Notes under the pieces: model-generated | Database searches by the model: none | What the model saw: the letters and a program-made list of their open reading frames with translations, nothing else | Told to the model about the DNA's origin: nothing | Program-made: the position numbers and the translations under genes | Shown: positions 1 through 64,000 of the stretch, in pieces | Layout of the letters: the number at the start of each line of letters is the position of its first letter | Position numbering within the stretch: position 1 is the stretch's first letter | Assembly (NCBI RefSeq): GCF_004348995.1 | Contig: NZ_SMKQ01000009.1 | Coordinates: 1 to 64,000 of the forward strand | From: Nonomuraea terrae | Lineage (GTDB): Bacteria; Actinomycetota; Actinomycetes; Streptosporangiales; Streptosporangiaceae | Reading direction: 5' to 3' | DNA length: 64,000 bases

Positions 1-64
1 GTTAGGGGGCGATTAGGGGTGGGTCGCCACATCTTTGATCGATAGCCTGTTCGCGCAGGTGAAA

Positions 65-111
65 GCCCGGAATCGGGCCGCATCCCACCTTCGCCGGTTT
101 CCGGCGGCGAA
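65..111 (+). other. Two small hairpins in the leader of the first glycosyltransferase gene
   Basis: Two inverted repeats lie just before the first gene: GCCCG-gaat-CGGGC (65-78) and TTCGCCG/CGGCGAA (90-96 with 105-111). Both are upstream of the GGAG ribosome-binding site at 127-130 and would fold in the leader RNA if transcription starts to their left. They could be an attenuator, an mRNA-stabilising structure or the terminator of a gene beyond the left edge. There is no T-run. Seen in sequence; function unknown. Confidence 0.3.
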
Positions 112-136
112 GCAACGGCAAGGTTTGGAGTAAGTG

Positions 137-1405
137 GTGCGCGTACTAATCACATGCTATCCGGTGACTTCGCATTTCTATGTGCTGGTCCCGCTCGCCT
201 GGGCCCTGCGCACGGCCGGCCACGAAGTGGTCGTGGCCGCCCGCCCGGACATCCACGACGACATTGTCAAGGCGGGTCTGACCGCCGTGACGGTCGGCGA
301 CGAGATGGACATGACGCGACTCGTCAGCTCGCTCGATGAGCTGCCGGACGACGGCACGCCGTACGGCATGGGCTACGACATCGCCGAGACCCGGCCGGAG
401 CTGCTGACGCTCGACTACGTCAAGGGCGCGCTCGGCCTCCACTGCTGCATCATCCCCGACTACCTGGCCAACGAGGCGATGCTCACCGATCTCGTCGCGT
501 TCGCCGAGCACTGGAAGCCGGACCTGGTGATCTGGGACTTCCTGACCTTCCCCGGCCCCATCACCGCCAAGGCCGTCGGCGCGGCGCACGCCCGCGTGCT
601 CGTCGGCGTCGACCATGCCATGCGGATGCGCGCGCGGTTCCACGAGCTGCGCGCGCAGGATCCCGACGGGCCGCAGGACGACCCGGTGGCAGACTGGCTG
701 GCCGCGCGGGGCGCGCCCTTCGGGGTGGACTTCGACGAGGAGCTGCTGACGGGCCAGGTGACGCTCGACCCGTACCCGCCGTTCCTCAGCATCCCGCTGG
801 ACCTGCCGACCGTACCCGTCCGGTTCACCTCCTACAACGGGTCGTCCACGTACCCGGACTGGCTGCTCGAACCGCCGACCCGCAAGCGCGTGTGCCTGTC
901 GCTCGGGGCCAGCTCGCGCGTCGCCGGCGTCCACGACACCGACAAGATCCAGCAGCTGCTCCGGGCCATGGGAGAGCTGGACGCCGAGGTGATCGCCACT
1001 CTCAACGCAGACCAGCTGCAGGGCGTGACCGTGCCGGACAACGTCCGCGTCTTCGACTTCGTGCCGCTGAACGCCCTGCTGCCGAGCTGCGACGCCATCG
1101 TCAACCACGTCGGCTACGGCACGATGGGCACCGCCCTGATTCACGGCGTGCCCCAGGTCATGGCCCCGGAGAATCTGTGGGGCGAGTCGATGCTGGCGCG
1201 GCGCATCGAGGAGCGCGGCGCCGGCATCTGCATCCCGCCGGACGAGGTGACGCCCGAGTCGATCGCCGGCGCCCTGCGCCGCGTGCTGGAGGACCCGTCG
1301 TTCAAGACCGCCGCCGAGCAACTGCAGAAGGACCAGCAGACGGTGCCGACACCCGCGGAAGCCGTCCACGAGCTGGAGCGGCTGGTCGAACGGCGCCGCC
1401 GCTGA
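137..1405 (+). CDS. Activator-dependent-type deoxysugar glycosyltransferase (EryCIII/DesVII-like, GT1)
   Basis: This 422-aa GT-B fold glycosyltransferase resembles the EryCIII/DesVII group that moves NDP-activated (amino)deoxysugars onto natural-product aglycones. The N-terminal domain opens with RVLITCYPVTSHF and LVPLAWALRTAGHE. The linker has DPVADWLAARG and SYNGSSTYPDWL, and the C-terminal domain has RVCLSLGASSR and the nucleotide-binding NHVGYGTMGTALIHGVPQ, where the usual HHGG is NHVG. I chose GTG 137 over GTG 134 because GGAG (127-130) sits 6 nt ahead of it. The MFS gene follows 69 bp later on the same strand. It is the best candidate for attaching the aminosugar built by the genes at 2900-7779. 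Relatives need an EryCII/DesVIII helper (a P450 relative lacking the haem Cys); none is visible here. Confidence 0.85.
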   Translation: MRVLITCYPVTSHFYVLVPLAWALRTAGHEVVVAARPDIHDDIVKAGLTAVTVGDEMDMTRLVSSLDELPDDGTPYGMGYDIAETRPELLTLDYVKGALGLHCCIIPDYLANEAMLTDLVAFAEHWKPDLVIWDFLTFPGPITAKAVGAAHARVLVGVDHAMRMRARFHELRAQDPDGPQDDPVADWLAARGAPFGVDFDEELLTGQVTLDPYPPFLSIPLDLPTVPVRFTSYNGSSTYPDWLLEPPTRKRVCLSLGASSRVAGVHDTDKIQQLLRAMGELDAEVIATLNADQLQGVTVPDNVRVFDFVPLNALLPSCDAIVNHVGYGTMGTALIHGVPQVMAPENLWGESMLARRIEERGAGICIPPDEVTPESIAGALRRVLEDPSFKTAAEQLQKDQQTVPTPAEAVHELERLVERRRR

Positions 1406-1474
1406 CGTGACCGCGGGCGGGCCGGCCCGCCCGCGGTGCTCTCGACGAACCGTCGCGTCCCCCTGAGGAGCCTC

Positions 1475-2791
1475 ATGTCATCGACCGTCCCACCCTCTCC
1501 AGCGTCCTCGCCCGCCGCGTCGTCCGCCCGCCCGTGGCGGACCGCCTTCCTGGCGGGAATGGGCGCCTACCTCGACGCCGGCGCCACCATCAGCACCGGC
1601 ACGGTCCTCGTCCTGTACCAGTCAGCTCTGCAGCTCGACGACGCGACCATCGGCATGATCTCCGGCCTGCTCACGTTCTGCTTCGCCGCCGGCGCGGTCG
1701 TCGGCGGCCGGCTCGGCGACCGGTTCGGCCGGCGCCGGGTGTTCATCCTGACGATGTCGCTCTACGTGGTCGGCATGGCGGTCCTCACCGGCGCCGCCGC
1801 GCCGGCCATGCTGTACGCCGGCGTGGTGCTGGTCGGCTTCGCCATCGGCGCGGATGTGCCGGTGTCGCTGGCCTTGATCGCGGAGGAGGCGCCGAAGGGC
1901 AAGAAGGGCCGGATGATCGGGCTGTCCGGCCTGCTCTGGCTGATCGGCACGATCGTGCCCGGCATCCTCACCATCGTGGTCTCCCACATGGGCGCGATGG
2001 GCGCCCGGATCCTGTACGGACAGCTGCTGGTCACCGCGGTCATCGTGCTGGTGTTCCGGCTGGGCCTGCGCGAGTCGGCCGAGTGGTCGGCCGCGCAGCG
2101 CCGCACCGCGGACCTGATCGATGCCGGCCGCTCGGAGGAGATCCAGTTCGCCGCCCTGCGGCAGCTCTTCGCGCCGCCGGTGGTCATCACCGTGCTGGCG
2201 ACGGGCCTGTACTACGCGATCTGGAACCTCGACGCGAACACCTTCGGCCAGTTCAGCACCTTCATCTGGGTCAACCTGGCGCACCAGAGCGTCGAGTCGC
2301 TGGCGATCTTCGGCTTCGTCGCCCTGCCGATCTCCCTCGCCGGCATGCTGATCTTCCTGCGCGTCGTGGACCGGCCGGCGCGCCGGGGCTGGTTCGTCTT
2401 CGGCACGGTCGTCTCAGTGATCGGCTTCGCGTTGCCGCTGCTTCTCGGGCCCACGGCGGTGGCCATCGCGGGAACGCTGATCCTGTCGGCGGTGGGCGCG
2501 TCGTTCTCCGGGGACCTGATGTACAAGGTGTGGACCCAGGAGCTGGTGCCCACCCTGCTGCGCAGCACCGCTCAGGGCATCACGCTGGGGTTCGCGCGGG
2601 TGCTCGCGGCGCTGTTCGCGGTGGTGACGCCGACCCTGGCGACCAACAACCCGACGGTGCTGTTCTCGCTGCTGCTGAGCTTCTCCGTGGTGGCCGCGGG
2701 CATCGGCCTGTACTGGATCCCGCGCCTGCCGAAGGCGACCGAGCTGGAGAGTCCGGTCGCCGCCACCCCGCCCGCCGGGACGCCGGTCTGA
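1475..2791 (+). CDS. MFS transporter, probable exporter of the cluster product
   Basis: A 438-aa integral membrane protein of the major facilitator superfamily with about 12 hydrophobic segments. It has the loop-2 signature GGRLGDRFGRRRVF and a central cytoplasmic loop (WSAAQRRTADLIDAGRSEE) between the two six-helix halves, closest in feel to the sugar-porter/metabolite:H+ branch. Start ATG 1475 is set by GAGGAG at 1465-1470, 4 nt upstream. The ORF stays open to 1436 but has no ribosome-binding site there. It lies directly after the glycosyltransferase on the same strand and ends just before a strong terminator. Export or self-resistance for the glycosylated terpenoid is inferred from position; the substrate cannot be read from the sequence. 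Confidence 0.8.
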   Translation: MSSTVPPSPASSPAASSARPWRTAFLAGMGAYLDAGATISTGTVLVLYQSALQLDDATIGMISGLLTFCFAAGAVVGGRLGDRFGRRRVFILTMSLYVVGMAVLTGAAAPAMLYAGVVLVGFAIGADVPVSLALIAEEAPKGKKGRMIGLSGLLWLIGTIVPGILTIVVSHMGAMGARILYGQLLVTAVIVLVFRLGLRESAEWSAAQRRTADLIDAGRSEEIQFAALRQLFAPPVVITVLATGLYYAIWNLDANTFGQFSTFIWVNLAHQSVESLAIFGFVALPISLAGMLIFLRVVDRPARRGWFVFGTVVSVIGFALPLLLGPTAVAIAGTLILSAVGASFSGDLMYKVWTQELVPTLLRSTAQGITLGFARVLAALFAVVTPTLATNNPTVLFSLLLSFSVVAAGIGLYWIPRLPKATELESPVAATPPAGTPV

Positions 2792-2819
2792 TCCCGCTCA
2801 CGGTACGGCCCTGGACAGG

Positions 2820-2860
2820 GGGTGTCCCGCCCGGCGACATGCGCACCGGGCGGGACACCC
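2820..2860. terminator. 15-bp perfect hairpin, bidirectional terminator
   Basis: GGGTGTCCCGCCCGG (2820-2834) pairs perfectly with CCGGGCGGGACACCC (2846-2860) around an 11-nt loop. It lies between the end of the + strand MFS gene (2791) and the end of the - strand ketoreductase gene (2900), so it can stop both converging transcripts. There is no U-tract, as is common for actinomycete terminators. Confidence 0.85.
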
Positions 2861-2899
2861 GCGTGCCGGCACCCCGCGGTCCCCGCCCGGCCGGCTCTG

Positions 2900-3913
2900 T
2901 CATCGGGTAGGAACGGACGATGACGCGAGGGCGGCGACGGTGCGGGTCAGGGCCTCGCGCAACGGCACCTCCGGGCGCCAGCCGGTGACCCGGCGAAACG
3001 CCGAGGAGTCGACCTCCACGCTGTGGAAGTCGGTGCTGCGCGCCGCGCCCGCGGGCGGCTCGACGACCGTCACCGGCACCGGCGGCAGGCCGGTGTGCTC
3101 GGACACCACCTCGGCGATCAGCGCGAACACGTCGCCGAGCCGCCGGGCCGCGCCGGTGCCCAGCAGCCAGTGCCTGCCTGCCAGCGGCTCGACGTTGTCC
3201 AGCGCGGCGGCGAAGGCGCGGACCACGTCGTCGACGTAGAGCAGGTCACGCAGGACCGAGCCGTCGTTCCACATCGTCAGCGGCCGGCCCTCGAGCGCGC
3301 GGCGCGCCATCGCGGACACCACTCCCCTGTCGGCCGCCGTCGAGTCCGCGCCATGGCCGAACACTGTGGGCAGTCGCAGGGAGATCCCGCGCACCGCGCC
3401 CTCGGCCGTGGCCTTCTTGACGACCTCCTCGGCACGCAACTTCTGCCGGTCGTAGGCCGTCTCCGGCAGGTCCGGCTCCGTGCCGTCGATCCGTATCCGT
3501 TCCGTCGCGCCGGCCTGCGCCGTCGTCCCGGCGAACAGCACGGCCGGCGGTCCGGCCGTGCTGCCGGCCGTGCCGTCCGCGAGCACGTCCACGAGGTCGC
3601 GGACGAGGCCGACGTTGACGCGCTCGGACTCGGGGTCGTCGTCGGCGCCGCGCCAGCTCTTGCCGCCTGACAGTGCCGCGACCAGGTGGACGACCGCGTC
3701 CGCGTCCCGTACGGCCTCAGCGAGCCGGTCCTTGACGGTCAGGTCGGCCGAGCGCGACTCGACGTCGGCGACCGGGGCGGAGGGCAGGAGCGGCGGCCGC
3801 CGTGCCACGGTCCGCAGCCGGACCGGCCGCTTGGCCAGCTCCCTGGTGACGGCCGAGCCGATGAACCCGGACGCGCCGAGGACCACCACCAGCGGCCGGT
3901 CGGCCGCCGTCAC
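2900..3913 (-). CDS. NDP-4-keto-6-deoxyhexose 4-ketoreductase (extended SDR family)
   Basis: A 337-aa NAD(P)-dependent SDR-like protein. It has the dinucleotide loop GASGFIGSAV near the N-terminus, a catalytic YDRQK (YxxxK) motif, and LLYVDDVVRAF in the substrate half. It resembles the 4-ketoreductases that finish deoxysugar pathways (EryBIV, DnmV, EvaE group), reducing the C-4 ketone of an NDP-4-keto-2,6-dideoxy sugar. GTG 3913 overlaps the 3,5-epimerase stop by 4 bp (GTGA), so translation is coupled. It is the last gene of the sugar operon and the final reduction step fits. The stereochemistry at C-4 cannot be read from sequence. A general NAD-dependent epimerase is the alternative. Confidence 0.8.
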   Translation of the reverse strand: MTAADRPLVVVLGASGFIGSAVTRELAKRPVRLRTVARRPPLLPSAPVADVESRSADLTVKDRLAEAVRDADAVVHLVAALSGGKSWRGADDDPESERVNVGLVRDLVDVLADGTAGSTAGPPAVLFAGTTAQAGATERIRIDGTEPDLPETAYDRQKLRAEEVVKKATAEGAVRGISLRLPTVFGHGADSTAADRGVVSAMARRALEGRPLTMWNDGSVLRDLLYVDDVVRAFAAALDNVEPLAGRHWLLGTGAARRLGDVFALIAEVVSEHTGLPPVPVTVVEPPAGAARSTDFHSVEVDSSAFRRVTGWRPEVPLREALTRTVAALASSSVPTR

Positions 3914-4506
3914 GACCGGCCCTCGATCGCCAGGCAGGTGGCGTACTCGGGCAGCATGCCGCGGACACGCGCCTCGGCCAGCGTGGGGGCGGCGGTGTCG
4001 CGCTCGGACATGATCGGCGCGGGCTCGGCGGGGATCGGCAGTCCCAGCGCCGGGTCCAGCGGCGTCAGGGCCAGCTCATGTTCCGGCACGTATGCGCTGG
4101 AGACGAGGTACGACATGACCGTGTCGTCCTCCAGCGCGACGAAGGCGTGGCCGACGCCTACGGGCAGGTACGTGGCACGGAAGTCGTCCTGGTCGAGCGT
4201 CACCGAGTCCCAGCGGCCGAACGTCGGCGAGCCCACCCTGATGTCGACGACGATGTCCAGCGCCCTGCCGCGCGGGCAGTACACGTACTTGGCCGAGCCC
4301 GGGGGCGTCACGGTGAAGTGCACGCCGCGGACCACGCCCCGGCGTGACCTGCTGTGGTTGCTCTGCGCGACGCGGAACAGCGGCCGGCCCACCGCCTCGG
4401 CGAACGCCGCCTCCTGGAACGGCGACAGGAACAGCCCCCGCTCGTCCGGGAAGACCTGGGGGGTGAACTCGAACGCGCCGTCCACGTTCAACGCACGTGC
4501 CTTCAT
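3910..4506 (-). CDS. NDP-4-keto-6-deoxyhexose 3,5- or 5-epimerase (RmlC/cupin family)
   Basis: A 198-aa RmlC-type cupin, the usual family size. It carries VRGVHFTVTPPGSAKYVYC, matching the family RGxHxQ...K..C block with the catalytic His, and GVGHAFVALEDD with the second conserved motif. In deoxyaminosugar pathways such as daunosamine and vancosamine this enzyme inverts C-5 to give the L-series, so its presence points to an L-sugar. ATG 4506 follows the methyltransferase by 45 bp, and the stop overlaps the next gene by 4 bp. The Q expected after RGVH is replaced by T, a small departure also compatible with 5-epimerase-only relatives. Confidence 0.85.
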   Translation of the reverse strand: MKARALNVDGAFEFTPQVFPDERGLFLSPFQEAAFAEAVGRPLFRVAQSNHSRSRRGVVRGVHFTVTPPGSAKYVYCPRGRALDIVVDIRVGSPTFGRWDSVTLDQDDFRATYLPVGVGHAFVALEDDTVMSYLVSSAYVPEHELALTPLDPALGLPIPAEPAPIMSERDTAAPTLAEARVRGMLPEYATCLAIEGRS

Positions 4507-4551
4507 ACTCGCCCTTCCTCGACATCCGTGGCTTGCTGCGACGACCGTGGC

Positions 4552-5265
4552 TCAGCCACGGCAGGCGACGAAGAGGCCGCGGCCGGAGTGCAGGCCCTCG
4601 ATGTACTCGACGGCGAGACCGGCCCCGGCGAACGCCGCCTCGTACTCCGCCCGGCTGAACAGCCGGCCCAGGTGAACCTCCGAGAAGTGCCGCACGCCAT
4701 CGCCCGGGGTGGCGATCACGTGGTGCACCTCCGTACGCGAGCAGTCGCCCTCGCGCCTGCCGTGAGACACCCGGGCGACGGTCCGCTCGCCGACGGTCAC
4801 CACGTCGCCCGCGACGTAGCCGTCACTGAAGGTCTCGGGGAACCACCACGGGTCCACCGCGACCACACCGCCCGGCGACAGGTGACGGGCGAAGCATTGC
4901 AGGGTCCGCGTCAGCTCCGCGGCGGATTCCACATGCCCGATCGCCCCGGTCATGCAGGTCACCACGTCGAAGCGACGACCGAGGTCGAAGGCGCGCATGT
5001 CGCCGTGGTACCAGACGCACGGCAGGTCCTTGACCCGGGCCACGGCCAGCATGTCCTGCGACAGCTCCAGCCCGGCCACATCCTCGAACAGGTCCGCGAA
5101 CTCCTCCAGGTGGGCGCCGGTGCCGCAGCCGACGTCCAGCAGCGACCGGGCGTCCGGCAGCAGCGAGCGGGCGCGGCGGGCGACCTCCTCGGCCTCCGCC
5201 CGGTAGTCCCGGCCGCGGCCCCGGTACATCAGGTCAGAAATCTCCGCATAGTCCGTGCCGTACAC
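4552..5265 (-). CDS. Aminosugar N,N-dimethyltransferase (DesVI/TylM1-like), SAM-dependent
   Basis: A 237-aa class I methyltransferase, the same length as the DesVI/TylM1 family. It has YAEISDLMY at the N-terminus, SAM motif I LLDVGCGTGAHLEEF, acidic motif II GLELSQDML and a CMTGAIGHV segment, and ends in LHSGRGLFVACRG, all typical of the enzymes that dimethylate the 3-amino group of NDP-3-amino-deoxyhexoses. GTG 5265 has GAGGAG 5 nt upstream. Its place right after the aminotransferase gene supports N-methylation of the new amine. Mono- versus dimethylation is inferred from family likeness only. Confidence 0.87.
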   Translation of the reverse strand: MYGTDYAEISDLMYRGRGRDYRAEAEEVARRARSLLPDARSLLDVGCGTGAHLEEFADLFEDVAGLELSQDMLAVARVKDLPCVWYHGDMRAFDLGRRFDVVTCMTGAIGHVESAAELTRTLQCFARHLSPGGVVAVDPWWFPETFSDGYVAGDVVTVGERTVARVSHGRREGDCSRTEVHHVIATPGDGVRHFSEVHLGRLFSRAEYEAAFAGAGLAVEYIEGLHSGRGLFVACRG

Positions 5266-5308
5266 GTTTCTCCTCTTCCATTCGATTTCCGGTCGTGTCC
5301 CGCACCGG

Positions 5309-6430
5309 TCAGAGCCGTTCCAGCACCTGGCGGAGCGCGCTGATCACCTTGTCCTGCAGGTCCGGGGTGAGGGAGGCGTACATGGGCAGGGAGAAGATCT
5401 CCTTGGCCAGCGACTCGGTGACGGGCAGCGACCCGGTGGCGTAACCGAGGTGGGCGAAGCCCGTCATCGTGTGGACCGGCCACGGATAGCTGATGTTGAG
5501 CGAGATGTCGTAGCCCTTGAGCGCCTCGATGATGGCGTCCCGCCGTGGGTGGCGGACCACGTAGACGTAGTAGACGTGGTCGTTGCCCGGAGCGATGGCC
5601 GGCAGCACCAGGCCGCTCTCCCCCGTCAGGTCGCCCAGTCCTTCGGCGTAGCGACGGGCGACCTCGCGCCGCGCGGCGATGTAACCGTCGAGACGGCGCA
5701 GCTTGCGGCGCAGGATCTCGGCCTGCACGGCGTCCAGCCGGCAGTTGTGCCCTGGGGTCGCCACCACGTAGTAGGTCTCCTCCATGCCGTAGTAGCGCAG
5801 GCGGCGCAGGTTCCGGTCGACGTCGTCGCGGGCCGTGACGACGGCGCCGCCGTCGCCGTAGGCGCCGAGGACCTTCGTCGGGTAGAAGGAGAAGGCCGCC
5901 GCGTCGCCCATGGTGCCGGCCAGCCGGCCGTGATGGCGCGCACCGTGAGCCTGGGCGCAGTCCTCCAGCAGCGCCAGCCCGTGTGCCTCGGCCAGGCGCC
6001 GCAGCGGCGCCATGTCGACGCACTGCCCGTACAGGTGCACCGGCACGACGGCCCGCGTGCGCGGGGTGACGGCGGCCTCGACCTGGGCGGTGTCCATGAG
6101 ATACGTGACGGGATCGACGTCGACGAAGACCGGGGTGGCACCCGCCTCGTCGATGGCCACGACGGTGGGCGCGGCCGTGTTGGACACGGTGATCACCTCG
6201 TCACCACGGCCCACGCCGAGCGCCTCCAGGCCGAGCTTGACCGCGTTGGTGCCGTTGTCCACGCCGACGCAGTGCGGCAGGCCGTGGTAGGCGGCGTACT
6301 CCCGCTCGAACCCCTCCACGCTGGGGCCCAGCACGAGCCGGCCGGAGCCGAACACGGTCTGCACGGCGTCGAGGATGTCCTCGCGCTCCTCGTGGTACTC
6401 CTCCAGGTAGCCCCACACGTAGGTGGTCAC
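5309..6430 (-). CDS. PLP-dependent sugar aminotransferase (DegT/DnrJ/EryC1/StrS family)
   Basis: A 373-aa fold-type I aminotransferase. It shows [15 protein letters not shown] and [16 protein letters not shown] in the N-terminal part, [15 protein letters not shown] around the PLP-binding Asp, and [15 protein letters not shown] holding the Schiff-base Lys, as in DnmJ, EvaB and EryC1 homologues that install an amine at C-3 of an NDP-keto-deoxysugar. GTG 6430 overlaps the 2,3-dehydratase stop (GTGA), which fits the pathway order: 2-deoxygenation leaves a 3-keto sugar that is then transaminated. C-3 rather than C-4 amination is inferred from the neighbouring 2,3-dehydratase and N-methyltransferase. 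Confidence 0.88.
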
Positions 6431-7779
6431 TGTTCAGCCTCCCGTGCTGTCTCGTCGGCCGCGGCGAAGCCCAGGAGCGTGAGCAAGGTGCGCACCTGGA
6501 CGTTGAGGTGGTTGGCGTAGCACACCAAGGTCGTCAGCTGCCGCGCGGTCACCCACGCGAAGCGGTCGGGGACGTCGAGCGGGAAGTCCTCGCCGACGTC
6601 CACGATCAGGTAGCGGTTGCGAGCGTGGTAGAAGCGCCCGCCCTCCTCCGACTGGACGGTGTCGAGGAGGATCCGCTCGGGTGGGGCCGACAACACCTCG
6701 CCCAGGAACGCCGGCCGGCGGTTCGCGGGCAGGCCCGCGTAGCTGCCGGGCTGGCACTGGACGGTGGGCGCCATCTCGACGGCGTCGAGGCAGCCCGCCT
6801 CGGACCGGGCCTGGACGAGGTAGTGCCGGGTGCCGTCGACGCGGCGCGACAGCAGGGCGACGACCCCGGTGCCGGTCGGCGCCAGCATGGGCTGTGACCA
6901 GCGCTCGACCTCACGGCCGGTGGCCTCCACGTCGACGCCGATGACCGCGAAGTGCCGGTGCTCGCAGTGGTGGATCGACTCGGGGGTGCGCACCCAGTCG
7001 CGGACCTCGCGCAGCGGGATGCGCCGCCGGACGGTGGCGTCCCCGGCCTTGGCCTCGGTGAACCAGCTCAGCAGCTCGCGGTCGTCGTGGTGGGGGCGTT
7101 CTGGACCGCTGGGCAGCCGTGCGGCGACCAGGCCGGACAGCACGCTGCGGGCGTCCATGCCGACCAGGTCGTCACGCCGCAGCAGCGGGCCGAGGTCGTC
7201 CAGCGGCACCCAGTGGTGGCCGGGGAGCACGGGCACGTCGTCGCCCGGGGCGAGCAGGACGGCCATGTTGCGATTGCGCTTGGCGAGGAACCAGGACGCC
7301 TGCTCCGACTGGAGGGAGTCGAACAGGATTCGCCCGCGCCGGCGGCGGGTCGTTCCGAGGAACCTGTCGAGGTAGGGCACCGGCAGGCCGCCGTGGACGC
7401 GGGTGTAGTTGCTCCGGGTGGCCTGCACGGTGGGGGCGAGCTGGGTGCCGCCGGCGTTGCCCGGCTCGACCTTGGCCTGGAACAGGCCGTGCAGCCGACC
7501 GTCGACCTCCTTCAGCAGCAGCCCGAGCACGCCGTACTCCGGCTGGACGACCAGGGGCTGGTCCCAGGCATCGAACTCCAGTGACGAGTCGCGGATCCGG
7601 ATGCCCTCCACGGTGAAGAACCGGCCGCTGCGGTGCCGCAGGTCGCCGGTCTCCGGGTCGGTGCGCCACTCACGCAACGTGTCCAGGGGGACCCGGCGCA
7701 CGCGCAGCGTGTTCTCCCGGCGGCGCTCGGCGAGCCACGCGTCCACCGAGGGCACCTCCAGACGCGCCGGCGCCGTCAC
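6427..7779 (-). CDS. NDP-hexose 2,3-dehydratase (EvaA/TylX3/DnmT-like)
   Basis: A 450-aa protein made of two similar halves, the internal duplication typical of this family. [12 protein letters not shown]...[12 protein letters not shown] in the first half matches VQARSEAGC...[12 protein letters not shown] in the second, and [12 protein letters not shown] matches [12 protein letters not shown]. The family removes the C-2 hydroxyl of NDP-4-keto-6-deoxyglucose to give a 3,4-diketo-2,6-dideoxy sugar. I place the start at GTG 7779, which overlaps the flavoprotein stop by 4 bp (GTGA); the frame stays open to 8364 but that extension is antisense-like, Arg/Pro-rich sequence within the flavoprotein gene. 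It is the first committed step of the aminosugar branch here. Confidence 0.88.
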
Positions 7780-8963
7780 CGCGCGGTCCTGGCCGCCGGA
7801 GGGGTCCAGCCGGCCATGGAGTCCATGAAGCGCCGGGAGACCACCTCGGGCAGGAAGCCGCCGAGCCAGACGCCGCCGTTGCGGGCGGCCACGGCGAGCG
7901 GAGCTCTCATCTCGGCGAACCGGCCCATCCGGCGCGACATGCGGCTCATCCGGATGGTGCGGGGACGCCGGACGCGGTCGTAGCGGGCGAGGCCGGCGCG
8001 CAGCGCGTCCCAGTCGCCGGCGTCGCCGACGGTGTGGGCGAGCTCCACGGCGTCCTCCAGCGCCAGGTTGGCCACGCCCACGTTGGGCGCCATCGGGTGT
8101 GCGGCGTCGCCGACCAGGACGACCCGGCCGCGGGCGAAGCCGTCCAGCGGACGCGGCAGCTCCTCGATCTGGTCGAAGTAGGTGGTCTCGTGGGTCGCCC
8201 GGCACAGCATGAGCGGGATGGGGTCGTGCCAGTCTCCGAACAGCCGAGCCGGCCCGTCCGGGGAGTCGCGGACCGAGCGCCAGAGCGAGGAGCAGGCCAA
8301 GGCGGAGAAGTGCACCCGGTCGCCGGGTAACGGCAGGATCGACAGGCGCAGTCCCGCGCCCCACGTCTCAGCGGCGACGGGCGCCATCCCCGAGGCGGGG
8401 ACGACGGCGCGCCAGCTGACGGCGCCGCAGGAGCGGACCGGAGGGTGGTCCGGGTACAGGCAGCGCCGCACGGCGGACCGGATGCCGTCGGCGCCGACGA
8501 CCAGGTCGGAGGTCAGGGACTCGCCGGCGACGATCAGCTCGGCCGGGGTGGCCGCGTCGCCGGGCCTGATGTCCTCCACGCGAGCTCCGTAGCGCACGGT
8601 CCCCTCCGGCAGCGCCGCCTCCAGCGCCTGTGCCAGGTCGGTGCGCAGCAGGGAGCGGATCGACTCGCCGTAGCGCCGTTCGACGAACTCCAGCCGGCTG
8701 CGGGCGATGAACCTGCCGCTGGGCGCCCGCACGCCGCCTTCCTCCTGGACCACCGAGCACCGCCGCACGCTCTCCCCCACGCCGAGGGCGTTGAGGGCGT
8801 GCAGGCCGTTGGGGGTCAGTCCGATGCCGCCGCCGGTCGTCCGCAGGACGGGGCTCCGCTCGAATACGCGCACGGACCATCCCCGATTGGCCAGACCTAT
8901 CGCAGTGGCGAGGCCGGCGATACCGGCCCCGACGATATGCGCGGTCCGCGTTTTTTTATTCAT
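7776..8963 (-). CDS. FAD-dependent monooxygenase, probable polyprenyl-diphosphate epoxidase
   Basis: A 395-aa flavoprotein of the PHBH/zeaxanthin-epoxidase-like group. It has the Rossmann motif VGAGIAGLATAIGL near the N-terminus, LVVGADGIRSAVR (DG motif) in the middle and VVLVGDAAHPMAPN (GD motif) later, followed by VGVANLALEDAVEL where many relatives have GQG. ATG 8963 is preceded by GGGAG at an 8-nt spacing; the open frame upstream has no such site. Codon 212 is TTA (8330-8328), rare in high-GC actinomycetes. Together with the SHC-like cyclase, UbiA protein and prenyl synthase it suggests terminal epoxidation of a prenyl diphosphate or a prenylated intermediate before cyclisation, as in phenalinolactone-type pathways. 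A late hydroxylase is the alternative. Confidence 0.75.
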   Translation of the reverse strand: MNKKTRTAHIVGAGIAGLATAIGLANRGWSVRVFERSPVLRTTGGGIGLTPNGLHALNALGVGESVRRCSVVQEEGGVRAPSGRFIARSRLEFVERRYGESIRSLLRTDLAQALEAALPEGTVRYGARVEDIRPGDAATPAELIVAGESLTSDLVVGADGIRSAVRRCLYPDHPPVRSCGAVSWRAVVPASGMAPVAAETWGAGLRLSILPLPGDRVHFSALACSSLWRSVRDSPDGPARLFGDWHDPIPLMLCRATHETTYFDQIEELPRPLDGFARGRVVLVGDAAHPMAPNVGVANLALEDAVELAHTVGDAGDWDALRAGLARYDRVRRPRTIRMSRMSRRMGRFAEMRAPLAVAARNGGVWLGGFLPEVVSRRFMDSMAGWTPPAARTAR

Positions 8964-8995
8964 CCGAGAAACTCCCGTTCCCAGCGGCATATCGG

Positions 8996-9009
8996 TATAG
9001 TACTCAGTT
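8996..9009 (+). promoter_or_regulatory. -10 element consistent with a leaderless ubiA-like transcript
   Basis: TATAGT at 8996-9001 ends 8 nt before ATG 9010, and there is no ribosome-binding site in front of that ATG. This spacing would put the transcription start at or next to the A of the start codon, giving a leaderless mRNA, which is common in actinomycetes. The 46-bp gap to the divergent flavoprotein gene is AT-rich for this region. I see no convincing -35 box. Confidence 0.45.
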
Positions 9010-9996
9010 ATGTCTGGTTCTTTCGGTATTCGCGTGCGATTCTTCGCCCATCTGGAGGCGTGCCGACCCGACACAGTTTTCTACGTGGGATTAGTGGGAA
9101 TGAGCGGCGCCATTCTTACCGATCCGGGAGCGGGGCCGGGCAGCCTATTACTCGCCTGGCTCGTCCCCACCCTCGCCTGGATAGCCTCGTTGTACGGCGG
9201 CGACTATTTCGACCGCGAACTCGACGCGAAAGTCAAGCCACACCGCCCGGTACCGTCCGGGCGCATTCCCGCGGCCACCGCCAAATACCTCATGATGGCG
9301 CTGATCGGGACCGGGGCGGTCCTCGCGGCGCTGGCCAATCCGTTCACCTTCCTCCTGGTGATCCCCGCCACCGTCTTCGGCATCGCGTACGCGAAGGTGC
9401 TGAAGGGGCGCGGCCTGTGGGGGAACGTCAGCCGCGGCCTGCCGACCGCGCTGACGCTGCTGTTCGGGTCGATGATGGTGCAGCCGCTGCCGGAGCCCGT
9501 GCTGCTGCCGCTGGCCCTGATGTTCTGGGTGCACGACTCGGGCTCCAACCTGCTGGGGGCGCTGTGCGACCGCGACGGTGACCGCGCCGGCGGCTACTTC
9601 AGCTACCCCGTCAAGCGTGGCGACGACGCGACCGTCCGCGCGCTGACGATGTTCTATCTCGGCTGGGTGTCCATCGGGCTGGGCTGGCCGCTGATCTCGC
9701 CGGCCACGAGCGGCGTCGATCTCCCCGTCTATTACCTCGCCCTTCTTCCGGCCGTGATTCTCGGCGGAATATCGCTCAAGCGGATCCTGGAGGCGCCCCG
9801 GCCCTTTCCGCGCCAGGTCGGGCTGCGCGCCCATGAGATCGTGGTTCTCGACCGGATATTCCTGGGTTCCTTCTTGATGGCGGCCGCCGGGCAGGTGGCC
9901 TTCGCCGTCGCCGTGGCGGCGCCATCGTTGCTTGCCACCGTCGTCGCGCGGCGGCTGATGCGGAGCCGGTACGAGCCGACTCCGCAGGTCAGCTGA
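9010..9996 (+). CDS. UbiA-superfamily membrane prenyltransferase or terpene cyclase
   Basis: A 328-aa polytopic membrane protein (about 8-9 hydrophobic segments). The first Asp-rich motif is GGDYFDRELD (D65, D68, D72) and the second is GALCDRDGDRAGG (D187, D189, D191), both needed for Mg-diphosphate binding in UbiA enzymes. Members either transfer a prenyl group or, in some terpene clusters, act as membrane class I cyclases. No aromatic-acceptor genes lie nearby, so a terpene-cyclase or diphosphate-removal role is plausible but unproven. It is the only + strand gene inside the - strand cluster and its 3' end overlaps the dioxygenase gene tail-to-tail (9989-9996). Codons 28 and 47 are TTA, and the first 150 bases are AT-richer than the rest. 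Confidence 0.8.
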   Translation: MSGSFGIRVRFFAHLEACRPDTVFYVGLVGMSGAILTDPGAGPGSLLLAWLVPTLAWIASLYGGDYFDRELDAKVKPHRPVPSGRIPAATAKYLMMALIGTGAVLAALANPFTFLLVIPATVFGIAYAKVLKGRGLWGNVSRGLPTALTLLFGSMMVQPLPEPVLLPLALMFWVHDSGSNLLGALCDRDGDRAGGYFSYPVKRGDDATVRALTMFYLGWVSIGLGWPLISPATSGVDLPVYYLALLPAVILGGISLKRILEAPRPFPRQVGLRAHEIVVLDRIFLGSFLMAAAGQVAFAVAVAAPSLLATVVARRLMRSRYEPTPQVS

Positions 9997-10840
9997 CGCG
10001 CAGCGCGTTCTTCGGGTCGCCCCCCTTGTACAGGCCGAGCACCAGCTCGTGGGAATAGCCGAGCAGTTCCTGGACGTCTTCCGCCAATTCCGCCGCCACG
10101 CGCGGCGGAACGCTGAGCGTGCTGTTCTCGATCGGGCGCAACCAGGCGACCTGGTAGGCCATCGAGAAGAAGTGCCGCACGTCGGAGTCGGTGGTGTTCG
10201 CGCCGCCGGCGTGGAACAGGTCGGCGCGGAACAGCAGCACGTCGCCCCGGTTCATCTCGGCCTGCACCGCGCCCTCCCAGCCGGGCGCCGCGTCGCTCGC
10301 CAGGCCGCCGTGGCTGTCGAGCACCACCCAGGTGGCCCCGTTGGCGGCGGTGAAGTCCGTCATCGCGGCGATGGCCGTCAACATGATCGGGTGCTCGCCC
10401 ACCGGCATGTGCGGCCAGGCGACCGTGTCGCGGTGCAGCCCCTGCGCGGGCGCTCCGGGCCGGCGCTCGATGTACTCCGTCAGCGTCAGCAGGACGGTGT
10501 CCGACAGCGGCTTGAGCAGCCTGCGGGCACAGCCCAGGATGTCCGGATGGACGACCATCCCGGCGGCGCACGGGATGGCGCCGACGAGCAGGTGCAGCGC
10601 CGTGGCCGTGTCGGGACCCTGGTAGGTGCCGAGCATCGAGCGGGTCGTGTACTCCCACTCCTCCGGGTGGCTGCGCTTGTGCTCGGCGATCTGCCCGAGC
10701 AGGGTGTCGCACTCCTGCTCGGTGTAGGCATCGCAGAGGATGACCGCGCCGCGGTTCTTGACCGCGTCGTCCAGCTCCGCCGGGTCGTAGGGCGGCTTCA
10801 GGCGTGGGATGACGGCCGTGCCCGCGGTCGTTTCTGTCAT
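9989..10840 (-). CDS. Fe(II)/2-oxoglutarate dioxygenase, PhyH family (copy 1)
   Basis: A 283-aa PhyH-type dioxygenase. The facial triad is visible as HRD in GLHRDTVAW and the distal His in ADLFHAGGAN, followed by SDVRHFF, whose Arg can bind 2-oxoglutarate. It ends with LYKGGDPKNALRVS. ATG 10840 has GGAGG 7 nt upstream. It is a tandem paralogue of the next gene upstream, with many identical blocks (DDAVKNRGA, HPEE, CARRLL, DSHGG, LSVPP). It probably hydroxylates, desaturates or epoxidises the terpenoid scaffold. It is the last gene of the long operon, overlapping the end of the opposite ubiA-like gene by 8 bp. Confidence 0.85.
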   Translation of the reverse strand: MTETTAGTAVIPRLKPPYDPAELDDAVKNRGAVILCDAYTEQECDTLLGQIAEHKRSHPEEWEYTTRSMLGTYQGPDTATALHLLVGAIPCAAGMVVHPDILGCARRLLKPLSDTVLLTLTEYIERRPGAPAQGLHRDTVAWPHMPVGEHPIMLTAIAAMTDFTAANGATWVVLDSHGGLASDAAPGWEGAVQAEMNRGDVLLFRADLFHAGGANTTDSDVRHFFSMAYQVAWLRPIENSTLSVPPRVAAELAEDVQELLGYSHELVLGLYKGGDPKNALRVS

Positions 10841-10868
10841 GACAGTGCCTCCGTTGTCTCCATGGTTT

Positions 10869-11708
10869 TCAGCGGGCGGCCAGCGCGTTGCCGGGGTCTC
10901 CGCCCTTGTAGAGGCCGAGCACGTCTTCCGGCACGTAGCCGAGCAGTTCCCGCAGCTCCTCCGGCAGCTCGGCCGCCATGTCCGGCGGAACGCTCAGCGT
11001 GCCGTTGTCGACCGTACGCAGCCAGCCGACCTGGTATCCGGTCGAGAAGATGTGTCGCACGTCCGAGTCGCTGTGGTTCGCGCCACCGGCGTGGAAGAGG
11101 TCCGCGCGGAACATCAGCGCGTCGCCCTGTCCCATCTCGGCCTGCACCGCGCTGCTCCAGTCCGGCGCCGGATCGGTGGCCGGACCGCCATGGCTGTCGA
11201 GAACCGCCCAGGTCCCGCCGTTCTCGGCGGTGAAGGGGCTCATGGCGGCCATCACCGTGAGTGCGATCGGGTGCTCGCCGACGGGGACGTGCCGCCAGGA
11301 GAAGGTGTCGCGGTGCAGCTCCTGCCGGGGCGCGCCAGGCCGGCGGGCCATGTACTCGGCCACGGTCATCAGCACGGTGCTCGACTTGGGGCGCAGCAGC
11401 CGGCGCGCGCACCCCAGCAGGTCCTCGTGCAGCACCATGGAGGCCGCGCACGGCACCCTTCCGATGAGTGCGTGCAGCGAGGAGGTCGTCTCGCCCTGGA
11501 AACTCGCGAGGACGGAACCGGCCGCGTAGTCGGCCTCCTCCGGATGGGTCCGCAGGAATGCGGACACCTGGGTGAGGAACGTCTCGCACTCCTCGCGCGA
11601 GTACGCCTCGACGAGGATCGCGGCGCCGCGGTTCTTGACCGCGTCGTCCAGCTCCTCCGGGTCGTAGGGGCGCTTGAGTCGCGGGACCGCGCCCGGCTGG
11701 GTACTCAT
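10869..11708 (-). CDS. Fe(II)/2-oxoglutarate dioxygenase, PhyH family (copy 2)
   Basis: A 279-aa PhyH-family protein, clearly paralogous to the downstream copy. Its metal triad is HRD in ELHRDTFSW and the His of ADLFHAGGAN, with SDVRHIF after it. ATG 11708 gives MSTQPGAVPRL; GTG 11717 three codons upstream has GAGG at a 5-nt spacing and may be the true start. It lies 31 bp or less after P450-A in the same operon. Two PhyH enzymes acting at different positions, or consecutively on one carbon, would explain the duplication. Which substrate each takes cannot be told from sequence. Confidence 0.84.
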   Translation of the reverse strand: MSTQPGAVPRLKRPYDPEELDDAVKNRGAAILVEAYSREECETFLTQVSAFLRTHPEEADYAAGSVLASFQGETTSSLHALIGRVPCAASMVLHEDLLGCARRLLRPKSSTVLMTVAEYMARRPGAPRQELHRDTFSWRHVPVGEHPIALTVMAAMSPFTAENGGTWAVLDSHGGPATDPAPDWSSAVQAEMGQGDALMFRADLFHAGGANHSDSDVRHIFSTGYQVGWLRTVDNGTLSVPPDMAAELPEELRELLGYVPEDVLGLYKGGDPGNALAAR

Positions 11709-11739
11709 GCTGTTCACAACGGCCTCTCGGTTCGGATGT

Positions 11740-12936
11740 TCACCAGGTGACGGGGAGCCGCTTGATGCTGACGTCCATCCCGTCGCAGCTCCACTCAAGT
11801 TCGGCGGGCGGCACGGCCAGCCGGATGCCGGGGATCTTCGTGATGAGGGTGCCCAGCGCCACCTCCAGCTCCATGCGCGCCAGCGCGGCGCCGAGACAGT
11901 GATGGATGCCGTGCCCGAACGCCAGGTGCGGCCCGCGCTCGGCGCCCGCGGAGATCGCGGTGGGGTCCGGGAAGGCCCCCGGGTCGCGGTTGGCGCCGGC
12001 ACGCGAGATGATCACGGTGTCGCCCCGGGCGATGCGCACGCCGCAGATCTCCACGTCCTGCTGGGCGATGCGGTTGATGCCGACCTCCTCGTCCTGCAGG
12101 CGCAGCAGCTCCTCGACAAGCCGGGTCGTCTCGATCTGGCCGGCCCGCACCTGAGCCATCACCTGCGGGCTGCCCAGCAGCCTGAGCAGCGCGTGCGAGA
12201 TCGCCGAGGCCGTGGTGACGTACCCGGCCATGAGCAGGCCCATGGCCATGGCCGCGATCTCCAGCCGGGTGAGCCCGTCCGGCTCGCCCGAGTGCCGGGC
12301 GAGGTCGCTGACGAGGTCGGTGCCGTCCGGCTTGCCGTCCACGAGCTTGACGACGAACTGCTGCAGGTCGAGGAAGGCCGCGCCCATCTCCTCGTCCGAG
12401 CCGCCCTCGACGGAGCGCAGGATGAGGTCCGACCAGCGGCGGAACCGTCCCCGGTCCTCGGCGGCGATGCCGAGCAGCTCGGAGATCATCGTGATCGGCA
12501 GGGGGTAGGCCAGCGCCTCCATGACGTCGGCCTCCGGTCCCCTGGCCAGCATCTGGTCGACGAGGTCGGCGGCCACCGGCATCGCGCGCCGCCGCAGCTC
12601 GGCCACCCGGCGGGCGGTGAACGCCCGGGTGACGCTGCGACGCAGCCGGGTGTGCTCCGGTGGGTCCTTCAGGAACATGAACCCGGCCGCGAGGTTGTCC
12701 TCGCTCTCGGTCATCGGCACCGTACCCGGGTACTGGGTGCCGAAGGCCGGGTGCCCGAGCAGCGTCCTGACCTCGTCGTAGCGGGTGACCAGCCAAGCCT
12801 GTCGGCCGTCGGCCAGCTGGACCCGGTGCAGCGGCCCTGCCGCGCGCAACTCCGCGAGGGCCGGCGGCGGCTCGATCGCCGAGGTCCGGGGGAACGGATA
12901 GGCGGGCAGGGGCGTTGCCGCGTGTTCGTCCTGCAT
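11740..12936 (-). CDS. Cytochrome P450 (P450-A), I-helix acid missing
   Basis: A 398-aa bacterial class I P450. The haem loop is FGHGIHHCLG with thiolate Cys about residue 347, and the K-helix ExxR is in VEELLRLQ. The I-helix reads LLMAGYVTTASAI: the acid normally before the Thr (AGxE/DT) is Val, which may alter oxygen activation. ATG 12936 is the only internal start that fits family N-termini; its ribosome-binding site is weak. It sits between glycosyltransferase 2 and the PhyH pair. It retains the haem Cys and so is not an obvious EryCII-type helper. Substrate: presumably the cyclised terpenoid. Confidence 0.88.
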   Translation of the reverse strand: MQDEHAATPLPAYPFPRTSAIEPPPALAELRAAGPLHRVQLADGRQAWLVTRYDEVRTLLGHPAFGTQYPGTVPMTESEDNLAAGFMFLKDPPEHTRLRRSVTRAFTARRVAELRRRAMPVAADLVDQMLARGPEADVMEALAYPLPITMISELLGIAAEDRGRFRRWSDLILRSVEGGSDEEMGAAFLDLQQFVVKLVDGKPDGTDLVSDLARHSGEPDGLTRLEIAAMAMGLLMAGYVTTASAISHALLRLLGSPQVMAQVRAGQIETTRLVEELLRLQDEEVGINRIAQQDVEICGVRIARGDTVIISRAGANRDPGAFPDPTAISAGAERGPHLAFGHGIHHCLGAALARMELEVALGTLITKIPGIRLAVPPAELEWSCDGMDVSIKRLPVTW

Positions 12937-12961
12937 GATGTGCGTTACCTGTCCCCTCGTC

Positions 12962-14149
12962 TCAGCTTTCCGCTTGCCCGGCCAGCTCGCGCTCGACCGT
13001 GTCGGCGAACTCGCCGCCGCGTCGGTCGCTGAGCAGCGTGCGCCGGAACTCCGCCAGCCGGCGTGCCATGTCGGCGTCGTCCACCACGCTCTTGACGGTC
13101 TTCGCCAGTTCCGCACCGGTGAACGGCTCGCGCAGCCGTACGCCCAGGCCGAGCCGCTCCACACTGTCGGCGACGGCGTGCTGCTCGCCGATCTGCGGCG
13201 CGATCAGCACCGGCACGCCCTGCGCGAGCGCCTCCACCGTGCTGGTCAGACCGCCATGGGAGATGGACACCGCCGCGTGCTGGAGCGTGTCGATCATCGG
13301 CAACCTGGCGCGCATCAACACCCGGCCGGAGACCGGCCCGACGTCCTCGGGCCGCACCTTGTCACCGAGCGCCACGGCGGCATGCCAGCCGAGCTGCTCG
13401 AGGCCCTCGACGCAGGCCCGGAAGAAGCCGGTCTTGTTCTGCTCGTTGAACACCGTGCCGAGCGAGACCGCGGCCAGCGGCCTGGCCGCGCGCAGCCACG
13501 GCACATCCGGCGACTCCTCGGGCGGCCGGATGCACGGCGCCACGAACGTGTAGCGGGAGTCGAACGTCTCGCCGCGCGGCTGCAACGAGCGCGGGAACAG
13601 CGCGATGTTGCGCTCGGCCTGGCTCTCGAAGAATTCCATCGGCGAGATCGAGCCGAGGCCGACGCCGTCGAGGAAGTCCGCCGCCTCCGCGAAGAAGCCG
13701 CGCATCGACTCCTCGTCGTCGGTACGGGACTGGTAGTCCTGGTGCAGCGAGAAGTGCTCGTTGGAGGCGAAGATCGGCCACGTGCGGACCAGCGGGAGGT
13801 CGAAACGACGGCTGACGAGCCAGCCCGCCATGTTGAGCACGTCGGAGACCAGCAGGTCGGGCGGGTCGGCGCGGACGACTCGTTCCAGGGCCGCGAACGA
13901 GGCCCTGGTCTCCTGGAGCATGAGCCGCAGCACCTTGCTCATGTCGGCCAGCTCGGCCCGGCCGACGTCGGAGTCCATCGGCGAGTCGTACGGGACGGGG
14001 TCGGCGACCTTGGCCACCTCTGCGGCGAAGCGCGGCGAGGCCAGGCAACTCACCCGGTGACCGCGCCGGCGCAGCTCGGCCGCGCCGTACAGGACGGGGT
14101 AGGTGTGGCCCCACGCCGGGATCGTGGCGAACAGGATGTGACGTCCCAT
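12962..14149 (-). CDS. Glycosyltransferase 2 (GT1/MGT type)
   Basis: A 395-aa GT-B glycosyltransferase of the macrolide-glycosyltransferase type. N-terminal FATIPAWGHTYPVLYGAAEL contains the GH(V/T) acceptor-side His motif, and the C-terminal donor domain has SHGGLTSTVEALAQGVP (HGG) and LIAPQIGEQ. The start ATG 14149 overlaps the stop of P450-B (TGATG). The frame is open to 15298 but that part is a shadow of P450-B. It differs clearly from the left-end EryCIII-like enzyme and lacks the features that go with an EryCII partner. It may add a second sugar or a glucose-type unit, or inactivate the product as a self-resistance step. Confidence 0.85.
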   Translation of the reverse strand: MGRHILFATIPAWGHTYPVLYGAAELRRRGHRVSCLASPRFAAEVAKVADPVPYDSPMDSDVGRAELADMSKVLRLMLQETRASFAALERVVRADPPDLLVSDVLNMAGWLVSRRFDLPLVRTWPIFASNEHFSLHQDYQSRTDDEESMRGFFAEAADFLDGVGLGSISPMEFFESQAERNIALFPRSLQPRGETFDSRYTFVAPCIRPPEESPDVPWLRAARPLAAVSLGTVFNEQNKTGFFRACVEGLEQLGWHAAVALGDKVRPEDVGPVSGRVLMRARLPMIDTLQHAAVSISHGGLTSTVEALAQGVPVLIAPQIGEQHAVADSVERLGLGVRLREPFTGAELAKTVKSVVDDADMARRLAEFRRTLLSDRRGGEFADTVERELAGQAES

Positions 14150-15408
14150 CACACCTCTCCCCCGGCCGGGGCGAGGCTCACGCCCACCATCAGACGCTCG
14201 GGGAAGCGGTCGCCCAGCATGTTCTGCCGCCACGGGACCTCGTCCCAGCGCTCCAGCAGCTCGAAGCAGATGCCTGACTCCACCAGGGCGTCCACCGCGA
14301 TCTGCAGTTCGAGCCGGGCGAGGTTGGCGCCCAGGCATCGATGGATCCCGAAGCCGAAGGCGATGTGCCGGGACAGGCCCTCCCGGTGCGGATCGAACGT
14401 GCCGGGCCGGTCGAACATCGACTCGTCCCGGTTGGCGGCGATCAGCGGCGCCACCACGATGTCGCCCTTGTTGATGGTGGTGCCGCCGACCTCGAAGCTG
14501 CCGGCGGCGAAGCGCGGCATGGACTCGCCGTTGTCGCCGGACTGGATCCGCAGCACTTCCTCGACGAACAGCTTGGATTGCTCCCGCACGTCGGGCGCGG
14601 CCCGCAGCCGGTCCATCCAGCCGTCCTCGACCAGATGCCGGACGGCGACCGCGATCGCGTTGGCGGTGCTGACGTAGCCGGCGACGGGCAGCCCGAGCAC
14701 CATGGTGGTGACCTCGACGTCGGTCAGCTTCTCGTCGACCGTCTGGGAGCTGATCAGGTGGCCGATGAGGTCGGCACGCGGGTCGTGGTTCTCCCGGCGC
14801 CTGCGGGCGATCAGCGCCATCACGTAGTCGTTGAGCGTGTGCCAGCCCTCTCTCGCCTCCGCGCCGCCGTTCTCGTGCATGGGGACGAGGAGCTTGTCGG
14901 ACCCGCGACGGAACATGTCGCGGTCGGGGGCCGGCACGCCGACCACCTCGCCGATGACGTTGATGGTCAGCGGCTTGGCGAAGCGCTCCATGAGGTCGAT
15001 CGGCCCGTCCGCGGTCTTCATCGACTCGATGAGCGCGTACGCCGTCTTCTGGATGGCGTCCCGATACTGCTCGACCCGGCCGACCGCGAAGGGACCGGCG
15101 ACCAGGCCGCGCAGCCGGGTGTGCTCGGGCGGGTCCTGGAAGATCGACTCGTTGGCCTCGTAGGTGCCGCTGCCGCTCTCCATGTCGATCGGCTGGACGC
15201 TGAACGTCTGACTGCCCAGCACGGCCCGGATGTCCTTGTACCGAGTCACCAGCCAGGCCGGCTCGCCGCCCGCGGTCCGCACGCGGGAGACGGGACATTC
15301 GGCGCGCAGGGCGCTCCAGTCCATGTGATCGATGTCGACGGGCCGGAACCGCTCGACCGGCGGCGGCTCACGGGACATCTTGACCTCTGCTGGCTCTTCC
15401 GATGCCAT
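14149..15408 (-). CDS. Cytochrome P450 (P450-B), I-helix acid missing
   Basis: A 419-aa P450 with haem loop FGFGIHRCLG (Cys about residue 358), the ExxR motif in VEEVLRIQ, and FQDPPEHTRLRG at the C-helix. The I-helix is LPVAGYVSTANAI: Val stands where Glu/Asp is usual and Ser-Thr follows, the same oddity as P450-A. ATG 15408 has AAGGAG 6 nt upstream. The stop overlaps the next gene by 1 bp (TGATG). It is in the middle of the long operon between P450-C and glycosyltransferase 2. An oxidative tailoring role is expected; an atypical reaction is possible. Confidence 0.88.
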   Translation of the reverse strand: MASEEPAEVKMSREPPPVERFRPVDIDHMDWSALRAECPVSRVRTAGGEPAWLVTRYKDIRAVLGSQTFSVQPIDMESGSGTYEANESIFQDPPEHTRLRGLVAGPFAVGRVEQYRDAIQKTAYALIESMKTADGPIDLMERFAKPLTINVIGEVVGVPAPDRDMFRRGSDKLLVPMHENGGAEAREGWHTLNDYVMALIARRRRENHDPRADLIGHLISSQTVDEKLTDVEVTTMVLGLPVAGYVSTANAIAVAVRHLVEDGWMDRLRAAPDVREQSKLFVEEVLRIQSGDNGESMPRFAAGSFEVGGTTINKGDIVVAPLIAANRDESMFDRPGTFDPHREGLSRHIAFGFGIHRCLGANLARLELQIAVDALVESGICFELLERWDEVPWRQNMLGDRFPERLMVGVSLAPAGGEV

Positions 15409-15433
15409 CGTTGTCTCCTTAATCCACCGTCAG

Positions 15434-16621
15434 TCACTGCACCGTAAGCATCAGTTTCGAAGGCCCGCGGACCATCATCCCGGCCTTCCACTCGACGGAT
15501 CCTGGCTCGTCCGGCAGCCGCAGCGCCGGCAGGGCGGCCGTCAGCACCTCCAGCGCGACCTGCAGCTCCAGGCGGGCCAAGGGGGCGCCGAGGCAGTAGT
15601 GGGCGCCCAGGCCGAACCCCAGGTGCGGGTTGGGGGCGCGGGTCAGGTCCAGGCGGTGCGGGTCGGCGAAGACCGCCGGGTCGCGGTTGGCGATGACCGT
15701 GGCCGCCACGACCGGGGCGCCGGCCGGGATACGGGTCCCGCTCAGGGTGACCTCCTCCAGGGTGAAGCGCGGCGAGGCGCCGTTGGCCTCCATCGGCACG
15801 TACCGCATGAGCTCCTCGACCGCCGAGGGGATGACCGACGGGCGGGAGACCAGCTCGCGGTAGCGGGATGGAGTTTCCAGCAGCACGTACAGGAAGTTGG
15901 GCAGCTCGGTGGAGGTGGTCTCGTAACCGGCGGCCAGCACGGTCATGACGACCATCACCAGCTCGTCGTCCGTCACCGCGCCGGTCTCGGACTGGGAGGC
16001 GACCATGGCGGAGATGAGGTCGCCCTGGGGGTCCGCACGCCGCTCGGCCAGCAGGCCGGAGATGTACTCCCACAGGTTCCCGGCCGCGCTCAGCCGCTCC
16101 TCCTCCGAGATGGAGGTGGTGGCGAGGCCCGCCTCGGCCCACTGCCGGAACCGGCCGCGGTCGCCGTAGGGCACGCCGAGCAGCTCGCAGATCATCCTCA
16201 AGGTGAACGGGACGGCGAAGTCCTCGACCCCGTCGAACGGCTCACCGCCGGCGATCGCCTCCTTGGCCAGCTCGGTGGCGATGACCGTGGCCCGCTCGCG
16301 CAGCCGCGCCACCCGCCGGGCGGTGAACGCGTACTGGCACACCGAGCGCACGCGCGTGTGCTCCGGCGGGTCCATGGCGACGATCCCGCCGCTGAAGTTC
16401 TCGACCGTGACTCGGGGGACGTCGCGCTCCAGCGACAACGCGCGGGAGAAGCGGCCGTCCGACAAGACGGTCCGGACGTCCTCGTAGCGGGTGACCAGCC
16501 AGGCCGGCTCGCCGTACGGGAACACGACCTGGCTGACCGGCTCCTCCGCCTGGAGCCTGGCGTACTCCGGGTCCAGCTCCAGACGCTCGGCCCGGGGAAA
16601 CGGAAAGACGTGGGGTTCCAT
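15434..16621 (-). CDS. Cytochrome P450 (P450-C)
   Basis: A 395-aa P450 with haem loop FGLGAHYCLG (Cys about residue 343), a normal I-helix LAAGYETTSTEL and ExxR in VEELMRYVP. Family N-terminus EPHVFPFPRAERLELDPEYARL supports ATG 16621, which has GGGAG 10 nt upstream; the ORF opens further at 16651 without a ribosome-binding site. It lies 26 bp after P450-D and 25 bp before P450-B in the long operon. A standard hydroxylase acting on the terpenoid core is the simplest reading. Confidence 0.88.
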   Translation of the reverse strand: MEPHVFPFPRAERLELDPEYARLQAEEPVSQVVFPYGEPAWLVTRYEDVRTVLSDGRFSRALSLERDVPRVTVENFSGGIVAMDPPEHTRVRSVCQYAFTARRVARLRERATVIATELAKEAIAGGEPFDGVEDFAVPFTLRMICELLGVPYGDRGRFRQWAEAGLATTSISEEERLSAAGNLWEYISGLLAERRADPQGDLISAMVASQSETGAVTDDELVMVVMTVLAAGYETTSTELPNFLYVLLETPSRYRELVSRPSVIPSAVEELMRYVPMEANGASPRFTLEEVTLSGTRIPAGAPVVAATVIANRDPAVFADPHRLDLTRAPNPHLGFGLGAHYCLGAPLARLELQVALEVLTAALPALRLPDEPGSVEWKAGMMVRGPSKLMLTVQ

Positions 16622-16647
16622 CGTGGCTCTACTCCCGTGTCGGCCTG

Positions 16648-18045
16648 TCATCGTTCATCGCCCGGGCCCCGCAGGGCCGGGGAGCCCTGCCGGGGCAGGC
16701 GGTTCTCCACGATCGTCACCTCCGCGCCCCGCCGCGGCACGAGCATCGGCCCCTTGGGCCGCACCCGCTCCGCGGCTCGCCGCCGCGGTTCCACCCGCAC
16801 ATGGCGCAGGATGCCGCTGATGACGGTGCGCATCTCCACCATGGCCAGGGACGCGCCGAGGCAACGGTGGCTGCCGCCGCCGAAGGGCATGAAGTGCGCG
16901 CTGGACGGCTCCACCGGGTGGAACCTGTCGATGGAGTAGGCGTCGGGCCGCTCGTACAGCTCCGGCGACAGATGAAGCAACCCGAGGGAGACGGCGAACA
17001 TCGTCCCGGCGGGGAAGACGTAGCCGGCCTCGCGCCATTCGCCGATCGCGACGCGCCCGATGTCCATCGTGGTCGGCCGGGCGCGGATCGCCTCGTGGAT
17101 CGCCGCGTCGACGACGGTCCAGTCGCCCGCCCGCACCGCGGCGACGACCCGCTCCAGCGCGCCGGGCGTGCGGGTGACCCGCTCGAAGAACCAGGCGAGC
17201 TGGGTGGCGGTCGTCTCCTGGCCGACGGTGAGCAGGGTGACCAGGTGGTCGCGCAGCTCGGCGTCCGTCACGCCGTCCCCGTCGCCGTCGTGCGCGAGCA
17301 GCAGCGACACGACGTCCTTGCCGCCAGGGCCGTGGCTGGCCCGGCGGTCGCGGATCTCCGCGTAGATGATCTCGTCGACCTCGGCCAGCAGCCGCTGGAA
17401 GCGTGCCCACGGCCCTACCCCGCCGAACGGCCGGCGGATCGCCGGCAGCAGGATGATCAGCGGGTTGATGTCCAGCAGGCGCGGCACGAGGACACGTAGC
17501 CGCTCCAGCCGGGAGGAGTCGGTGATGCCGAAGACCGCCCGCATCATGACCTCCAGCGTGACGCGCTGGAAGCAGTCGAGGAGGCGCACGGTGGAGCCAG
17601 GCGCCCACTCGCGGATCTCTTCCTCCACGATCTGCTCCATGAGCCCGACGTACTCGGCGACGTTGCCGCCGTGGAGCGGACGGATGAGGACGCGGCGGCG
17701 GGCGGTGTGCTCGTGGCCGTCGGACATCAGCAGCGAGTGCCTGCCGACCACGAACTTGATCGACTCGTTGGCGGCGGCCGCGTCGAAGTTGTCCGCGTCG
17801 TCGCGCAGGATCCGGCGGATGCCCTCGGGCGTGCAGATGTACACCACGTTGCCGAAGCCGAGGATCCGTGCGGTGAACAGCGGGCCGTAGCGCTCGGCGC
17901 AGGACCTGCCGAACCTCGTCGGCGCCGCCGCCCACAACACCGTCTGCACGACGGCGGGCAGCCGCGGCCCCGGCGGCAGGCCACCGGCCCGGCCGCGCGC
18001 CGCCGGCCGTGCCTGGCGGGCCTGCCGTCTGTCCCGCGCGAACAT
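16648..18045 (-). CDS. Cytochrome P450 (P450-D), distinct subfamily, coupled to the cyclase gene
   Basis: A 465-aa P450, longer than its five neighbours. It has an Arg-rich N-terminus then LPPGPRLPAVVQTVLWAA, the proline-rich hinge seen in eukaryote-like bacterial P450s, I-helix LTVGQETTATQLAW, HEAI in place of the usual ExxR region, and haem loop MPFGGGSHRCLG (Cys about residue 395). At the K-helix, IHEAIRARPTTMDIGR supplies EAIR as ExxR. ATG 18045 shares one base with the cyclase stop (TGATG). Tight coupling to the cyclase suggests it makes the first oxidation on the new ring system. Its different ancestry from the other P450s is evident from the haem and I-helix segments. Confidence 0.87.
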   Translation of the reverse strand: MFARDRRQARQARPAARGRAGGLPPGPRLPAVVQTVLWAAAPTRFGRSCAERYGPLFTARILGFGNVVYICTPEGIRRILRDDADNFDAAAANESIKFVVGRHSLLMSDGHEHTARRRVLIRPLHGGNVAEYVGLMEQIVEEEIREWAPGSTVRLLDCFQRVTLEVMMRAVFGITDSSRLERLRVLVPRLLDINPLIILLPAIRRPFGGVGPWARFQRLLAEVDEIIYAEIRDRRASHGPGGKDVVSLLLAHDGDGDGVTDAELRDHLVTLLTVGQETTATQLAWFFERVTRTPGALERVVAAVRAGDWTVVDAAIHEAIRARPTTMDIGRVAIGEWREAGYVFPAGTMFAVSLGLLHLSPELYERPDAYSIDRFHPVEPSSAHFMPFGGGSHRCLGASLAMVEMRTVISGILRHVRVEPRRRAAERVRPKGPMLVPRRGAEVTIVENRLPRQGSPALRGPGDER

Positions 18046-19754
18046 CACTGCGGCTCGCCTCCGGGGACCGCCATGAGCTTGAGCCACCTGCCGATGGCTC
18101 TGAGCGTGAACGTGTGGGCGATCAGGTCGTCGGTGTAGCACAGGTCGTCGAAGTAGAGGCCGACGACGCTCGGCCGCCACGTCCCCTCGTCGTCTTGATG
18201 CCGGAGCAGCCAGTCGATGCCGCGCAGGATGGCGGGGCTGCGCGGGTCCTCACCCGCCTTGAGCAGCGCGAAGATCGCCCAGCCGGTCTCCTCGGCGGTG
18301 CGCCCCTCCGGGGGGAGCTCGTGGTGGCGCGGCCAGCCGCCGTCGTCGGCCTGGTTGTCCAGCAGCCACTGCCGGGCCGCACGCGCCACGGGGTCGGCGC
18401 CCTGGCCGGTGTCGACGAACGTCTCCAGCAGGCGGCTGGTGCCGTGCGTGTTGTCGCGGAACCAGATGGACTCGATGGAGCCGTCGTCCTTCTGGTGGGC
18501 GCGCAGGTAGGCCAGCGCCCGCCCGACCGGCGAGCCGGGCGTGTCGGGCTCGCCGTACCGTTTGAGTGCCATGACGACGTGGGAGGTCACCCCGGCGCAC
18601 GGGCGGTCGTTCATGATGTGGGTGTTGCGGACCCACTCCGACCAGGAGCCGTCGGTGTTCTGCTGCTTGCGCAGCCAGCCGATGCCGAGCCGGACCGCGG
18701 GGTGGTTGCGTGGCACGCCGAGGTCGGCCAGCACGCCCAGCACCACCGCGGTGTCCTCCGACTCCGGCCAGCCCGAGGGCAAGGCCCAGCTCCAGCCGCC
18801 GGCGGGCATGCCCAGCGACGGGAACGGCTTGTTCCACTGGCTGCGCAGCAGCCACTCGCGTGTGCCCTTCAGCAGCGGCTGGGCGGCGACGTCCTCGAAC
18901 TCGGCGAGAGCCATGATCGAGTAAGCGGTGACGGAGATCTCGAGGTCCCGGTCGATGGCCCAGGAGCCGTCCTCGCGCTGCGTCTCCAGCAGGTAGGCGA
19001 GGGAGCTGAGCTGGACGTCCACGCCGACCCCGGCCTTCTTCAGGCCCAGGTAGACGAACCCGGCGATCATCGGGCATTCCTCGATGCCGCCGTTGGTGCC
19101 GGCCACGTCGCGCAGCCAGTTCAGCGCCATCGGCTCGGCGATGCGGCCGAGCAGCTTGCGCGGCAGCGACCGGTTCATGGTGCGGGCCTGCATGATGCCG
19201 AGCCCGAGGATCGCGGGCAGCGCGATGGAGACCTTGTTGCGCAGGTTGGCCGGCAGCAGCATGATCTCGACGGGCTGGTCGGGTTGCTGCTGGAAGTCGC
19301 GCAGGCCCACCAGACCCCAGATCGTGGGCAGCGCCGCCGGCCAGGTCTTGGGCGCCTCACCGCGCAGGCCCGGGATGACGTTCATCCCGTCGTTCTCGTC
19401 GATGAAGGTGTGGGCGCGGGCTATCGCCCCCCGCGAATCCTCCCGGTCGATCTCATGCAACGCCGCCAGCCCGAACGCGGTCATGCCGGGGCTGCTGGGC
19501 GCCTCGGCGTCGGCCATGCTCCACCCGCCGTCCTCGCGCTGGTGCGTGCGCAGCCAGCGCACCGCGGCCGCGATGCGGTCGGCGTAGGCATGCCGGTCGG
19601 CTCGGTACAGCGACAGCGCGCCGAGCGCGGTCGCGATGGTGGACGAGGAGAGCCGGTCCACCCAGGACCCGTCCTCACGCTGCCGGTCGTAGAGGTGTGT
19701 GATCGCGCTTTCGGCTGCTTTCTTGGCCCGCGTGTGCAGGTGCTCGACGTCCAT
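18045..19754 (-). CDS. Squalene-hopene-cyclase-like class II terpene cyclase with ESED instead of DxDD
   Basis: A 569-aa protein of the prenyltransferase/squalene-cyclase repeat family. At least six QW-type repeats are visible: QREDGSW (25-31), QREDGGW, QREDGSW (about 259-265), QNTDGSW, QADDGGW and QDDEGTW. Against Alicyclobacillus SHC from memory, GGWSWALPSGWPESEDTAVV (319-338) aligns with GGFAFQFDNVYYPDVDDTAVV, so the acid motif DVDD is ESED (331-334): the protonating Asp is Glu333. The C-terminal LYFDDLCYTDDLIAHTFTLRAIGRW matches the SHC end. Length is between class II diterpene cyclases and SHC. No transmembrane helix is evident. ATG 19754 has GGGGAG 4-5 nt upstream. It probably opens an epoxide or protonates an alkene to start cyclisation. 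Confidence 0.87.
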   Translation of the reverse strand: MDVEHLHTRAKKAAESAITHLYDRQREDGSWVDRLSSSTIATALGALSLYRADRHAYADRIAAAVRWLRTHQREDGGWSMADAEAPSSPGMTAFGLAALHEIDREDSRGAIARAHTFIDENDGMNVIPGLRGEAPKTWPAALPTIWGLVGLRDFQQQPDQPVEIMLLPANLRNKVSIALPAILGLGIMQARTMNRSLPRKLLGRIAEPMALNWLRDVAGTNGGIEECPMIAGFVYLGLKKAGVGVDVQLSSLAYLLETQREDGSWAIDRDLEISVTAYSIMALAEFEDVAAQPLLKGTREWLLRSQWNKPFPSLGMPAGGWSWALPSGWPESEDTAVVLGVLADLGVPRNHPAVRLGIGWLRKQQNTDGSWSEWVRNTHIMNDRPCAGVTSHVVMALKRYGEPDTPGSPVGRALAYLRAHQKDDGSIESIWFRDNTHGTSRLLETFVDTGQGADPVARAARQWLLDNQADDGGWPRHHELPPEGRTAEETGWAIFALLKAGEDPRSPAILRGIDWLLRHQDDEGTWRPSVVGLYFDDLCYTDDLIAHTFTLRAIGRWLKLMAVPGGEPQ

Positions 19755-19814
19755 CGTCTCCCCTCTCCCCTATCACCCGAAGTCACCGTCAGGTCGGCTG
19801 CCGTCGTCCGGCCG

Positions 19815-20900
19815 TCAACCGGAGGGCGTGGCGGCGGTCGGCTCCAGCGGGCGGGCGATCCGCCGCTCCCGCATCACCGCGGCGATCGTGCGCCGCAGTC
19901 CCTCGGCCAGGTCGACCTCGTTGCGGAAGCCCAGCAGCGTGCTGAGCTTGGTGGCGTCGCAGTGCTGATGCCGGAGCTGGCTGGCCCCGGAGCCGGCGAC
20001 CACCTCGTAGCCATTGGCCCGGATCAGCTCTGCCCGTTCCGGGTCGTGCGGCCGGCACTCCTCGCTGGAGCGGCGGATCAGCTCCTCCACCAGGTCGACC
20101 GTGGTCCGGTGCGCCGCCGGCGCCATGTTGAACACCTCGCCGCGGGCCCGCGGGCTGAGCGCGATCGCGGTCAGCGCGCGGCAGACGTCGCCTACGTAGA
20201 CGTAGTCACGCCGGTGCCGCAGTGAGCCCTCGTAGACGAGCGGCGGTTTGGGCTCGGCCGGGTCGAAGAGCCGGCTCAGCGAGCGCGGCACTATACGGGA
20301 GCCGGCGTCGTCGTCGCCGGGGCCGAACACATTGCACAGGCGCAGCACGGACACCGGCAGGCCGAGCTCGTCGCCGTACATCCGCACCAGGCCGTCCGCC
20401 GACAGCTTGCCGACGTCGTAGACGCCGCGGGCGCCGAGGACGGACATCTCCGTGTAGGCGTCCTCGAGCAGCTCCCCGTAGACCTTGTCGGTCGAGGCGA
20501 AAACGAACCTGTCCAGGTCGGGGCAGGCGACCCGGACCGCTTCGAGCAGGTTGATGGTGCCCGTGACGTTGGCCATGAGTGAGCCGTGCGGGTCGAGGTA
20601 ACCCGAATCGACGGTGGAGGAGGCGGCCAGGTGGAACACCACGCTCGGCCGGGCCGCGCCGACGGCGTCGCGGCACTGCTCGAAGTCGGTGATGTCCAGC
20701 TGGACGTGGGCCGCCCGCGGGTCGAGCCGCCGGTTGGCCGGGCACCCGGCACGGTCGAACACGGTCACCCGGAAACCGCGCCGGGCCAGGTGGGCGGTCA
20801 GGTGGCTGCCGATGAAGCCGCAGCCGCCCGTGATCACCACGTGCCCGCGCGCGTCGTCGTCCGGTGTGTCACGCGTCCGGTCGGCCGGGTCAGCGGTCAC
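19815..20900 (-). CDS. Extended SDR: NAD-dependent sugar epimerase/dehydratase
   Basis: A 361-aa extended SDR with NAD loop TGGCGFIGSHL, FHLAA, STDKVYGE, catalytic YDVGK and RHRRDYVYVGDV. The last two resemble NDP-sugar 4,6-dehydratases and GalE-like epimerases. In dTDP-glucose 4,6-dehydratases the active site reads TDE; here it is TDK, closer to the CDP-glucose dehydratase pattern. It could supply the 4-keto-6-deoxy intermediate missing from the sugar set, epimerise the sugar for glycosyltransferase 2, or oxidise a terpenoid hydroxyl. GTG 20900 lies 11 bp inside the prenyl synthase gene, with GAGGAGG 8 nt upstream. Position between the two terpene core genes keeps the role open. Confidence 0.72.
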   Translation of the reverse strand: MTADPADRTRDTPDDDARGHVVITGGCGFIGSHLTAHLARRGFRVTVFDRAGCPANRRLDPRAAHVQLDITDFEQCRDAVGAARPSVVFHLAASSTVDSGYLDPHGSLMANVTGTINLLEAVRVACPDLDRFVFASTDKVYGELLEDAYTEMSVLGARGVYDVGKLSADGLVRMYGDELGLPVSVLRLCNVFGPGDDDAGSRIVPRSLSRLFDPAEPKPPLVYEGSLRHRRDYVYVGDVCRALTAIALSPRARGEVFNMAPAAHRTTVDLVEELIRRSSEECRPHDPERAELIRANGYEVVAGSGASQLRHQHCDATKLSTLLGFRNEVDLAEGLRRTIAAVMRERRIARPLEPTAATPSG

Positions 20901-21930
20901 GGTCGATCGCCTCCTCGGCGAAACGGGCCAGGCGCTCGCGGCTCAGTGTCACCGGAAGCCCGGCCAGCGCATCGACCGCCTGCCGGCTGTAGTGCGCCGC
21001 CAGCCGCTCGGTGCCGGCGAGCGCCCCCGTTCGCTCCAGGATCGTGATGAGCGCCTGCCGGTTGGCGGTCGGATCGCCTTCGCCGGACAGCCCGTCCGTG
21101 ATGGCCAGCCGATCCATGGAGTCGCCGAGCTCGTAGGCGAGGATGACGGGCAGCGTCAGCCTCCCGTTGCGCACGTCGCTGGTGTCGGGTTTGCCCATGA
21201 CGCCGGTCTCGCGGGTGTAGGAGAGCAGGTCGTCGTGGATCTGGAAGGCGATGCCGAGGTTCTCCGCGTAGCGGCTGAGCGCCTCGACCATGGCGTCGTC
21301 GCCACCGCCGAGCAGGGCGCCGCATTCGCAGGCGCCCTTGAAGAGCGAGGCCGTCTTGAGGCCGGCCATCGTGAGGTACGCCTCACGGTCGAAGTCCATG
21401 CGCTCGCAGATCTCGGCTTCCATGATCTGGCCGCGGCACAACTCGATGCCACGCCGGGCCACGACGTCGAACGCGGCCACGATCCGGCTGTCGGCCGCAC
21501 CGGTCTTGCGGCACTCGGCCAGACTGAGGAACAGGTCGAAGATCAGGGCGTCGCCGGCGACGATGGCGTTGTCCACCCCGAACTGGTGCTGGACGGATGG
21601 TTTGCCCCGGCGGATCTCGTCGTCGTCGATGATGTCGTCGTGCACGAGACTCGCGACATGGCCGGACTCGGCGCCCATGGCCGCGGGCAGGACGACACGG
21701 GCGTCACCTCCCACCGCCAGAGCCGACTCCAGAACGAGGATGGGGCGGAACATCTTGCCGGACGGCACCAGCGCGTGGGAGCACATCGAGTCGAGGGAGC
21801 TGTGCCCTCCCGTCCACCGGCCGGTCAGGCCCGCGCTCACCTCCATGATGAGCGGCGCCACTCCGTTTATCGACGACAAGACGTTGCGGGCTTGCAGATC
21901 ACCTTCTATACCACTCTTAGCCATGCTCAC
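20890..21930 (-). CDS. (E)-polyprenyl diphosphate synthase, probably geranylgeranyl diphosphate or longer
   Basis: A 346-aa trans-isoprenyl diphosphate synthase. The first Asp-rich motif is DDIID (98-102) preceded by GHVASLVH; small residues four and five positions before it (S, A) argue for a C20 or longer product rather than FPP. RRGKPSVQ and GDALIFD follow. The second Asp-rich motif is DDLLS (233-237): its last Asp is Ser, so Mg coordination on that side is altered. GKPDTSDVRNGRLTLPV follows. GTG 21930 has GAGG at a 6-nt spacing; ATG 21924 is possible. It heads the 10-gene operon that runs to the PhyH pair and should provide the prenyl chain for the cyclase. Confidence 0.87.
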   Translation of the reverse strand: MSMAKSGIEGDLQARNVLSSINGVAPLIMEVSAGLTGRWTGGHSSLDSMCSHALVPSGKMFRPILVLESALAVGGDARVVLPAAMGAESGHVASLVHDDIIDDDEIRRGKPSVQHQFGVDNAIVAGDALIFDLFLSLAECRKTGAADSRIVAAFDVVARRGIELCRGQIMEAEICERMDFDREAYLTMAGLKTASLFKGACECGALLGGGDDAMVEALSRYAENLGIAFQIHDDLLSYTRETGVMGKPDTSDVRNGRLTLPVILAYELGDSMDRLAITDGLSGEGDPTANRQALITILERTGALAGTERLAAHYSRQAVDALAGLPVTLSRERLARFAEEAIDRDR

Positions 21931-22240
21931 GCATAACCTCGTCTTCCTTAGGCCGGAAGATTTTTAAGTAGCGTATGCGAGCGGCCGTTGATCGAACCTG
22001 GATGGAAACTGCATCGCGGTTGTGCCCCGTAATGGCCTCGACCTCCGCCTTGTCACCCGGCCGTCGAGGCGAGCGGCAATATGAAGGGGAAAACCCGCAC
22101 GCCGGGCGACACACTTTCCGCGGGAATTTGCCGAAAAGAAGCGAGGCGCCCCCCGAAAACGGCCGCAGGAAATCGTCAAGATTTCACGTGCCGCGCGGAG
22201 GACACCTCGCGTTGCTGTTTTTCCGACGACCGCCGGAGGG
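21931..22240 (-). promoter_or_regulatory. 310-bp non-coding gap, probable promoter region of the prenyl synthase operon
   Basis: No gene is supported on either strand. The gap separates the ferredoxin stop (22241) from the prenyl synthase start and is the largest one in the cluster, so the 10-gene operon probably starts here. The AT-rich stretch 21957-21980 holds a possible -10 (TACGCT, - strand, 21975-21970) about 40 nt before the start codon, and TTGACG at 22179-22174 resembles a -35 but has no matching -10. No clear terminator or operator repeat was found. Promoter assignment is inference. Confidence 0.4.
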
Positions 22241-22438
22241 TCAATCGTCGGCCAGCGTGATGGCGCCGGACGGGCAGGAGTCCACCACCCGCCGCACCAG
22301 GTGGAGCCGGTCGTCGGCCGGGCGCTCCACGACGAGCACCACGGTGCCGTCCTCCTCGCTCTGCTCGAACAGGTCGTGCGCGGTCAACGCGCACATCCCG
22401 GCCCCGACGCACACGTCCTTGTCAGCGACGATTCTCAT
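22241..22438 (-). CDS. [3Fe-4S] ferredoxin, P450 redox partner
   Basis: A 65-aa ferredoxin. Cys10 and Cys16 (CVGAGMC) and a single later Cys in VVDSCPSGAI give the three-Cys pattern of actinomycete [3Fe-4S] ferredoxins; the position between Cys10 and Cys16 that holds a fourth ligand in [4Fe-4S] types is not Cys. ATG 22438 comes 2 nt after the stop of P450-E, so the two are co-translated. It is the only ferredoxin in the window and no ferredoxin reductase gene is visible, so electrons must come from a reductase elsewhere. It probably serves P450-E and perhaps the other cluster P450s. Confidence 0.9.
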   Translation of the reverse strand: MRIVADKDVCVGAGMCALTAHDLFEQSEEDGTVVLVVERPADDRLHLVRRVVDSCPSGAITLADD

Positions 22439-22440
22439 GA

Positions 22441-23634
22441 TCACCACGCTACCGGGAGCTTCTTGACACCATGCACGATCATCATGTCCTTCGTGGGCAC
22501 GTCCTCGGGCGCGCAGGCCAGCCGCAGCGTGGGGAAACGCTCCAGCAGAGCGGGGAAGGCGATGCGCATCTCGATGCGGGCCAGCTGCTGGCCCAGGCAC
22601 TGGTGGGGCCCGTACCCGAACGTCAGGTGGCCCTGCGCGGATCCGGTGATGTCGAGGCGCTCGGGGTCGGTGAACCGCTTCGGGTCCCGGTTGGCCGCAG
22701 GCAGCGAGACCACCACCACCTGCCCCTTCCGCACCAGGGCGCCCTCGACCTCCACATCCTCCAGCGCCGCCCGCAGCGGGCCGAAGTGGATGATGGTCAG
22801 GTGCCGCAGCAGTTCCTCGACGGCGCCGTCGATCAGGGAGGGGTCGCCTCGCAGCAGGGCCAGTTGGTCAGGGTGGCTCAGCAGCGCGAACGTGCCGAGC
22901 CCGAGCATGTTCGCGGTCGTCTCGAAGCCGGCGCCGAACAGGATGAAGCCGATGTTGGTCAGCTCCTCGTCCGACAGCTCGCCACTGTCGACCAGGCCGC
23001 TGAAGAAGTCCTCCCCGGGTGCCTTGCGCTTGTCGGCGATGAGCCCGGCCAGGAATTCGAGGAACGCGGTGTAGGCCTCCATGGCCTCCTCACCGGGGGC
23101 GTCGGTGTCCACCATCGTGCCCAGGTGGTTCTGGAACTCCTCCAGGCGCGCGTAAGGGACGCCGAACAGCTCGCAGATCACCCGGGACGGCACCGGCAGG
23201 GCGAACTCCCGCACCAGGTCGACGGGAGACCCGGCCGCCTCCATCCGGTCCAGGCAGGTCTGGGTGACCTCGGCGATGCGCGGCTCCAGCTGCTTCAGCC
23301 GGCGGGCCGTGAACTGGGCGATGAGCAGCCGCCGGTAGCGCGTGTGCTCGGGCGGGTCCATCCGCAGGAACTCGCCGGCCTCCGGCGGGCCGCCGGCGAT
23401 CTCGTGCGCGAAGCCCAGGTCGAGGGGGACGTGCATCAGTTCGCGCCGCGCGCTGAAGCGCGGGTCGGCCAGCACCGTGCGGGCGGCCTCGTAGCCGGTG
23501 GCCAGCCATCCGACGTGCCCGTCGACGAAGCTCAGCGGCGTCATGGGCGCCTGCTCGCGCAGGCCGGCCAGGGCTCGCGGCGGGTCGAACGGGCCCGGGC
23601 GGTCGAAGGGCAGGGCGATGGGGCATTGTTCCAT
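22441..23634 (-). CDS. Cytochrome P450 (P450-E), CYP105-like
   Basis: A 397-aa P450 with haem loop FGYGPHQCLGQQLAR (Cys about residue 346), I-helix LFGAGFETTANML, ExxR in VEELLRHLT and RMDPPEHTRYRR. The overall shape and the directly following ferredoxin gene recall CYP105-type P450/ferredoxin pairs. ATG 23634 is the only start that fits the family; its ribosome-binding site is weak. It is 54 bp after P450-F and 2 bp before the ferredoxin, in the same unit as the MEP genes. Expected to oxidise the terpenoid. Confidence 0.88.
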   Translation of the reverse strand: MEQCPIALPFDRPGPFDPPRALAGLREQAPMTPLSFVDGHVGWLATGYEAARTVLADPRFSARRELMHVPLDLGFAHEIAGGPPEAGEFLRMDPPEHTRYRRLLIAQFTARRLKQLEPRIAEVTQTCLDRMEAAGSPVDLVREFALPVPSRVICELFGVPYARLEEFQNHLGTMVDTDAPGEEAMEAYTAFLEFLAGLIADKRKAPGEDFFSGLVDSGELSDEELTNIGFILFGAGFETTANMLGLGTFALLSHPDQLALLRGDPSLIDGAVEELLRHLTIIHFGPLRAALEDVEVEGALVRKGQVVVVSLPAANRDPKRFTDPERLDITGSAQGHLTFGYGPHQCLGQQLARIEMRIAFPALLERFPTLRLACAPEDVPTKDMMIVHGVKKLPVAW

Positions 23635-23688
23635 GTCATGTGCTTTCGGTTGGGGGCTGCGCGAACCGGTCGCCGGAGAAGTGAGCCG

Positions 23689-24858
23689 TCACCACTCGAC
23701 GGGGAGGCTGAGCAGGACGCCGGTCGAGGAGTGCGGGCTGCGCTGCAGCTTCTCCACCGGCACGGCCAGCCGCATGTCCGGGAAGCGCCGGGTGAGGTCG
23801 GCGAAGACGGCCTGAAGCTCGATACGGGCGAGCTGCGCGCCGATGCAGTAGCGCGCGCCGAAACCGAAGGTGAGGTGGGGGCTGTCCTTGCGTGACGCGT
23901 CGAAGCGGTCGGGGTCGGCGAAGACCGCGCCGTCGTGGTTGCCCGCCCCGATGTCGAGGATGACCAGATCCCCGGCGCGTACGGTGACCTCGCCCACGGT
24001 CAGGTCCTCGCGGGCGTAGCGCGGGATCCCGGGACCGCCCAGACTGGGCGCGCGCAGGATCTCCTCCACCGCGGACGGGACGAGCGAGGGGTCGTCGTGC
24101 AGTGCCCGCCACTGGCCGGGATCGGCAAGGAGGCACGCGGCACCCAGGCCGATCTGCGACACCGTGGTCTCATGCCCGGCGAACAGCAGCATCATGGTGT
24201 GCATGGCGATCTCATCGTCCGACAGGTCTCCGGACTGGAGCATGCGGGAGATGACATCGTCGGCCGCTTCGTCCCGTTTGCGCTCTACCAGCCGCTTGCC
24301 GTACTCGTACAGCTCCATGAGCCCCTGCTCGGAGCGGGCCGGGTCCAGGATGTCGCCGGCGGCGCGCGACAACTTGGAGAACTCGTCGCGGTCCTCGTAC
24401 GGCACGCCGAGCAGCTCACAGATCACCAGCACGGGCAGCGGCCCGGCCAGGGCCTCCTGCAGGTCGGCCGGGGAGCCGTGCCGCTCCAGCTCGTCGAGCA
24501 GGTCGGTGGTGAGGGCCTCGACGCGCGGCCGGAGTGCTCGCATGCGGCCCGGCGCGAAGTGCGGCTGGAGCTGCGCGCGCACCCGCGCCTCGTCGTCGTG
24601 CTCGGTGTCGAAGTCTCCCATGGGGCCGCTGAACAGCATCCAGTCGCCGAGGCGCGAGGCCTTGTCGGGTTCCCGGTGGGCGCGGCCCAGCCGCGGGTCG
24701 GCGATCAGGGCCCGGATCTCCTCGTACCCGGTGACCAGCCATGCCGGGTGCCCCACCCGGGTCCGCACGGGATGAATGACGCCGCGGGATTGCAGATCGC
24801 GCAGCGCCGGCGGGACGGCCAGCGGGTGCACCTGTTCGAGCGGGAGTTGCACGGTCAT
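23689..24858 (-). CDS. Cytochrome P450 (P450-F)
   Basis: A 389-aa P450 with haem loop FGFGARYCIG (Cys about residue 338), I-helix LFAGHETTVSQIG and ExxR in VEEILRAPS. I use ATG 24858 (MTVQLPLEQ), which shares one base with the ispG stop (TGATG) and has GGA 7 nt upstream; the longer ORF from 24870 lacks a ribosome-binding site. Tight linkage to ispG shows that isoprenoid supply and tailoring are co-expressed. Substrate presumably the terpenoid. Confidence 0.87.
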   Translation of the reverse strand: MTVQLPLEQVHPLAVPPALRDLQSRGVIHPVRTRVGHPAWLVTGYEEIRALIADPRLGRAHREPDKASRLGDWMLFSGPMGDFDTEHDDEARVRAQLQPHFAPGRMRALRPRVEALTTDLLDELERHGSPADLQEALAGPLPVLVICELLGVPYEDRDEFSKLSRAAGDILDPARSEQGLMELYEYGKRLVERKRDEAADDVISRMLQSGDLSDDEIAMHTMMLLFAGHETTVSQIGLGAACLLADPGQWRALHDDPSLVPSAVEEILRAPSLGGPGIPRYAREDLTVGEVTVRAGDLVILDIGAGNHDGAVFADPDRFDASRKDSPHLTFGFGARYCIGAQLARIELQAVFADLTRRFPDMRLAVPVEKLQRSPHSSTGVLLSLPVEW

Positions 24859-25994
24859 CACGATGTCCATTCGTCGCTGTCTTGTCCGGCTTCGCCGGCG
24901 ATTCTCATGGCCTCGTCGATCAGTGCCTCGGCGATGCGCGACTCAGGTACCGTCTTGACGACCTTCCCCTTGACGAAGATCTGGCCCTTGCCGTTGCCGG
25001 CCGCCACCCCGATGTCGGCTTCCCTGGCTTCTCCCGGGCCGTTGACGACGCAGCCCATCACGGCCACCCGGAGCGGTATCTCCATCTCGTCCAGGGCCGC
25101 GGTGACCTCCTCGGCGAGCTTGTACACGTCCACCTGCGCCCGGCCGCAGGATGGGCAGGACACGATCTCGAGCTTGCGCGGGCGCAGGTTGAGCGACTGC
25201 AGGATCTGGACGCCGACCTTGACCTCCTCGACCGGCGGGGCCGACAGGGAGACGCGGATGGTGTCGCCGATCCCCTCGGCGAGCAGCGTGCCGAACGCGA
25301 CCGCCGACTTGACGGTGCCCTGCAGCGGCGGGCCGGCCTCGGTGACTCCCAGGTGCAGCGGGTAGTCGCAGGCGGCCGACAACCGGCGGTAGGCCTCCAC
25401 CATCACGACAGGGTCGTGGTGCTTCACCGAGATCTTGATGTCGTGGAAGTCGTGTTCGGCGAAGAGCGACGCCTCCCACAGCGCCGACTCCACCAGTGCC
25501 TGCGGCGTGGCTTTGCCGTGCTTGGCCAGCAGCCGGGGATCCAGCGATCCCGCGTTCACGCCGATGCGGATGGGCGTGCCGTGGTCCCTGGCCGCCCGCG
25601 CGATCTCGGCGACCTTGTCGTCGAACTTCTTGATGTTGCCCGGATTGACCCGGACGGCCGCGCAGCCGGCCTCGATGGCGGCGAAGACGTACCTCGGCTG
25701 GAAGTGGATGTCGGCGATGACGGGGATCGGGGACTTGGTCGCGATGATCGGCAGCGCGTCGGCGTCGTCCTGCGACGGGCAGGCGACCCGGACGATGTCG
25801 CACCCGGCCGCGGTGAGCTCGGCGATCTGCTGCAGGGTCGCGTTGACGTCGGCCGTGACCGTCGTCGTCATGGACTGCACGGACACAGGCGATTCGCTGC
25901 CCACGCCCACCGAACCCACCCGGAGCTGCCGGGTGGGCTGTCGCTCGCCGAGCACCACGGATGGCGGGGCGGGCATCCCGAGATCAACTCTCAT
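24858..25994 (-). CDS. ispG: 4-hydroxy-3-methylbut-2-enyl diphosphate synthase (MEP pathway)
   Basis: A 378-aa IspG (GcpE). It converts MEcPP to HMBPP, the sixth MEP step, using a [4Fe-4S] cluster. The N-terminal TIM barrel has [12 protein letters not shown] and [12 protein letters not shown]; the C-terminal part holds the three cluster Cys in VSCPSCGR and [10 protein letters not shown]. Length is normal for actinobacteria. ATG 25994 follows the dxs stop by 16 bp with AGGAGG about 10 nt upstream. Its stop overlaps P450-F. Its place inside the cluster suggests a dedicated, probably duplicate copy; whether another ispG exists cannot be seen here. Confidence 0.96.
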
Positions 25995-26010
25995 CAGAGC
26001 GCTGCCTCCT

Positions 26011-28008
26011 TCAGTGCGTCTGGTCGCCGACGCCCCTGTGGCCTGAGTAGCCGTTCGAGGCGAGGACCTGGCGGGCCCTGCCCGCCAGGCGCGGGTCGGC
26101 GATGAGTTTGGCCAGCCATGGGCTGACGTGTGTGGGCGCGGCGAGACGGCGATTCTTCCCGGCGAGCCGGTGCAGCACGGCGGCGGAGACGTCCTCCACG
26201 GTCAGGCCGCACTCGGCGAGCACCTCGGCACGTTTGCCGTGCTGCAGGAAGCGCCTGGGGATGCCGAAGTCCGCCACCGGTGTGCCGACGCCCGCGTCGC
26301 GCAGCTCCTGAGCGACGGCGGACCCGAACCCGCCGGCCCGCAGGCCGTCCTCGACGGTGACGACCAGCCGGTACCGGCGGGCCATATCGGGGATGGCCGC
26401 GTTGACCGGCTTGACCCATCTCGGGTCCACCACCGTGACGCCGAAGCCCTCCTCACCGATGCGCGCGGCGACGCCCAGCGCCAGTCCCGCCATCGCGCCC
26501 ACCGACAGGACGAGCACGTCCCGGCCGGCGTCGCGGCGCAGCACCGCCATCCCGTCCGCCTCGTCCACGGCCGGGATGTCCGGCCCGACCGCACCCTTGG
26601 GGAAGCGCACGACGGCAGGCCCGCCGGTGACGCGGAGCGCCTCGCGCAGTTCCTCACGCAGGGTGCGCGCGTCGCGGGGGGCGGCGATGCGCAGACCGGG
26701 AACGGCCTGCAGCATCGCCACGTCCCACATCCCGTTGTGCGACGGGCCGTCGTCTCCCGTCACGCCGGCCCGGTCCAGCACGAACACCACCGGGCACCCG
26801 TGCAGGGCCACGTCCATCAGCACCTGGTCGAAGGCGCGGTTGAGGAAGGTCGCGTACACCGCCACCACGGGCCGCAGCCCCGCCATGGCGAGACCGGCGG
26901 CGGAGGTCACCGCGTGCTGCTCGGCGATGCCGACGTCGAAGACGCGCTCCGGGAACCGCTCGGCGAAGGCGTCCAGCCCGGTCGGCCCCAGCATCGCGGC
27001 GGTGATGCCGACGATCTCCGGCCGCCGCTCGGCGAGCGTGACCAGCTCGGCGCCGAACACCGACGTCCACGACCGGCCTGCCGCGGTGGTCGGCCTGCCG
27101 GTGGTCGGGTCCATCACGCGCACGGCGTGGAAGCAGTCCGCCTTGTCGTTCTCCGCGTGCGGGTAACCGTTGCCCTTGCGGGTCAGGCAGTGCACGAGCA
27201 CCGGCCCGTCGAATGCCGCGGCCTGCCGCAGCGCGGTCTCCACCGCCTCGATGTCGTGCCCGTCGATCGGGCCGAGGTACTTCAGCCCCAGATCCTCGAA
27301 CATGCCCTGCGGGGCGACCAGGTCCTTCACGCCCGTCTTGATGGCGTGCAGCGTGTCGTACACCACCGGTGTGGGCTGCAGCAGGCGCTTGCTCCAGTCC
27401 AGGAAGCGCTCGTACCCGCGGGTGGTGCGCAGCGTCGCCAGGTGGTCGGCAAGCCCGCCGATCGTCGGCGCGTACGACCGGCCGTTGTCGTTGACCACGA
27501 TGACGAGAGGCAGATCCTTGGCGGCGGCGATGTTGTTGAGCGCCTCCCAGGCCATGCCGCCGGTCAGCGCACCGTCGCCGATGACCGCCACGACCTTGCG
27601 GTCGGTTACTCCGCGCAGCCGGTATCCCTTGGCCAGGCCGTCCGCGTAGGACAGAGCGGTGGAGGCGTGGGAGTTCTCGACGATGTCGTGCTCCGACTCG
27701 GCACCGCACGGGTAGCCGGACAACCCGCCCCGCTGCCGCAGGCCGGAGAAGTCGTGCCGGCCCGTCACGATCTTGTGCACGTAGGCCTGGTGGCCGGTGT
27801 CCCACACGATGCGGTCGCGGGGGGAGTCGAACACGCGATGCAGGGCCAGGGTGAGCTCGACGGTCCCCAGGTTGGGTCCCAGATGGCCACCCGTCCTCGA
27901 CACCTGCTCGACCAGGAACCGCCTGATCTCCCCGGAGAGCGTCAGCAGTTCTTCCCCTGACAGGACACGGAGGTCCTGCGGTCCCCGGATGGACTCCAGC
28001 AGTCCCAT
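26011..28008 (-). CDS. dxs: 1-deoxy-D-xylulose-5-phosphate synthase (MEP pathway entry)
   Basis: A 665-aa thiamine-diphosphate enzyme condensing pyruvate and glyceraldehyde 3-phosphate. [13 protein letters not shown] near residue 75, the ThDP motif [25 protein letters not shown], the transketolase pyrimidine domain with [10 protein letters not shown], and a C-terminal domain with [15 protein letters not shown] are all present. It runs about 25 residues past the usual end ([20 protein letters not shown]...). ATG 28008 has GGGAG 6 nt upstream; the ORF opens much earlier but without homology. Dxs controls flux into the pathway, so an extra copy here should lift IPP/DMAPP supply. Confidence 0.96.
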
Positions 28009-28081
28009 GTACGCGCTCCCTTCGTTCGGCCGGCGGAAACTCGGTTGCGGAAAGTCGACCCGGGCGGGCGGGTGCCGGAGG

Positions 28082-29038
28082 TCATGGTCCCGCCCCACCG
28101 CCCTCGGCCAGCCGCATCGGCATGAAGAACACGACGTCCTCGGTCGCGCCGCTCTCCACCTCGATGTCGTGGAAGCCACAGGCGGACAGCCGTTCCAGCA
28201 CCTGGTCCACCAGGACCTCGGGAACGCTCGCGCCGGAGCTGACACCCACGGAGGTCACCCCGTCGAGCCACCGCTCGTCCAACCGCGACACGTCGGGCAC
28301 GAGGAACGACCGCACGCCGTTGTCACGTGCCACGTCGACCATGCGCTGGGAATTGCTGGAGTTCTCCGAGCCGACCACGAGCACCAGCTCGCAGCGCGCG
28401 GCCAGGGATTTGATCCCGTTCTGCCGGTTCTGACTGGCGTAGCAGATGGTCTCGCTGCTGGGCTCGGCCAGGTTGGGGAACCGCTCGCGTACACGGCTGA
28501 TGATGCCGCTCGTCTCGTCCACCGCGAGCGTCGTCTGGGTCACGTAGCCGACGGCGGTGGCGGGATCCAGGTCCAGCCGGTCGACGTCCTCGGCGGACTC
28601 GACGACGATCGTTCGCTCCGGCGCCTCGCCGCGGATGCCCTCCACCTCTTCGTGGTCGGCGTGGCCGATCAGCAGCAGGACGCGGTCGTCACGCGCGAAG
28701 CGGCGGGCCTGCTGATGCACCTTGGACACCAGAGGACAGGTCGCGTCGACGACGTCCAGCCGGCGGCTCTCGGCGCGGGCCCGCACCTGCGGGGAGACGC
28801 CGTGGGCGGAGAAGATGCAGATCGCGCCTTCGGGGACCTCCGTCTCGGAGTCGACGAACCGGGCGCCCCTGGCCTCCAGCCGGTCGACGACGTGGCGGTT
28901 GTGCACGATCTCCTTGCGCACGTAGACCGGGGGCCCGTAGAGGTCCAGGGCCCGCTCCACCATCGCGATGGCGCGCTCGACGCCCGCGCAGAAACCTCGT
29001 GGCTGGGCTAGGACGACCTTCTTCCGTGCTGAAGCCAT
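28082..29038 (-). CDS. ispH: 4-hydroxy-3-methylbut-2-enyl diphosphate reductase (MEP pathway)
   Basis: A 318-aa IspH (LytB), the [4Fe-4S] enzyme that turns HMBPP into IPP and DMAPP. The three cluster Cys are in [15 protein letters not shown] and [19 protein letters not shown] and FSAHGVSP carry the conserved His residues, and SSNSQRM follows. ATG 29038 starts [18 protein letters not shown] 29044 two codons earlier is possible. Neither has a good ribosome-binding site, so the mRNA may be leaderless or weakly translated. It is the first gene of the - strand unit ispH-dxs-ispG-P450-F-P450-E-ferredoxin and marks the right edge of the cluster. Confidence 0.96.
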
Positions 29039-29255
29039 ATACACCGCCGCTCGGGCGCCCGCGCACGATCTGCCGGGTCCACGTCTGGAAGCTCCTGACC
29101 GGATTCATGATCGATGCTACGGCAGCGGCCGGCCACCACCCTGCAGCCGACCTGCACGACCGCGGCACGCCGGGCGCCGTCCGGACCTGCGGTGACACCC
29201 CGCCGGCCCGGACACCGGAGCACACGCGGGGGGCAAGACGCTCAGGACGTGCCGA

Positions 29256-30296
29256 TCAGGATGCGATGTCCTTGATCTTCTCGATCAGCCGCACCCGGTC
29301 CTCGTGCGTCCTGCCGAACGGTGCCACGTTCAGCGTGCTCACCCCGGACTCCTTCAGCGCCTGGACGCGGTCGCGGACGAAGCCCTCGCTGCCGATCAGC
29401 GAGGTGCGCTCCAGCAGCTCGGCCGGCACCAGGGCGGCCGCCTCGTCCTTCTTGCCCTCCAGGTAGAGGTCCTGGATCTGCTCGGCCTGCCTCTCGTAGC
29501 CGTAGCGGCGGGCCAGGTCGTTGTAGAAGTTCTTGCCCTTGGCGCCCATGCCGCCGATGTACAGGGCCGCCATCGGCCGCCCGAACTCCCGCAGCCCCGC
29601 CACGTCTTCGCCGATCGCGAGGGACGCCTGCGCGATCACGTCGAGCTCGCCCAGCTCGGGGTCGCGCCTGGCCTTGCCCGCGGCCAGCGACGGGCCCCAG
29701 ACGTCGGCGGCCTTCTCGGGCAGGTAGAAGATCGGCTCCCAGCCTTCGGCCAGCTCCGCGGTCAGCTCGACGTTCTTGGGGCCGATGGCGGCGACCACGA
29801 TCGGGACGCGGGGGCGTACGGGGTGGTTGATGAGCTTGAGCGGCTTGCCCAGGCCGGTGCCCTGGTCGGGCGGGAGCGGCAGGGTGTAGTGCTTGCCGGC
29901 GTGCTCGACGCGCTCGCGCCGCCACACCTTACGGCAGATCTCGATGACCTCCCGCGTCCGCCCCAGTGGCGCGGTATACGGTACCCCGTGGAACCCCTCG
30001 ATCACCTGCGGCCCCGAGGCGCCGATGCCGAGCGTGAAGCGCCCGTCGGAGACGAAGTCGAGACCCGCGGCCGTCATGGCCAGCAGCGTCGGCGTGCGGG
30101 AGTAGATGGGCAGGATGCCCGAGGCGATCTCCAGCCGCTCGGTCTTGGCCGCGATGTATCCCATCTGGCTGACCGCGTCGAACGAGTACGCCTCGGCCAC
30201 GAACACGATGTCCAGCCCGGCCTTCTCGTAGTCGGCCAGTTCGGCGACCGTCTCCTTGAAACCGCCCGAGTAGTTGAGTGCCATACCGATCCGCAT
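29256..30296 (-). CDS. LLM-class (F420-dependent type) oxidoreductase
   Basis: A 346-aa TIM-barrel protein of the luciferase-like monooxygenase superfamily, in the F420-dependent branch common in actinobacteria. It has MRIGMALNYSGGFKE at the start, AEAYSFDAVSQMG, ILPIYSRTPTLLAMTAAGLDFVSDGR (cut here to family-typical blocks), FTLGIGASGPQVIEGFHG and GSEGFVRDRVQALKESGVS at the C-terminus. ATG 30296 begins a separate unit 217 bp upstream of ispH. I regard it as outside the terpenoid cluster, although an F420-dependent reduction in the pathway cannot be excluded. Substrate unknown. Confidence 0.8.
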   Translation of the reverse strand: MRIGMALNYSGGFKETVAELADYEKAGLDIVFVAEAYSFDAVSQMGYIAAKTERLEIASGILPIYSRTPTLLAMTAAGLDFVSDGRFTLGIGASGPQVIEGFHGVPYTAPLGRTREVIEICRKVWRRERVEHAGKHYTLPLPPDQGTGLGKPLKLINHPVRPRVPIVVAAIGPKNVELTAELAEGWEPIFYLPEKAADVWGPSLAAGKARRDPELGELDVIAQASLAIGEDVAGLREFGRPMAALYIGGMGAKGKNFYNDLARRYGYERQAEQIQDLYLEGKKDEAAALVPAELLERTSLIGSEGFVRDRVQALKESGVSTLNVAPFGRTHEDRVRLIEKIKDIAS

Positions 30297-30389
30297 GCCG
30301 GGCTCCCTGTGAACCGAATGTTGTTCCGTTTCGACGCGGACAGGTTATCGCGTCCACGTGCCGGGACGGCAGCCGCTAGCGTAGATCGC

Positions 30390-31277
30390 GTGCTGAGTCG
30401 GGTCGTCGTCATCGTGTCCGCCGTGGTGGCCGGGGCCCTGGCGGGGCATGCGCTGATCCCCGCCTTCGGCGGGTTCACCCCGGTCCTGGAGAGCATGCTG
30501 CCCTGGGTCGGGCTGGCCGTTCCCCTGCTGCTTCTCCTCGCCGCGCTGGCACGCTCCACAGTGGCCGCCGTCGCGGCTCTGGTGCCGGGCCTGGTGTGGG
30601 CCGCGATGTTCGGCTCCACGCTGCTGGCCACGCCGCCGGGCGGCCGCAGCGACCTGGCCGTCGGCACGGTCAACGTGGGCGTGCGCAACAACGCCTCGGG
30701 CGAGGCCGTCCGCCAGATCGCCCAAGACCTCGACCTGCTGGCCGCGCAGGAGCTGACGGCCGGCGGCCCGGCGGCCAAGCAGCTCAACAAGATGTTCAAA
30801 TATCGCTATCCGGTCAGCACGGTCGGGCTGTGGAGCCGCTACCCGATCAGCGACGCCAGGCCCCTCGACGTCGGCCTGGGCTGGCCCCGGGCGCTGCGCG
30901 CGGTCGTCAGCACCCCCCAGGGCAAGGTGACCGTCTACGTCATGCACCTGGCCTCGGCCAGGCCCGGGCAGACCACCTCGCGCGACGCCTCGCTGGCCCG
31001 GGCGCGCAAGCTCATCGACGCCGACCGCAGCAAGCGCATCCTGCTGCTCGGCGACCTCAACACCGCCACCACCGACCGCGGCATGCGCGGGCTGACGCCG
31101 CCGCTGGTCGACGCGCAGCGGGTGGCGGGCGACGGGTTCGGCTTCACGTGGCCGGCCGCGTTCCCGATCACGCGGCCCGACCACATCCTGTTCCGCGGCA
31201 TGACCGCGACCAAGGCGGGCGTGGCTCCGGCCACGGGCAGCGACCACCGGGCGGCGATCGCGTCACTCCGCCTCTAG
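30390..31277 (+). CDS. Membrane-anchored endonuclease/exonuclease/phosphatase-family protein
   Basis: A 295-aa protein with three N-terminal hydrophobic segments (about residues 1-75), then an EEP domain outside the membrane. VGTVNVGVRNN, AAQELTAG, GLWSRYPI, VYVMHLASARPG, LLLGDLNTATTDRGM and GSDHRAAIASL follow the order of DNase I/phosphatase-fold active-site motifs (N, E, H, GDxN, SDH). GTG 30390 starts just at the first hydrophobic segment; the frame stays open to 29304, but that part is antisense to the LLM gene. Its 3' end overlaps the converging MocA-like gene by 15 bp. Secreted nuclease or phosphodiesterase; substrate unknown. Confidence 0.75.
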   Translation: MLSRVVVIVSAVVAGALAGHALIPAFGGFTPVLESMLPWVGLAVPLLLLLAALARSTVAAVAALVPGLVWAAMFGSTLLATPPGGRSDLAVGTVNVGVRNNASGEAVRQIAQDLDLLAAQELTAGGPAAKQLNKMFKYRYPVSTVGLWSRYPISDARPLDVGLGWPRALRAVVSTPQGKVTVYVMHLASARPGQTTSRDASLARARKLIDADRSKRILLLGDLNTATTDRGMRGLTPPLVDAQRVAGDGFGFTWPAAFPITRPDHILFRGMTATKAGVAPATGSDHRAAIASLRL

Positions 31278-31823
31278 CAGGTCCAGGTCGGCGGGGGTGT
31301 CGATGTCGGCCGGGTCGCCGTAGGCGTCGCACGGCACCTCGGTGACCAGCCCGGGATGGGCCTTCAGGTACGGCCGCGCCCCGACGTCCCCCACGGCCAG
31401 CTCGGCCACCCCCGCGAAGTGCTCGCGGCCGATCAGCACGGGGTTGCGGCGCCGGCCACCGTACGTGGCGACCGCGAGGCCGGCGCCGGAGGCGATCAGC
31501 GCGCGTACCGCCTCCGGGCGGATCAGCGGCTGGTCGACCAGCGCGACCACCACCGCCCCGGCCTGCGGGGGCAGCGCGGCGAGGCCGGCGCGCAGCGACG
31601 AGCCCATGCCGGAGGCCCACTCCGGGTTGTGCACGGTCACCGCGCCGCACACCTGCGCCACGGCCGCGCCGAGCACGACCACGACGGGGTGGCAGCCGCC
31701 CTCGGCCAGCAGGCGCACGCCCCGGTCCACCAGCCGCTCGCCCGCGTACTCGACCAGCGCCTTGGGTCGGCCCAGCCGCGAGCCCCGGCCGGCGGCCAGC
31801 AGCAGCCCCGCGACCTCGCTCAC
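31263..31823 (-). CDS. MobA/MocA-like nucleotidyltransferase
   Basis: A 186-aa nucleotidyltransferase with the GT-A-like signature LLLAAGRGSRLGRPKALVEYAG at the N-terminus (first 20 residues include the GxGxRxGxxK loop), MGSSLRAGL, VVVALVDQPLIRPEAV and GRRRNPVLIGREHF. MocA relatives transfer CMP to molybdopterin, making the cofactor for xanthine/CO-dehydrogenase-type enzymes. GTG 31823 overlaps the XdhC stop by 4 bp, so it belongs with the cox-type accessory genes upstream. Confidence 0.82.
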   Translation of the reverse strand: MSEVAGLLLAAGRGSRLGRPKALVEYAGERLVDRGVRLLAEGGCHPVVVVLGAAVAQVCGAVTVHNPEWASGMGSSLRAGLAALPPQAGAVVVALVDQPLIRPEAVRALIASGAGLAVATYGGRRRNPVLIGREHFAGVAELAVGDVGARPYLKAHPGLVTEVPCDAYGDPADIDTPADLDLLEAE

Positions 31824-32911
31824 GCCGACTCGTGGTGGATGCGGCCCTCCGTGGCGGACAGCGGGCGTCCGGAGCCGCCCCAGCGCAGCTGGATCAGCTC
31901 GGCGGCGATGGACACGGCGGTCTCCTCGGGGGTGCGCGCGCCGAGGTCGAGGCCGATGGGCGAGCGCAGCCGGGCCAGTTCGTCGCCGGTCAGCCCGGCC
32001 TCGCGCAGCCGTTCCAGGCGGTCCTCGTGCGTTCGGCGCGAGCCCATGGCGCCCACGTAGCCGGCGCCCGTGCGCAGCGCCACCTCCAGCAGCGGCACGT
32101 CGAACTTTGGGTCGTGGGTGAGCACGCAGATCACCGTGCGCTCGTCCACGTCGACGGAGGCGAGGTAGTCGTGCGGCCACTTGACCACGACCTCGTCGGC
32201 GTCGGGGAACCGCTTGGCGGTGGCGAACACCGGCCGCGCGTCGCACACCGTGACGTGGTAGCCGAGGAACTTGCCCACCCGGGCCACCGCCGCGGCGAAG
32301 TCGATCGCCCCGAACACCAGCATCCGCGGCGGCGGCGCGAACGAGTGCACGAAGACCGCCAGGTCGTCCAGCCGCCGCTCTCCCTGCGGCCCGTAGCGGC
32401 GCAGGCCGGTCAGGCCCTGGGCGAGCATGCCGCGGGCGTCGTCGTCCACGGCGTCGTCGAGGCGGCCGAGGCCGAGGGTACCGGAGGAGCGGTCGGGCCA
32501 GATGATCCGGCGGGCGCCGACCCGGCCCGGCCCCGACACGACGGTGGCCACGGCGACGGGCTCGTGCGCCTGCACCGACGCGGCGATCTCGCCCAGCTCG
32601 GGGAACGCCTCCCGCGAGACCGGCTCCACGAAGATGTCGATGATGCCGCCGCAGGTCAGCCCCACGGAGAAGGCGTCGTCGTCGCTGACGCCGTAGCGCT
32701 GCAGGACCGGCTCGCCGAGGTCGGTGGCCAGCTCGAACACCGCGCCCTCGATACAGCCGCCCGAGACGCTGCCGACCACCTCGTCGCCGCGCACGGCCAT
32801 GGACGCGCCCGGCGGCCGGGGCGCGCTGCTCCACGTGCCCACCACCGTCGCCAGTCCGAAGCGGGTGCCGGACCGCCACCACTCCATGATCTCCGGCAGC
32901 ACGTCACGCAT
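31820..32911 (-). CDS. XdhC/CoxI-family molybdenum-cofactor maturation protein
   Basis: A 363-aa XdhC/CoxF-like protein. The N-terminal XdhC/CoxI domain has TVVGTWSSAPRPPGASMAV and VSGGCIEGAVFE; after a linker, the Rossmann-like XdhC C-terminal domain has LVFGAIDFAAAVARVGKFLGY, CVLTHDPKFDVPLL and YVGAMGSRRTHEDR. Family members carry sulfurated Mo cofactor to xanthine or CO dehydrogenase. It overlaps the VWA gene by 8 bp and the MocA-like gene by 4 bp. The structural dehydrogenase genes are not in the window. Confidence 0.88.
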   Translation of the reverse strand: MRDVLPEIMEWWRSGTRFGLATVVGTWSSAPRPPGASMAVRGDEVVGSVSGGCIEGAVFELATDLGEPVLQRYGVSDDDAFSVGLTCGGIIDIFVEPVSREAFPELGEIAASVQAHEPVAVATVVSGPGRVGARRIIWPDRSSGTLGLGRLDDAVDDDARGMLAQGLTGLRRYGPQGERRLDDLAVFVHSFAPPPRMLVFGAIDFAAAVARVGKFLGYHVTVCDARPVFATAKRFPDADEVVVKWPHDYLASVDVDERTVICVLTHDPKFDVPLLEVALRTGAGYVGAMGSRRTHEDRLERLREAGLTGDELARLRSPIGLDLGARTPEETAVSIAAELIQLRWGGSGRPLSATEGRIHHESA

Positions 32912-33980
32912 GGGCGAGCCTTTCGCTGAGTTGCTCGTAGGCGGCCAGGCTGTGCCCGGCCACCAGGTCGTCGAGGTACGGCAAAGCGGCCCGCATCCCG
33001 CCCGTGAGCGGCTGGTAGTCCGCGTACCCCTTGTGAGGATTGACCCAGATTACGCGGTATGCCTGACGGGACAGCCGGGCCATCTGCGTCCCCAGCAGCT
33101 CGGGGTCACCGCGTTCCCAGCCGTCGGAGGCGATCACCGCGATCTCTCCCCTCGCGCTGGAACGGGTGAGGAACTCGCGCAGCTCCTCGCCGAGCCGGGT
33201 GCCGCCGCTCCAGTCGGGGACGGTCTTGGACACCGCGTTGAGCGCGGTGCCGGGGTCGCGGTGGCGCAGTTCGGCGGTGATCGGGGTGAGCCGGGTGCCG
33301 ACCGAGTAGACGCGGGTGGCCCGGGGCTCGCTCCTGACCAGCGCGTGCGCGAAGCGCAGCAGCGTCTCGGCGTACGGCGCCATCGAACCGCTGACGTCCA
33401 CGAAGAGCACGACCTTGCGCGGACGCGTGGTGTGCCGGCGGTGGCGCAGCCGGGCCACGTCGCCCTTCCTGAGCGCCTCGCGGATGGTGCGGCGCCGGTC
33501 GAGCACGCCCCGGTGGGAGCCCTCGAACCGCCGCGAGCGCCGCCGGGCCCGCCCGCCGCGCAGCAGGGCCAACATCCGGTGCACCTCCTCGCGCTCGGCC
33601 TCCGACAGCCGGGCCACGTCGCGGTGGCGCAGCACCTCGATCCGGCTCGCGGTCGCGGGCGCCGCCGTGCCGTCGTCGTCGCCCGTCTCTCCGTCGCCGT
33701 CGCGCGTGGCCAGGTGCCGGGTGACGCTCACGGTGGCCGTACGGGTGGAAACGGCCCGCAGCCCGCCGAAGTAGGCGGCGAAGCAACGGTCGTAGCGGGG
33801 CAGGTCGTCGGGCGTGGCGCAGAGCGTCAGCCGCCCGGCCCAGTAGACCTCGCCGGGGTCGGTCACGTCGAGGTGGTCGAGGGCCTTGAGCAGGTTCCGG
33901 GTGCGTTCGTGGTCGGCCCCGACACCCGCGGCGCGCAACGTCCTGGCGAACCCCGTCATGGTCGCGGCCAGCTCATCCAT
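32904..33980 (-). CDS. VWA-domain protein (CoxE family)
   Basis: A 358-aa CoxE-type protein. The C-terminal half is a von Willebrand A domain with an intact MIDAS motif (LFVDVSGSM) and EIAVIASDGWERGDPELL; the basic central part (RARRRSRRFEGSHRG) and GDVARLRHRR are typical of CoxE. These proteins work with a MoxR/CoxD AAA ATPase in assembling the Cu-Mo centre of CO dehydrogenase. It overlaps the AAA gene by 8 bp (33973-33980) and the XdhC gene by 8 bp. Confidence 0.87.
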   Translation of the reverse strand: MDELAATMTGFARTLRAAGVGADHERTRNLLKALDHLDVTDPGEVYWAGRLTLCATPDDLPRYDRCFAAYFGGLRAVSTRTATVSVTRHLATRDGDGETGDDDGTAAPATASRIEVLRHRDVARLSEAEREEVHRMLALLRGGRARRRSRRFEGSHRGVLDRRRTIREALRKGDVARLRHRRHTTRPRKVVLFVDVSGSMAPYAETLLRFAHALVRSEPRATRVYSVGTRLTPITAELRHRDPGTALNAVSKTVPDWSGGTRLGEELREFLTRSSARGEIAVIASDGWERGDPELLGTQMARLSRQAYRVIWVNPHKGYADYQPLTGGMRAALPYLDDLVAGHSLAAYEQLSERLAHA

Positions 33981-34851
33981 GGCCCTGCAGCCCGCCGAGC
34001 AGCCCGTTGCCCATGACGGTGGCGACGTCCTCGCGGTATTTCAGCGCCGCCCCGAGCGTGGCCGCCGCCAGGCCGGGGTCGAGCTCCCTGGCGCCGAGCG
34101 TCAGCAGCGCCTCTGTCCAGTCGAGCGTCTCGGCCACGCCCGGCGGCTTGACCAGGCCGGCCTGCCGCAGCCGCTCGGCCGCCCGCGCCACCTGCGTGGC
34201 CAGCGTCTCGGTGCAGGCGGGCAGGCGCCGCAGCAGGATGGCGACCTCCCGGTCGAACGCCGGGTGCTCCAGCCAGTGGTAGAGGCAGCGCCGCTTGAGC
34301 GCGTCGTGCACCTCGCGGGTGCGGTTGGAGGTGACGACCACGACCGGTGGCGTCTTGGCGCGGATCGTGCCGAGCTCGGGGACGGAGATCGTGAAGTCGG
34401 AGAGCACCTCGAGCAGGAACGCCTCGAACTCGTCGTCGGCGCGGTCGATCTCGTCCACCAGCAGCACGCTGGGCTGCGTCTCGATCGCCTTCAGCAGCGG
34501 CCGGGCGATGAGGAAGCGGCGGTCGTAGATCTCGCCCTCCAGCCGCCCCACGTCGGTGATGCCGGCGGCCTCGGCGGCCTTGAGGTGGAGCAGCTGGCGG
34601 GCGAAGTCCCAGTCGTACAGGGCCTGGGCGGCGTCGAGCCCCTCGTAGCACTGCAGCCGGATGAGCGGCGCCTCCAGCAGCGCGGCGAGCGTCTTGGCCA
34701 GCTCGGTCTTGCCGACCCCCGCCTCCCCTTCGAGGAAGAGCGGCCGCCCCATCCGCAGGGCGAGGAAGGCGGCCGTGGCCAGCCCCTCGTCGGCCAGGTA
34801 GGCCTGCCGGTCGAGCAGCTCGACGAGCTTCGCCGGCGACTCGATGTCCAT
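33973..34851 (-). CDS. MoxR-family AAA+ ATPase (CoxD-like)
   Basis: A 292-aa AAA+ ATPase with Walker A LEGEAGVGKTELAK, Walker B VLLVDEIDRADDEFEAFLLE, sensor 1 VVVTSNRTREVHDALKRRC and an Arg-finger region, as in MoxR/CoxD chaperones. ATG 34851 gives MDIESPAKLV; GTG 34875 is possible but its purine stretch abuts the codon. First gene of the four-gene unit AAA-VWA-XdhC-MocA. Likely partner of the VWA protein. Confidence 0.88.
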   Translation of the reverse strand: MDIESPAKLVELLDRQAYLADEGLATAAFLALRMGRPLFLEGEAGVGKTELAKTLAALLEAPLIRLQCYEGLDAAQALYDWDFARQLLHLKAAEAAGITDVGRLEGEIYDRRFLIARPLLKAIETQPSVLLVDEIDRADDEFEAFLLEVLSDFTISVPELGTIRAKTPPVVVVTSNRTREVHDALKRRCLYHWLEHPAFDREVAILLRRLPACTETLATQVARAAERLRQAGLVKPPGVAETLDWTEALLTLGARELDPGLAAATLGAALKYREDVATVMGNGLLGGLQGHG

Positions 34852-34920
34852 TGCCCTGATTGTCCGCCCCAGCACCCCTTCAGGCTACGTCGGCGGCGGG
34901 CCGCGGGCATCACGGGATCG

Positions 34921-35373
34921 TCACTTCTCGCGCGCTTCGCCCCGCTCGCGGATCAGGGCCTCCAGCTCGGCGGTGGCCTGGCGGGCGCGGGCCTTCTCCG
35001 ACCCCTGGATGCCCATCGCGCCGATGGTGCGCCCGTCGGAGAAGTCGATGCGCGGCCAGGGGTCGCCCACCAGGAGCGTCACCTCCAGGGCCTCCGCCCA
35101 GGAGTACCGGTGGGTGCGGACGGCGTTGACGATGGTCAGGCCCTCCTCGTCGGCCTCCACCCGCACCCGGCCGAGCAGATGCAGCACGTACGCCACCGCG
35201 CACCCGAACGCCACGATCGCCAGCCGGTCGGCCAGCTGGAACGGCTCGGCGATGTGGACGGCCATCACCACCGCCCCCACGACGATCAGCACGGCGAAGC
35301 CGTAGGCGACGATCCTTCCCCGGCGGGGGCGCCAGGTCACGGGCAGGGGCGGCGGCTTGACGAGCTCGGGCAC
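34921..35373 (-). CDS. Membrane protein with PH-like domain
   Basis: A 150-aa protein with two hydrophobic segments near the N-terminus (IVAYGFAVLIVVGAVVMAV and LAIVAFGCAVAYVLHLLG) followed by a beta-rich part (VRVEADEEGLTIVNAVRTHR, YSWAEALEVTLLVGDPWP) like the bacterial PH domains that sit next to ribH in many actinobacteria. It follows ribH by about 20 bp, so it may be the last gene of the riboflavin transcript. Function unknown. Confidence 0.7.
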   Translation of the reverse strand: MPELVKPPPLPVTWRPRRGRIVAYGFAVLIVVGAVVMAVHIAEPFQLADRLAIVAFGCAVAYVLHLLGRVRVEADEEGLTIVNAVRTHRYSWAEALEVTLLVGDPWPRIDFSDGRTIGAMGIQGSEKARARQATAELEALIRERGEAREK

Positions 35374-35392
35374 GAGGGAAACCTACCGCAGC

Positions 35393-37070
<1,678 letters not shown>

Positions 37071-37074
<4 letters not shown>

Positions 37075-37730
37075 CGCGCCACCGCCACGGCCAGGGCCGC
37101 CGTCCGGTACTCACGCAGCCACTTCATGAACCCGATCACCACCAGAACGAAGAAGATCCCGTACACGGCCCCGGAGACCACCAGGCCCGAGCTGAACGCG
37201 AGCGGCACCCCGACGATGTCGACGGCCACCCACACGATCCAGAAGTCCACCAGCGCCCTGCCCTGCGCCCACGTGGCCAGCGCGCTGCCGACGAAGATGT
37301 AGGCGTCGGCCGCCACCAGGAACGCGCCCTTGGGCAGCGGCTCGTGGGCGCCCCACGACAGCCCGGTCACGTAGAACAGCAGCCCGACCAGGACGGTGCC
37401 CGCCAGCAGGGCGCCGATCAGCATCGAGCGCTCCCACCACCGCGCGGGGCGGATGGCCAGCTTCGCGCCGTTCTGTGTGCCGCGCCGCCAGGCCCACCAG
37501 CCGTAGACGGCCAGGCCGGCGAACAACGCCTGCTTGAGCGCGTTGCCGGTGATCTGGGCGTTGACGGAGGCGATGAACAGCAGCACCGAGCCGGCGAACT
37601 GCACCGGCCATGTCCACATCGACGCGCGCATGGCCAGCAGGACCGTGGCCAGGGCGGCGATGTTGCCGACCAGGTCGGTCCAGAGCACGTGCGTGCCGAA
37701 TATCTCGAATCCGGCCTCGGCCCAGCTCAC
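37071..37730 (-). CDS. ribM: Riboflavin transporter, PnuC-like (RibM/PnuX type)
   Basis: A 219-aa PnuC-family membrane protein with about 7 hydrophobic segments. [24 protein letters not shown] (split motif) and [16 protein letters not shown] are PnuC-like, and the C-terminus has [16 protein letters not shown]. PnuC proteins normally carry nicotinamide riboside, but the copy inside FMN-riboswitch rib operons of actinobacteria (RibM, PnuX) carries riboflavin. Position between ribE and ribBA, with 4-bp overlaps on both sides, makes the riboflavin role likely. Confidence 0.85.
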
Positions 37731-38317
37731 TGCCTGGCCACCAGCCTCTCCACGTACTTCGCGATCACGTCGACCTCGAGGTTCACCATGTCGCCCACCC
37801 GGCGGTCGCCGAGGGTGGTCAGCTTCAGCGTGGTGGGGATGAGGCTCACGCCGAAGCTTTCGTCGTCAACCGTCGTGACCGTCAAACTGATTCCGTCGAT
37901 GGCGATCGAGCCCTTCTCCGCGACGTAGCGGGCGAGCGCCTCCGGCAGCGAGAAGCGCAGATTGTCCCAGTTGTCGCCGGGCTCGCGGGAGAGCAGCACG
38001 GCGGTGCCGTCGACGTGGCCCTGCACGATGTGACCGCCCAGGCGCTGGTCGGCGCGTACGGCGCGCTCCAGGTTCACCGCCGAGCCCTCCGCCAGCGCGC
38101 CCAGGGAGCTGCGGTCGAGTGACTCCTTCATCACGTCGACGGTGAACACGTCGTCCTCGACCGTCACGACCGTGAGGCACACTCCGCTGACGGCGATCGA
38201 GTCGCCGTGCGCGGCGTCGGAGGTGACGAGCGGGCCGCGCACCGAGAGCCGGGCTCCGCCGCCCGCGTGCTCGATGGCCACCACGTCGCCTTTTTCCTCG
38301 ATGATTCCGGTGAACAT
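37727..38317 (-). CDS. ribE: Riboflavin synthase, alpha chain
   Basis: A 196-aa riboflavin synthase made of two similar lumazine-binding barrels: MFTGIIEEKGDVV...SVCLTVV-type block and ANLERAVRA (first barrel), then GGHIVQGHVDGTA and ISLTVTTVDDESFGVSLIP (second). ATG 38317 shares one base with the ribD stop (TGATG). Catalyses the last step, dismutation of lumazine to riboflavin. Confidence 0.95.
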   Translation of the reverse strand: MFTGIIEEKGDVVAIEHAGGGARLSVRGPLVTSDAAHGDSIAVSGVCLTVVTVEDDVFTVDVMKESLDRSSLGALAEGSAVNLERAVRADQRLGGHIVQGHVDGTAVLLSREPGDNWDNLRFSLPEALARYVAEKGSIAIDGISLTVTTVDDESFGVSLIPTTLKLTTLGDRRVGDMVNLEVDVIAKYVERLVARQ

Positions 38318-39513
38318 CACTGCTCCTTGCCGGGGTGAAGGGCGGGCCGGGCGATCAGCCGTACATCCGGGCCCATGGGTGAGATCTCGTCAAAAGTCAG
38401 GCGGTGGAGGTCGGCGATCGTGCCCGCCCCGGCCGCTCCGAGCGCGGCCGGGCCGGAGCCGAGCAGCGCGGGGGCAAGGTAGGCCACCACACGGTCGACC
38501 AGGCCCCGCGCGACGAACGCGCCGGCCAGCGTCGGGCCGCCCTCCAGGAACACGCTGACCACGTCGCGCGCGGCCAGCTCGCGCAGCAGGGCGTGCAGGT
38601 CGAGGCCGCCGTCGTGGCGCGGCAGGCGCAGCAGGTCGGCCTTGAGGTCGGTGCCGGCGTCCTCGGCCACCGCGACCAGCGTCGGCGCGGCGTCGTCGAG
38701 GACGCGGGCCGCCTGCGGCGTCCTGGCGTCGGTGTCGACCACGACGCGCAGCGGGACGCGCACGGCGCTCCCCGAGCGGGTCGCTCCAGAGCGTGCCGCC
38801 TCAGAGCCCGCCGTCTCAGGACGGGCCGTCTCAGGACGGGTCATCTCAGGACGGGTCATCTCAGGACGCGCCTTCTCTGGACGGGCCGTCAGGCGGGGGT
38901 CGTCGGCCAGCACCGTGCCGACGCCCGCCATGATCGCGTCGGCGCCGGCACGCATGCGGTGCACGTCGGCCCGCGCCTCGGGTGAGGTGATCCACTGGCT
39001 GGTGCCGTCTTCGGCGGCCGACCTGCCGTCGAGCGTGGCGGCGAACTTCCACGTCACGTGGGCCCGGCCGAGCCGGGCGTAGGTGAGCCACTCCTCGTTG
39101 ACCCGCTCGGCCGGCTCGGTGAGCACCCCGGAGGTCACCGCGACCCCGTGGGCCCGCAGCCGAGCCGCGCCGCCCGCCGCCTTGGGGTTGGGGTCGGGCA
39201 CGGCGACCACCACGCGGGCCACACCCGCCTCCAGCAGCGCCCGGCTGCACGGCCCCGTGCGGCCGGTGTGGTCGCAGGGCTCCAGAGTGACGTACGCCGT
39301 GCCGCCGCGGGCCCGCTCCCCCGCCTGCGCCAGGGCCACGACCTCGGCGTGCGGACCGCCCGCGTACGCGTGGAAGCCCTCACCCGCGACCCGCCCCTCG
39401 GCGTCGAGCACGACGCAACCCACGACGGGGTTGGGACTGGTGCTGCCATGGCCGAGACGCGCCAGCTCGACGGCGCGCGCCATGGGGGCGGCGTCGTGCG
39501 CCGGAATCTCCAC
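38317..39513 (-). CDS. ribD: Bifunctional pyrimidine deaminase/reductase with a repeat insertion
   Basis: A 398-aa RibD. The N-terminal deaminase has the zinc motif HAE in GGPHAEVVAL and PCDHTGRTGPC; the reductase has WKFAATLDGRSAAEDG, SQWITSPEAR and FLEGGPTLAGAFVARGLVD. Between ADDPRLTARPE and VRVPLRVVVD the reductase carries an extra segment of RPEMT/RPETA-type pentapeptides encoded by a 15-bp tandem repeat. GTG 39513 has AGGAGA 5 nt upstream. First gene of the rib operon, controlled by the FMN riboswitch. Confidence 0.94.
   Translation of the reverse strand: MEIPAHDAAPMARAVELARLGHGSTSPNPVVGCVVLDAEGRVAGEGFHAYAGGPHAEVVALAQAGERARGGTAYVTLEPCDHTGRTGPCSRALLEAGVARVVVAVPDPNPKAAGGAARLRAHGVAVTSGVLTEPAERVNEEWLTYARLGRAHVTWKFAATLDGRSAAEDGTSQWITSPEARADVHRMRAGADAIMAGVGTVLADDPRLTARPEKARPEMTRPEMTRPETARPETAGSEAARSGATRSGSAVRVPLRVVVDTDARTPQAARVLDDAAPTLVAVAEDAGTDLKADLLRLPRHDGGLDLHALLRELAARDVVSVFLEGGPTLAGAFVARGLVDRVVAYLAPALLGSGPAALGAAGAGTIADLHRLTFDEISPMGPDVRLIARPALHPGKEQ
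38780..38884 (-). repeat. 15-bp tandem repeat (about 7 units) inside ribD
   Basis: Seven 15-bp units with consensus gccgtctcaggacgg (on +) run in frame: 38780, 38795, 38810, 38825, 38840, 38855 and 38870. The middle units are nearly identical and the outer ones diverged. They encode pentapeptides such as RPETA, RPEMT and SEAAR in the RibD reductase domain. The copy number is a multiple of 3 bases so changes stay in frame. Confidence 0.9.
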
Positions 39514-39522
39514 CCGGGTCTC

Positions 39523-39536
39523 CTACTCGCCAGTAG
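39523..39536 (-). promoter_or_regulatory. Small hairpin next to the ribD ribosome-binding site
   Basis: On the - strand CTACT-ggcg-AGTAG ends directly before the AGGAGA of ribD. It could be part of the riboswitch expression platform that hides or frees the ribosome-binding site. The stem is only 5 bp, so this is tentative. Confidence 0.35.
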
Positions 39537-39621
39537 CTCCAAGCCACGGCGGGCCCCGGGGGATCATCGTGATGCGCGAATGCACCACGTCAGGCGCCCG
39601 GCTGGGACGCCGGACACCGCG

Positions 39622-39742
39622 CGCGCTTCCTCCCATCCGGACTTTAACCGTCGGTCCCGGAATTTCACCGGGTCAACCGGCCGATGGCATCGGCCGGGTC
39701 GCGGACTGTCACCGCCGGTTCGGACTTTCACCGACCCCGGAG
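39622..39742 (-). promoter_or_regulatory. FMN riboswitch (RFN element)
   Basis: The - strand reads the conserved RFN blocks in order: GGGGTCGGTGAAAGTCCGAACC (39738-39717, in two parts), GGCGGTGACAGTCCGCGACCC, a variable GC hairpin, CCGGGTGAAATTCCGGGACCG, GGTTAAAGTCCGGATGGGAG and GAAGCG. These are the six-helix FMN aptamer sequences. It lies about 110 bp upstream of ribD. When FMN binds, expression of ribD-ribE-ribM-ribBA-ribH should fall. Known family; assignment from sequence is strong. Confidence 0.95.
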
Positions 39743-39976
39743 CACGCTAGCTCTTTCGGATACCAGTGTGCCATGCCGCCCCACGAGCCCGCGACGGCCC
39801 CTCCACCGCCGCGTACGCGCAGGCGAGAGCGTTCCGCCGCCACTGAGTCTCCGGGGCCGAGCGCGTATTACTGCGCAGAGCGCCGGCCGCGGCCCTGCCA
39901 TCATGCGAGATCGTCCGAACGAGCGACACCCCCGCCATGAACGCCGTCCCGGCGCGTGGCGACGAGGAGAGATTCT

Positions 39977-42655
39977 GTGAGTACCGAGTACGCGAGGGGC
40001 ATCCAACCCTCGCGACGGCGGATCCGGTCGTACGGCCTCATCATGGCCGCAGCGGCCCTGGCGGCCATGGGCTCTCTAGCGGCCGCACCGGCCTCGGCGG
40101 CCACTGCCCAGACGGTCACCCCCGTCACGGCGGCGGCCGCGCCGCCCAGCGGCTCGACCACCGTGGTCAACAAGAACAGCGGCAAGTGCGTGGACGCCTT
40201 CGCGGCCGCGACCGCGGACGGCACCGCCGTCCAGCAGTACCGCTGCAACGACACCGACGCGCAGCTCTGGCGGTTCCAGCCCACCGACAGCGGCTACTAC
40301 CGCGTCGGGTCGGCCCTGAACCCCGCGCAGGTCTGGGACGACAAGGACGTCTCGCCCTCCGACGGCGGCCAGATCCAGCTGTGGTCCTACTCCAACGGCG
40401 CCAACCAGCAGTGGAAGCCGGTCGACGAGGGGAACGGGTCGTTCCACTTCGTCAACCGCTTCAGCGGCAAGTGCCTCGACGTCCCCGCCGCCTCGACCGC
40501 GGACTCCGTCCGCCTCCAGCAGTACACCTGCAACGGATCGGCGGCGCAGTCGTTCAGCATGGGCGCCCCCGCCGCACCGGCTCCGGCACCGGGAACCCCC
40601 GACTTGGGCCCGAACGTCCTCGTCTTCGACCCGTCGACGCCGGCCGCCACCATCCAGAGCGCGGTCAACAGCGTCTTCGGCAAGCAGGAGCGCAACCAGT
40701 TCGGCAGCCAGCGTCACGCCCTGCTGTTCAAGCCGGGCTCCTACGACGTCAACGTGAACGTCGGCTTCTACACCCAGGTCCTCGGCCTCGGCCTGTCGCC
40801 CGACGACGTCACGATCAAGGGCACCGTGCACGCCGAGGCCGACTGGTTCGACGGCAACGCCACGCAGAACTTCTGGCGGGGCGCCGAGAACCTCTCGGTC
40901 ACCCCGCCCAACGCCAGTGACCGCTGGGCGGTCTCGCAGGCCGCGCCGTACCGCCGGATGCACCTGCGCGGCAACCTCGCCCTCGACGACGGCGGCTGGT
41001 CGAGCGGCGGTCTCATCGCCGACTCGAAGATCGACGGCAGGGTCAACTCCGGCTCGCAGCAGCAGTGGCTGACCCGCGGCTCCCAGATCGGCGGCTGGTC
41101 CGGCGACAACTGGAACCACGTCTTCGCCGGTGTCAGCGGCGCGCCCGCCACCGCCTTCCCCACGCCGTCGTACACCACCGTCGGCAAGACGCCGGTGACC
41201 CGCGAGAAGCCGTTCCTGTACGTCGACCAGGCCGGCGACTATCAGGTCTTCGTGCCCGCGCTGCGGCACGACGCCCAGGGCGCCAGCTGGACCTCCGGCA
41301 CGACGGCGGGCGCCTCGATCCCGATCGGCGAGTTCTTCATCGCCAAGCCGGGCGACACGGCGGCCGACCTCAACGCGGCCCTGGAGGCGGGCAAGAACCT
41401 GCTGTTCACGCCCGGCGTCTACCACCTCACCGACACGATCAAGGTGACCCGTCCCGACACCGTGGTGCTCGGCCTCGGCCTCGCGACCCTGCAGGCGGAC
41501 AACGGCGTCATGGCCATGTCGGTCGCCGACGTCGACGGCGTCAAGATCGCCGGCCTGCTCATCGAGGCCGGCACGACGAAGTCGCCGCTGCTGATGCAGG
41601 TCGGCCCGGCAGGCGCCGGCGCGAGCCACGCGGACAACCCGACGTCTCTGCACGACGTGTACTTCCGCATCGGCGGCCCGATCGCGGGCAAGGCCACCCA
41701 GTCCCTCGTGATCAACAGCTCGGACGTGATCGGCGACCACATGTGGCTGTGGCGGGCGGACCATTCCGACAACGAGCACCCCGGCACCGTGGGCTGGACG
41801 ACCAACACCGCGGACACCGGCCTGGTCGTCAACGGCGACGACGTCACGATGTACGGCCTGTTCGTCGAGCACTACCAGAAGTACCAGGTGATCTGGAACG
41901 GCGACGGCGGCCGGACGTACTTCTTCCAGAACGAGCTCCCCTACGACCCGCCGAACCAGTCGGCCTGGATGAACGGGACCACCAAGGGCTACGCGGCCTA
42001 CAAGGTGGCCGACTCGGTCACCGCCCACGAGGCCTGGGGCCTGGGCAGCTACGCGTTCTTCGACGTGAACCCCGGTGTCGTGGAGGCGCACTCCTTCGAG
42101 GTGCCGGACAAGCCGGACGTGACGTTCCACAGCCTGATCACCGTCTCGCTCGGCGGCAAGGGAACCATCTCCCACGTGGTCAACAACACCGGCAAGGCCG
42201 CCGACTCGGGCAGCACCGAGTCCACGCTGAAGAGCTACCCGGCCGGATCGACCGGCACGATCACCAACCGGGCCACCGGCAAGTGCATCGGCGCAGCCGG
42301 CGGCAACACCGCCGACGGCACCGCGGTCGACCTCTACTCCTGCGTGGGCGACGCCACCCAGCAGTGGACCGTGAGCTCGGACGGCTCCATCCGCACCGCC
42401 GGCAAGTGCCTCGACGTCGCGAACTCCGCCACCGGCGACGGCGCCAGGGTCCAGCTCTACGCCTGCAACGGCAGCGACGCGCAGAAGTGGTACTTCACCC
42501 CCGCTTTCGACATCGTCAACCCGCACGCCGACAAGTGCCTCGACCTGACCGGCAACTCCACCGCCGACTTCACCAAGGTGCAGCTCTGGAGCTGCACCGG
42601 CGCCCCGAACCAGAAGTGGGCCGCGCCCAGCGGTCTGCCGTCGGGCGCGTCCTGA
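39977..42655 (+). CDS. Secreted beta-helix protein flanked by ricin-type (CBM13) lectin domains
   Basis: An 892-aa exported protein. A signal peptide (RRRIRSYGLIMAAAALAAMG, cleavage near APASA-ATA) is followed by a ricin-B lectin domain with repeated KCVDAF, QQY, QLW and KCLDVP blocks (about 45-190). An AP-rich linker leads to a central right-handed beta-helix-like region (about 200-750) with NVLVFDPSTP, LLFKPGSYDV, VLGLGLSPDDVTI, WLWRADHSDNEH and VNGDDVTMYGLFVEHYQKYQ. A second lectin domain ends the protein. GTG 39977 has AGGAGA 6 nt upstream. Probably a carbohydrate-binding, perhaps polysaccharide-cleaving, extracellular protein; homologues are often labelled adenylyl cyclase without basis I can see. 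No catalytic motif identified. Confidence 0.82.
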   Translation: MSTEYARGIQPSRRRIRSYGLIMAAAALAAMGSLAAAPASAATAQTVTPVTAAAAPPSGSTTVVNKNSGKCVDAFAAATADGTAVQQYRCNDTDAQLWRFQPTDSGYYRVGSALNPAQVWDDKDVSPSDGGQIQLWSYSNGANQQWKPVDEGNGSFHFVNRFSGKCLDVPAASTADSVRLQQYTCNGSAAQSFSMGAPAAPAPAPGTPDLGPNVLVFDPSTPAATIQSAVNSVFGKQERNQFGSQRHALLFKPGSYDVNVNVGFYTQVLGLGLSPDDVTIKGTVHAEADWFDGNATQNFWRGAENLSVTPPNASDRWAVSQAAPYRRMHLRGNLALDDGGWSSGGLIADSKIDGRVNSGSQQQWLTRGSQIGGWSGDNWNHVFAGVSGAPATAFPTPSYTTVGKTPVTREKPFLYVDQAGDYQVFVPALRHDAQGASWTSGTTAGASIPIGEFFIAKPGDTAADLNAALEAGKNLLFTPGVYHLTDTIKVTRPDTVVLGLGLATLQADNGVMAMSVADVDGVKIAGLLIEAGTTKSPLLMQVGPAGAGASHADNPTSLHDVYFRIGGPIAGKATQSLVINSSDVIGDHMWLWRADHSDNEHPGTVGWTTNTADTGLVVNGDDVTMYGLFVEHYQKYQVIWNGDGGRTYFFQNELPYDPPNQSAWMNGTTKGYAAYKVADSVTAHEAWGLGSYAFFDVNPGVVEAHSFEVPDKPDVTFHSLITVSLGGKGTISHVVNNTGKAADSGSTESTLKSYPAGSTGTITNRATGKCIGAAGGNTADGTAVDLYSCVGDATQQWTVSSDGSIRTAGKCLDVANSATGDGARVQLYACNGSDAQKWYFTPAFDIVNPHADKCLDLTGNSTADFTKVQLWSCTGAPNQKWAAPSGLPSGAS

Positions 42656-42663
42656 CCTGACCC

Positions 42664-42685
42664 GGACCCGCTTCCCGGCGGGTCC
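42664..42685 (+). terminator. 7-bp GC hairpin after the secreted-protein gene
   Basis: GGACCCG (42664-42670) pairs with CGGGTCC (42679-42685) 9 bp after the stop codon. First of two successive hairpins. Confidence 0.6.
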
Positions 42686-42700
42686 GTGAGCCCTTCGCCG

Positions 42701-42729
42701 AGAGGCCCGTCACGCGATGACGGGCCTCT
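42701..42729. terminator. 12-bp perfect hairpin, bidirectional terminator
   Basis: AGAGGCCCGTCA (42701-42712) and TGACGGGCCTCT (42718-42729) form a perfect stem with a 5-nt loop between the converging secreted-protein and MpaB-like genes. Confidence 0.85.
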
Positions 42730-42754
42730 CTCGTCGTGCCGGCGTGGCTTGGAC

Positions 42755-43564
42755 TCAGGCGGCCATGATGCGCTGCGCCCGGCGCGCCGCGGGGCTGTAG
42801 CGGACCTGCCCGGGGACCAGGCCGAGCCCGGTGTGCAGGGCGCGCAGCGTGGCGGTGGCCCACAGGTCGCCGAAGGGCGTGGCGGGCAGGCCGTACAGAC
42901 GTCTCGCCCAGCGCGGCAGCGTCTCGAACGACAGGAACGTCAGCGCGGGCAGCGCCGGCTTGAGCGGCGTCAGCAGCAGCGGCAGCGGCGCGTTGAGCGA
43001 CAGCCGCAGCGGGTGGGACGCCTCGGGGACGAACCGCAGCCCCGGCCGCTGCGCCTCGATGTAGTCGTGCAGCTCGGCCACCGACCCCGGCACGTCGTCC
43101 GCCTTCAGCCCCACCACCTCGGCGGCCCGCCGCCACTCAGCGACGAACGCGTCGGCCTCGTCGTCGGTCAGCCGCACCCCGGCGCGCCGGGCGACCGACA
43201 GGTAGGAGTCGACCTCGCCCACGTGCACCCAGCGCAGCGCGTCGGGTTCGTCCAGACGGTACGTGGCGCCGGTGTCGGGGTCGTGGGCGGTGAGCGTGGC
43301 GTGGATCTTGCGAACCCGGCGGCCGGCGCGCTCGACCTCCTTGGTGCTGCCGTACGTACGGACCCGGACGAACTCCGTGGTCCGCACGAACCGCGACCAG
43401 GCCTCGTTGGGGTCGAGAAGCGCGGAGTTCTGCAGGACGCCGCGCATCGCCCGCGGGTGCAGCCCCTGCATGAGCAGCGCGCGGATGCCGCCCACCAGCA
43501 GGATCGGCTCACCCATCACCCGCCAGGTCACCGAGCGGGGACCGAAGATCCCATGGTCGCCCAT
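42755..43564 (-). CDS. Oxygenase MpaB-family (DUF2236) protein
   Basis: A 269-aa protein of the family that includes the fungal MpaB and the haem-b latex-clearing protein. LLMQGLHPRAMRGVLQ carries the conserved QxxHP motif, followed by FVRTTEFVRVRTYG, GATYRLDEPDALRWVHVG and DSYL. Soluble by appearance. Relatives use a b-type haem for oxygen chemistry; the substrate is unknown. Stands alone between the terminator and rpe. Confidence 0.8.
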   Translation of the reverse strand: MGDHGIFGPRSVTWRVMGEPILLVGGIRALLMQGLHPRAMRGVLQNSALLDPNEAWSRFVRTTEFVRVRTYGSTKEVERAGRRVRKIHATLTAHDPDTGATYRLDEPDALRWVHVGEVDSYLSVARRAGVRLTDDEADAFVAEWRRAAEVVGLKADDVPGSVAELHDYIEAQRPGLRFVPEASHPLRLSLNAPLPLLLTPLKPALPALTFLSFETLPRWARRLYGLPATPFGDLWATATLRALHTGLGLVPGQVRYSPAARRAQRIMAA

Positions 43565-43594
43565 ACGTCAGAAACTACCCGGACGGGCAGGGGT

Positions 43595-44260
43595 TCATGT
43601 AGCAAGCGCACGATTGGCCGCGGCGCGCAGGGAATCGACGGCGGCCTGCGGGTCGGAGGCGCCGTAGACGGCGCTGCCCGCCACGAACACGTCGGCTCCG
43701 GCCTGCGCGCAGCGCTCGATGGTGCCGGCGTCGACCCCGCCGTCGACCTGCAGCCAGATCCGGCCGCCATGGCGCTCGACGAGCTCGCGGGCCCGGCGCA
43801 CCTTCGGCAGCACGACGTCGAGGAACTTCTGCCCGCCGAAGCCGGGCTCGACGGTCATGAGCAGCAGCATGTCGATCTCACCGAGCAGGTCGGCGTACGG
43901 ATCGACGGGGGTGGCCGGGTTGAGCGCGAGGCCCGCCCTGGCGCCGAGCGAGCGGATCTCGCGCAGCGTGCGGATCGGGGCCCTGGCCGCCTCGGCGTGG
44001 ATGGTCACGCTGCCGGCCCCCGCCTCCGCGTACTGCGGCGCCCAGCGGTCGGGGTCGGCGATCATGAGGTGGCAGTCGAGGGGCGTCGCGGTCGCCTTGC
44101 GCAGCGCCTCCACCACGGGCAGCCCGAGCGTCAGGTTGGGCACGAAGTGGTAGTCCATGACGTCGACGTGCAGCCAGTCGGCGTTGGGCACGGCGGCGGC
44201 CTCGTCGGCCAGCCTGGCGAAGTCGGCGGCGAGGATGCTGGGCGAGATCTGTACGGCCAT
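43595..44260 (-). CDS. rpe: Ribulose-phosphate 3-epimerase
   Basis: A 221-aa TIM-barrel enzyme of the pentose phosphate pathway. [52 protein letters not shown] and [12 protein letters not shown] carry the metal His/Asp residues. The usual MDGHFVPN is [11 protein letters not shown] 44260. Confidence 0.95.
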
Positions 44261-44303
44261 GATGGCTCAGTCTATTGACATCCTCCGGCCCCGGCGGAGC
44301 AGG

Positions 44304-45353
44304 CTACCTCGCGACTTCGTGGGGAACGGGGCGCCGCCGCCGCGCCGGCGACATGAGGCCCAGCTTGATGAACAACAACGGCGCGCCCACCTGCACCCAC
44401 AGCGTCAGCAGGGCGTAACTCACGTAGGTGGCGGCGAGGGTCTCGGGGAGCACTTCGCGTTCGGCGTACCAGATGAGCAGCGCCACCGTCATGCCCAGCG
44501 CCCAGCGGGCGGTGCGCACGGCGGGCGGCCCGCCCGCGTCGAACCACCCCAGCCGGTACATGATCGACGCGCCGGCCAGCGTGCCGAGCAGCACGCCCGA
44601 CATGACGACGACGGTCTCCAGGCTCCCGGGATCGACCATCCCCGCGGGCCCCCACGCCCGCGGACGCGTCCACCCCGCGTACGGGGCGTTGGCCAGCAAG
44701 GCCGCGCCGATCAGCGCGCCCGACAGAAGCACGGAGACGCCCAGCTGCGCCCACAGGGCCTGCCCCCGCCACCAGGTCACCGCGGGCCGCTCGGCCTTCC
44801 CGACGACCACCAGGACGGCCGCCCCGAGCGCCACACCCACCACCACGTCGGAGATGAAGTGCACCCCCAGGTACACCCGGCTCAAGCACACCAGAGCGAT
44901 CACCGCTCCAGCCGTCACCCACGCCCAGGGCCGCCCCACCTCGCCCGCGACCCGTCCGAGCGCGGCCGTGCCCGTCTGCGCGTGCCCCGACGGCATCCCG
45001 AAGGAGTCCTCGACGGAGATCGCCCGTACCCTGGCGTCGATCCAGTACGGCCGCGGCTGGTGGAAGGCGAGCTTGGCGATCGCGTTCACCGCGGCCGCCA
45101 GCAGCACGGTCAGCCCGAGCCGCAGCGCGAACGCCGGATTGACACACCAGTAGAGCACCGGCAGACAGAGCAGGAAGAACGCGTCCGCCCCGAACACCGA
45201 CACCAGCTCCAGCACGGGCCGTACCGCCTCGGGCCACTGCTGAAGCCAGACGATCGCCCCGAGTTCCGCCTCACGCAATTCATCCACAAATGCCACGCCG
45301 TCGATCTGACCACACCATCCCGCCATCCGTTCCAGATCACCGCGAAACGACAC
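44304..45353 (-). CDS. PAP2-family membrane phosphatase
   Basis: A 349-aa membrane protein with several hydrophobic helices. The three PAP2 phosphatase motifs are KLAFHQPRPYW (KxxxxxxRP), PSGHAQTG (PSGH) and SRVYLGVHFISDV (SRxxxxxHxxxD). The C-terminal half adds further helices beyond the core. GTG 45353 or ATG 45326 (GGA about 5-8 nt upstream) may be the start. It could dephosphorylate lipid or polyprenyl diphosphates. An isoprenoid substrate is only a thought; it is 15 kb from the terpenoid cluster. Confidence 0.85.
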   Translation of the reverse strand: MSFRGDLERMAGWCGQIDGVAFVDELREAELGAIVWLQQWPEAVRPVLELVSVFGADAFFLLCLPVLYWCVNPAFALRLGLTVLLAAAVNAIAKLAFHQPRPYWIDARVRAISVEDSFGMPSGHAQTGTAALGRVAGEVGRPWAWVTAGAVIALVCLSRVYLGVHFISDVVVGVALGAAVLVVVGKAERPAVTWWRGQALWAQLGVSVLLSGALIGAALLANAPYAGWTRPRAWGPAGMVDPGSLETVVVMSGVLLGTLAGASIMYRLGWFDAGGPPAVRTARWALGMTVALLIWYAEREVLPETLAATYVSYALLTLWVQVGAPLLFIKLGLMSPARRRRPVPHEVAR

Positions 45354-45944
45354 GCCGACACGTCACCCACTCACGCCGCGCCACCGCCGGCGGCCCGGCG
45401 GACGGCATCCGGCCCCTACCACATTCCGTGGACACCGGCGCCGCACCCCGGACACCGGCGCCGCCCCCCGGGAGCGGCACCGGCCCGGCAACGTCGCCAA
45501 CGCTGAGCCCCGAACGCCACCGGTGGACCTCAGCGGAAGCCCGACCGGATCCTCGACGCGAGTCCACGACTCGACCCCCACCACAGCCTCTCCGAGGCCC
45601 GACACCGGGCCCGGCACATCAGCCGACGCCCGCCTTGCGCGTCGCGACGGTCGCCTCGGCCCCGCACCCGGCAGGGCCCGGGCGGCCATCAGACCGCTCC
45701 CGGAGCCGCCGGGATCCGTACGAAGTCGAGCACGACGACGTGCGTACTCCTCCACGCGCGACATGCTGCCGGCGGTGCCTGTGCCAGCGCGGCCACCGTG
45801 CCGAAGCCTTGCCGGCCGAGCCTCGCCGGACGACCGAAGCGGGGCGCCCGACCGGATCAACCGTCCACGGCTTGCTCGGTCCACCAGAGCCTCGCCGAGG
45901 GTCCGGCCGGCCCAGAGCCCCCGGCCGCGCCCGCAACCGTCCGG
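45354..45944. other. 591-bp GC-rich gap without a supported gene
   Basis: ORFs exist on both strands (for example 45363-45884 on -) but they are Arg/Pro/Gly-rich, look like no family, lack ribosome-binding sites and overlap one another. Short repeated pieces such as CACCGGCGCCGC and GGACACCGG occur near 45433-45470. The base composition resembles decayed coding sequence, but I cannot name a parent gene. No clear terminator or promoter. Confidence 0.5.
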
Positions 45945-47639
45945 TCAGGGAAGCTTGCGCAGGAGGGCCAGGAACATGGCGTCGGTGCCGTGGCGGTGGG
46001 GCCAGAACTGGGCGTGCGGCCCGTCGCCGAGTGCGTCGACCTCGGGCAGGTAGGCGCGGGCGTCGAGCTGCTCGACGTCGTTCCTGCGCGCCAGCACGTC
46101 ACCGATGACCACCCGGGTCTCCGCCAGGTGCGGCGAGCAGGTGACGTACGCCACGACACCGCCGGGCCGTACGGCGTCGAGGGCCGCGGCGAGCAGGCTG
46201 CGCTGCAACTTGCCCAGGTCGGCGATGCCGGCAGGGTCGCGCCGCCAGCGGGCCTCGGGCCGCCGCCGCAGCGCGCCCAGCCCGGTGCAGGGCGCGTCCA
46301 GCATGACCCGGTCGAACACCCCGGGCCGCCACGCGGGCTCGGTGCCGTCAGCGGTGATCACGGCCGCGTCCCGGGTGGTCTCCCACACCAGCCGCGCCCG
46401 GTGATGCTGCGCGTCGGACGCCAGCACCCGCGCCCCACCGGAGAACGCCTCAGGCCCGGTGCCCACGTCGGAGACCCCACCGCCGGCGCCCGCTGAAGCC
46501 GCACCGGCAACCCCGGCGGGCCCGGCCTGGCGGGCTGCCGGAGCTTCGTCTGACGCGTCGGCACCGCCCGGGGGCCGCATGCCGGCGAGGTCGCCGTGGG
46601 TGGCGATGGCGTCGAGGAGACCTGCCTTGCCGCCGGGGCCCGCGCACATGTCGAGCCACAGCTCGCCGCCTCCGTCGCCGTCGACCGGCACCCGGGTCAG
46701 GGCGAGGGCGACGAGCTGGCTGGCCTCGTCCTGTACGGCGGCGCGGGTCTCGGCCACGGCCTTGATCTGGCCGGGGTCACCTTCACGCAGGTAGGCGGCG
46801 TACGGTGAGTAGCGACCCGGCATGGTGCCGGCCGCCTCCAGCTCCTCCACGGAGCTGCGCCCAGGACGCGCCACCAGCGTCACCAGGGGCCGGGCGTTGT
46901 CGGCCTCCAGGAGCTCGGGCAGCTCCTCGGGCGACCCCAGCGCGTCGCGGAACGCCGAGACGATCCACCGGGGGTGACCGTGGGCGACGGCGAGGTGGCC
47001 GACCGGGTCGTCGGCCGGGTCGGGCGCGATGATCGGCAGCCACTCGTCGAGCGTCCTGGAGCCGATCTTGCGCAGCACCGCGTTGACGAACTTCGCCGCA
47101 CCGGGGCCGATGCGCAGGCGTACGAGATCGACGGTGGTGCCGACGGCCGCGTGCGGCGGGACGCGCATGCGCAGCAGCTGGTGGGCGCCGAGCCGCAGCG
47201 CGTCGAGCACGTCGGGGTCGGGCTCCCGGTCGCTGCACATCTCGATGACGGCGTCGTACGTGCCGAGGCCGCGCAGCGTGCCGTAGGCGAGCTCGGTGGC
47301 CAGCGCGGCGTCGCGCCCCTTGATGCCACGGTCACGCAGCAGCCGCGGCAGCAGCAGGTTGGCGTAGGCGTCACGCTCTCCCACGGCGCGCAGGACGTCG
47401 AACGCCGCGTTGCGCGAGGGGTCGCGCGCCGGCCTCCGCGGCCCCCGCCCGTCTCCGCCACCGCCCCCTGGGGACCGCCGCGCTCCGCCGCCGGCCCCTT
47501 GAGAGCGTCCGGAACCGCCACCGGCTCCCTGGGACCGCCGCGGACCGCCACCCCCTTGGGACTGTGCGGAACCGGCCCCTGGGGAACGTCGCGGGCGGTC
47601 GTCGCCGCTTCCGGATCCCTGGTGCCCTCTGGTCGTCAT
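45945..47639 (-). CDS. rsmB: 16S rRNA m5C967 methyltransferase with low-complexity N-terminus
   Basis: A 564-aa RsmB/Sun. About 70 N-terminal residues are Gly/Arg/Ser repeats (RRSQGAGGG-like), followed by a NusB-like RNA-binding domain (RNAAFDVLRAV...RIGPGAAKFVNAVLRKIG) and the SAM methyltransferase with MCAGPGGKAGLLDAIA (motif I), DAPCTGLGALRRRPEARW and VTCSPHLAET, holding both catalytic Cys. An extra stretch of some 50 Gly/Ala/Pro-rich residues (from about MRPPGGADAS to EAFSGG) interrupts the Rossmann fold. ATG 47639; 100 bp downstream of fmt. Confidence 0.93.
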   Translation of the reverse strand: MTTRGHQGSGSGDDRPRRSPGAGSAQSQGGGGPRRSQGAGGGSGRSQGAGGGARRSPGGGGGDGRGPRRPARDPSRNAAFDVLRAVGERDAYANLLLPRLLRDRGIKGRDAALATELAYGTLRGLGTYDAVIEMCSDREPDPDVLDALRLGAHQLLRMRVPPHAAVGTTVDLVRLRIGPGAAKFVNAVLRKIGSRTLDEWLPIIAPDPADDPVGHLAVAHGHPRWIVSAFRDALGSPEELPELLEADNARPLVTLVARPGRSSVEELEAAGTMPGRYSPYAAYLREGDPGQIKAVAETRAAVQDEASQLVALALTRVPVDGDGGGELWLDMCAGPGGKAGLLDAIATHGDLAGMRPPGGADASDEAPAARQAGPAGVAGAASAGAGGGVSDVGTGPEAFSGGARVLASDAQHHRARLVWETTRDAAVITADGTEPAWRPGVFDRVMLDAPCTGLGALRRRPEARWRRDPAGIADLGKLQRSLLAAALDAVRPGGVVAYVTCSPHLAETRVVIGDVLARRNDVEQLDARAYLPEVDALGDGPHAQFWPHRHGTDAMFLALLRKLP

Positions 47640-47739
47640 GCGCTCAAACCTTCGCCTACGGCCTGGACGGCAGGCCGCCGGGCATCGTGTACGTGACTGG
47701 CCTCGATATTACCCTCCGCGCCCCAGAAGGCACGATCCG

Positions 47740-48666
47740 TCACGCGAAGACCTCTTTGCCCTCTGGGCGAACTCCGCGGGCCCACTCGCCCGCTCCCATC
47801 AGCCGCTTGCCCTGCGGCTGCACCTCGCCCAGCTCCACCGCGTCGGTGGCCGTGCCGACCAGCACCGTCGTCTTGGTCGCGATGATCTCGCCGGGCGCGA
47901 GCCGCTCGCCGGTGACCAGCCGGACCGGCCCCACCTTCACCCGCTGGCCGCGGAACTCCGTCCAGGCGCCGGGGTTGGGGGTGCAGGCCCGGATGAGCCG
48001 GTCGACGTGCATGGCGGGCTTGGCCCAGTCGATCCGGGCGTCGTCCACGTTGATCTTGGGTGCGATGGTCACGCCGTCGGCGGGCTGCGGCCTGGCCTCC
48101 AGGGTGCCGTCCTCGACGCCGTCGAGGGTGGCGGCGAGCAGCCCCGCCCCCGAGACCGACAGCCGCTCCAGCAGCGTGCCGCTCGTGTCGCCGGCGCGGA
48201 TCTCCTCGGTCACGACGCCGTAGACCGGCCCGGCGTCCAGCTCCTTGACGAGCTGGAACGTGGTCGCGCCCGTGATCGCGTCGCCGTGCAGGATCGCGTG
48301 CTGCACCGGAGCGGCCCCGCGCCAGGCGGGCAGGATCGAGAAGTGCAGGTTGATCCAGCCGTGCCGGGGCACGTCGAGCGCCGACTGCGGCAGCAGCGCG
48401 CCGTAGGCGACCACCGGGCAGCAGTCGGGCTCCAGCGCCCGCAGCCGGTCGAGGAACGCGGGGTCACCGGCCTTGGGCGGGCGGAGCACCTCGATGCCCG
48501 CCTCCTCGGCGAGCGCGGCCACCGGCGACGGGTGGACCTTTCGGCCACGCCCCGACTGGGCGTCAGGACGGGTGACCACGGCCACGACCTCGTGGCGGGG
48601 CGAGTCGATCAGGGTGCGCAGGGACGGCAGCGCCGTCTCGGGTGTGCCCGCGAAGACCAGACGCAT
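47740..48666 (-). CDS. fmt: Methionyl-tRNA formyltransferase
   Basis: A 308-aa Fmt. [13 protein letters not shown] at the start, [26 protein letters not shown] with the catalytic Asn-His, and [13 protein letters not shown] follow the family pattern; the C-terminal domain ends with [17 protein letters not shown]. Formylates initiator Met-tRNA. It follows def by 4 bp, so the two are co-translated. Confidence 0.95.
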
Positions 48667-48670
48667 GCTC

Positions 48671-49228
48671 TCAGAGCGCCCTTCCGCCGGTCGGGTGGGG
48701 CGAGGCCTTGACCACGGGGGCGGACAGGCCGCTCCACTCCGCCTCGCGGACGGCCTTCATGGCGAGCTTGCGCTGCTTCGGGTCCATGCGGTCGATGAAC
48801 AGGACGCCGTCGAGATGGTCGGTCTCGTGCTGGAAGCAGCGCGCCATCAGGTCGGTGCCCTCCAGCACGACCGGCTCGCCGTACACGTTGAAGCCCTTGG
48901 CCACGGCGCGGATGGCGCGCGGCGTCGGGAACGACAGGCCGGGGAAGGACAGGCAGCCCTCCTCGCCCTCCTCGTCGATCTCCGGCGACAGGTCGAGGTC
49001 GGGGTTGATCAGATGGCCGAGCTGCTCGTCGACGTAGTAGGTGAACACGCGCAGCCCGACGCCGATCTGCGGGGCCGCGAGGCCGGCGCCCGGGGCGTCC
49101 ATCATCGTGTCGGTGAGGTCTTTGACCAGCTTGCGGAGCTCCTTGTCGAAGTCGACGACCGGGGCCGCCGGGGTACGCAGCACCGGATCTCCGAACAGCC
49201 GGATCGACTGGATCGCCAAGGGGTTCAC
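48671..49228 (-). CDS. def: Peptide deformylase
   Basis: A 185-aa PDF with the three family motifs: [19 protein letters not shown] (metal Cys) and QHETDHLDG (HExxH). Removes the N-terminal formyl group, the counterpart of Fmt encoded next to it. ATG 49228. Confidence 0.96.
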
Positions 49229-49280
49229 TCCGTTCGTCGAGCGTGGATCAGCCGCCCAGTTTAGTGCAGGTATGGACCCT

Positions 49281-50627
49281 CTACCGGCCCGCGCCCCGCG
49301 AACGCGCGTGCGCCAGCGTACGGGCCTTCAGCGCGGCCTTGCGGGCCGCCTTCACCACGGCCTGGTCGTCGTGGGCGGCGGCGAGCATGTCGAGCACGGC
49401 GATCGTGTCGGGGTGGCCGACCGCGGGCATCTGGCCGACCAGCCGGATCAGGTCCTCGCCCGGCTCGGGCGTGTCGATGCGGCCGGCGGCGGGCCCTGAC
49501 ATGTGCATGAGGGCCGCGAGGGAGTCGACCGCGATCCAGGTGTGGTCGTCGGGGCCGAGCGTCGGCGCGTCGAGGTCGCGGATGTGCAGCCAGGAGGCGG
49601 CGTAGCGGCGCATGAGCGGGTGGTCGAGCGCCTGCCGGACGGGCGCCTCGGCCTCCGGCCCCAGCTCCTCCAGGATGGCGCCGACCGCGCCGCGCTGGCC
49701 GGCGGTGCCGGACGCGGCGATCTCGACGAGCTCGCGGGCGGCGGACTCGGGCGAGCGGCGCTCCAGCCACCCGGCGACGGCGCTCTGCGTGGCACTGCCG
49801 TTGACCAGGGCCGCCACCAGCTCGGCCGCCGACAGGTCGGCGAAGACCTCGACCTCGGCGGTGGTCGGCGCGTCGTGGCCCTCGCGCAGCAGGTCGCGGC
49901 GGATGGCCCACACCCCGAGCGGGGTGAGCGCGGTGCGCCCCGCCGCCGTCTGCTCGACCAGCCCGCAGTACGTCAGCAGCGACAGCGCCTCCAGCAGCTC
50001 GGCCGGCAGCGCGGCGGCCAGCTTGCGCATCTCGGCCGGGCCGGGCGCGCACGCCACCTCGTGGGACTGCAGGATGCCGCGCGCGAGGTTGGCGGTGGCG
50101 ACGCCGGAGCGTACGGAGTAGATCGTGGCGAGCATCTCGGCCAGGTGGCCGTCGACCACGGCCGAGCCGGTCAGGCCGTCGTCGGCGCGGTCGAGGACGT
50201 CCATCACGACGCCGTCCCAGAACTCCAGCGTGGCTTCGACGGTGAGCCGCATCGACAGCGGCCCCCGCGACGCGCGCCCGCCGATGATCTGCAGCAGGCC
50301 GGTGTTGACCGCGACGATCCAGATCAGGCGCAGCCGGGAGGCCGGCACGCCGAGCTCCGCGGCGGCGGCCGCGGCGTCGGCCTCCGTCAGGTGCCCCTCG
50401 GGGACGACCGCGCGGGTGCCCGTCCAACCGGTGAGCCGGATCGCGTCGGCCACCAGCGGCACCTCGGGCACCGCCCGGGCCAGCTCGGCGTCGGGCGCCA
50501 GCGGGACCGGCGGGAACGTCAGCGCCTCCCGCTCCGCGCGAGTCTCCTCAAGGGGCCGCGGAGGCACGACGGCCTGCTCATCGATCAGCTTGCGCAGCTC
50601 GGCGAGTTCGAAGACGTTGTTTGCCAC
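49281..50627 (-). CDS. Conserved actinobacterial protein of unknown function (paralogue 1)
   Basis: A 448-aa soluble-looking, Ala/Leu/Glu-rich, mostly alpha-helical protein. It contains winged-helix-like stretches (AEDLLEALSLLTYCGLVEQT, LTPLGVWAIRRDLLREG), HEAT-like repeats (around REELGPEAEAPVRQALDHP), and a C-terminal module VGHPDTIAVLDMLAAAHDDQAVVKAARKAALKAR shared with the next gene. No catalytic motif. ATG 50627 lies 37 bp after the upstream paralogue. Placed between def and priA, genes normally close together. Confidence 0.75.
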   Translation of the reverse strand: MANNVFELAELRKLIDEQAVVPPRPLEETRAEREALTFPPVPLAPDAELARAVPEVPLVADAIRLTGWTGTRAVVPEGHLTEADAAAAAAELGVPASRLRLIWIVAVNTGLLQIIGGRASRGPLSMRLTVEATLEFWDGVVMDVLDRADDGLTGSAVVDGHLAEMLATIYSVRSGVATANLARGILQSHEVACAPGPAEMRKLAAALPAELLEALSLLTYCGLVEQTAAGRTALTPLGVWAIRRDLLREGHDAPTTAEVEVFADLSAAELVAALVNGSATQSAVAGWLERRSPESAARELVEIAASGTAGQRGAVGAILEELGPEAEAPVRQALDHPLMRRYAASWLHIRDLDAPTLGPDDHTWIAVDSLAALMHMSGPAAGRIDTPEPGEDLIRLVGQMPAVGHPDTIAVLDMLAAAHDDQAVVKAARKAALKARTLAHARSRGAGR

Positions 50628-50664
50628 CCACGAAACTTACTGCACAGCGGTCACGTGAGCGTAC

Positions 50665-52134
50665 TCAACGGATGGCTCGGGACCGGGCTTTGAACGCCGC
50701 CTTGCGCGCGGCCTTGGCGACCGTGCCGTCCGTGATGGAGCGCCCGAGGAGCTCCAGAACCTCGACCACGTCGGGATGGTCGACCCGCCACATCTCCTCG
50801 ATCACGTGGGCGGGCGGGCCGGAGGCCGCCATGTTCTCGGCGAAGTTGTCCGGGTCCTCCTCGGCCGCGGGCATGGCCAGGGCGAGCATGTCGACGCTGA
50901 CCCACAGCAGCTCCTCCTGGGTGAGCGAGGGCGCGGGCAGCCCCCTCGCGGCCAGCCAGTGGATGGCGTGCGGCCGCAGCTCCTGGTCGTCGAGGTAGGC
51001 GCGCACCTGGGCCTCCGCCCCGGAGCCGAGACGGTCGACGATGGTGATGGCGATGCCGCGGGCCACGGCGGGCGCGCCCGAGGCGGCGGCGAGCAGCTCG
51101 GCGGCGGCCTCGCCGGGATCGCGACCGGCCAGCCAGCGGGCGATGTCGGCCTCGGCCAGCTCGGTGGGCACGCCTTCGAGCAACCCTTCGATGAGCTCGT
51201 GCGCGTCGGCCTCGGCCAGGTCGGGGGCCAGCGGGGCGTCCATGCCGAGGGCCAGGTAATGTGCACGCAGCGCCCAGAGGGCGTACGGGGTGAGCTCGGC
51301 CGTGTCGCCGTCGGTGTCGACCATCCCGCACCAGACCAGCCGGTCGAGCACGGCGGGCAGGTCGGCGGGGGTGTCGCCGGAGATCTCGTCGAGGTAGTCG
51401 CCGATCACGGTGACGGGCACCCGCACCTGGAGGCGGTAGAGCATGTCGAACAGGTCGTAGAGGCCCTCGTCGAGCTCGGGCGAGCCGGTGACCGCGCCGC
51501 CGGTGTCGTGGTCGAGCATCCGGGCCACGCGCTCGGACCAGGCGTTCAGCGGGTCGCCGCCGGCGGGCAGCGGCTCCTCGGCCAGCATCGGCACGGTCGC
51601 GAGCCCCGCGCGCAGCTCCTCGGTCTCGGCCAGCCGCACGGCGGGCAGCGGCGTGCAGCCCGGGCAGTCGCAGGGTGCCTCGCCCAGGTCGGGCAGCTCG
51701 CCGGCGGGGATGGCGACCGACTGCTCGAGCGACTCGGGACCGATCGAGCTGAACAGGCTCTTGGCCATGCCGAAGTTCGCCGGGTCGGCGAGGGCCTCGA
51801 CCATGCGCGGCGCGATGTCGTCGAGCCGCTCGTGCATGCGCGCGGCGGTCTGGGCGCTCACCTTGCCGGCCTCGCTCAGGTAGCCGACGAGTGTGCGGGC
51901 CGCGGCGACGGTCTCGGACGCGCTCTCGGGCGGCGCGATGACCTTGCGCGGGTAGATGGACAGCAGCAGCTCGTCAAAGGTCTCCGGGGTGAAGTCACCC
52001 AGTTCGTTGACGTTCAGATAGTCGCTGGCGTAGTCGCAGAGCAGGCGGACCTCGTCCGCGTCAACCTCGACGCCCCGCGTGCTCCCCCAAGCACGCAGGT
52101 CGTCGATGGCTTGGTTCACCCATTCGATCGACAC
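50665..52134 (-). CDS. Conserved actinobacterial protein of unknown function (paralogue 2)
   Basis: A 489-aa protein related to its downstream neighbour: LTPYALWALRAHYLALGMDAPL matches the winged-helix-like part, and the end HPDVVEVLELLGRSITDGTVAKAARKAAFKAR matches the shared C-terminal module. It differs by a longer N-terminus and the Cys cluster CDCPGC near residue 190, which could bind a metal. Acidic and helical. ATG 52134. Function unknown. Confidence 0.75.
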   Translation of the reverse strand: MSIEWVNQAIDDLRAWGSTRGVEVDADEVRLLCDYASDYLNVNELGDFTPETFDELLLSIYPRKVIAPPESASETVAAARTLVGYLSEAGKVSAQTAARMHERLDDIAPRMVEALADPANFGMAKSLFSSIGPESLEQSVAIPAGELPDLGEAPCDCPGCTPLPAVRLAETEELRAGLATVPMLAEEPLPAGGDPLNAWSERVARMLDHDTGGAVTGSPELDEGLYDLFDMLYRLQVRVPVTVIGDYLDEISGDTPADLPAVLDRLVWCGMVDTDGDTAELTPYALWALRAHYLALGMDAPLAPDLAEADAHELIEGLLEGVPTELAEADIARWLAGRDPGEAAAELLAAASGAPAVARGIAITIVDRLGSGAEAQVRAYLDDQELRPHAIHWLAARGLPAPSLTQEELLWVSVDMLALAMPAAEEDPDNFAENMAASGPPAHVIEEMWRVDHPDVVEVLELLGRSITDGTVAKAARKAAFKARSRAIR

Positions 52135-52183
52135 AGAGGCACGCTAACGGCTGGCCAACGGATGAGCGAATCGGGGAAAGGGT

Positions 52184-54436
52184 CTAAATCAGGTCGAGGG
52201 GGTCGACACTCACCCTCACGACATCAGGCGTCTTGCGCGCCGCACGCACCCCGCTGGCCCCTTTGAGCGCGGCGGCCAGGGCTGCGCCGCCCGACCGGCG
52301 TATCCGGATCATGGCGCGTTCCTGCCCGGAGTCGTCCACCGGGACGGGGCCGAGCACCTGCGCCTCGGGCGGGAGGCGTACCTCGTCGAGCATCTGCCGG
52401 ACCGCGGCGGGCGCGCCGGTGAGCGTGGCCATCCGCACGGCGGGCGGGAACCCCAGCTCGGCGCGGTCGCCGAGCTCCCGCTCGGCGTGACCGACCGGAT
52501 CCCACCTGATCAGAGCCTGTACGGCGGGCAGCCCGGCGTCGCCGAGCACCACCAGCTCGGCGGCGGGGCGCAGCAGGGCGGCGGCGTTCATCCACCGGCG
52601 CACCGCCTCCTCGCCCGCCCGCAGGTCCGCCCGTCCGAGCAGGGCCCACCCGTCGAGCAGCACGGCCGCCGCGTAACCGCCCTCGGCCACGGGCTCGGCG
52701 CCCGGCGTGGCGACGACGAGCGCGCGGGCGTCGGCAACCGACGCGAGGACGCCGTCGCGCCCGGAGGTGCGCACCGGCACGGACGGGAAGGCCCGCCCCA
52801 GCTCCTCGGCGGTACGGCGGGCGCCGGTGACCACGGCGCGCAGCCGGGGGCTGCCGCAGGACGGGCAGCGCCACGCCGCGTCCACCCGGCCGCACCAGCG
52901 GCAGTAGGGGGCCGTGTGGCCGGCTCTCAGGGCGAGTGGCCCGTGGCAGCGCGGCTCCCCCTCGCCCGAGGGCGGAACCGCGTGGGTCTCCGCCATCATC
53001 CCGGCGGGCGCCTCCGGCCACCCGGCCGCCCTCCCACGCGTGCCGGCCTGGTCCTGGTCGTCCGGCGCCCGCTCCCCCGCGCCGCCCAGCTGGATCGCCC
53101 CCGCCATCGCCGAGCCGGCGTCCGGAGGCGCGACCTGCCTGGTCGGAGGCAGGACGCAGCGGGCGGGCGTACGGCAGTGGCGGCAGGCCAGGGCGGGCAG
53201 GTAGCCGCGCCTGGGCACCTGCACCAGCACCGGGCCGCGCTCCAGGCCGTGGCGCAGCGCCCGCCAGGCGATGCTGGGCAGCCGGGCCTGCCGTGCGGCC
53301 TGATCCTTGGCCAGCTCGGCGTCCTCTCCCGCGGGGCGTACGCGGGGCGCGAGACTCCTGATCGTCGTACGGGCGGCCACGATGGGCCGGGCCCAGCCGG
53401 TCGCGACGAGCTGGGTGGCCTCGGCGGTACGCGCGTAGCCGCCGATCAGCATGGCCGCCCCGGCCCGGTGGGCGCGCAGCCCGAGCACCTCGCGGGCGTG
53501 CGGGTAGGGGGCCAGCCGTTCGGCGTGCAGGTCGTCGCCGTCGTCCCAGATGGCCACCAGGCCGAGATCCGCGACGGGGGCGAACATGGCGGTACGGGTG
53601 CCGACGACGGCGCGTACGTGGCCTCTCAGCACCTTCAGCCACCGCCGGTAGCGCTCGGCCGGGCCGAGGTCGGCGGTGAGCGCAACGTGCCTGCCGGGGC
53701 CGAGCATCCGGGCGAACGCGACGTCGGCCAGCGCGACGTCCTTGCCGTCGGGCACCACGACGACCGCTCCCCTGCCGCCGTCGAGGGTGGCCAGCACCGC
53801 CTCGGCCAGCTCGGTCGCCCACCCCCTGGCCCCGGGCAGCGCCGACCACACGGCGCGGGGCGCGCGCCCGTCGCGCAACGCCTTCAGGAACGACCGCCCG
53901 GCGGCGTACGCGTCCCACGCGCTCGCCACTGAGGGGCCCGGCTCTGGGGAAGCCTCTTTCGCGGCCGCCGGAGCGGCCTCGGACGGCTCAGGGGCCGGTT
54001 CGGCTTCGGCCTTGGCGTGGCGCGGCGGGATCGCCAGGCGCAGCACGTCGGTGAGCGTGCCCGCGTACCGGTCGGCGACCGCCCTGGCCAGTCCGGCGAT
54101 CTCCGGGGTGAGCACCCGCTCCGGGGAGACCACACGTTCCAGCGGGGTCAGTTTGCCCTCGTGGTCGCTCGCGCCGACACGTTCGAGCAGGAACCCGTCG
54201 ACGAGCTTGCCCGCGAACCGCAGCCGCACCCGCACCCCGGGCTCGGCGGTCTCGTGCAGGGTGGCGGGCACCAGGTAGTCGAAGGGCCGGTCGAGGTGCG
54301 GGAGCGGGCTGTCGACCACGACCCTGGCCACGGGCCGCTCGGGCGCGGCGACGGGGGCCCCTCTGGTGTCCTTCGCCGACACCGGGGGCCGCACGGCTTC
54401 GAGCGGCAGGAGGGCGTCGTCGGAGGAGTGGGTCAC
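52184..54436 (-). CDS. priA: PriA-like primosomal protein N', helicase motifs degenerate
   Basis: A 750-aa PriA homologue. N-terminal DNA-binding part: RVVVDSPLPHLDRPFDYLVP and GVRVRLRFAGKLVDGFL. The helicase core lacks a Walker A (GxxGxGKT): the equivalent region reads GGRGAVVVVPDGKDVAL, and the DEEH box is IWDDGDDLHAE. Zinc-binding Cys occur as CRHC, then about 65 extra residues rich in Gly/Pro/Ala, then CHGPLAL, YCRWCG and CPSCG. Likely retains DNA or replisome binding without ATPase, as described for actinobacterial PriA in general. An Ala/Pro/Glu-rich linker sits near residues 140-170. ATG 54436. Confidence 0.88.
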   Translation of the reverse strand: MTHSSDDALLPLEAVRPPVSAKDTRGAPVAAPERPVARVVVDSPLPHLDRPFDYLVPATLHETAEPGVRVRLRFAGKLVDGFLLERVGASDHEGKLTPLERVVSPERVLTPEIAGLARAVADRYAGTLTDVLRLAIPPRHAKAEAEPAPEPSEAAPAAAKEASPEPGPSVASAWDAYAAGRSFLKALRDGRAPRAVWSALPGARGWATELAEAVLATLDGGRGAVVVVPDGKDVALADVAFARMLGPGRHVALTADLGPAERYRRWLKVLRGHVRAVVGTRTAMFAPVADLGLVAIWDDGDDLHAERLAPYPHAREVLGLRAHRAGAAMLIGGYARTAEATQLVATGWARPIVAARTTIRSLAPRVRPAGEDAELAKDQAARQARLPSIAWRALRHGLERGPVLVQVPRRGYLPALACRHCRTPARCVLPPTRQVAPPDAGSAMAGAIQLGGAGERAPDDQDQAGTRGRAAGWPEAPAGMMAETHAVPPSGEGEPRCHGPLALRAGHTAPYCRWCGRVDAAWRCPSCGSPRLRAVVTGARRTAEELGRAFPSVPVRTSGRDGVLASVADARALVVATPGAEPVAEGGYAAAVLLDGWALLGRADLRAGEEAVRRWMNAAALLRPAAELVVLGDAGLPAVQALIRWDPVGHAERELGDRAELGFPPAVRMATLTGAPAAVRQMLDEVRLPPEAQVLGPVPVDDSGQERAMIRIRRSGGAALAAALKGASGVRAARKTPDVVRVSVDPLDLI

Positions 54437-54506
54437 GCCTAACGTCTACCAGACCCCGCCACCCGCGACGTCCACGCGCACGGCGACCACCTGCGGGAAA
54501 CACGCA

Positions 54507-54541
54507 GACCGGTGCCGCGTCGTGGCGAAGCGGCACCGGTC
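54507..54541 (-). terminator. 12-bp perfect hairpin between metK and priA
   Basis: GACCGGTGCCGC (54507-54518) pairs with GCGGCACCGGTC (54530-54541). Second of two hairpins after metK on the - strand. Confidence 0.8.
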
Positions 54542-54547
54542 GGGCGA

Positions 54548-54566
54548 GGCTCCCGCAGGGGGAGCC
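54548..54566 (-). terminator. 7-bp hairpin directly after metK
   Basis: GGCTCCC (54548-54554) and GGGAGCC (54560-54566) with a 5-nt loop, 7 bp after the metK stop. With the next hairpin it should end the metK transcript before priA. Confidence 0.7.
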
Positions 54567-54572
54567 GGACGA

Positions 54573-55760
<1,188 letters not shown>

Positions 55761-55888
55761 CTCAGTGGCTCCTCATGCAGCGGCTGCTGACGAATGTTAG
55801 GCCCGGGGCGGATGGGCGTGCTCGGGCCTGGCCGAAGTCTAGCCCTACCGGGCACCGAGTCGCGAAACCGTCCACCTACTGTCTCCTA

Positions 55889-56251
55889 TCACAGTTCGGG
55901 CAGCGGATCCGGCGGGAGACTCTCCGGCGCGAAGATCTCCGCGTCGGCGGCCGAGACCACCGAGGCGTACTCCTCGTCGAACTCGAACACCCGCGAGCCG
56001 AGCTCGATCACCGGCCCGGGCCGGATCGGGCCGAGCCTGGTGTGCCGCGGGAACTCCGCGACCACCGACACCGGCCGATCGGCGCGCAGCGTCCGGGTGG
56101 CGAGCACGGATATGGCCGAGGCGGTGACGACGACGAGGAAGTTCCCCGAGCCCGCCGGCCCCGCGGAGAAAGCCGGGAAGACGTAGTGGATCTCCCCTTG
56201 GTCGCCGAGCAACGTCCTACAACGATCCCTGACAGCAGAACCCACCGGCAT
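55889..56251 (-). CDS. Small conserved protein of unknown function
   Basis: A 120-aa protein (PVGSAVRDRCRTLLGDQGEI, then FLVVVTASAISVLATRTLR and a Pro-rich acidic end). It looks like a single alpha/beta domain of the kind that follows SecA/nucleotide-related proteins in actinobacteria, with no motif I can name. ATG 56251 has AGGGGG 5 nt upstream. Unknown. Confidence 0.65.
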   Translation of the reverse strand: MPVGSAVRDRCRTLLGDQGEIHYVFPAFSAGPAGSGNFLVVVTASAISVLATRTLRADRPVSVVAEFPRHTRLGPIRPGPVIELGSRVFEFDEEYASVVSAADAEIFAPESLPPDPLPEL

Positions 56252-56376
56252 TCCATCCCCCTTTGCCCCAAGTATCCGCAGGCGTACGGGGGTGTCGCAA
56301 CAGGTGATCAGGTAACTGCTTATAAACGGATTGCACACTGAATGAGCGGCGTGTCCGTTTATCGATATCGGACGTG

Positions 56377-57588
56377 TCAGGAAAGGCGAGCGGCCACGAG
56401 GTCCCACACGGCGTCGGCCAGGTCTTCCTTGGGCCCGAACGGCACCTCGACCGGCTCTCCGCCCGCCACCAGCACGGTGGCCGCGTTGTCGGGGGTGCCG
56501 AACGCCAGCCCCTCCCCCACCTGGTTGACCACGAGCAGGTCGCAGCCCTTGCGGGCGAGCTTGGCCTGCCCGTTGGCGAGCACGTCGTCGGTCTCGGCCG
56601 CGAAACCGACGATCACGCCGGATCCCTCCGCACCGGCCCGCGCGGCCCCTGCCGCGCGGCGCCGCTCGCCCAGTTCGGCGAGGATGTCGGGGTTCTTCGC
56701 CAGCCGGATGGGCTCGGGCTCGCCGTCCGTTTTCTTGATCTTGGAGCCCTGGCGTGTCGCGGGCCGGAAGTCGGCTACCGCGGCGGCCATGACCACCGCG
56801 TCGGCGCCCGCCGAGGCCTCGAGCACCGCGTCGCGCAAGTCCGCGGTCGACTCCACCCGCACGATCTTGGCGCCGGCGGGGTCGGGCAGCGTCACGTTGG
56901 CCGCCACGAGGGTCACCTCGGCGCCCCGCGCGACGGCCGTGCGGGCGAGGGCGTAGCCCTGCAGGCCGGAGGAACGATTGCCGATGAAGCGCACGGGGTC
57001 GATCGCCTCGCGCGTGCCGCCGGCGGAGACCACGATCCTGCGCCCGGCGAGGTCGAGCGGCCGGCCGCGCAGCACGCGCAGGCAGACCTGGAAGATCTCG
57101 GCCGGGTCGGGCAGCCGCCCGGGGCCGGTGTCGGCGCCGGTGAGGCGCCCCACGGCGGGGTCGATGACGACGGCGCCGCGCTCGCGCAGCGTCGCGACGT
57201 TGGCCCGGGTCGCGGGGTGCTGCCACATCTCGGTGTGCATCGCGGGCGCGAACACCACCGGGCACGTGGCCGTCAGCAGCGTGTTGGTCAGCAGGTCGCC
57301 GGCCAGCCCGTGGGCCGCCCTGGCCAGCACGTCGGCGGTCGCGGGCGCCACGACGACGAGGTCGGCCCCCTTGCCGATCCGCACATGGGGGACCTCGTGA
57401 ACGTCGTCCCACACCTCGGCCGAGACGGGGTTGCCCGACAGGGCGGCCCAGGTGGGCGCGCCCACGAACTTGAGGGCCTCGCGGGTCGGGACGACCCGCA
57501 CCTCGTGCCCGGATTCGGTGAAGAGCCGCAGCAGCTCACACGCCTTGTACGCGGCGATGCCGCCGCTGACGCCCAGGACGACCTTCAT
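56377..57588 (-). CDS. coaBC: Bifunctional phosphopantothenoylcysteine decarboxylase/synthase
   Basis: A 403-aa CoaBC. The N-terminal flavoprotein (CoaC) has GVSGGIAAYKACELLR, the catalytic His in the ...DVHEVPHVRIGKGAD region and APAMHTEMW (usually APAMN). The C-terminal CoaB has VVSAGGTREAIDPVRFIGNRSSG and AAVADFRP. Makes 4'-phosphopantetheine for coenzyme A. ATG 57588 is 8 bp after rpoZ. Confidence 0.95.
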   Translation of the reverse strand: MKVVLGVSGGIAAYKACELLRLFTESGHEVRVVPTREALKFVGAPTWAALSGNPVSAEVWDDVHEVPHVRIGKGADLVVVAPATADVLARAAHGLAGDLLTNTLLTATCPVVFAPAMHTEMWQHPATRANVATLRERGAVVIDPAVGRLTGADTGPGRLPDPAEIFQVCLRVLRGRPLDLAGRRIVVSAGGTREAIDPVRFIGNRSSGLQGYALARTAVARGAEVTLVAANVTLPDPAGAKIVRVESTADLRDAVLEASAGADAVVMAAAVADFRPATRQGSKIKKTDGEPEPIRLAKNPDILAELGERRRAAGAARAGAEGSGVIVGFAAETDDVLANGQAKLARKGCDLLVVNQVGEGLAFGTPDNAATVLVAGGEPVEVPFGPKEDLADAVWDLVAARLS

Positions 57589-57596
57589 CGAAGGGG

Positions 57597-57866
57597 TCAG
57601 ACCGCGCCTTCGATGGGCTCGGCGTTGAGCAGCCCCTCGGAGACCTCGCGCAGTGCGATGGACAGCGGCTTCTCCTGAGCGTGCGTCTCGACCAGCGGCC
57701 CGACGTATTCCAGCAGGCCCTCGCCGAGCTGGGAGTAGTAGGCGTTGATCTGGCGGGCGCGCTTGGCACCCATGATCACCAGTGAGTATTTGCTGTCGAC
57801 GATGTCGAGCAGCGCGTCGATCGGCGGGTTGGTGATGCCCTCCGCGGCCGGGGTGGTGCCTGCCAC
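57597..57866 (-). CDS. rpoZ: RNA polymerase omega subunit
   Basis: An 89-aa omega subunit: [20 protein letters not shown] and [18 protein letters not shown] are the conserved core helices that clamp the beta' C-terminus. GTG 57866, 5 bp after gmk. Confidence 0.93.
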
Positions 57867-57871
57867 GATTG

Positions 57872-58537
57872 TCAGACCTCTCGGTTGGTGGTTGTCGTGA
57901 CCCCCTGAGGGTCAGTCATCAAGGCTATCAGCCGGTGACACACGTCTTGGACGCTTGTGTTGACCAAGGTGAGGTCGAATTCGCCCTCGGCGGCCATCTC
58001 GATCCGCCCGGCCTCCAACCGGCGCGCGATGACGTCCTCAGGCTCGGTGCCGCGCCCGCGCAGCCGCTTCTCCAGCTCCTCCCAGCTCGGCGGGGCCAGG
58101 AACACCAGCAGCGCCTCCGGCATGCTCCTGCGTACCTGCCTGGCGCCCTCGAGGTCGATCTCGAGCAGCGTCGGGACGCCGTCGGCGAGCTTCTTCAGCA
58201 CCGCCTCGCGCGGGGTGCCGTAGCGGTTGCCCGCGAACTCCGCCCACTCCAGCAGCTCGCCCGCCTCGACCAGCCGGTCGAACTCCTCGCCGTCGACGAA
58301 GAAGTAGTGGACCCCGTTGACCTCGCCGGGCCGGGGTCTCCTGGTGGTCACCGAGACCGACAGCCACACCTCGGGGTGTGCCCGCCGGAGCTCGGCGACG
58401 ACCGTGGACTTGCCGACGCCTGACGGCCCTGACAGGACCGTCAGCCGCCGCTCGCTCAAGGGCAGGAAGTCGTCCTCCGCTCCTGATCCGAGCGCCTCAT
58501 GGGCACTGACGTCGCCGGACCAGGACCTCTCGGTCAC
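57872..58537 (-). CDS. gmk: Guanylate kinase
   Basis: A 221-aa Gmk. P-loop [16 protein letters not shown]-binding [20 protein letters not shown] and [13 protein letters not shown] are intact. About 30 extra residues precede the core, as in many actinobacteria. GTG 58537 follows a GGGGGGTAGGA stretch. Confidence 0.95.
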
Positions 58538-58580
58538 TTCCTACCCCCCGTTGAACCTGCGCTTTCGTGTGGAACAGAGA

Positions 58581-58904
58581 CTAGCTCTCGTTGCCACCGA
58601 ACTCGCGCTCGAGGGCGGCCCGCTGGTTCGCGCCGAGGCCCCGCACGCGGCGGGACTCGGCGATGGCGAGCCGCTCCATGAGCTGCTTGGCGCGGACCTT
58701 GCCGACGCCAGGGAGCGATTCCAACAAAGCCGACACCTTCATCTTGCCGATGACGTCGTCGGCCTGCCCATCCTTGAGCACCTCAGCCAGAGAAACCGCG
58801 CCATGCTTGAGCCGGTTCTTGACCTCGGCACGCTCTTTACGGGCCTTTGCAGCCTTCTCCAGGGCTGCGGCGCGCTGCTCGGGGGTCAGGGGAGGAAGAG
58901 CCAC
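58581..58904 (-). CDS. mihF: Mycobacterial-type integration host factor
   Basis: A 107-aa mIHF nucleoid protein: ALPPLTPEQRAAALEKAAKAR, VKNRLKHGAVSLAEVL, and a C-terminal helix-two-turn-helix DNA-binding part (LESLPGVGKVRAKQLMERLAI, IAESRRVRGLG). Its place directly upstream of gmk and rpoZ is the actinobacterial standard. ATG 58904. Confidence 0.95.
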   Translation of the reverse strand: MALPPLTPEQRAAALEKAAKARKERAEVKNRLKHGAVSLAEVLKDGQADDVIGKMKVSALLESLPGVGKVRAKQLMERLAIAESRRVRGLGANQRAALEREFGGNES

Positions 58905-59330
58905 GCCGGGTCACCTCGAATTTCTGTCGATGTACTCGGACGGGAAGGGAAACTAGCTGGTCATCGCCCCCTAAGCAACGTCAAGAGCGGTTTCTCTCGC
59001 GACAAAATCCACTTCATCACTGTGCGTGATCGTAAAATCACCTTCTGCTGATCAAATCGCCCTCACTTCCCCCTTCGCACGCCGGCTCGCGCCGGCGCCG
59101 TGAAGTGCGACGATGATCGCGCCACTGGCGGCTCCCCATGTCCGAAACCCCGTCCAGACCTGGGCCGAAACCCGATCGAAGATCGCGTGCGACACGCCTC
59201 ACGGATACCTTATGATCTTGTGCGCGGGCCCTTTCCCGGTCTCCGCGGCGCCGCCTCCACGGCGCCGTCGCGATGCCCGGAGAAGACCGCCGTCCCGGCT
59301 TCCCGCGTCACGCTTCGTGACGGCCTCGGG
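58905..59330 (-). other. 426-bp gap: mihF promoter region and GH15 end
   Basis: No gene is supported. On the - strand TTGCTT (58978-58973) and TAGTTT (58955-58950) are 17 bp apart, a reasonable sigma-70-type promoter for mihF with a leader of about 40 nt. An AT-rich stretch (58990-59060) contains GTGAT-cgtaaa-ATCAC (59026-59041), and CGCCGGC-tcgc-GCCGGCG (59080-59097) forms a GC hairpin. Promoter call is inference. Confidence 0.5.
59306..59322 (-). terminator. 7-bp hairpin after the GH15 gene
   Basis: CGTCACG (59306-59312) pairs with CGTGACG (59316-59322) around a 3-nt loop, 8 bp beyond the GH15 stop on the - strand. Confidence 0.6.
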
Positions 59331-61088
59331 CTAGCTGAGCGCCTGGGCCGTGTGGATCAGGTGGACGTGTGTGAACGCCTGCGGGAAATTGCCCAGCTGG
59401 CGCTCCCGCACGGGGTCGTACTCCTCGGCGAGCAGGCCCACGTCGTTGGTGAGGCCCAGCAGCCGTTCGAACAGCTCCGTGGCCTCGTCCTTGCGTCCGA
59501 GGAGGGCGAGCGCCTCGGCCAGCCAGAAGCTGCCCGCGAGGAAGGCGCCCTCGGTGCCGGGGAGCCCGTCGATGTCGTTGTGCTCGGAGGTCGGATAGCG
59601 CAGCAGGAGACCGTCCGTCGTCAGCTCGCGCTGGATGGCGTCGACCGTGCCGACGACCCGCGGGTCCTCCGGCGGCAGGAAGCCGACGATCGGGATGAGG
59701 AGCAGCGCCGCGTCAAGCTCGCGCGAGCCGTACGACTGGGTGAACGTGCCGCGCTCGGCGTCGAAGCCCTTGTCGCAGACCTCGGCGTGGATCCGTTGCC
59801 GGAAGGCGCGCCAGCGCTCGACGGGCCCGGTGCGGCCGAACTCCTCGACGGCCCGCACCACATGGTCGGCCGCCGCCCACACCATGACCTTGGAATGGAC
59901 GAAATGCCGCCGCCGGCCGCGGATCTCCCACAGACCCTCGTCGGGCTGGTCCCAGCTGCGCTCGATGAAGTCCATCAGCTTGCGGACGGTGGACCAGGCG
60001 TAGCTGTCGGGCGGCGGCATCCCGTGCTTGCGGGCCCGGTAGATGCAGCCGAGCGCCTGGCCGTAGACGTCGAGCTGGAGCTGGCTGACGGCGTCGTTGC
60101 CGATCCGCACCGGGCGGGAGCCCTCGTAACCGGAAAGCCAGTCCAGCGTCTGCTCCGGGAGCCGCCTCTCGCCCGCCACTCCGTACGTGACCTGGAGGTC
60201 CTCAGGGCGGCCCGCCACGGCGCGGAGCAGCCAGTCCAGCCAGGCACCGGCCTCGCCGACGTATCCGGCCCTGGACAGGGCGTCGAGGGTCATGGCGGCG
60301 TCGCGCAGCCAGCAGTACCGGTAGTCCCAGTTGCGTACGCCGCCGATGTGCTCGGGCAGCGACGTGGTGGGCGCCGCCACGATGCCGCCGGTCGGGCTGT
60401 AGGTGAGCGCCTTGAGCGTGATGAGGGAACGGACCACGGCGCCGCGCCAGGGGCCTGTGGCCTGGCAGTGGGAGACCCATTCCTCCCAGAACATCCTGGT
60501 CTTGCTGAGCTGATCACTGGGATCCATGTGGTCGGGCTTCGGCAGGTGCGAGGGCTGCCACGCGAACACGAACGCCCGGCGTTCCCCCGCGGCGATCGTG
60601 AAGGTGCCGGAATGCCGGTGGCCGTCGCCCCGCAGGGGGACGGGCGCGTGGATCCAGATCGAGTCGGGCCCGCCGACGGCGTGGAGGTGGCCGTCGATGA
60701 GACGGCTCCACGGCACGATCCTGCCGTAGTCGAACCGGATACTGATCTCTACGGACATGTCCACCGTCCCGGACACGCCCTCCACGATCCGCACCAGGTC
60801 GGGGTTGGTGTGCCGGGGAGGCATGAAGTCGATGACCTTGACGGTCCCGGTGGCGGTCTCCCACACGGTCTCGAGGATCAGCGTGTCGTCGACGTACGCG
60901 CGCCGCGTGGCCGTCTCGTGCCCGGCGGGGGCCAGCCGCCAGAACCCGTTGGACGCGTCGCCGAGGAGCTTGGCGAAACACGCGGGCGAGTCGAAGCGGG
61001 GAAGACAGAGCCAGTCGATCGATCCGTCGCGACCGACGAGGGCCGCCGACCGCGTGTCCCCGATGAGGGCGTAGTCCTCGATCCGCAC
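59331..61088 (-). CDS. Glycoside hydrolase family 15 (trehalase/glucoamylase-like)
   Basis: A 585-aa GH15 enzyme. N-terminal beta-sandwich begins RIEDYALIGDTRSAALVGRDGS and IDWLCLPRFDSPACFAKLLG. The (alpha/alpha)6 barrel has HIGGVRNWDYRYCWLRDA (cut to catalytic-site block), DGLWEIRGRRRHFVHSKVM with a Glu in position for the general acid, and EGAFLAGSFWLAEAL with the second Glu for the base. No signal peptide, so cytoplasmic; actinobacterial members of this form are often trehalases. ATG 61088. It interrupts the usual pyrF-mihF neighbourhood. Confidence 0.88.
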   Translation of the reverse strand: MRIEDYALIGDTRSAALVGRDGSIDWLCLPRFDSPACFAKLLGDASNGFWRLAPAGHETATRRAYVDDTLILETVWETATGTVKVIDFMPPRHTNPDLVRIVEGVSGTVDMSVEISIRFDYGRIVPWSRLIDGHLHAVGGPDSIWIHAPVPLRGDGHRHSGTFTIAAGERRAFVFAWQPSHLPKPDHMDPSDQLSKTRMFWEEWVSHCQATGPWRGAVVRSLITLKALTYSPTGGIVAAPTTSLPEHIGGVRNWDYRYCWLRDAAMTLDALSRAGYVGEAGAWLDWLLRAVAGRPEDLQVTYGVAGERRLPEQTLDWLSGYEGSRPVRIGNDAVSQLQLDVYGQALGCIYRARKHGMPPPDSYAWSTVRKLMDFIERSWDQPDEGLWEIRGRRRHFVHSKVMVWAAADHVVRAVEEFGRTGPVERWRAFRQRIHAEVCDKGFDAERGTFTQSYGSRELDAALLLIPIVGFLPPEDPRVVGTVDAIQRELTTDGLLLRYPTSEHNDIDGLPGTEGAFLAGSFWLAEALALLGRKDEATELFERLLGLTNDVGLLAEEYDPVRERQLGNFPQAFTHVHLIHTAQALS

Positions 61089-61463
61089 CTCAATCCTCTA
61101 CCCCGCGTCATCGCGGAGCGCCGTCACCGGCGCAAAGCCTCGGCCAAACGATCGAATGCCTGGACGGCCCCGTCATGCCGGGTGCGATCCGTGGTGCGTC
61201 GACCACGCCCTCCGCCGGCAGCATCGGCGTGACGGACTGCGGGCACATGCCGACGCCGGACCGTCGAGCCGGGCCCGTGTCGCGGCCGACGCGGCCGGAC
61301 AGGGCGGCGGGCGCGCCGAAGCGGTCCAGGTTCGCGGCGGCGGCCCTGTGGCGCCCCTCCCGTCCTCGCGCGCGATGCCGAGGCCGCCGTAGCGCTCCAG
61401 GCCCTCCTCGGTCCGCTCGACCTGTCCACCTGCTTGGACAGGCGAATATGACTGCGGTGGCGG
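61089..61463 (-). other. 375-bp gap; possible decayed gene fragment
   Basis: No intact gene. On the - strand, 61300-61345 can be read as AAAANLDRFGAPAALSGRVG, reminiscent of the AANVAxALARLGxxxALVGRVG start of PfkB-type sugar kinases, with frames shifting on both sides. This may be a relic of a kinase gene or chance. It has the high GC of coding DNA. No clear promoter for GH15. Confidence 0.3.
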
Positions 61464-62156
61464 TCAGGAGGCGCGGCGCAGGGAGGCGGCGATGGCCGCC
61501 GCGGCGGCGCCTGGATCGGGGGCGGCGGTGATGGGACGGCCGATGACGAGCAGATCGGCCCCGTCGGCCAGGGCCTGCTCCGGGGTGGCCACCCGCATCT
61601 GGTCCTGCGCGTCGGTCCCCTTGGGACGCACGCCGGGCGTGATGAGCGTGATCCCGTCGCCCACCTCGGCGCGCACCGCCGACACCTCGTTGGGCGAGCA
61701 CACCAGCGCCGTGGCGCCCGCCTCGACCGACAGGGCGGACAGGCGGCGTACGGCGTCGTCGGCCGGCCCGGCGATGCCGATACGGCCGAGGTCGGACTCC
61801 GACAGGGAGGTCAGGATGGTCACGGCGGCGATCCGGGTGTGCGGCGCGGCCTCCACCGCGGCCCTGATCATGGCGGGCCCACCGGCGGCGTGCACGGTGA
61901 GGATGGACGGCCGCAGCCGCGCCACCGCCCGGGAGGCCCCGGCGACGGTGTTGGGGATGTCGTGCAGCTTCAGGTCCAGGAAAACGGCGACGCCGCTGGC
62001 CCCCCGCACGGAGGCGATCACGTCGGGGCCGTAGCGCAGGTAGAGCTCCAGCCCCACCTTGACCGTGCTGACGTGCGGTGTGACCAGGGCGGCCCATTGG
62101 GCGGCGGTCTCCAGGTCGGGGGCGTCGAGAGCGACGGCGATGGGTGCGGGGGTCAA
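61464..62156 (-). CDS. pyrF: Orotidine 5'-phosphate decarboxylase
   Basis: A 230-aa TIM-barrel enzyme with the catalytic DLKLHDIPNTV, KVGLELYLRYG and the phosphate-gripper region TPGVRPKGTDAQDQ. Last step of UMP synthesis. ATG 62156, 26 bp after pyrD. Confidence 0.96.
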   Translation of the reverse strand: MTPAPIAVALDAPDLETAAQWAALVTPHVSTVKVGLELYLRYGPDVIASVRGASGVAVFLDLKLHDIPNTVAGASRAVARLRPSILTVHAAGGPAMIRAAVEAAPHTRIAAVTILTSLSESDLGRIGIAGPADDAVRRLSALSVEAGATALVCSPNEVSAVRAEVGDGITLITPGVRPKGTDAQDQMRVATPEQALADGADLLVIGRPITAAPDPGAAAAAIAASLRRAS

Positions 62157-62181
62157 CAGGTGCGCTCCTGGGATTCGGGAG

Positions 62182-63159
62182 TCAAGGCGTGCTCTCCTCG
62201 GTGTCTACCAACAGGTGCCGGGGCGCGCTCCCCGGCGGGCGATGCGCCAGGCCGACGGCGTCGGCCAGGCGCTGGAAGCCGCGGGCCCTCAGCAGGTCCT
62301 CCAGCTCGCGTTCGATGCGCAGGCAGGCGTACGGGTCGTGGAACAGCGCCGTGCCGACGCCGACCACGCAGGCGCCCGCGAGGACGAGCTGGAAGGCGTC
62401 GCGGCCGCTCATCACGCCGCCGATGCCGATGAGCGGCACCCCGGGGAGGGCGGCGTGGACCTGCCAGACACACCGTACGGCCAGCGGCAGGATGGCCGGC
62501 CCCGACAGGCCGCCGGTGACGGCGGCGAGCGAGGGCCGCAGCGCCTCGGTGTCGATGGCCATGCCCAGCGGATTGTTGATCATGGACAGCGCGTCGGCCC
62601 CGGCGTCCACGCAGGCCCGCGCGACGGCGACGATGTCGGCCACGTCGGGCGCGAGCTTGGCGACGACCGGCACGTCGTAGCGCATGATCGAGCGTACGGA
62701 GGCGATCACCTCGGCGGCGGCGCTGCCCTCGCGCGCGAACACGCGCCCGCGATCCTCCATGTTCGGGCAGGAAAGGTTGACCTCCAGCGCGGTCACCCCG
62801 GGCGCGTCGGCGAGCCTGCGGGCCAGCTCGGAGTACTCGGCGACGGTGCCGCCGCCGATCGAGACGATGGTCTTGATGCCGCGCTGGGCCAGCCAGGGCA
62901 GCTCGCGCTCCAGGAACGCGTCGATGCCCGGCCCCTGCAGCCCGACGGCGTTGAGCATGCCGGAGGGCGTCTCGGCCATGCGCGGCGTGGGCCGGCCGGC
63001 GCGCGGCGCCATGGTGATCGAGCGGGTGGTCAGCGCGCCGAGCCGGTGCAGGTCGAAGAACTGCGCGAGCTCCCGGCCGGAGGAGGCGCAGCCGGCGGCC
63101 GTGGTGACCGGGTTCGCCAGCTCCACGTGCGCCAGAAATGTCCTCATATCAACCGACAT
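62182..63159 (-). CDS. pyrD: Dihydroorotate dehydrogenase (class 1B-like)
   Basis: A 325-aa FMN enzyme. LANPVTTAAGCASSGRELAQ, VGLQGPGIDAFLE, EVNLSCPNMEDRG with the catalytic Cys of class 1 enzymes, NNPLGMAID and GIGGVMSGRDAFQLVLAG. Co-encoded with pyrK, so probably the NAD-dependent 1B heterotetramer. ATG 63159 overlaps pyrK by 11 bp and has GGAGG about 10 nt upstream; ATG 63147 is the alternative. Confidence 0.94.
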   Translation of the reverse strand: MSVDMRTFLAHVELANPVTTAAGCASSGRELAQFFDLHRLGALTTRSITMAPRAGRPTPRMAETPSGMLNAVGLQGPGIDAFLERELPWLAQRGIKTIVSIGGGTVAEYSELARRLADAPGVTALEVNLSCPNMEDRGRVFAREGSAAAEVIASVRSIMRYDVPVVAKLAPDVADIVAVARACVDAGADALSMINNPLGMAIDTEALRPSLAAVTGGLSGPAILPLAVRCVWQVHAALPGVPLIGIGGVMSGRDAFQLVLAGACVVGVGTALFHDPYACLRIERELEDLLRARGFQRLADAVGLAHRPPGSAPRHLLVDTEESTP

Positions 63160-64000
63160 GTCGCACACCGCCTCCGGGGGCGCCGAGCGCGTCGAACGGG
63201 ATCGTCCCCACGTCCTCGAAACGCACCCGCTCCCCGCGGAACACCGGCCCCTCGGCGCACGCCCGGACCATCCTGGTGGCCCCGTCATCGCCGATGACCG
63301 GAAGCACGCAGGTCATGCAGACGCCGATCCCGCAGGCCATCGACTCCTCCACCGCCACCTGCACCGGGATGTCGAACTCCATCGCCACCGCCGTCACCGC
63401 CCGCAGCGTCTCCATCGGCGCGCACGCGTAGACCGCGTCGGCCCGCGTGTCGGCGATCACCGACGGCAGCGCGTCGGTGACCTTGCCGCGCAGGCCGAGC
63501 GAGCCGTCCTCGGTGGTCAGCGTGGTCGTCGTGGCCATCCGGCGTGCCCGCATCGCCCCGAACACCCGCTCCGCCCCGGCGCCGCCGAGCACGAAGTCGA
63601 CCCGGCAGCCCCGCGCCAGCAGCGCGTCGGCCAGCGGGAAGAGCACGGCGGAGCCGTACTCGGAGCCGACCAGCACGCAGTGGGCGGGGTCGCGGGGCAG
63701 CGGGAACGGCCGCCCGAGCGGCCCGACCAGGTCGAGCGTGTCACGGGCGCGCCGCTCGGCCAGCCAGGCCGTGCCGGGGCCGCGCATGGTGAAGACGAGC
63801 TCGACCGTGCCGCCGTAGTCGGCCTTCACGTCGTGGATGGACAGCGCACGGCGCGTCACCATCGACGTGTGGGGCCCGCCGACCGCCACCGAGACGAAGT
63901 GACCGGGCCGGTAACGCTCGGCGATGCCGGGCGCCACTACCGTCAGCGCATGGTAGGCGTCGACCCGGCGCGTCGTCAGCACCGTGCCCGTCACCTGCAC
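63149..64000 (-). CDS. pyrK: Dihydroorotate dehydrogenase electron-transfer subunit (start at window edge)
   Basis: About 283 residues are visible. FAD domain with RPGHFVSVAVGG and RRALSIHD, NAD part with VLVGSEYGSAVLFPLADALLARG, and a C-terminal [2Fe-2S] loop MACGIGVCMTCVLPV followed by a later Cys (VRACAEGPVF). It passes electrons from PyrD to NAD. A GTG at 64000 may be the true start, but the gene could extend past the window edge. Confidence 0.92.
   Translation of the reverse strand: MQVTGTVLTTRRVDAYHALTVVAPGIAERYRPGHFVSVAVGGPHTSMVTRRALSIHDVKADYGGTVELVFTMRGPGTAWLAERRARDTLDLVGPLGRPFPLPRDPAHCVLVGSEYGSAVLFPLADALLARGCRVDFVLGGAGAERVFGAMRARRMATTTTLTTEDGSLGLRGKVTDALPSVIADTRADAVYACAPMETLRAVTAVAMEFDIPVQVAVEESMACGIGVCMTCVLPVIGDDGATRMVRACAEGPVFRGERVRFEDVGTIPFDALGAPGGGVRHVG

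Follow-up and report, generated by a model that had tools for sequence, protein, structure and literature searches.

Actinobacterial genes without a leader are often of the TA-led type, in which a TANNNT hexamer lies about 12 bp before the start codon and no Shine-Dalgarno (SD) sequence is present; such genes average 19.2% of all genes and occur in 86 of 89 actinobacterial genomes (PMC3160421, available excerpts). Genes with the leucine codon TTA are known as bldA-dependent from Streptomyces, and Chater and Chandra consider it possible that bldA is of developmental significance only within the Streptomycineae; according to the accessible part of their text, TTA codons outside this group show no bias toward gene starts and sometimes occur in conserved, growth-associated genes (PMC4255298). 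A third relevant type is the bidirectional promoter with a symmetric -10 element, where -11A and -7T are reciprocal on the two strands and 18 bp is the commonest spacing between the two transcription starts (PMC10268837, in excerpt).

The window, i.e. the whole stretch of 64,000 nucleotides analysed, has a GC content of 71.8% and starts where its contig starts, in a source genome of 9.69 Mb and 469 contigs. It carries a ubiA-like gene at 9010–9996 on the forward strand (328 aa, ATG start, predicted leaderless), the product of which matches the Pfam UbiA profile (PF01040) with an E value of 5.4e-32. The profile match and the Asp motifs point to membership in the UbiA prenyltransferase family: the protein has the Asp-rich stretches DYFDRELD and DRDGD, which we take to be the family motif, at both usual places, and D65, D68, D72, D187 and D191 are invariant in all seven aligned UbiA sequences, the window protein among them. 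The start codon at 9010 is supported by the N terminus, which aligns without a gap, from the Met, to the Actinokineospora fastidiosa orthologue (72% identity), and it is the earliest possible one because an in-frame TAG at 8998–9000 precedes it. Translation may alternatively start at the in-frame GTG at 9034, which is still upstream of both TTA codons discussed below. A search for relatives of UbiA on plasmids gave one weak match to chlG.

Upstream of ubiA, the hexamer TATAGT at 8996–9001 on the forward strand, in which the in-frame TAG is contained, represents the predicted -10 element, its first T lying 14 nt before the ATG and 8 nt separating it from the start codon. No SD was recognised in the sequence ahead of ATG 9010, and a consensus scan requiring a -35 element over 8800–10100 found none. 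For comparison, we used a sample of 77 stretches of the same genome (1,446,122 bases) with 1311 genes predicted by our own simple script, leaving out stretch L066, which overlaps L009, as well as three stretches shorter than 3000 bases; genes truncated at the border of a stretch were lost from the sample. The script put the start of ubiA at 9100, whereas the tallies of TTA genes given below use 9010; raw script starts were used for codon frequencies, the near-start rise, TANNNT counts, divergent-neighbour counts, the start-GC rank and the GC3 classes. Among 431 SD-less first-in-operon-like genes of this 1.45-Mb sample, a TANNNT hexamer ended at a distance of 6 nt from the start in 35 cases, of 7 nt in 22 and of 8 nt in 12, at a background of 1.53 per spacing as measured at 10–39 nt before starts. 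Genes with an SD showed no peak at these spacings (2, 2 and 1 of 347), and 391 operon-internal genes gave 11, 10 and 7 cases, so the operon classes have to be regarded as rough. The peak in the sampled genome corresponds to the TA-led signal already described for Actinobacteria (PMC3160421, in excerpt). Because it lies at 6–8 nt before SD-less starts, the leaderless start is well supported, and ubiA is likely leaderless. The original prediction of a probable leaderless start, with TATAGT 8 nt ahead of the ATG and no ribosome-binding site, was thus correct in its coordinates and is backed by the pile-up in the sampled part of the genome.

The spacing of 8 nt is at the edge of the peak and, given the background, about 87% of the TANNNT sites at this spacing are above background and about 13% are expected by chance. 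This share of chance sites, the lack of a -35 element and the SD-like stretches ahead of the start in the A. fastidiosa and Amycolatopsis orthologues would fit transcription of ubiA with a leader, from a more distant upstream site within the divergent gene, with TATAGT present by chance. We consider this unlikely, since neither ATG 9010 nor GTG 9034 is preceded by an SD as far as can be read from the sequence, and since the hexamer belongs to the spacing class that marks leaderless genes in this genome. The leaderless start itself is not conserved, because both named orthologues have SD-like stretches. A special openness of the mRNA at the ubiA start was also considered and rejected: with z values of 0.17 and 0.02 for the first 60 and 120 nt, it is not unusually unstructured.

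The divergent gene is a FAD monooxygenase gene (PF01494) at 7776–8963 on the minus strand, coding for 395 aa from an ATG at 8963 with GGAG 8 nt ahead of it. A suitably positioned hexamer, TACTAT at 8997–9002 on the minus strand, possibly represents its -10 element and overlaps that of ubiA in the symmetric TATAGTA. The predicted transcription starts at 9008 (ubiA) and 8990 (FAD monooxygenase) are 18 bp apart; there is an A at 8990 on the minus strand and a T at 9008, for which reason the real start of ubiA may be G9007 or A9010. The reciprocal -10 geometry at 8996–9002 needs one base beyond TATAGT, and the following A is present in 102 of 1039 intergenic TANNNT hexamers. Among SD-less leaderless-like genes, it was found in 3 of 28 that have a close divergent neighbour, in 2 of 19 that have none, and in 1 of 22 whose divergent neighbour is distant. 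Because just one extra base is needed, and this base also occurs elsewhere, a promoter shared by ubiA and the FAD monooxygenase gene is offered as a suggestion only. The two genes are divergent in A. fastidiosa as well, while the FAD monooxygenase gene of Amycolatopsis sp. A133 (UbiA 46%) follows that for UbiA on the same strand, so the layout is not general. Elsewhere in the same genome (stretch L065, around 6945–6967), we observed a divergent pair in which both genes look leaderless and the -10 hexamers overlap by two bases.

The two TTA codons of ubiA are codon 28 (9091–9093) and codon 47 (9148–9150), both on the forward strand, and a further one was found as codon 212 of the FAD monooxygenase gene (8328–8330, minus strand). 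Apart from these three, the 57 predicted genes of the window contain no TTA codon, and all three are confined to two adjacent divergent genes at 7776–9996. In the sample, TTA is the rarest leucine codon with 0.21 per 1000 codons in the 1311 predicted genes; 80 of these contain at least one TTA, four contain at least two, and two genes, ubiA being one of them, have two within the first 50 codons. TTA genes amount to 2 of 57 in the window (3.5 expected), and a recount over the cluster surrounding ubiA gave 2 of 27 (1.7 expected), so that neither is enriched; they are about equally common in the rest of the sample and in the cluster. Adjacent gene pairs both containing TTA occurred 11 times in 1234 (4.6 expected), a mild clustering which is unexplained. 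One TTA gene of the sample is recF (6932–8176 of stretch L077, TTA at codon 277), as identified by TIGR00611 with 263 bits at a cut-off of 172; it is the one clear core-gene case among 30 proteins scanned from the 80 TTA genes. Neither TTA codon of ubiA is shared by any of six homologues, consisting of the A. fastidiosa and Amycolatopsis proteins and four more distant relatives (L005–L008): codon 28 corresponds to Leu (CTG or CTC) in these four relatives, to Thr in A. fastidiosa and to Ile in Amycolatopsis, and codon 47 to a non-leucine residue in all six, with L006 having one TTA elsewhere.

Within the first 25 codons, the TTA frequency rises 9-fold, from 0.12 to 1.11 per 1000, vs. a 2.0- to 4.3-fold rise for eleven comparison codons. 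When scaled to intergenic triplet frequency, the rise for TTA (0.37) is within the range of the comparison codons (0.19–0.68). There may be a TTA-specific bias toward gene starts, and wrong script starts would inflate the 9-fold figure. The 237 operon-internal genes with an SD, which have the safest starts, contain nine TTAs, two of them in codons 1–25 and three in codons 26–50, which are too few to decide this.

Leucine tRNAs normally have a long variable arm. The host tRNA-Leu(UAA), located at 28158–28231 of contig C66, is a 74-nt tRNA with a 5-nt variable loop and thus a short variable arm, as recognised with a covariance model built from three Leu tRNAs of the host and with ARAGORN. There were 63 RF00005 matches above the cut-off in the genome, all of which were given an anticodon by ARAGORN, and one of them has TAA. 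In the 469-contig assembly, which may have gaps, no long-arm tRNA-Leu(UAA) was found, either with a pattern or with a model built from three long-arm Leu tRNAs of the host. Three DNA patterns for the canonical long-arm form gave no result in this genome, missing the host tRNA because of its different D arm and short variable arm. A long-arm pattern applied to 39 genomes of the genus, the host included, gave nothing that looked like a long-arm tRNA-Leu(UAA), with the matches not individually checked, and a pattern match in L079 was rejected as it is not a tRNA. The tRNA-Leu(CAA) of the host (contig C414, L117) is short-armed too, and six closely spaced tRNA-like genes (Ala, Leu-aag, Glu, Arg, Tyr and one odd), some of them degenerate, at 10168–10663 of contig C55 (L120) resemble a tRNA array of the mobile or phage type. 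Within the window, ARAGORN called two tRNAs, at 11561–11652 and 62253–62330, which are absent from the RF00005 matches and probably false.

To survey the class, we searched 296 genomes with a pattern admitting both arm forms, which matched 149 of them, a missing match in the other 147 not being equivalent to absence. Counted by hand, the short form (match of 44–47 nt) is present in 110 of the matching genomes and the long form (52–56 nt) in 39. In the host's own family, 11 of 28 genomes matched, all with the short form. In family f18, which is represented by a single genus with genomes of 5.8–11 Mb, 26 of 27 have the long form; the sequence resembles bldA, and f18 is therefore presumably the Streptomycetaceae. 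The remaining 13 long-arm genomes are spread over nine families. ARAGORN confirmed the short-arm tRNA-Leu(UAA) in all 12 loci tested; A. fastidiosa, Amycolatopsis sp. A133 and the genomes G031 and G079 possess it as well, while G235 gave no pattern match. A limited search of open-access literature by title and abstract returned no report of a short-arm tRNA-Leu(UAA) pattern across actinomycetes, the nearest case found being a tRNA-Leu(TAG) with a short loop from tRNA clusters of mycobacteria (PMC6582537, in excerpt).

The original prediction was right about the positions and the rarity of the TTA codons in ubiA, from which it had proposed that the gene depends on bldA and that the membrane enzyme, and hence the product, would be tied to development. 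An in-frame TTA, as expected of a bldA-controlled gene, is indeed present in ubiA. Yet the TTA reader of the host is not of the long-arm bldA type, TTA is not confined to auxiliary genes in view of recF, the codons are kept in 0 of 6 homologues, and the cluster shows no enrichment; neither the dependence on bldA nor the tie to development is supported by this evidence, and, as far as the sequences indicate, bldA control of ubiA is not supported by what was tested. Conservation is a soft criterion, because TTA codons are often not kept in Streptomyces either (PMC4255298, in excerpt). Our sample agrees with the accessible part of the same work on growth-associated genes, since recF has a TTA, whereas there is no clear agreement on start bias, TTA crowding at gene starts here.

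By analogy with bldA, the TTAs might still act as a throttle if scarce charged tRNA-Leu(UAA), albeit of another form, delayed UbiA synthesis to late growth. The rarity of TTA, its concentration near gene starts and the single tRNA gene found for it would fit this, and a translational lever could stand in for a regulator, because none was recognised among the 24 proteins scanned from 1–30.3 kb, in a cluster that may be cut off at the contig start. We regard such a delay as doubtful, since the TTAs are absent at these positions in the six homologues, TTA also occurs in recF and is not enriched in the cluster, the reader tRNA is not bldA-like, and the role of bldA is doubted outside the Streptomycineae (PMC4255298, available excerpts). 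It is equally doubtful that TTA reading would differ in kind between the long-arm, bldA-type form of Streptomyces-like bacteria and the short-arm form of most other matching Actinomycetes, with a bldA-independent brake on TTA genes like ubiA in the latter, as the crowding of TTA at gene starts in this short-arm host could suggest; if true, a brake in short-arm hosts would run contrary to the published limit at the Streptomycineae.

The TTA codons are probably due to the local base composition. The probability of at least two TTAs among the six near-start leucines of ubiA is 6e-5 with the TTA rate of the genome, 6e-4 with its near-start rate, and 0.16–0.19 given the local composition of ubiA; the two codons are rare vs. 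the genome and not rare vs. their surroundings. The stretch at 8951–9100 is an AT-rich island, with 49.3% GC the lowest-GC 150-nt stretch of the window when scanned in 10-nt steps, and codon 28 lies within it and codon 47 just past it. The region from -60 to +150 of ubiA has a GC content of 0.548, which is as low in 1 of 1202 sampled starts, a rank biased by the raw script starts; 0.63% of all 210-nt segments of the sample are as AT-rich. The GC3 value of ubiA is 0.61 in codons 2–50 and 0.90 in the remainder; its rank as the lowest of 1052 genes for the first 50 codons is biased by the script starts and was not relied on. Across the sample, near-start TTA depends weakly on near-start GC3, occurring in 2 of 27 genes with GC3 up to 0.75 and in 10 of 246, 24 of 661 and 7 of 283 genes of the successively higher classes. 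The AT-richness is not confined to the ubiA coding sequence, because the promoter and the start of the divergent gene share it. Selection of rare codons 1–50 for slowing translation during insertion of the first membrane helix would agree with the low near-start GC3 and with a product from an integral membrane family of presumed membrane topology, but is very improbable given that the close A. fastidiosa orthologue lacks this feature (first-50 GC3 0.88), that the AT-rich stretch covers the promoter too, and that the divergent gene has a first-50 GC3 of 0.76.

The surroundings from about 1 to 30 kb represent a glycosylated-terpenoid cluster, as judged from the predicted genes: an activator-dependent glycosyltransferase, an MFS transporter, deoxyaminosugar genes, the FAD monooxygenase, UbiA, a PhyH-like protein, six P450s, a squalene-hopene-cyclase-like protein, polyprenyl synthetase, Dxs, IspG and IspH. 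Because no contig sequence precedes the window, the cluster may be cut off at this end. The glycosyltransferase (134–1405) matches the activator-dependent family TIGR04516 above the cut-off; its P450-like activator may be among the cluster P450s, presumably as in the EryCIII/DesVII systems. A 19.5-kb region of A. fastidiosa keeps IspG, Dxs, IspH, polyprenyl synthetase, PhyH, four P450s and the cyclase. UbiA matches were obtained in 4 of 250 genomes, the host included, and were absent from the 20 same-genus genomes listed; the four further relatives (L005–L008, 44–47%) are from three genomes of the window's family. L005 and L006 adjoin a cyclase-like gene and L007 and L008 a polyprenyl synthetase gene. 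Such neighbourhoods hint at a terpene-cyclising or prenyl-transferring step in diterpenoid pathways. A small ORF at 10978–11526 was rejected as a gene, having no Pfam match and an A. fastidiosa counterpart that overlaps an opposite-strand PhyH-like gene; the script prefers 10869–11717 on the minus strand, which has no NCBIfam match at 1e-10 and contains the first of the two ARAGORN tRNAs mentioned above.

Taken together, ubiA is in our view probably an ordinary leaderless biosynthetic gene, the TTAs of which are a compositional by-product read by a short-arm tRNA-Leu(UAA) and not a bldA-type switch. RNA polymerase would recognise TATAGT at 8996–9001 and begin transcription no more than about 3 nt from ATG 9010, so that the ribosome would bind to the 5' AUG itself and need no SD pairing. 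The symmetric TATAGTA might also serve the FAD monooxygenase gene on the other strand, the divergent pair being driven from one AT-rich promoter island. The two TTAs would have arisen as a by-product of this island, where the first 50 codons have third positions relaxed to about 61% GC, and would be read by the normal short-arm tRNA, perhaps with some slowing. An attractive but weakly founded connection of a terpenoid cluster to development is thereby removed, and finding the TTA-reading tRNA, counting TTA over a large part of the genome and comparing the local base composition provides a way to check such claims. In a Streptomyces chassis, the TTAs of both ubiA and the FAD monooxygenase gene would probably come under the control of bldA; therefore, they should be recoded for heterologous expression.

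Compared to the described systems, ubiA is closest to the TA-led actinobacterial genes, sharing the TANNNT hexamer and the lack of an SD without a substantial difference, its hexamer distance being at the long end (PMC3160421, in excerpt). Like the bidirectional promoters in the accessible part of PMC10268837, the region ahead of ubiA has putative -10 hexamers overlapping on both strands and starts 18 bp apart, but here these are predicted from sequence geometry, and the ubiA side is leaderless. The nearest solved sequence of the UbiA family is 6m31, a digeranylgeranylglyceryl phosphate synthase, which the window protein matches at an E value of 7e-13; unlike in that system, ubiA adjoins squalene-hopene-cyclase-like, polyprenyl synthetase and P450 genes. 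With the bldA-dependent TTA genes of Streptomyces, ubiA has in common that a secondary-metabolism gene of a high-GC actinomycete contains TTA (PMC4255298 and PMC4932002, available excerpts), whereas it differs in a host presumably of another family with a short-arm tRNA-Leu(UAA) and a TTA in recF, in its unconserved codons, and in that no link to a regulator was seen.
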